A stretch of 19,514 bases of DNA from Bacteroides sp. (GTDB lineage: Bacteria; Bacteroidota; Bacteroidia; Bacteroidales; Bacteroidaceae): positions 1 to 19,514 of the forward strand of contig DXOJ01000335.1 in assembly GCA_019412865.1 (NCBI GenBank). Direction: 5' to 3'. The position numbers and the translations under genes were made by a program. The notes beneath the pieces were generated by a model, which saw only the letters and a list, made by a program, of their open reading frames with translations, was not told where the DNA came from and made no database searches. Below, piece after piece: positions 1 through 19,514 of the stretch. The number at the start of each line of letters is the position of its first letter. The first letter of the stretch is position 1.

Positions 1-91
1 CTATGAAATATATGAAAGTCAGGACAATGAATGGACCGAGACTGTTATTTTTTTGTGTATTCATAATATTAGGGTACAAAAAAGAGTTTTG
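1..91. other. left edge, no gene seen
   Basis: This is the stretch downstream of the mannitol dehydrogenase stop codon. It is AT-rich, and I see no convincing gene, hairpin terminator or repeat in it. Open frames that cross it on the plus strand are antisense to the dehydrogenase and show no family features. Confidence 0.5.
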
Positions 92-1531
92 TTATAATAT
101 ACTTTCCAGTGTTGACATTGTTCCTTTTTCTTTGATTGCATTCACCATTTGCAGATATAATTCAACAAATTCGTCGGCAGCTTTCAGTTCTGTACTTTGG
201 AAAGGTGATAGTGAGAGGAAATCTATTGGGGAATTACTGGCTATAAGGATGTCATCTGTTGCTGTCAGCCATGGCTCTGCAATCTCAAATCTAGTTCCGT
301 TATCATCAGTCTTATATTTCAAGTAATGACGATAAGCAGCAAAAAGATACGCTTGGCGAGTAAGATTTGCGCGGTCACGGATCATCTGGATTAGATTTGG
401 CATGATATATACGGGAAATTTGGATGCACCGTCAAAACATAAACGCGCTACTTGGTCGCTAACGGTATGATTACCGAAACGTTCTATTAAAGTTTGTTTG
501 TACAAATCCAGATCCATGTTTCCCGGTGCAGGAACATACGGAGTAATATCAATATCCATGAAGCCACGTACGAACTTTTTAATTCGTTCATCGGATATGG
601 CGACGTCTACTTTACGATATCCGCTCAGGAAAGCAGGATATGAAAGTAAGGTATGGGAGGCATTCAATAGGCTGAGCTTCATATTTTCATAGGTAGTCAC
701 ATCCTGCGTAAATTCTACGCCGACCTTTTCCCATGCAGGACGACCGGCGATAAATTTATCCTCTACTACCCATTGGATGAAGTCTTCGCAATATACAGGT
801 GCTCCGTCTTGAGTCCCATTTTGGGTGTTCAGCCGGATAATGTCTTCAGGTTGGGTCGAGGGGGTTATACGGTCTACCATACTGTTAGGAAAAGTGATAT
901 TTACTGTTGCCCATTCTGCTAGTTCTGGATCTTGGGCTTGGAAAAAGGAGAGAAATGCTTTGCGTGCGGTGTTACCATTATGTTGTAAGTTGTCACAAGA
1001 TAAAATTGTGATAGGTCCATTCCCGACAGCTTTTCTTTTCCGTAACCCTTCGGCTACAAAGCCAAAGGTCGTTTTCGGGCTTTGTGGGTGTGTTAAGTCA
1101 TATTTGATATTTTCATTATCCAGCATAAATTCATTGGTAGCTTTCGCTATATTATATCCGCCTTCGGTGATAGTTAGTGTAATGATATGGATATTTTTAT
1201 CGGCAATTTTATTAATAATGGCTGCTGGATTTTCGATTCCCCAAATCAACTCGATTAATGAACCTATTTGATAAGTTTGGTCTTTACCATCTCGTCCGCA
1301 AATAGTTAGTGTATATTCCTTTTTTTGCTTTTCTAGTATTCTGTACAGGCGCTCATCTCCAGGCAATAGCATAGCGCCGCAAATACCCCAATCCTGTTGG
1401 GTAGGATCTTCTAATAATGAATTAGTATAAAATTCTTCATGGGCACGATGGAAGTTACCGACACCAATATGTAAGATACCTGGTTTGATATGTTCGCGGT
1501 TGTAATTGTAAGAAAGTACTTGTGTTTTCAT
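92..1531 (-). CDS. Mannitol 2-dehydrogenase family protein (polyol-specific long-chain dehydrogenase)
   Basis: A 479-residue cytoplasmic NAD(P)-dependent oxidoreductase that should interconvert a polyol, or sugar acid, and its ketose. The N-terminal Rossmann domain starts with GILHIGVGNFHRAH (about residues 18-31). Family signatures follow: SCDNLQHNG, FPNSMVDRITP and the catalytic segment KLSLLNASH. K285, N290 and H293 match the Lys/Asn/His catalytic set of the family. The recalled Pseudomonas mannitol 2-dehydrogenase pattern (SLTITEGGY, SPKTVFGF, WEKVGV, DGSSKFP) fits better than fructuronate reductase UxuB, but the substrate is not proven. The ATG at 1531 has a TAnnTTTG box about 40 bp upstream. 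The gene diverges from a LacI regulator across a region with three operator-like palindromes, so it is probably under carbohydrate control. The length is normal for the family. Confidence 0.9.
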   Translation of the reverse strand: MKTQVLSYNYNREHIKPGILHIGVGNFHRAHEEFYTNSLLEDPTQQDWGICGAMLLPGDERLYRILEKQKKEYTLTICGRDGKDQTYQIGSLIELIWGIENPAAIINKIADKNIHIITLTITEGGYNIAKATNEFMLDNENIKYDLTHPQSPKTTFGFVAEGLRKRKAVGNGPITILSCDNLQHNGNTARKAFLSFFQAQDPELAEWATVNITFPNSMVDRITPSTQPEDIIRLNTQNGTQDGAPVYCEDFIQWVVEDKFIAGRPAWEKVGVEFTQDVTTYENMKLSLLNASHTLLSYPAFLSGYRKVDVAISDERIKKFVRGFMDIDITPYVPAPGNMDLDLYKQTLIERFGNHTVSDQVARLCFDGASKFPVYIMPNLIQMIRDRANLTRQAYLFAAYRHYLKYKTDDNGTRFEIAEPWLTATDDILIASNSPIDFLSLSPFQSTELKAADEFVELYLQMVNAIKEKGTMSTLESIL

Positions 1532-1571
1532 GTTTTCTTTATTTTTTAATTCTATATTATTGTTAATGAAG

Positions 1572-1579
1572 CAAAGATA
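1572..1579 (-). promoter_or_regulatory. -7 promoter box for the mannitol dehydrogenase gene
   Basis: On the minus strand this reads TATCTTTG, an exact match to the Bacteroides -7 consensus TAnnTTTG. It lies 40 bp upstream of the ATG at 1531. No well-placed TTTG -33 element is visible, which would fit a regulator-dependent promoter. Confidence 0.55.
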
Positions 1580-1624
1580 AGTTTGGTGAATAATAAAAAG
1601 CTGTTTTTTGAGGACGTTTTACCT

Positions 1625-1667
1625 GCAAACGATTGCGGGAACGTTCCCAAAATCTGCAAACGTTCCC
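1625..1667. promoter_or_regulatory. cluster of three LacI-type operator-like palindromes
   Basis: Three 12-bp sites centred on ACG/CGT cores lie in the divergent region. GCAAACGATTGC (1625-1636) is near-palindromic. GGGAACGTTCCC (1637-1648) is a perfect palindrome. GCAAACGTTCCC (1656-1667) is a hybrid of the other two half-sites. The LacI family classically binds such sites with a central CG. The first two abut, and the second and third are offset by 19 bp. They lie between the two divergent -7 boxes, upstream of both. The adjacent LacI protein is the obvious candidate binder, which is inference. Confidence 0.65.
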
Positions 1668-1696
1668 AATGATTAGGATTTGTCATTGTAAATGCA

Positions 1697-1704
1697 TATT
1701 TTTG
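1697..1704 (+). promoter_or_regulatory. -7 promoter box for the LacI-family gene
   Basis: TATTTTTG matches TAnnTTTG and lies 26 bp upstream of the ATG at 1731. A TTTG at 1679-1682 is only 14 bp upstream, too close for a standard -33 element. Confidence 0.5.
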
Positions 1705-1730
1705 CCCTAAGTTAAAATACAAAAGTAGCT

Positions 1731-2747
1731 ATGAAGCACATTACCATTAAAGATATAGCCCGACATTTGTCTTTGTCTGTTTCAACAGTATCTCGTGCGT
1801 TGATAAATGATAAGAACATCCGTCAAGAGACTAAGGAAAGGGTGCTGGAAACAGCAAAAATGTTAGGGTATAAGCCTAATCCGGTAGCTACCAATTTGAA
1901 ATATGGACATACGAATACTGTTGGGGTTATCGTTCCGGAAATGCTCACTCCGTTTGCTTCACAAGTGATAAGCGGTATACAAAGTGTACTTTATGCTAAT
2001 GGGATAAAGGTTATTATTGCAGAATCAGATGAAGATCCAAATAAGGAAAGAGAGAATCTGCAAACAATGGAAAGGTTTATGGTAGATGGAATTATTATCT
2101 GTCTTTGTAGTTATAAGGAGAATTTGGATCAGTATATACGTCTGCAGCAGGCGGAAATGCCCATGGTTTTTTATGATCGTATACCGTATGGAATGAATGT
2201 TTCCCAGGTTATTGTAGACGATTATATAAAGGCTTTTTTTTTGGTTGAGCATTTGATCCGGGAAGGTTATAGGCATATTGTTCATTTACAGGGACCTGAT
2301 GATGTGTATAATTCAGTAGAGAGGGCGAGAGGATATAAAGACGCATTGGCTAAATTTAACATTCCGTTTAATAAAGATAGGATGTTAAAGGCGGGGTTGA
2401 CTTTCAAGGATGGAGCAAATGCGGCAGATATGTTAATAGAAAAGGGAATTTCCTTTGATGCAATTTTTGCTTTCACAGACACATTGGCTATTGGTGCAAT
2501 GAATAGACTGCGGGATTTAGGTAAGAAGATTCCGGAGGAGATTGCTATTGCTAGTTTTTCTGGTACGGTGTTATCTACAATTGTTTATCCACAATTAACT
2601 ACGGTTGAGCCTCCTTTACAACAAATGGGTAAGGTGGTGGCTGAATTGATTATTGAGAAGATTAAGGAGCCGTTGTCTCCAAATCGTTCGATAGTGTTGG
2701 ATGCTGAGATTAAGTTGCGTGCTTCTTCTAAAAAGGAAAAAAAATAA
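1731..2747 (+). CDS. LacI/GalR-family transcriptional regulator
   Basis: A 338-residue DNA-binding regulator. The N-terminal helix-turn-helix covers residues 4-24 (TIKDIARHLSLSVSTVSRAL), with the recognition helix containing VSTVSRAL. The hinge-helix region has the family NPVATNLK pattern around residues 50-58. The rest is a periplasmic-binding-protein-like effector domain beginning TVGVIVPE, with the family's DDY and FTDTLAIGAM segments. Such proteins bind a sugar or sugar phosphate and release or bind operators. It is divergent from the mannitol dehydrogenase gene, and the operator-like palindromes between them suggest control of that gene and of itself. The C-terminus ends in a lysine-rich tail (SSKKEKK). 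The effector cannot be deduced from the sequence. Confidence 0.93.
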   Translation: MKHITIKDIARHLSLSVSTVSRALINDKNIRQETKERVLETAKMLGYKPNPVATNLKYGHTNTVGVIVPEMLTPFASQVISGIQSVLYANGIKVIIAESDEDPNKERENLQTMERFMVDGIIICLCSYKENLDQYIRLQQAEMPMVFYDRIPYGMNVSQVIVDDYIKAFFLVEHLIREGYRHIVHLQGPDDVYNSVERARGYKDALAKFNIPFNKDRMLKAGLTFKDGANAADMLIEKGISFDAIFAFTDTLAIGAMNRLRDLGKKIPEEIAIASFSGTVLSTIVYPQLTTVEPPLQQMGKVVAELIIEKIKEPLSPNRSIVLDAEIKLRASSKKEKK

Positions 2748-2839
2748 AAAGGAGAGTAACCGACGAGTAGCTTTTGTATAAAGTGATTTGATAATACTAT
2801 AAAACAATAAATAGGTATAATCAATTGGATTTAATTTTC

Positions 2840-2847
2840 TATATTTG
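2840..2847 (+). promoter_or_regulatory. -7 promoter box for trxA
   Basis: TATATTTG matches TAnnTTTG, 51 bp upstream of the thioredoxin ATG. A canonical -33 TTTG at normal spacing is not evident. Confidence 0.5.
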
Positions 2848-2898
2848 TAGCGAGAATAAGCTAACGAGATAATATTTAATCATTAATACTTAAAGAAA

Positions 2899-3213
2899 AT
2901 GGCTTTAGAAATTACAGACAGCAACTATAAGGAGATCCTTGCAGAAGGAAAACCGGTTGTGGTAGATTTTTGGGCTCCTTGGTGTGGCCCTTGCAAGATG
3001 GTAGCTCCTATTATTGAAGAATTGGCTGCGGAGTTTGAAGGACAAGTCATCATCGGTAAATGCGATGTAGATGAAAATGGTGATATGGCTGCCGAATATG
3101 GTATCCGTAATATTCCTACTGTATTGTTTTTCAAGAACGGTGAAATAGTAGACAAACAGGTAGGTGCAGTTGCTAAACCTGTATTTGCGGAAAAAGTAAA
3201 GAAGCTTTTATAG
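2899..3213 (+). CDS. trxA: Thioredoxin
   Basis: A 104-residue cytoplasmic thioredoxin, which reduces disulfides in partner proteins through a dithiol exchange. The active site WCGPC is at residues 28-32 inside the typical VVVDFWAPWCGPC strand-helix element. The cis-proline motif appears as RNIPTV near residue 74, followed by LFFKNG. The length is that of a single-domain thioredoxin with no signal peptide. An ATG start is preceded by an A-rich weak ribosome-binding region (TTAAAGAAA), as is common in Bacteroidota. It is followed after 32 bp by a small acidic protein gene on the same strand, which probably shares its transcript and the terminator at 3618-3649. Confidence 0.97.
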   Translation: MALEITDSNYKEILAEGKPVVVDFWAPWCGPCKMVAPIIEELAAEFEGQVIIGKCDVDENGDMAAEYGIRNIPTVLFFKNGEIVDKQVGAVAKPVFAEKVKKLL

Positions 3214-3245
3214 TCGATAATACTTATCACTTAATACTAAAAAAA

Positions 3246-3581
3246 ATGGGACTGGAAGACGATTTTTTATTAGCAGATGCCGATGACGAAAAGACCATCG
3301 AGTTTATCAAAAACTATCTGCCTCAAGAACTGAAGGAAAAGTTCTCGGACGACGAATTGTATTATTTTCTCGATTTAATCGACGAGTACTACTCTGAAAG
3401 TGGCATTCTCGACGCTCAACCCGATGAAGATGGCTATGTCAACATCGATTTGGAAGAGGTTGTGGCTTACATTGTAAAAGAAGCCAAAAAGGATGAAATA
3501 GGGGAATACGATCCTGAAGAAGTCCTCTTTGTGGTTCAGGGAGAAATGGAATACGGCAACTCTCTGGGACAGGTGGACTAA
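3246..3581 (+). CDS. Small acidic conserved hypothetical protein
   Basis: A 111-residue, strongly acidic, soluble protein with no signal peptide or membrane segment. It is rich in Asp and Glu throughout (for example GLEDDFLLADADDE at the start and DEIGEYDPEEVL near the end). It has several aromatic-acidic stretches (DDELYYFLDLIDEYYSESG), suggesting a compact helical fold. I do not recognise a family. It follows thioredoxin by 32 bp and is immediately followed by a good terminator, so the two genes are probably one transcription unit. No Cys is visible, so it is not itself a dithiol protein. A link to thioredoxin is inferred from context only. Confidence 0.8.
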   Translation: MGLEDDFLLADADDEKTIEFIKNYLPQELKEKFSDDELYYFLDLIDEYYSESGILDAQPDEDGYVNIDLEEVVAYIVKEAKKDEIGEYDPEEVLFVVQGEMEYGNSLGQVD

Positions 3582-3617
3582 ACGACGTCCGGTCTCATTG
3601 CAGATAAAATTAAGATA

Positions 3618-3649
3618 AGGGGTGTGCTCTGTGAGTATACCCCTTTTTT
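3618..3649 (+). terminator. rho-independent terminator after the trxA operon
   Basis: The stem AGGGGTGT pairs with ATACCCCT (one G-U wobble) around an 11-nt loop and runs directly into a six-T tract. It lies 37 bp after the stop of the acidic protein gene. Confidence 0.85.
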
Positions 3650-3683
3650 GTGCGGTGCTTTTTCTCAAACATTCTTATGCCTA

Positions 3684-3760
3684 TGAGAAAAAGTTCTCAC
3701 TACAATGAGAAAAAATACTCATTGCGATGAGAATTAATTCTCACTACGGTGAGAATAATC
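3684..3760. repeat. tandem 22-bp palindromic repeat array between convergent genes
   Basis: Three full units and one partial unit begin at 3684, 3706, 3728 and 3750, exactly 22 bp apart. Each unit is a 16-bp inverted repeat of the form TGAGAA-N4-TTCTCA, followed by a 6-bp spacer (CTACAA, TTGCGA, CTACGG). The third unit, TGAGAATTAATTCTCA, is a perfect palindrome. The second has a small arm change (TACTCA). The last is cut short after TGAGAA. The array lies between the trxA operon terminator and the stop of the convergent RDD gene and does not overlap coding sequence. Confidence 0.9.
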
Positions 3761-3794
3761 CCTTGCCTGAATAGCCTGAAACAGCGTATTCTGG

Positions 3795-4520
3795 TTATAT
3801 TTCTTCCAACGCATAATACTGATAATCGCGAAGTACAGTCTGAAGAAATTTTTCCTGATTACCGTCACGAGGAGTAACGGAAAGCAATTCCTGTACTTTC
3901 TTAGCAAGTGCCGTGACACGTCTTGCCCGGTCTTTCTCGCTGGATTCCAGTGTTCGGGTAATTACATTCACTTGTTCGAGTGATAAATCAGCCGATTGTG
4001 GATATACCGGATGATAATTCTGGGTAAGATAATCGAATTCATCCAAGCTAACATGAATCTTACGGTAGTTTTTCTCTTTAATCACCATCGTACCGGCAGC
4101 AAGATCTCCTAGCCGTTGATTATTTTTATTCAATAAAATGACCAGAAGTCCCAGGCCACTTGTGATAGGACCATCAATTGGGAAAAGAATCCATCGTAAC
4201 AGATAAGATCCTATGCTGGGAGTGGAACCGTCCACTTTTACAACACGGATATTGATGAGTTTCTTTCCCAAACTCTGTCCGTGATTGAACATCTCGCAAA
4301 GAAAAGAATAACCGAGAATAGGCAAATAAACGATGCACAGAAAAAAGAATAAACTGAATCCTGACGGTAAACTTAATTTAGACAAGAGTGTAATAGTAGA
4401 CAAGATGTAAAGCCCGATCAGAAAATAATCGATGATTAAAGCCATTAGTCGTTCGCCGATACTGGCTGGCGTTTGGCTGATACGAACGAATTGTCCGGTT
4501 ATTATCGTAGATTCTGCCAT
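3795..4520 (-). CDS. RDD family membrane protein
   Basis: A 241-residue inner-membrane protein. The RDD domain occupies roughly residues 10-155. It opens with the conserved Arg and Asp in the first helix (ERLMALIIDYFLIG), continues with a second helix around residues 54-75 and the GQSLGKKLINIRVV segment, and closes with QRLGDLAAGTMVI. RDD proteins are small membrane proteins, some implicated in ion or solute transport. A soluble, charged C-terminal tail of about 85 residues follows, which looks helical. The gene is divergent from the SpoIIM-MoxR operon, with only 101 bp between the starts and back-to-back -7 boxes. RDD genes are frequent neighbours of SpoIIM and MoxR genes in other bacteria, which supports a shared role. 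Confidence 0.88.
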   Translation of the reverse strand: MAESTIITGQFVRISQTPASIGERLMALIIDYFLIGLYILSTITLLSKLSLPSGFSLFFFLCIVYLPILGYSFLCEMFNHGQSLGKKLINIRVVKVDGSTPSIGSYLLRWILFPIDGPITSGLGLLVILLNKNNQRLGDLAAGTMVIKEKNYRKIHVSLDEFDYLTQNYHPVYPQSADLSLEQVNVITRTLESSEKDRARRVTALAKKVQELLSVTPRDGNQEKFLQTVLRDYQYYALEEI

Positions 4521-4550
4521 TTCAGGTTAAACATTTTTAGGATTCCGTTG

Positions 4551-4558
4551 CAAATATA
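4551..4558 (-). promoter_or_regulatory. -7 promoter box for the RDD gene
   Basis: On the minus strand this reads TATATTTG, matching TAnnTTTG. It is 31 bp upstream of the RDD ATG and only 12 bp from the opposing box at 4571-4578, so the two promoters must overlap. Confidence 0.5.
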
Positions 4559-4570
4559 TCATAATTCTCT

Positions 4571-4578
4571 TACTTTTG
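4571..4578 (+). promoter_or_regulatory. -7 promoter box for the SpoIIM-MoxR operon
   Basis: TACTTTTG matches TAnnTTTG. A TTG at 4548-4550 lies 20 bp upstream as a plausible -33 element. The predicted start leaves a leader of about 35-40 nt before the ATG at 4622. Confidence 0.6.
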
Positions 4579-4621
4579 CTTCCGGTTTCGGACAAAACTT
4601 ATCCGAAATCTATTGAAAAGC

Positions 4622-5584
4622 ATGAAAGAAGTAACGTTTATTCGTCGGAACATTGAAAAATGGAAGGAGACAGAGAAGGTTGTGGAGCAGGCGGCAAGTC
4701 TGTCTCCCGATCAACTGGCCGATGCATATACGGACTTGACAGCTGATCTGGCATTTGCTCAAACACATTTCCCGACTTCCCGTATTACTATTTATTTGAA
4801 TAATCTGGCTTCGGCGTTACATAACGAGATTTACCGGAATAAACGAGAGAAGTGGACACGCATTATAACCTTTTGGACACAGGAAGTGCCACGAACCATG
4901 CACGGTGCACGCCGCGAATTACTGACTTCCTTTCTGATTTTTGTAGTCAGTGCATTAATCGGTGTATTATCAGCAGCGAATGATCCGGATTTTGTCCGGC
5001 TGATATTAGGAAACGGTTATGTAGATATGACACTCGACAATATAGCCAATGGTGAGCCGATGGCCGTGTATAACGGCTCTTCTGAAGTGCCGATGTTTCT
5101 AGGCATTACGCTTAATAACGTGATGGTATCTTTCAACTGTTTTGCCATGGGATTGCTGACCAGTTTCGGTACAGGATATATGCTTCTTTCCAATGGCATC
5201 ATGGTGGGAGCTTTTCAAACATTCTTTTATCAGCACGATTTGTTATGGGAGTCCAGTCTTGCTATCTGGCTACACGGGACGCTTGAGATTTGGGCGATCA
5301 TCGTGGCCGGCGCCGCCGGATTAGCTTTAGGCAACGGTTGGTTGTTTCCCGGCACGTATTCACGATTGGAATCTTTCAGAAGAGGAGCGAAGCGAGGCTT
5401 GAAAATAGTGATCGGCACTGTTCCGGTATTTATTATGGCAGGCTTTATAGAAGGTTTTATTACCCGTCACACAGAACTTCCCGATATGTTGAGGCTCGGT
5501 GTGATACTCACTTCTCTGGCATTTATTATATTCTACTATATTTATTTACCAAATAGAAAAAAACATGGAATCACAGAAACCTAA
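4622..5584 (+). CDS. SpoIIM-like (stage II sporulation protein M family) membrane protein
   Basis: A polytopic membrane protein of 320 residues, counted from the ATG at 4622. A TTG nine bases upstream extends the frame but is less likely. A soluble N-terminal helical part of about 95 residues precedes several membrane segments. These start near residue 97 (LLTSFLIFVVSALIGVL) and include the family-type segment IWLHGTLEIWAIIVAGAAGLALG. Despite the family name, this organism type does not sporulate. The family is widespread next to MoxR and DUF58 genes, where it is thought to be part of a membrane complex of unknown function. It is the first gene of a six-gene operon, and its end overlaps the next gene by 20 bp, indicating translational coupling. 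Confidence 0.88.
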   Translation: MKEVTFIRRNIEKWKETEKVVEQAASLSPDQLADAYTDLTADLAFAQTHFPTSRITIYLNNLASALHNEIYRNKREKWTRIITFWTQEVPRTMHGARRELLTSFLIFVVSALIGVLSAANDPDFVRLILGNGYVDMTLDNIANGEPMAVYNGSSEVPMFLGITLNNVMVSFNCFAMGLLTSFGTGYMLLSNGIMVGAFQTFFYQHDLLWESSLAIWLHGTLEIWAIIVAGAAGLALGNGWLFPGTYSRLESFRRGAKRGLKIVIGTVPVFIMAGFIEGFITRHTELPDMLRLGVILTSLAFIIFYYIYLPNRKKHGITET

Positions 5585-6503
5585 GATTGCGATGTATGTG
5601 AAACGTCCTTTCGGTGAGAAGTTGAACGCTTCTTTTGATTTTATAAAAGAGAATTGGAAACAATTGTTTAAGTATTCAACTTATCTGATACTCCCTATAT
5701 GCATCATTCAGGCTGCTAACTTTAGTGGTTTAATGGGAAGTATGACAGATCTTAGTGCCATGCAGACTTCAGGAGGAATAGGTGAGAATCCGTTGGCTGC
5801 CCTGGGACCCTCATTTGCATTGAATTATGCAGGAGTGATCTTCTTCTCATGCTTGGGAGGTTTGCTGCTGACTTCCCTGATTTATGCGATGGTACGATTG
5901 TACAATGAACGGGAAGAACGCCTGAATGGAATTGTATTTAGCGATATAAAATCGTTGCTGCTCCGTAATGTCAAGAGGCTGTTCCTGATGGGAATTGCTT
6001 GTGGTTTCTTGTTCTTCTTTGCGGTGATCCTTGTTGTTCTATTGGCTGTGTTAACACCTTTCACGCTCATTCTGACCATCCCGCTTTTATTCGCATTTAT
6101 GGTACCTTTGGCATTAATGGCTCCCATCTACTTGTTTGAAGACATTTCGTTGGGCGAGGCATTTGCGAAAACATTCCGGCTAGGATTTGCTACGTGGGGC
6201 GGAGTCTTTCTGATATTACTGGTGATGGGGCTTATTGCCAGCGTATTGCAAGGAATCGTTTCTATACCTTGGTATGTGATCTATATTGTCAAAATGATCT
6301 TTACGATGAGTGACGGGGGGGCAACTTCTTCATCAGTCGGACTGAACTTCGCACAATATTTGTTCTCTATCCTGATGTTGTATGGTTCTTACTTGTCGGC
6401 TATATTCAGTATCGTCGGCTTGGTTTATCAGTACGGTCATGCATCGGAAGTGGTAGATAGCATAACGGTAGAAAGTGATATTGATAATTTTGACAAACTC
6501 TAA
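5565..6503 (+). CDS. Multi-pass membrane protein of the MoxR operon
   Basis: A 312-residue integral membrane protein that I cannot assign firmly to a family. After a short soluble N-terminus with KRPFGEKLNASFDFIKENWKQ (about residues 13-33), there are about six hydrophobic segments. They fall around residues 37-50, 90-110, 140-165, 168-190, 215-240 and 265-290. A loop of the form YLFEDISLGEAFAKTFRLG lies between the fourth and fifth. This layout resembles the generic membrane domains described for DUF975 and glycerophosphodiesterase-associated families, but no enzymatic motif is present. It overlaps the SpoIIM-like gene by 20 bp and precedes the DUF4129 gene by 16 bp, so it very likely belongs to the same complex. 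Confidence 0.8.
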   Translation: MESQKPKIAMYVKRPFGEKLNASFDFIKENWKQLFKYSTYLILPICIIQAANFSGLMGSMTDLSAMQTSGGIGENPLAALGPSFALNYAGVIFFSCLGGLLLTSLIYAMVRLYNEREERLNGIVFSDIKSLLLRNVKRLFLMGIACGFLFFFAVILVVLLAVLTPFTLILTIPLLFAFMVPLALMAPIYLFEDISLGEAFAKTFRLGFATWGGVFLILLVMGLIASVLQGIVSIPWYVIYIVKMIFTMSDGGATSSSVGLNFAQYLFSILMLYGSYLSAIFSIVGLVYQYGHASEVVDSITVESDIDNFDKL

Positions 6504-6519
6504 AACAGACCTCAACTAA

Positions 6520-7137
6520 ATGAATCTCACTTCCCCGGCTGATACATTAGTCTGTGATGCGGTGCAGATTGCCCTTTGGCAGTCTGATCCGGCATACAAC
6601 TATAACCGTGAATTGATTACTCCGGAGATGAATGTCTTTGAGTGGATCAGCAGGCAGTTTGGGGAATTGATGCGTAAAATATTTGGCAGTCGTTTTGCTG
6701 AAGAGTATTCAGGGCTTATACTGATATGTATTGCGATTCTTATTTTGCTGTTGATTGTTTGGTTCCTCTATCGGAAACGTCCCGAATTGTTTATGGTCTC
6801 TCGTAAGAATGCATTGCCTTATACGATTGAAGAGGATACAATTTACGGTGTGGATTTTCCGGGAGGTATTGCAGAGGCACTTTCCCGTCAGGATTACCGG
6901 GAAGCGGTACGTTTGCTTTATTTGCAAACTTTGAAACAACTTAGTGACGCAGAACGTATTGACTGGCAACTTTATAAAACACCTACCCAATATATTAATG
7001 AAGTACGGATGCCGGCATTCCGGCAACTGACCAATCATTTCTTGCGGGTGCGTTATGGTAACTTTGAGGCGACGGAAGAACTCTTCCTGACCATGCAGTC
7101 TCTACAGGGAGAAATAAAGAAAGGAGGCGTCTCATGA
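6520..7137 (+). CDS. DUF4129 domain-containing membrane protein
   Basis: A 205-residue protein with one strong transmembrane helix around residues 66-86 (LILICIAILILLLIVWFLYRK). A cytoplasmic C-terminal domain of about 100 residues matches the DUF4129 pattern: alternating helices containing EALSRQDYREAVRLLYLQTLKQL, then a WQLYKTPTQYINEV segment, then FLRVRYGNFEAT. DUF4129 proteins typically sit in MoxR, DUF58 and transglutaminase-like clusters, but their biochemical role is unknown. The stop overlaps the start of the next gene by 4 bp (ATGA). That start is preceded within this gene by a strong AGGAGG at 7122-7127, which is unusual for this phylum and suggests efficient translation of the DUF4350 gene. 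Confidence 0.85.
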   Translation: MNLTSPADTLVCDAVQIALWQSDPAYNYNRELITPEMNVFEWISRQFGELMRKIFGSRFAEEYSGLILICIAILILLLIVWFLYRKRPELFMVSRKNALPYTIEEDTIYGVDFPGGIAEALSRQDYREAVRLLYLQTLKQLSDAERIDWQLYKTPTQYINEVRMPAFRQLTNHFLRVRYGNFEATEELFLTMQSLQGEIKKGGVS

Positions 7138-8405
7138 AAGGAAGCCGCTGGTTCATTATCTTTATTGCCGCCTTTCTATTTATCATGTTTGCAATAGAAT
7201 ATCATTTGCCGAAGAACTTTGTATGGAAGCCCACTTTCGGACATTATGATGAGCAACCTTTCGGATGCGCGATATTCGATAGTCTGTTGTCTTCTTCTTT
7301 GCCACAGGGCTACACCTTTTCGAAAAAAAGTCTCTATCAGTTGGAGCAGGAAGATACGACGCAGCGCAGAGGGGTATTGGTAATCTCTGATAATTTGAGA
7401 TTGTCGGATGTTGATGTAAACGCTCTGTTGAAAATGGCGGAACGCGGAGATAAGATCATGCTGGTGAGTACCTTGTTTGGCAGATATCTGGAAGATACTT
7501 TGAGTTTCAGGTCTTATTATTCTTATTTCAGTCCGATGGCTTTGAAGAAATATGCAACTTCATTCTTATTAAAAGACAGTCTGTGTTGGGTGGGAGATTC
7601 GGCGGTTTATCCCCGTCAGACCTTTTATTTTTATCCCCAGTTGTGCTCTTCTTATTTTTTGGGAGATTCGCTTCCTGAAAGGGTGCTGGCACAAAAAGTC
7701 CTTGAGTCGAATGAATTTAAATACGAAACCGAGGCGGACTCACTGGTCACGGATAGTGTTACTTATATGCCTGTAGCGATGTCCCGTCAGTGGGGTAAAG
7801 GAGAGGTCATTTTAGTTTCCACTCCGTTGATTTTCACCAATTACGGTATATTGGATGGCAAGAATGCAACCTATATTTTCCGTCTGTTGTCACAGATGGG
7901 AAAACTGCCCATAGTTCGTACAGAGGGATACATGAAGGAGACGGCACAGGTGCAGCAATCGCCTTTCCGCTATCTTTTGGCACACCAGCCGCTTCGTTGG
8001 GCGTTATATCTGACAATGATTACCATCATACTCTTCATGATATTTACTGCGAAGAGACGGCAACGGGCTATCCCTGTTATTCAGGAACCGGCCAATAAAT
8101 CTCTTGAATTTACCGAACTGATAGGTACACTTTACTTTCAAAAGAAAGATCATGCGGATCTGGTCCGAAAGAAGTTTTCCTATTTGGCCGAAGAACTTCG
8201 GAGGGAGATTCAGGTAGATATTGAAGAAGTGGAAGATGATGAACGCTCTTTCAACAGAATTGCCCGGAAAACAGGAATGGATATACAAGAGATTGCGGAA
8301 CTGATCCGCGAAGTACGTCCGGTGATTTACGGAGGACGTACGATTGATGCGGATCAGATGAAAGTGTATATTGATAAAATGAATGAAATAATCAATCATA
8401 TCTAA
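7134..8405 (+). CDS. DUF4350 domain-containing membrane protein
   Basis: A 423-residue protein anchored by an N-terminal hydrophobic segment (about residues 6-22, WFIIFIAAFLFIMFAI) and a second helix near residues 288-306 (ALYLTMITIILFMIF). The extracytoplasmic part between them has the DUF4350 layout, with a GVLVISDNLRLSDVDVNALLKMAERGDKIMLVS core and a later GKGEVILVSTPLIFTNYGIL. This is a fold related to the non-enzymatic GldG/IFT52-type domains. The C-terminal 110 residues are cytoplasmic and helical. It is translationally coupled to the DUF4129 gene by a 4-bp overlap and has a clear AGGAGG Shine-Dalgarno 6 bp before the ATG. It is likely a structural part of the MoxR-linked complex. Confidence 0.85.
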   Translation: MKGSRWFIIFIAAFLFIMFAIEYHLPKNFVWKPTFGHYDEQPFGCAIFDSLLSSSLPQGYTFSKKSLYQLEQEDTTQRRGVLVISDNLRLSDVDVNALLKMAERGDKIMLVSTLFGRYLEDTLSFRSYYSYFSPMALKKYATSFLLKDSLCWVGDSAVYPRQTFYFYPQLCSSYFLGDSLPERVLAQKVLESNEFKYETEADSLVTDSVTYMPVAMSRQWGKGEVILVSTPLIFTNYGILDGKNATYIFRLLSQMGKLPIVRTEGYMKETAQVQQSPFRYLLAHQPLRWALYLTMITIILFMIFTAKRRQRAIPVIQEPANKSLEFTELIGTLYFQKKDHADLVRKKFSYLAEELRREIQVDIEEVEDDERSFNRIARKTGMDIQEIAELIREVRPVIYGGRTIDADQMKVYIDKMNEIINHI

Positions 8406-8416
8406 AGAAGAAATTT

Positions 8417-9391
8417 ATGGAAGAGAATACAGAACAGCGAGTAGATTTAACTCTCTTTTCCGAGAAGATACAAGAGTTGAAAGACCGGATTGCTTGCGTC
8501 ATAGTAGGACAGGAGCAGACTGTCGATTTGGTACTGACGGCTATTCTGGCGAATGGACACGTATTGATAGAAGGTGTTCCGGGTGTTGCTAAGACACTGT
8601 TGGCTCGTTTGACTGCCCGTCTGATTGATGCCGATTTCAGTCGTATCCAGTTTACTCCGGACTTAATGCCGAGTGATGTGTTAGGTACGACTGTGTTTAA
8701 TATGAAGACCAATGGCTTTGATTTTCATCAGGGACCGATTTTTGCAGATATTGTATTGGTGGATGAAATCAACCGTGCTCCTGCCAAGACACAGGCCGCC
8801 TTGTTCGAGGTAATGGAAGAGCGCCAGATCAGTATTGACGGAACCACTCACCGGATGGGAGAGCTTTATACGATTCTGGCTACCCAGAATCCGGTAGAGC
8901 AGGAGGGAACATACAAACTTCCCGAAGCACAGCTCGACCGTTTCCTGATGAAGATAACAATGGATTATCCCTCATTAGAGGAAGAAGTGAACATTCTGGA
9001 GCGTCATCATACCAATGCTGCATTGGTGAAATTGGATGATATCACTCCCGCCATTACCAAAGAAGAAGTGCTGTCCCTTCGTGCTTTTATGAATCAGGTA
9101 TTTGTAGACCGCACGTTACTTCAATATATCGCATTGATTGTGCAGCAGACCCGTACCAGTAAGGCCGTATATTTGGGAGCTTCTCCACGTGCATCTGTAG
9201 CCATGCTGCAATCGTCAAAAGCGTATGCTCTTTTGCAGGGACGTGATTTTGTGACACCGGAAGATATCAAGTTTGTAGCTCCTTATGTACTTCAGCACCG
9301 TCTGATCCTGACTGCGGAAGCTGAAATGGAAGGCTATTCACCGGTGAAAGTGACACAACGCTTAATTGATAAAGTGGAAGTCCCGAAATGA
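8417..9391 (+). CDS. MoxR family AAA+ ATPase
   Basis: A 324-residue cytoplasmic ATPase. Walker A is GVPGVAKT at residues 53-60. Walker B is IVLVDEINRAPAKTQAAL, followed by the family signature FEVMEERQISIDG. A sensor-1 region ILATQNPVEQEGTYKLPEAQLDRFL and a C-terminal lid domain with GASPRASVAMLQSSKAYAL complete the MoxR pattern. MoxR ATPases act as chaperone-like remodellers of partner proteins, usually together with von Willebrand A-type or DUF58 proteins encoded next to them. The start ATG follows the DUF4350 stop by 11 bp. The downstream DUF58 gene is separated by the unusual heptamer-repeat element. Confidence 0.95.
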   Translation: MEENTEQRVDLTLFSEKIQELKDRIACVIVGQEQTVDLVLTAILANGHVLIEGVPGVAKTLLARLTARLIDADFSRIQFTPDLMPSDVLGTTVFNMKTNGFDFHQGPIFADIVLVDEINRAPAKTQAALFEVMEERQISIDGTTHRMGELYTILATQNPVEQEGTYKLPEAQLDRFLMKITMDYPSLEEEVNILERHHTNAALVKLDDITPAITKEEVLSLRAFMNQVFVDRTLLQYIALIVQQTRTSKAVYLGASPRASVAMLQSSKAYALLQGRDFVTPEDIKFVAPYVLQHRLILTAEAEMEGYSPVKVTQRLIDKVEVPK

Positions 9392-9394
9392 AAA

Positions 9395-9579
9395 GATTTA
9401 TGATTTATGAATTCTGATTTATGATTTGGGCTGCGCGTTGGATGTCTGACCCTATTCATAACATAAATCGAAGAAATCATAAATCGTAAATTATAAACTG
9501 TACGTAAATTGTAAATTGTAAGTTGAAGAAATCGTAAATCCAAGAAATTATAAATCATAAATCATAATTCATAAATCAT
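9395..9579. repeat. degenerate heptamer-repeat element with terminal inverted arms
   Basis: Between the moxR stop and the DUF58 start lies a low-complexity block built from heptamers close to ATAAATC or GTAAATT, with interspersed 9-mers such as GAAGAAATC. At the left end the same heptamers run in reverse orientation (GATTTAT GATTTAT). Positions 9400-9427 and 9552-9579 are inverted copies matching at 27 of 28 bases. A short GC-richer core (about 9428-9460, containing CTGCGCGTTGGATGTCTGACC) separates them from the rest. The right arm ends at base 9579, immediately before the TTG start codon of the DUF58 gene. The RNA could fold into a long hairpin covering that start. Confidence 0.88.
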
Positions 9580-10890
9580 TTGTTTCTAACTCGTCGTTTC
9601 TATATTGCCCTTGTCCTGGTTATCCTGTTGTTGGGTAGCGGATATGTTTTTGCTCCGTTCTTTGTTATCGGGCAGTGGGCACTCTTTGTCTTGCTTTTGG
9701 TGGTACTGGCAGACGTATATTCTCTTTATCGTATTCGTGGAATCCGTGCTTTCCGTCAGTGTGCCGACCGTTTCTCTAATGGCGACGAAAATGAAGTAAG
9801 TATTCGAGTAGAAAGTAGTTATCCGCATCCTGTATCTTTAGAAATCATAGATGAGATCCCTTTTATCTTTCAGAAACGTGATGTCGACTTTCAGGTGAAG
9901 CTTGGAGCAAACGAGGGAAAAACAGTTACCTATCGTCTTCGACCTACTCATCGTGGCGTTTACTCTTTCGGTCATATCAGAGTTTTTGTGACCGGAAAAA
10001 TCGGCTTTATATCCCGGCGCTATACTTGTGCAGAACCTTTGGATATCAAAGTGTACCCGTCATATCTGATGCTCCATCAATATGAATTGCTGGCAATAAG
10101 TGATAATCTGACAGAATTGGGAATAAAACGTATTCGCCGGGTTGGGCATCATACGGAGTTTGAGCAGATTAAAGAGTATGTAAAGGGGGATGATTACCGT
10201 ACGATTAACTGGAAAGCAAGTGCCCGCCGGCATGAACTTATGGTGAATGTGTACCAAGACGAACGTTCACAGCAGATTTATAATGTGATCGATAAAGGTA
10301 GAGTGATGCAGCAAGCTTTCCGTGGAATGACCTTGCTGGATTATGCAATTAATGCTTCGCTGGTGCTTTCGTATGTTGCCATGCGGAAAGAAGATAAAGC
10401 CGGATTAGTGACTTTCGATGAACACTTCGATACTTTCGTGCCTGCTTCCAAGCAACCGGGATATATGCAGACATTGCTGGAAAGTCTTTATAGCCAGCAG
10501 ACCACTTTCGGGGAGACAGACTTCTCGGCTCTTTGCGTTCATTTGAACAAACATGTCAGTAAGCGTAGCCTGCTGGTACTATATACTAACTTCTCGAGCA
10601 TAGGAGGAATGAACCGTCAATTATCTTACCTGAAACAACTAAACCGCCAACACCGTTTGCTCGTAGTCTTTTTTGAAGATGTCGATTTGAAGGAATATAT
10701 CGCCCAACCGGCAAAAGATACGGAAAGCTACTATCGTCACGTGATTGCAGAAAAGTTCGCTTACGAGAAGCGGCTGATTGTATCTACTTTGAAACAACAT
10801 GGAATCTATTCTTTATTAACTACACCGGAGAATCTTTCGATTGATGTGATTAATAAGTATCTGGAGATGAAGTCACGACAACTACTATGA
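9580..10890 (+). CDS. DUF58 domain-containing protein
   Basis: A 436-residue protein with two N-terminal hydrophobic helices (about residues 8-24 and 30-45). An immunoglobulin-like or beta-rich middle follows, then the DUF58 signature DDYRTINWKASARRHELMVNVYQDER around residues 205-230, and a von Willebrand A-like C-terminal part. DUF58 proteins are the usual partners of MoxR ATPases. The frame has no ATG near the N-terminus, and an in-frame stop lies at 9565-9567. The start is therefore the TTG at 9580, which directly abuts the repeat element and has no visible Shine-Dalgarno. The N-terminal residues (FLTRRFYIALVLVILLLG) look native, so the ancestral ATG may have been altered at the junction. 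The stop overlaps the 3' end of the HepT gene by 6 bp. Confidence 0.9.
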   Translation: MFLTRRFYIALVLVILLLGSGYVFAPFFVIGQWALFVLLLVVLADVYSLYRIRGIRAFRQCADRFSNGDENEVSIRVESSYPHPVSLEIIDEIPFIFQKRDVDFQVKLGANEGKTVTYRLRPTHRGVYSFGHIRVFVTGKIGFISRRYTCAEPLDIKVYPSYLMLHQYELLAISDNLTELGIKRIRRVGHHTEFEQIKEYVKGDDYRTINWKASARRHELMVNVYQDERSQQIYNVIDKGRVMQQAFRGMTLLDYAINASLVLSYVAMRKEDKAGLVTFDEHFDTFVPASKQPGYMQTLLESLYSQQTTFGETDFSALCVHLNKHVSKRSLLVLYTNFSSIGGMNRQLSYLKQLNRQHRLLVVFFEDVDLKEYIAQPAKDTESYYRHVIAEKFAYEKRLIVSTLKQHGIYSLLTTPENLSIDVINKYLEMKSRQLL

Positions 10891-11262
10891 TAAGTCTTTT
10901 ATAATTTGTTCAACTGTCTCTTTTAAAGGAGGAAGATGTTTTTGTATGACTACCCAGATAATCTCGTAGTCAATGTTAGCATATTCATGAGAAATGATAT
11001 TTCTTAATCCAATAACCTTTGCCCATGGAATTTGGGGATAATCTTTAAGAAAGTTCTTTTGTGTTTTGTCGTCAACAGCCTTAATCGTTTCTCCTATTAC
11101 TTGGATTCGCATGATGCATGCGTCTAAGATGGTCATTCCCCAAGGTGATAACAAAAAATCATCTACGTTCTGAATGTTCTTACACCTTTCTTCAATGATA
11201 GATATTGATTCTGATATTTGGAGAAACTTGTCTTGGATTTCTTCTTTAAGCGTATATTCCAT
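10885..11262 (-). CDS. hepT: HepT-like HEPN ribonuclease toxin (DUF86)
   Basis: A 125-residue helical protein of the HEPN/DUF86 type. The RX4HXY motif is complete: R87, H92 and Y94 in RNIISHEY, followed by the family tail IIWVVIQKHLPPLKETV. In characterised HepT proteins this motif forms the RNase active site, and the tyrosine is modified by the cognate MntA with AMP groups, neutralising toxicity. Here it is encoded directly after the MNT-type nucleotidyltransferase with a 17-bp overlap, which is the usual antitoxin-first order. The start ATG at 11262 is supported by this coupling. The 3' end overlaps the DUF58 stop codon on the other strand, so the pair sits tail-to-tail against the MoxR operon. 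It is probably an accessory module. All motif residues are intact, so it is likely functional. Confidence 0.92.
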   Translation of the reverse strand: MEYTLKEEIQDKFLQISESISIIEERCKNIQNVDDFLLSPWGMTILDACIMRIQVIGETIKAVDDKTQKNFLKDYPQIPWAKVIGLRNIISHEYANIDYEIIWVVIQKHLPPLKETVEQIIKDLS

Positions 11263-11539
11263 CTCTTGCTATTCTTTGGGAAATAAGTGAACGGAGGTTT
11301 TTACGCAAACGAAGGAGGTCTATTTTGCAGTTACATATACGTTCCAGTTCTTCTTTAATATCAAACATAATAAAAGGGTCCGGATCCTTTAGTTCAACAA
11401 AAACATCCAAATCACTCTCTTCATGTTGCTCTCCACGGGCAACAGAACCAAAAATACCAATAGAAATAATTCCATATTTCTCGGCAAACTGTTGTTTGAA
11501 TTGGCGAATTTTTGTAAGATATTCATTGGTTGTTTTCAC
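11246..11539 (-). CDS. mntA: MntA-like minimal nucleotidyltransferase antitoxin
   Basis: A 97-residue minimal nucleotidyltransferase. The motif GS-X10-DXD is exact: G31, S32, D43 and D45 in IFGSVARGEQHEESDLDVFVEL. A third catalytic Asp is likely D74 in KIDLLRL. By family knowledge it AMPylates the tyrosine of the partner HepT and so acts as antitoxin. The start is GTG at 11539. It is supported by a strong AGGAGG on the minus strand (11548-11553), eight bases upstream, and no ATG occurs nearby. A TATTTTTG box at 11560-11567 would put transcription initiation almost at the Shine-Dalgarno, so the leader must be very short if that box is used. The gene overlaps hepT by 17 bp. Confidence 0.92.
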   Translation of the reverse strand: MKTTNEYLTKIRQFKQQFAEKYGIISIGIFGSVARGEQHEESDLDVFVELKDPDPFIMFDIKEELERICNCKIDLLRLRKNLRSLISQRIARDGIYA

Positions 11540-11610
11540 TTTTCTATCCTCCTTTCATACAAAAATAGTAAAAAATGGGAAGAAAACAAAAGGATTCTCT
11601 TAAAAACATA

Positions 11611-11838
11611 TTATCCTCCTATGGCTTTCCGTGTTTCCACAAAGAAGAATACAGCCATTCCAATGATGATAATTCCCAGTATTCCATAGAAGAGCCTTGC
11701 CCGGTTGCGTCCTACATTCCGGACAATGGTTTGTGCGTTGCGCGTTGTAAAGAACCAGTCCCAGTTCAGCAATGACGCCAGCAGGGAGACAGTTCCTGCC
11801 AGCGCAAAGATTCCTTGTACGATATATTGCCCGGTCAT
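11611..11838 (-). CDS. Small two-helix membrane protein, Imm17-like
   Basis: A 75-residue protein with two membrane helices. One is at about residues 6-24 ([19 protein letters not shown]) and one at 49-66 ([18 protein letters not shown]). They flank a short loop with [24 protein letters not shown]. The size, the two-helix layout and the WFFTTRNAQ...GRNRAR loop resemble the Imm17 family of predicted immunity proteins in Bacteroides. I recall this from family descriptions and have not checked it. No cognate toxin gene is present nearby, so either the immunity role is wrong or the protein is an orphan. It overlaps the tsaE stop by 4 bp (ATGA) and is therefore translationally coupled to a housekeeping gene, which argues for a conserved chromosomal function. 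Confidence 0.7.
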
Positions 11839-12248
11839 AGTTTAATCACTCTACTTCCGTCTTCCAATTCTTCAATCGTTACTTTTACGGCGTCACCCGG
11901 CAGTAATTCTTCCACCAGTTCCGGCCATTCGATAAAGCAGAGAGCACCACTGTAGAAATAGTCTTCGTATCCCATGTCGTACACTTCGCTTAGCTTCTTG
12001 ATGCGGTAAAAATCGAAGTGATAGATTAACTCCCCGGTTTCGTCCGAACGGTATTCGTTGACAATAGCAAAAGTCGGAGAACTGATAACATCGGCTACAC
12101 CCAATGCTTCGCAGAGTGCTTTGACAAATGTCGTTTTGCCGGCACCCATCTTTCCGTATAAAGCAAATACAGTGTTGTCGCCCATAGCAGCGATAAATTC
12201 ACGGGCTGCTTCATGGATACTTTCCAGTGATTGAATTTTGATTTCCAT
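11835..12248 (-). CDS. tsaE: TsaE, tRNA threonylcarbamoyladenosine biosynthesis ATPase
   Basis: A 137-residue cytoplasmic P-loop protein. It works with TsaB, TsaC and TsaD to make the N6-threonylcarbamoyladenosine modification at position 37 of ANN-decoding tRNAs, with TsaE providing ATPase-driven turnover of the TsaBD complex. Walker A is GKMGAGKTT at residues 32-40. [11 protein letters not shown], a family hallmark, follows. HFDFYRI and [13 protein letters not shown] complete the expected pattern. The length is typical. It follows the metal permease gene by 13 bp and overlaps the next gene by 4 bp, so all lie in one transcription unit. The other tsa genes are not in this window. Confidence 0.95.
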
Positions 12249-12261
12249 ATACTATCTATTA

Positions 12262-13071
12262 TTATGACTTTTTCCTGCAACAACTCTTTCCGATTTTACA
12301 AACAGCGTAAATCAGGATAGAGAAGAATATGATGGAAGCTCCCGAAGGGACTTTCCAGTGATAAGAAATAAATAATCCACCCAAGCAGCCCAAGAAACCG
12401 ATGCCGATTGATAACCAGATAATCTTCTTGAAACTATAGGTGAACAAGTTGGCTGTCATCTGTGGAATGGTGAGAAGAGAAATGGCCAATACGATGCCTA
12501 CCATTCGCAGGCAGGCTACAATGGTCAGTGCGATGAACATCATCAGTACATATTCAAAAATCTCTACCGGAATCTTTTGCGAACGTGCAAACTCACGGTC
12601 AAAGGCAATATATACGATAGGGCGGATAAACAGATAAAAGAATCCGGTCAGTATGAGTGCCAATATGCCGAGCATCCATAAGTCGATTTGGTTGATGGTC
12701 AGTATATTGCCGAAGAGGTAAGCCGACAGGTCGGGCGCAAATCCCGGTGACAGGAAGCTGAACATAATTCCGAGTGCCATCCCTAACGTCCAGAATACTG
12801 CAATGGCAGAATCTTCGCGCATATCTTTCCGTCTGCTAAGCCATTCGACGCCAAAAGCAGATAATACCGAGAATACGGCTGCCGATAGTATCGGGGAAAT
12901 TCCGGCAAACAATCCTAACCCGATTCCTCCGAAAGAAGCATGAGTGATTCCTCCGCTGATAAATACCAGGCGGCGGGTTACGATATATGTACCGATAATC
13001 CCACAGGCAATGCTTGCCAGCAGACTTCCCAATAGGGCGTGTTGAAAGAATGTATATTGTAGTAAATCCAT
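12262..13071 (-). CDS. Metal ABC transporter permease, ZnuB/MntB type
   Basis: An integral membrane permease of 269 residues, counted from the ATG at 13071 (MDLLQYTFFQHALLGS). An in-frame ATG at 13086 would add five residues and overlap the upstream gene by 11 bp. The family pattern is clear: LLASIACGIIGTYIVTRRLVFISGGITHASFGGIGLG near the N-terminus, then RKDMREDSAIAVFW and RMVGIVLAISLLTIPQMTANL in the later helices. Members import zinc, manganese or iron with a binding protein and an ATPase. Neither partner gene is next to it, and only tsaE and the Cys-containing protein flank it. The C-terminus ends with CKIGKSCCRKKS, a Cys cluster that may be coincidental or metal-related. The substrate is inferred only at family level. 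Confidence 0.9.
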   Translation of the reverse strand: MDLLQYTFFQHALLGSLLASIACGIIGTYIVTRRLVFISGGITHASFGGIGLGLFAGISPILSAAVFSVLSAFGVEWLSRRKDMREDSAIAVFWTLGMALGIMFSFLSPGFAPDLSAYLFGNILTINQIDLWMLGILALILTGFFYLFIRPIVYIAFDREFARSQKIPVEIFEYVLMMFIALTIVACLRMVGIVLAISLLTIPQMTANLFTYSFKKIIWLSIGIGFLGCLGGLFISYHWKVPSGASIIFFSILIYAVCKIGKSCCRKKS

Positions 13072-13075
13072 CACA

Positions 13076-13519
13076 TCACCTGTCATCTGCCTTTTTTACT
13101 TCTATGTTTCTTCTTTCTCCGATAATCAGAAAAACTTCGTCTTTGAGATCATCCGGTAGTTCAATGCCACGGAGCTGAAGGCTACGCACCCATCCGGCCA
13201 CTTCTACATCCAGTGTCGTATACAATACATCCCGAAACATTTCTGTTTCTTCTTCTGTGTACGCATCTCCTGCCTTGCCAATGAACTGGTCCAGTTCTTC
13301 GTCATCGTAATATTCTATCTTTTTGCTGACAGCTGCCAGCAGGCTATCCCGTTCGCATACTTCGTGTTGTCCGCAGCATTCCACATCTACTTCCTTCACT
13401 TCCGGCATACGGTCCAGTTCGCCCTTTTCTATTTTCTTTTGCAGTCTTTTGTTGCGGATAATTCCGGCTATCAGCGCAATGACACCCAGCAACACCAGAC
13501 TTATAATAAGTATCCACAT
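13076..13519 (-). CDS. Membrane-anchored Cys-containing hypothetical protein
   Basis: A 147-residue protein from the ATG at 13519. A TTG at 13543 also opens the frame but has no support. One N-terminal helix (WILIISLVLLGVIALIAGII) is followed by a charged soluble part. The segment VECCGQHEVCERDSLL holds a CC-G-x-H-x-x-C cluster, a plausible metal-binding arrangement. The remainder is acidic with helical stretches (EEETEMFRDVLYTTL) and ends in IELPDDLKDEVFLIIGERR. I cannot name a family. It is the first gene of the minus-strand operon with the ZnuB-type permease, from which it is separated by 4 bp. A role in metal trafficking is an inference from this context and the Cys/His cluster. Confidence 0.75.
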   Translation of the reverse strand: MWILIISLVLLGVIALIAGIIRNKRLQKKIEKGELDRMPEVKEVDVECCGQHEVCERDSLLAAVSKKIEYYDDEELDQFIGKAGDAYTEEETEMFRDVLYTTLDVEVAGWVRSLQLRGIELPDDLKDEVFLIIGERRNIEVKKADDR

Positions 13520-13550
13520 GACAATATAACAGTTACCAATCAATTTTGTG

Positions 13551-13558
13551 CAAAGTTA
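13551..13558 (-). promoter_or_regulatory. -7 promoter box for the permease-tsaE operon
   Basis: On the minus strand this reads TAACTTTG, an exact TAnnTTTG match, 31 bp upstream of the ATG at 13519. No good -33 TTTG is seen at normal spacing. Confidence 0.5.
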
Positions 13559-13602
13559 CTTATAAATTTGTATTCTATCGTGTATGCTATCTATTTCTTT
13601 CG

Positions 13603-13610
13603 TACTTTTG
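13603..13610 (+). promoter_or_regulatory. -7 promoter box for the leucine-rich-repeat lipoprotein gene
   Basis: TACTTTTG matches TAnnTTTG and lies 23 bp upstream of the ATG at 13634. The 114-bp divergent region also holds the opposing box at 13551-13558. Confidence 0.5.
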
Positions 13611-13633
13611 TATGTTACTAACTCAAATATAAG

Positions 13634-14761
13634 ATGAAAAGACAGAGTATATTATTCGTTCGGAGTATGTGGGTGGTTATCTTATTCACTACCCTTGCTG
13701 CCTGTAAAGATACGGATAACAGAGTGTTTGGAGATGATTTTGAATTTCCGGCATTGACAGATGAAAACACGATTCGCTTTACAGTGAATGTTGTAGGAGA
13801 CTGGCGGCAGTTGGACATTGTAGCAAGTGGGGGACGAATGGTGATAGATTGGGGAAACGGTCGTATACAGAAAATAGAAGATCCTTATTCAATGAGTGGC
13901 GGAGTGGTATATAGATATGGAAATAAAGGATTATATGAAGTGAGGATTTGGGCTGAAGAGCTGCAGCTTATCGATATAAGTGGTTTGCTTCTTCCTTTGA
14001 GTCATCTTTATTTGGGAAATATGCCGCGAATGAAATCACTGGCTTTGAATAGCATTTCTGATACTCGCGAATTGGACTTGAATACCTTCTGTCCTAATGT
14101 GGAAAGTATTAATATCGGTAGTTTCGCTGATTTGGAGCATTTGGAGATTGAGGATTGTTTCCGATTGCGATCTATACAAATTTATTCTAATCCCAAATTG
14201 ACTTCAATAGAGTTTGGTAGTCATCCGGAAGCGGAAAGTTTATATTGTTCTTATAATGGTTTTTCTTCCCTTTCCCTTAAAAGCTTGCCGGCATTGCGCG
14301 ATATTGATTTGAGTTCTAATGAAGTATTGTCACATCTGGAATTGAACGAGAAGACTTCAATTTCTGCGATATTGATACAAGGATGTGCTTTCCAATCAAT
14401 TACTGATATATTGAAATGTTGCCCTTCTTTAAGGGAATTAAGTTGCTCATACAACAAATTGACCGAACTTGATCTGTCCGATAACTCTAATATTAGTGAA
14501 TTGCGTTGTGAACATAATCAGCTAACTCGTTTAATGGTACCGCAAGGAAGTCTGTTAGAACATCTTTATTGCCACTCGAATCAATTGGATGAGGATGCCT
14601 TGAATACACTGTTTGATTCCTTGGGGCAAGTGCTGGAACCTGCTATTTATTATCCGACTCCTCCCCGCCAATATCGGATTTCTTTTAATGATAATCCGGG
14701 AGCAGATGATTGTAATAGAAATATCTTGAATGATAAAAACTGGATAGTTGAAAATAAGTAA
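13634..14761 (+). CDS. Leucine-rich-repeat lipoprotein
   Basis: A 375-residue exported protein. The N-terminal signal ends in a lipobox LAAC with the lipidated Cys at residue 24, so it should be membrane-anchored. Residues of about 45-110 form a beta-rich domain with a WGNGRIQ turn. About 110-330 are irregular leucine-rich repeats of roughly 20-25 residues, with SLxCSYNxLxxLDLSxN-like units (ELSCSYNKLTELDLSDNSN and ELRCEHNQLTRLMV are the clearest). Such lipoproteins are common on the Bacteroides surface and may bind protein ligands. The gene is followed by a secreted M28 peptidase gene 36 bp later, and the two probably share a transcript. The binding partner is unknown. Confidence 0.85.
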   Translation: MKRQSILFVRSMWVVILFTTLAACKDTDNRVFGDDFEFPALTDENTIRFTVNVVGDWRQLDIVASGGRMVIDWGNGRIQKIEDPYSMSGGVVYRYGNKGLYEVRIWAEELQLIDISGLLLPLSHLYLGNMPRMKSLALNSISDTRELDLNTFCPNVESINIGSFADLEHLEIEDCFRLRSIQIYSNPKLTSIEFGSHPEAESLYCSYNGFSSLSLKSLPALRDIDLSSNEVLSHLELNEKTSISAILIQGCAFQSITDILKCCPSLRELSCSYNKLTELDLSDNSNISELRCEHNQLTRLMVPQGSLLEHLYCHSNQLDEDALNTLFDSLGQVLEPAIYYPTPPRQYRISFNDNPGADDCNRNILNDKNWIVENK

Positions 14762-14797
14762 AGTATGGACGATTGTTTCTTAAATCTTATATACATC

Positions 14798-15799
14798 ATG
14801 AAGAAAAACATTCTGCTTCTCTCTTTTTTGTGTAATTTTTCATTGTTGTTATCTGCCCAAACTAACGTAGAAAAAGGGTTGCAGAGTATCAACCGTTCCT
14901 CTGCCGAAGCTACTATCAACTTTTTGGCTAGTGATGAATTGCAAGGCCGTGAGGCAGGTTTTCATGGTTCACGTGTGACCTCGGAGTATATTGCTTCTTT
15001 ATTACAATGGATGGGAGTATCACCTTTGGCTGACAGCTATTTCCAGCCTTTTGATGCTTACCGTAAAGAACGTCAGAAAAAAGGACGTCTGGAAGTGCAT
15101 CCTGATTCCATAGCTAAACTGAAACAGGAAGTTCATCAGAAGCTTTCCATGAGGAATGTATTGGGAATGATTCCTGGTAAAAATACCAAAGAATATGTGA
15201 TTGTGGGGGCGCATTTCGACCATTTAGGTATTGATCCTGCACTCGATGGCGACCAAATATACAATGGTGCTGACGATAATGCTTCCGGTGTATCGGCAGT
15301 GTTGCAAATAGCAAGAGCCTTTTTAGCCAGTGGGGAGCAACCCGAAAGAAATGTAATCTTTGCTTTTTGGGATGGAGAAGAAAAAGGACTGCTTGGCTCT
15401 AAATATTTTGTACAAACTTGTCCTTTCCTATCTCAAATAAAAGGCTATCTGAACTTTGACATGATTGGCCGTAACAACAAACCTCAACAACCCAAACAGG
15501 TCGTTTATTTCTATACATCCGCCCACCCGGTCTTTGGGGATTGGTTGAAAGAGGATATCAGAAAATACGGTTTGCAATTGGAACCGGATTACCGCGCTTG
15601 GGAAAATCCGATAGGAGGAAGTGATAACGGTTCGTTTGCCAAAGTAGGTATTCCGATTATCTGGTATCATACGGACGGGCATCTTGATTATCACCAGCCT
15701 TCCGATCATGCCGACCGATTGAATTGGGATAAGATAGTAGAAATCACTAAAGCCTCTTTTCTCAATATGTGGAAGATGGCAAATGAGAAGTCATTTTAA
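14798..15799 (+). CDS. Secreted M28-family metallopeptidase
   Basis: A 333-residue peptidase starting at the ATG at 14798 (MKKNILLLSF). An upstream ATG at 14765 would add 11 residues ahead of a perfect signal peptide and is rejected. The signal peptide ends near LLLSA (residue 20). Zinc-site motifs of the M28 family are present: AHFDH (H139, D141), GADDNASG (D159/D160), DGEEKG (E194, E195), FDMIG and a late YHTDGHLDYHQPSDHAD with His ligands. M28 enzymes are typically aminopeptidases or carboxypeptidases with two zinc ions. It is 36 bp downstream of the LRR lipoprotein gene and followed by a strong hairpin terminator. It probably acts in the periplasm or at the cell surface in peptide breakdown. 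Confidence 0.93.
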   Translation: MKKNILLLSFLCNFSLLLSAQTNVEKGLQSINRSSAEATINFLASDELQGREAGFHGSRVTSEYIASLLQWMGVSPLADSYFQPFDAYRKERQKKGRLEVHPDSIAKLKQEVHQKLSMRNVLGMIPGKNTKEYVIVGAHFDHLGIDPALDGDQIYNGADDNASGVSAVLQIARAFLASGEQPERNVIFAFWDGEEKGLLGSKYFVQTCPFLSQIKGYLNFDMIGRNNKPQQPKQVVYFYTSAHPVFGDWLKEDIRKYGLQLEPDYRAWENPIGGSDNGSFAKVGIPIIWYHTDGHLDYHQPSDHADRLNWDKIVEITKASFLNMWKMANEKSF

Positions 15800-15810
15800 T
15801 GAAGCAGATA

Positions 15811-15864
15811 AAATACAATCCTGATAATTAACGGGAAAAGTCAGGATTGTATTTCTTATTTTTT
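15811..15864. terminator. bidirectional hairpin terminator between convergent genes
   Basis: Positions 15811-15824 and 15841-15854 are a perfect 14-bp inverted repeat (AAATACAATCCTGA and its complement) around a 16-nt loop. The downstream side carries a T-rich tract (15859-15864). The stem lies between the M28 stop and the end of the convergent GNAT gene, whose stop codon at 15856 is inside the flank. It can serve both directions. Confidence 0.85.
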
Positions 15865-16602
15865 GAGTATTCTTTTCAAGTAGTCGATAGTTGGTAAATT
15901 CACAGTCTCAAAACTTCCTTTATAAAATACAGCAAAATTATTAAAAACACACGGTAACTCTTTTGCTTTCTGTAGCGTATCTACTTGAATAAAAGAAACA
16001 GGGACATCATTTGTTTCACAATATTGTTTGATCATTTCAATGTATTTATAGATATAGGGGCATTGCATATCATAATAAATCGTCAGTTCCTCACTTTCTA
16101 TTTTCAGATTCTTGGCATTTGGCGCGAACTTCGGTACTGTTCCGTCAAAAGAAAGAGCAAGCAATTCATATCCGTTATCGGTAGTGTCAACCACCTCAAA
16201 GCCAAATTTCTTTGCAAATGATTGGTCGGAAAGCCAGCTCTTCTGTTTTTTTGCCCCGAGCATGCAAATGCCGGATCTACCTTTTTCTTTGGCATCGGCT
16301 ATACAGTACTCTATTAATGCTTTCCCATATCCGTTTCCTCGGGGACTACCTAACACCCATAAACAAAGATAATAATAGTTGTCGCCGATGACGGGAACCC
16401 AAGCTGTTTCAAGAGGAGCATATTCAATAAAAACCGTAGCTTTTGCATTTAACTTTCTAAAGACATGACCTTCATTCAGTCGGTCGGAAAGCCATTGCCG
16501 CTTTGCTTCAATACCAGGATGGGACTTTTTGCTGCGGATAATGCAGCATAAATGCTCATTAGAAAGATTTTCTGTTGTTAAGTTAACAAAACTAGTATTC
16601 AT
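15856..16602 (-). CDS. GNAT acetyltransferase with YoaP-like C-terminal domain
   Basis: A two-domain protein of 248 residues from the ATG at 16602. A GTG six bases upstream also opens the frame, but the upstream AAGGG spaces better to the ATG. The N-terminal domain (to about residue 150) is a GNAT acetyltransferase: the acetyl-CoA loop is GSPRGNGYGKALIEYC near residues 85-100, preceded by the YYYLCLWVLG strand. The C-terminal part (about 165-248) has a thioredoxin-like arrangement with LTIYYDMQCPYIYKYIEMI, where one Cys remains in CPY. It matches the YoaP domain known from Bacillus YoaP as I recall it. Acetyl-CoA is the likely donor and the acceptor is unknown. It converges with the M28 gene across a shared terminator. 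Confidence 0.85.
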   Translation of the reverse strand: MNTSFVNLTTENLSNEHLCCIIRSKKSHPGIEAKRQWLSDRLNEGHVFRKLNAKATVFIEYAPLETAWVPVIGDNYYYLCLWVLGSPRGNGYGKALIEYCIADAKEKGRSGICMLGAKKQKSWLSDQSFAKKFGFEVVDTTDNGYELLALSFDGTVPKFAPNAKNLKIESEELTIYYDMQCPYIYKYIEMIKQYCETNDVPVSFIQVDTLQKAKELPCVFNNFAVFYKGSFETVNLPTIDYLKRILKK

Positions 16603-16659
16603 ATACACCCTTGTTTCAAGTTAGGTATTATCAGTCGGTCCATGTAGCAATAATAGTCC

Positions 16660-16688
16660 TTTGTTGGTCTGTTGACGGGCTATCTTTG
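16660..16688 (+). promoter_or_regulatory. plus-strand promoter with no protein gene downstream
   Basis: TTTG at 16660-16663 is followed after 17 bp by TATCTTTG (16681-16688), an exact TAnnTTTG. It points away from the GNAT gene, towards a short region with its own terminator-like structure (16697-16754). Confidence 0.45.
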
Positions 16689-16697
16689 CAAAGATAG
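16680..16697. promoter_or_regulatory. 18-bp perfect palindrome carrying a -7 box on both strands
   Basis: CTATCTTTGCAAAGATAG is fully self-complementary. Each half contains TATCTTTG (TAnnTTTG), one per strand. The minus-strand box at 16689-16696 is about 87 bp upstream of the GNAT ATG. The site could be a divergent promoter, a repressor operator, or both. Confidence 0.6.
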
Positions 16698-16754
16698 TGA
16701 ATTTGTGCAGATAATCTCTCTTGCCGGGTTGTAGAATTCACGAAAGTTTTTTTT
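16693..16754 (+). ncRNA. candidate small RNA of about 60 nt with its own terminator
   Basis: Initiation about 5 bp after the plus-strand TATCTTTG (16681-16688) would give a transcript starting near 16693-16695. It contains the inverted repeat GTGAATT (16697-16703) with AATTCAC (16735-16741), then GAAAG, then eight T residues (16747-16754). That is the layout of a minimal small RNA with an intrinsic terminator, although the outer stem is only 7 bp. No ORF of note lies here. On the minus strand the T tract would be A residues, so it only makes sense for plus-strand transcription. Confidence is limited because the outer stem is short and no homologues can be checked. Confidence 0.35.
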
Positions 16755-16789
16755 CTTACTATATAGAGAGGTGGCGAACAGGTAGAACT

Positions 16790-17506
16790 TTACATCCGGC
16801 AATAAATAGCAGATGGCAACAGACGAAATAGAATAGTTACATATCTCCATCTTTTGGAAATGAAAGCTACTTTTTTCTTTTTAGAAATAGCCTTTTTAAT
16901 TTGTTTCACAGCTTTATCAACGGGAGTAACCCAGAATAATCCTTCTCCTTTTGCCATAGCGGTGTCTACAAATCCGGGACGAATATCGGTAGTGTAAATA
17001 GAATAAGGAGATTTAGTTGCTTTTTGTCGTAATCCTTCCATATAGTTGATTTGATAGGCTTTCGACGCATTGTAGGCCGGAGCGATGCCACTGCCGCGTG
17101 TACCTCCAACAGAGGAAATAGTAACCAGATGCCCGCTTTTTTGCCGTTCGAAATATCGGAATCCCCAGTCTGCGATGTTGGTAAAGCCTATTACGTTGGT
17201 TAATAGAGTAGGCTCTTCCAGTTGGTAGGATAGCTCAGGGTTTAGTTCCCCGGTTCCGGCACAGATAATCAGTATATCCATTCCACCCATCTTTTGAGTG
17301 AGCGTTTCAAGAGATGAAATAGCAGCTTGTGTATCAGTGATGTCACATACTTGATAGAATAGTTTGTCTTTGTCTTGGGTACATACCTCCTTTAACAAAT
17401 TCTCTCTACGACCGGTAATGCCGATAAGATAATCTTCTTGAGAATAGGCTTCTGCCAATCCACGACCGATGCCGGAGGTTGCACCTATAATTATAATCTT
17501 CTTCAT
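16790..17506 (-). CDS. Short-chain dehydrogenase/reductase
   Basis: A 238-residue classical SDR from the ATG at 17506. A TTG at 17515 adds only three residues and is rejected. The cofactor loop is GATSGIG at residues 8-14. CAG follows at 82-84, and N104 lies in the helix-4 Asn position. The catalytic set is Ser131/132 with Y145 and K149 (PAYNASKA). PGFVDTAM then shapes the cofactor pocket. The basic C-terminus with ISKKKKVAFISKRWRYVTILF may associate with membranes, as in the DltE-like subgroup. The substrate is unknown. The gene lies downstream of a Crp/Fnr-type regulator, and an FNR-like box at 17566-17579 sits about 40 bp before its predicted transcription start, so it is the likely direct target of that regulator. 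Confidence 0.92.
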   Translation of the reverse strand: MKKIIIIGATSGIGRGLAEAYSQEDYLIGITGRRENLLKEVCTQDKDKLFYQVCDITDTQAAISSLETLTQKMGGMDILIICAGTGELNPELSYQLEEPTLLTNVIGFTNIADWGFRYFERQKSGHLVTISSVGGTRGSGIAPAYNASKAYQINYMEGLRQKATKSPYSIYTTDIRPGFVDTAMAKGEGLFWVTPVDKAVKQIKKAISKKKKVAFISKRWRYVTILFRLLPSAIYCRM

Positions 17507-17535
17507 GAAATACAATCAAATTTTTTGTTTATCTG

Positions 17536-17543
17536 CAAAAGTA
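17536..17543 (-). promoter_or_regulatory. -7 promoter box for the SDR gene
   Basis: On the minus strand this reads TACTTTTG (TAnnTTTG), 29 bp upstream of the ATG at 17506. No TTTG -33 is found, but the FNR-type box lies where it would be, as in activator-dependent promoters. Confidence 0.6.
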
Positions 17544-17565
17544 AGGGTAGAGAATAAATAAAACC

Positions 17566-17579
17566 TTGATTGAAATCAA
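17566..17579 (-). promoter_or_regulatory. FNR-type operator upstream of the SDR gene
   Basis: TTGATTGAAATCAA is an exact match to the FNR consensus TTGAT-N4-ATCAA. Its centre is roughly 40-44 bp before the start predicted from the -7 box at 17536-17543, the classical class II activator spacing. It lies 4 bp beyond the Crp/Fnr stop codon. The same bases could also form a small hairpin (6-bp stem) followed by a T-rich run on the minus strand, acting as a weak terminator of the regulator gene, so both readings are open. Confidence 0.65.
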
Positions 17580-17583
17580 GATA

Positions 17584-18153
17584 TTATTTTTGTACGATTT
17601 TTCTTCGGATACGGCTTAAGGTTTCGGGACGAATCAAAAGATAAGAAGCCAGTTCTTTTAATGTAATCAGTTTCAGTAAATTGGGACAACGGTTGATAAT
17701 TTCGAGATAACGTTCTTCCGGTGTCAGGCTGTACATTGAAATCATTCGGTCGTAAACCTCCCACAACAGAGTTTCTGCAATGCGGCGTCCTAACTTTTGG
17801 TGAACGTCGTTGGCATTATAGAAGTCTGTCATTTGCTGATAATTGATAACGTATACCGAGCAATCACATAAGGCTTGTATATCTACATTTGATTTATCCT
17901 GTAACTGAAAAGCCGGATAGTTGCCAACAAAAGAATGATCGAAAGTATAGCCTACGATGCTGCTCTCGCCTATACTGTTGGTACAACAGTACCGGAAAGA
18001 ACCGGAACTGACGAACCCCATTATCCTGCATACTTCTCCCTGGCGGGAAAAGTAGTCTCCTTTCTTATAAAAAGTTTGCTTCCCCTGTTGCAATACAAAA
18101 TCTACAATAGGTGAGTAGTTGATGTGGGAAGTATATTTGTTGAAATCTTCCAC
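17584..18153 (-). CDS. Crp/Fnr-family transcriptional regulator
   Basis: A 189-residue regulator. The N-terminal part (about residues 10-115) is a cNMP-binding-like beta-roll with GDYFSRQGEVCRIMGFVSSG. A long dimer helix follows (about 115-145), then a winged helix at the C-terminus. The recognition helix contains RPETLSRIRR with E177, S180 and R181, the same Glu..Ser-Arg set that FNR uses to read TTGAT. The FNR iron-sulfur Cys pattern is not apparent, so oxygen sensing by that route is not supported, and the effector is unknown. The start is GTG at 18153, 12 bp after the aroA stop. No ATG occurs before residue 44, and coupling with aroA is likely. The adjacent FNR-type box suggests it controls the SDR gene. 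Confidence 0.9.
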   Translation of the reverse strand: MEDFNKYTSHINYSPIVDFVLQQGKQTFYKKGDYFSRQGEVCRIMGFVSSGSFRYCCTNSIGESSIVGYTFDHSFVGNYPAFQLQDKSNVDIQALCDCSVYVINYQQMTDFYNANDVHQKLGRRIAETLLWEVYDRMISMYSLTPEERYLEIINRCPNLLKLITLKELASYLLIRPETLSRIRRKIVQK

Positions 18154-18165
18154 AGCGTATCGGAA

Positions 18166-19398
18166 TCAGCCTTCGTTTATAACTTGAAATCCAGCCTGTT
18201 TCAAATCTTCCCAGTATCCGGGATATGATTTGGTAACAACTTGTGGGTCGGCAATGAGTAGATTGGGATGGCGGATAATTGCCGGTGCAAATGCCATTGC
18301 CATCCGATGGTCTTCGTAGGTTTCAATCACCGGAGTTTCTTTCGGTTCACATCGTTCGCCGTTCCACATTAATATACTGTCATTTTCTTCCTCGATCACA
18401 TATCCCAGCTTTTTAAGCTCGGCTCGCAGGGCGGCAATACGGTCAGTCTCTTTTATTTTCAGGCTTTGTAATCCGGTGAAACGGAAAGGGATATTCAGCA
18501 AGGCACAGGTAACAACGAATGTCTGTGCCAAATCCGGAATGTCGACAAAGTCTTCTTCCAGTCTTTCCGGCGCTTTGCCTGTTTTTTTCAGTTTCACACC
18601 TTGCGATGTAAATTCGGTAGTTATACCTAAGCGTGAGAAAACTTCTGCTCCCCGGCTATCTCCCTGATAACTGTTATGAAACAACCCCAATAATTCAATT
18701 TCTGCTTTGGGAGATAAGGCGGCAATCTGATACCAATAGGAAGCTGCGCTCCAGTCACTTTCCACTTTGAAAGGAATGCTCTGATAGAGTTGTGGAGCAA
18801 CGGATATGCTATTGGGAGAAGTCCATGCGGCTTTGGCTCCAAAGTCCTGCATCAGTTGCAATGTAAGATTGATATAAGGGCGGGAAATAATCTCTCCGCT
18901 TAAATGTAAAGTCAAACCGTCTTTGAGTGCCGGACCTATCATCAATAGAGCAGATATATATTGGGAACTTACATTTCCTTTCAAGGTTATTTCATTTCCT
19001 TTCAACTCTGCCCCTTTGATACATAAGGGAGGATATCCTTCATGGTGGACATACTCTATTTCAGCTCCTAATTCCCGGAGCGCATTGACTAATATCTGTA
19101 TCGGGCGTTGCTGCATACGGGCTGTTCCTGTGATTGCCCGTTCCCCCGGAGTCACACTTAAATAGGCGGTAAGGAAACGCATAGCAGTGCCCGCAGCCAT
19201 AATGTCAATCGTCTCTTTCCCTTCGGTGAGAGCTTTTATCATCACCTGTGTATCGTCGCAATCGGACAGGTTTTCAGGAGGATAAATACCTTTGCCCAGC
19301 GCATTGATGATTAATGCACGATTACTGATACTTTTAGAAGCCGGCAACTGGATAGTTGCTGTTACTACTGAAGGAGGGATGAGTTTATAGAGCATCAT
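18166..19398 (-). CDS. aroA: 3-phosphoshikimate 1-carboxyvinyltransferase (EPSP synthase)
   Basis: A 410-residue cytoplasmic enzyme that transfers the enolpyruvyl group of PEP to shikimate 3-phosphate, the sixth shikimate-pathway step towards chorismate. LPASKSISNRALI (residues 18-30) carries K22, S23 and R27, matching the substrate-binding residues. GTAMRFLTA (70-78) is the second signature with R74, where E. coli has a Pro after this Arg and here a Phe. IKETDRIAALRAEL and EDHRMAMAFA near the C-terminus complete the family pattern. It is slightly shorter than the E. coli enzyme (427 residues) but appears whole. Two adjacent ATGs (19398 and 19395) are possible starts. It is the first gene of a minus-strand unit with the Crp/Fnr regulator, and a good promoter box lies at 19427-19434. 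Confidence 0.97.
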   Translation of the reverse strand: MMLYKLIPPSVVTATIQLPASKSISNRALIINALGKGIYPPENLSDCDDTQVMIKALTEGKETIDIMAAGTAMRFLTAYLSVTPGERAITGTARMQQRPIQILVNALRELGAEIEYVHHEGYPPLCIKGAELKGNEITLKGNVSSQYISALLMIGPALKDGLTLHLSGEIISRPYINLTLQLMQDFGAKAAWTSPNSISVAPQLYQSIPFKVESDWSAASYWYQIAALSPKAEIELLGLFHNSYQGDSRGAEVFSRLGITTEFTSQGVKLKKTGKAPERLEEDFVDIPDLAQTFVVTCALLNIPFRFTGLQSLKIKETDRIAALRAELKKLGYVIEEENDSILMWNGERCEPKETPVIETYEDHRMAMAFAPAIIRHPNLLIADPQVVTKSYPGYWEDLKQAGFQVINEG

Positions 19399-19426
19399 TT
19401 CTTGATCTATTCTTTGTTATGGAGTA

Positions 19427-19457
19427 CAAAAGTAGAGATTTATTCGGAGACTTCCAA
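19427..19457 (-). promoter_or_regulatory. promoter for aroA
   Basis: On the minus strand TACTTTTG (19427-19434) matches TAnnTTTG. TTGG (19454-19457) lies 19 bp upstream at the right spacing for a -33 element, with one mismatch to TTTG. The predicted leader before the ATG at 19398 is about 25 nt. Confidence 0.6.
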
Positions 19458-19514
19458 CTGGTTTTGACTCTTGGCTAAGGAGTTGAGGCAATATCTGTAT
19501 CTTCTTATTTATTC
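19458..19514. other. right edge, no feature seen
   Basis: These 57 bases lie upstream of the aroA promoter. I see no gene end, repeat or terminator that can be defended here. Confidence 0.4.

Follow-up and report, generated by a model that had tools for sequence, protein, structure and literature searches.

Opposed heptamer arrays between moxR and a DUF58 gene in Bacteroides: a candidate member of a dispersed class of two-armed intergenic repeats

A heptamer element fills the moxR-DUF58 junction

The window, that is, the whole 19,514-nt stretch of Bacteroides sp. DNA analysed here, carries moxR followed by a DUF58 gene on the plus strand. The moxR open reading frame occupies positions 8417-9391, with its TGA stop codon at 9389-9391 and a Pfam AAA_3 match of 5.9e-63. 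The DUF58 gene (9580-10890) begins with a TTG that aligns with the ATG of the homologous gene in two sister genomes, G107 and G093. These Pfam assignments bear out the MoxR-type AAA protein and DUF58 identities proposed in an earlier sequence-only reading of the window. The gap between the moxR stop and the TTG measures 188 nt (9392-9579). It contains a plus-strand left arm of GATTTAT-type heptamers (9395-9427) starting 4 nt past the moxR stop, and a spacer, delimited on the sequence, that reaches to the first right-hand heptamer (9428-9462) and includes the plus-strand core motif GGCTGCGC (9429-9436), which is common to the spacers of other two-armed elements. Degenerate plus-strand ATAAATC/GTAAATT heptamers follow (9463-9551), of which about 16 nt near 9526-9541 are missing in the nearest genome, G001. 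The plus-strand right arm (9552-9579) pairs with 9400-9427 over 28 nt, with 96% complementarity (27/28) and 124 nt between the two. It ends in contact with the TTG at 9580, and not one base short of it as first read.

Both signals exceed chance by a wide margin, which upholds the earlier description of inverted arms and of a heptamer block. The inverted-repeat score is 25; dinucleotide shuffling of the whole window (25 replicates) gave at most 13, as did 500 shuffled versions of the 188-nt gap. Within the gap, lag 7 has a z-score of 8.5, the runner-up being lag 14 (z = 4.6), and Tandem Repeats Finder also gives a period of 7. With its tandem 7-nt units, the gap qualifies as a heptanucleotide simple sequence repeat.

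Two further features of the window lie outside this junction. A 22-bp unit is repeated 3.3 times at 3683-3755 between two convergent open reading frames, each copy with a small palindrome (GAGAA..TTCTC). On the minus strand, opposed to the moxR operon, a HepT-like protein and a nucleotidyltransferase are encoded at 10885-11539, a make-up that we take to be that of a HepT-type toxin-antitoxin pair.

Each arm is an array of the unit, facing the other

The 27/28 match is not special in itself once a heptamer is arrayed in both directions: when the heptamer order was permuted in one arm, the match was as good in 22% of the trials. Extending this comparison to 18 elements gave a mean z of 0.30, so that letter-for-letter copying between arms is not detectable by heptamer permutation in these 18 elements. 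The precise terminal inverted repeats first proposed are accordingly rejected. As regards ends of the MITE type, derived from one sequence, the arms do pair, yet no better than permuted heptamers do. Both arms of an element have one unit in common, and the most fitting description is a pair of arrays of that unit in opposite orientation.

The junction varies among relatives

Comparison of the moxR-DUF58 junction across relatives revealed filled, reduced and empty states. The element is present in G001, which is 96% identical to the window over the junction, and in G111, with lengths of 172 and 174 nt, i.e. differences of 16 and 14 nt to the window. Only the right array is found in G044 (53 nt) and G128 (60 nt). 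G107 and G093, which form the sister group of the window, G001, G044 and G128 in a tree that does not include G111, have no element, and their moxR stop abuts an ATG start. The sequence-only reading had anticipated both an empty site with ATG and length variation (188, 172, 174, 60 and 53 nt), and had named invariance in all relatives together with the absence of other copies as grounds for abandoning it; neither of these is the case, as related arrays also occur elsewhere in G001. Its view of a repeat at the start region that is mobile or expanding thus holds in part: the junction varies and copies exist elsewhere, but the arms are opposed arrays and not exact terminal repeats. As a separate observation, the G044 moxR-DUF58 locus (L133) is 94-95% identical to the window, versus 84-91% identity to G001 at three other junctions; its moxR region may therefore stem from recombination.

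The start codon follows the state of the junction. In 40 rows (six of 46 were dropped, G111 among them), junctions longer than 10 nt have TTG in 14 cases and ATG in three, while those of at most 10 nt have ATG in 23/23, the rows representing far fewer independent events because of relatedness. The association of TTG with filled junctions fits a start region supplied by the filling, in which the codon may have retained its TG and taken its first base from the filling. TTG is not special to the heptamer element, because unrelated fillings in other species also have it. Across 80 named loci, 12 of them without an anchor and some with anchors misplaced inside DUF58 (the CTG rows), 29 gaps reach 40 nt or more; 11 of them have their best lag at 7 and two at 14, with other units.

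ATAAATC arrays occur elsewhere in the genus

Searching G001 for (ATAAATC)3 with up to three mismatches returned 18 forward and 18 reverse matches, against 0 and 1 for the backward control. Exact (ATAAATC)3 is present in 18/148 genomes of the genus (backward control 0/148) and in 3/295 genomes across the class (backward control 5/295). The unit is therefore confined to Bacteroides and a few other genera. One genome of another family of the class (G291), far from the genus, has 34 exact matches.

After de-duplication, 48 of 50 sites yielded 45 arrays, orthologous sites included. None lies wholly within an open reading frame, and 22 stand in sense, against two in antisense, at most 60 nt before a start. 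(Open reading frames were called with a home-made procedure for array placement, lag scans, element counts and island placement.) Where arrays are paired, GATTTAT precedes ATAAATC in 20/20 pairs, at least two junctions being counted twice. Orthologous pure arrays at one site comprise seven units in G057 and 15 in G087. A 39-nt exact match to the left arm at another locus, considered as a candidate copy, belongs instead to a different two-armed element, read on the opposite strand, whose right arm it represents.

A class of two-armed heptamer elements

A scan of 800 kb based on lag only, i.e. without reference to any unit, detected 17 lag-7 segments in 10 gaps, compared with none in block shuffles and one in coding sequence; lags 4-13 other than 7 gave seven segments in total, and lag 14 gave five. 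An opposed array is present in all 10 gaps. With a joint detector, 31 two-armed heptamer elements were found in 2.0 Mb of three relatives (6, 16 and 9), the shuffle control being that of the lag-only scan. They represent 25 distinct junctions, six being counted in both G057 and G073. The layout is that of a heptamer array just past the upstream stop, a spacer often containing GGCTGCGC, and an inverted array shortly ahead of the following start codon. The six elements of G001 all fall within one 400-kb stretch, with none in the next 400 kb; element density is therefore uneven. At least seven units are used (GATTTAT, GAAGAAT, AAGTATT, GAGTTGA, GATTAGT, TTGACAA and GAGCTAC), and inverted-repeat islands with a clear period number 31 for period 7 and 12 for periods 8 to 11. 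Two-armed fillings of the same build with longer units and a period near 10 were also observed, namely CACAGAGTAA and ACACAGATTA (stretch coordinate 73329 in G057 and 1659 in G001). The names of genes at the other junctions (dnaJ, alaS, AcrB, trpF and the like) are presumptive.

The core motif links elements with different units. GGCTGCGC occurs at seven intergenic places in 800 kb versus 0.24 expected, an optimistic ratio because the motif was first spotted by eye in some of the counted sequences. All seven lie in two-armed spacers, including the moxR-DUF58 homologue of G001 and one place with longer units. The motif is present in 11 of the 31 elements. Relative to the 800-kb count, sequence examined later contributed five more carriers, one of which is the orthologue of a carrier already counted. 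The copies are dispersed: one GAAGAAT copy matches G073 78 times, G087 49, G047 44, G118 and G043 13 each, G001 nine and G042 six, counts that take in flanks and both strands.

The order of the arms is fixed. AAGAATGAAGAAT followed by ATTCTTCATTCTT was found in 57/148 genomes at 367 places, and the opposite order in 0/148. The 367 places are the sum of forward matches, some of them register shifts of one element and only part of them verified as two-armed, and they are not independent because copies of one family inherit the order. The left arm is purine-rich in 29/31 elements and has more G than C in 23/31, fewer in five and equal numbers in three; the eight elements without G excess all belong to the GAGCTAC family, whose unit is balanced. 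Two candidate rules for the order were rejected. Avoidance of spurious NTG starts is not its sole cause, as the GAGCTAC right arm contains TTG, and an A-rich arm on the start side is not the rule, the GAAGAAT family being pyrimidine-rich there. The elements sit between co-directional genes in 23 cases, convergent ones in six and divergent ones in two, compared with 590, 137 and 157 for 884 islands. Median distances are 5 nt from the stop to the left arm and 15 nt from the right arm to the start.

Fillings turn over between close relatives

Close relatives were seen to differ by gain or reduction of elements, by steps in length, by one inversion of the core and by unlike fillings at the same junction. 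Between G057 and G073, 10 of 11 distinct junctions are comparable, with flanks 92-100% identical. Four of these differ in filling, two heptamer for heptamer and two with a two-armed repeat of another period on one side; two pair a filled site with a reduced or nearly empty one; and four are of one type, including pairs 78% and 99% identical. Among the same-type junctions, one has an inverted core, with 12 letters in common only after reversal, and one has an arm shorter by 14 nt. Wider comparisons reveal the same behavior. At a first junction, six relatives have a GAGCTAC filling and G057 alone a GAAGAAT filling, the flanks of the three closest being 94-98% identical. In the window's clade, a G001 element occupies the site of an 18-19 nt spacer kept in 7/7 relatives, and a second element is present in G001 and G111 where six others have 9-12 nt. 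A third junction is of the GAAGAAT type in three genomes, GAGAGTT in two and ATTGAGA in one, and measures 18 nt in two.

These data bear on how the elements arise. In plain replication slippage, a chance heptamer would have spread at each site and the inverted arm would be accidental. Such a process could account for the length variation (7 versus 15 units, 14 nt) and for period 7 or 14 as the best lag in 13 of the 29 long gaps, with other units; it leaves unexplained the opposed array in 10/10 lag-7 gaps, the recurrence of units and core across many junctions and the whole swaps, and we consider it very improbable.

An ordinary MITE or REP, in which a trans-acting transposase would move a non-autonomous palindrome and the heptamer arms would be its unusual ends, would agree with the many dispersed copies, such as the GAAGAAT copy in G073, with the common core and with the filled and empty sites. 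Against it, arms are wholly different between copies with the same core. No target-site duplication was seen by eye at the filled/empty pairs compared, and the old spacer, as under the G001 element, is lost and not split. The Y1 transposase (PF01797) was found in neither of two genomes (G001 and G057) by a search that covered the Y1 family and whose control was positive in 5/14 genomes; a RAYT was thus rejected as the mover. Taken together, this origin seems rather unlikely.

The arms might instead be written in place: a break or gap at an operon junction would be trimmed back as far as the flanking genes, some template would direct extension of each 3' end with one and the same G-bearing heptamer, and the core would join the products. 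Such writing would explain why polarity is fixed and convergent, why the two arms have one unit yet do not match letter for letter, why the old spacer is lost and why units are swapped. Telomerase-like addition of tandem repeats by a bacterial reverse transcriptase (DRT10; 9-nt repeats in one system) is described in a preprint (PMC12632851). We regard in-place writing as improbable.

Predicted RNA structure ahead of the DUF58 start

The sequence-only reading raised an RNA hairpin that could tune translation of the MoxR partner, and folding predicts a hairpin over the DUF58 start. The predicted fold of 9385-9600 has a z-score of -3.04, with 1/200 shuffles as good, and the arms alone, joined by a 10-nt loop, reach a predicted -31.3 kcal/mol. 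The TTG start is predicted to be occluded, with 8% of the preceding 20 nt unpaired versus 45% in the shuffled gap. For the relatives, the corresponding predicted values are 47% in G001 and 27% in G111, where the element is present, 70% in G044 and 83% in G128, where the left arm is absent, and 27% and 39% in G107 and G093, whose junctions are compact. Occlusion therefore marks no clear change of state, as the compact ATG relatives are themselves only 27% and 39% unpaired. No known structured RNA family matched at the gathering threshold; below it were four weak matches, to microRNA and scaRNA families.

One possible reading is that of a selected RNA hairpin, whose AU-rich stem would set DUF58 output relative to moxR, with heptamer number tuning it between strains. 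It draws on the fold and arm energies and on the contrast between the window and the left-armless G044 and G128. According to the accessible part of PMC6847099, initiation in the phylum proceeds without Shine-Dalgarno and is tuned by structure ahead of the start. Stem changes at one other site point both ways: several one-sided changes remain G-U pairs in the sense RNA, but 36 pairs show no double change. In five other comparisons, pairing was kept in the RNA of both strands twice, of the sense strand only four times and of the antisense strand only three times, and was broken twice. Moreover, G001 and G111 carry the same element with a predicted 47% and 27% unpaired before the start, and very different fillings occupy one junction among relatives. 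A regulatory role may exist, and a selected hairpin as the explanation of the element is unlikely.

Proposed reading: a mostly tolerated repeat with a possible side effect

We somewhat favor the reading that 9392-9579 is a two-armed element of the dispersed class that was copied in and is chiefly a tolerated repeat with a side effect on translation. The most likely source would be another site of the genome or a close relative, because the units and often the core are common to copies. The incoming element would take the place of an earlier spacer, as is seen at the other junction of this clade where the 18-19 nt spacer is gone from G001, and as the empty sister pair suggests for moxR-DUF58. 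Its arms would then alter in length, often by whole heptamers, a change observed directly, and the left arm and core may be lost to leave a right-hand array, a putative direction between two observed states. Selection would mainly set the permitted sites, between genes and mostly co-directional ones. Folding predicts that the arms pair in the mRNA over the region before the DUF58 start, which would likely weaken DUF58 translation and uncouple it from moxR. On this view, the genome would mainly tolerate the repeat, any effect on translation would be secondary, and the element would not be a dedicated regulator.

Operon-internal junctions are usually thought to be short and slow to change; here they hold hairpins with a fixed arm order and changeable seven-letter words. 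As the differences are visible between close relatives, the maker of the heptamer arrays is testable in cultured gut bacteria, as is whether fillings shift the ratio of neighboring proteins.

Comparison with known systems

The comparisons below refer to the accessible portions of the cited papers. In the titles and abstract openings returned by searches of open-licence papers, no description of a two-armed heptamer class in Bacteroides was found. Heptamers themselves are the commonest class in most genomes examined by Mrazek 2007, as cited in PMC4679880. Like the REP palindromes associated with RAYT transposases, which are short, dispersed and intergenic with more than 100 copies per genome (PMC2817692), the Bacteroides elements are short dispersed intergenic palindromes. 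The BrickBuilt element of Porphyromonas gingivalis, a tandem-repeat MITE (Klein et al. 2015; PMC4596501), shares with them the phylum Bacteroidota, an intergenic position and tandem repeats within an inverted-repeat element; it differs by a 23-nt unit inside small inverted ends and a distance of 49-591 nt from genes, and unit exchange is not described in the portion covered. The TAACTGA arrays of MacGregor 2015 (PMC4679880), also found in five Bacteroidetes and with a suggested translational role, are likewise heptameric and lie just ahead of start codons, but they have another unit and 2-6 copies in one direction; of 170 sets in the main genome, only one is an inverted repeat.

We know of no heptamer arms in REP palindromes.

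The closest published system, as far as these portions go, is found in Xanthomonas, whose GGGAATC heptamers form convergent pairs. Rehm et al. 2015 (PMC4692102) reported GGGAATC heptamers in Xanthomonas and Nostoc, with 70 and 75 inverted pairs that are always convergent; in Xanthomonas, the G strand lies within 50 bp of a gene end, past the stop if in sense and ahead of the start if in antisense. Exchangeable units with a common core are absent from the accessible descriptions of the GGGAATC, TAACTGA and BrickBuilt repeats. The Xanthomonas repeats form a single unit family with quadruplex-capable G-tracts, a GGGNATC pattern that the window unit GATTTAT/ATAAATC lacks, and no common core is described for them there. 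Moreover, 83% of them are kept between two species, whereas Bacteroides units swap between close relatives. In both systems, the repeats are heptameric and intergenic, form convergent inverted pairs (in Bacteroides, 20/20 pairs and 57/148 versus 0/148 genomes) and have the same strand-wise placement near gene ends.
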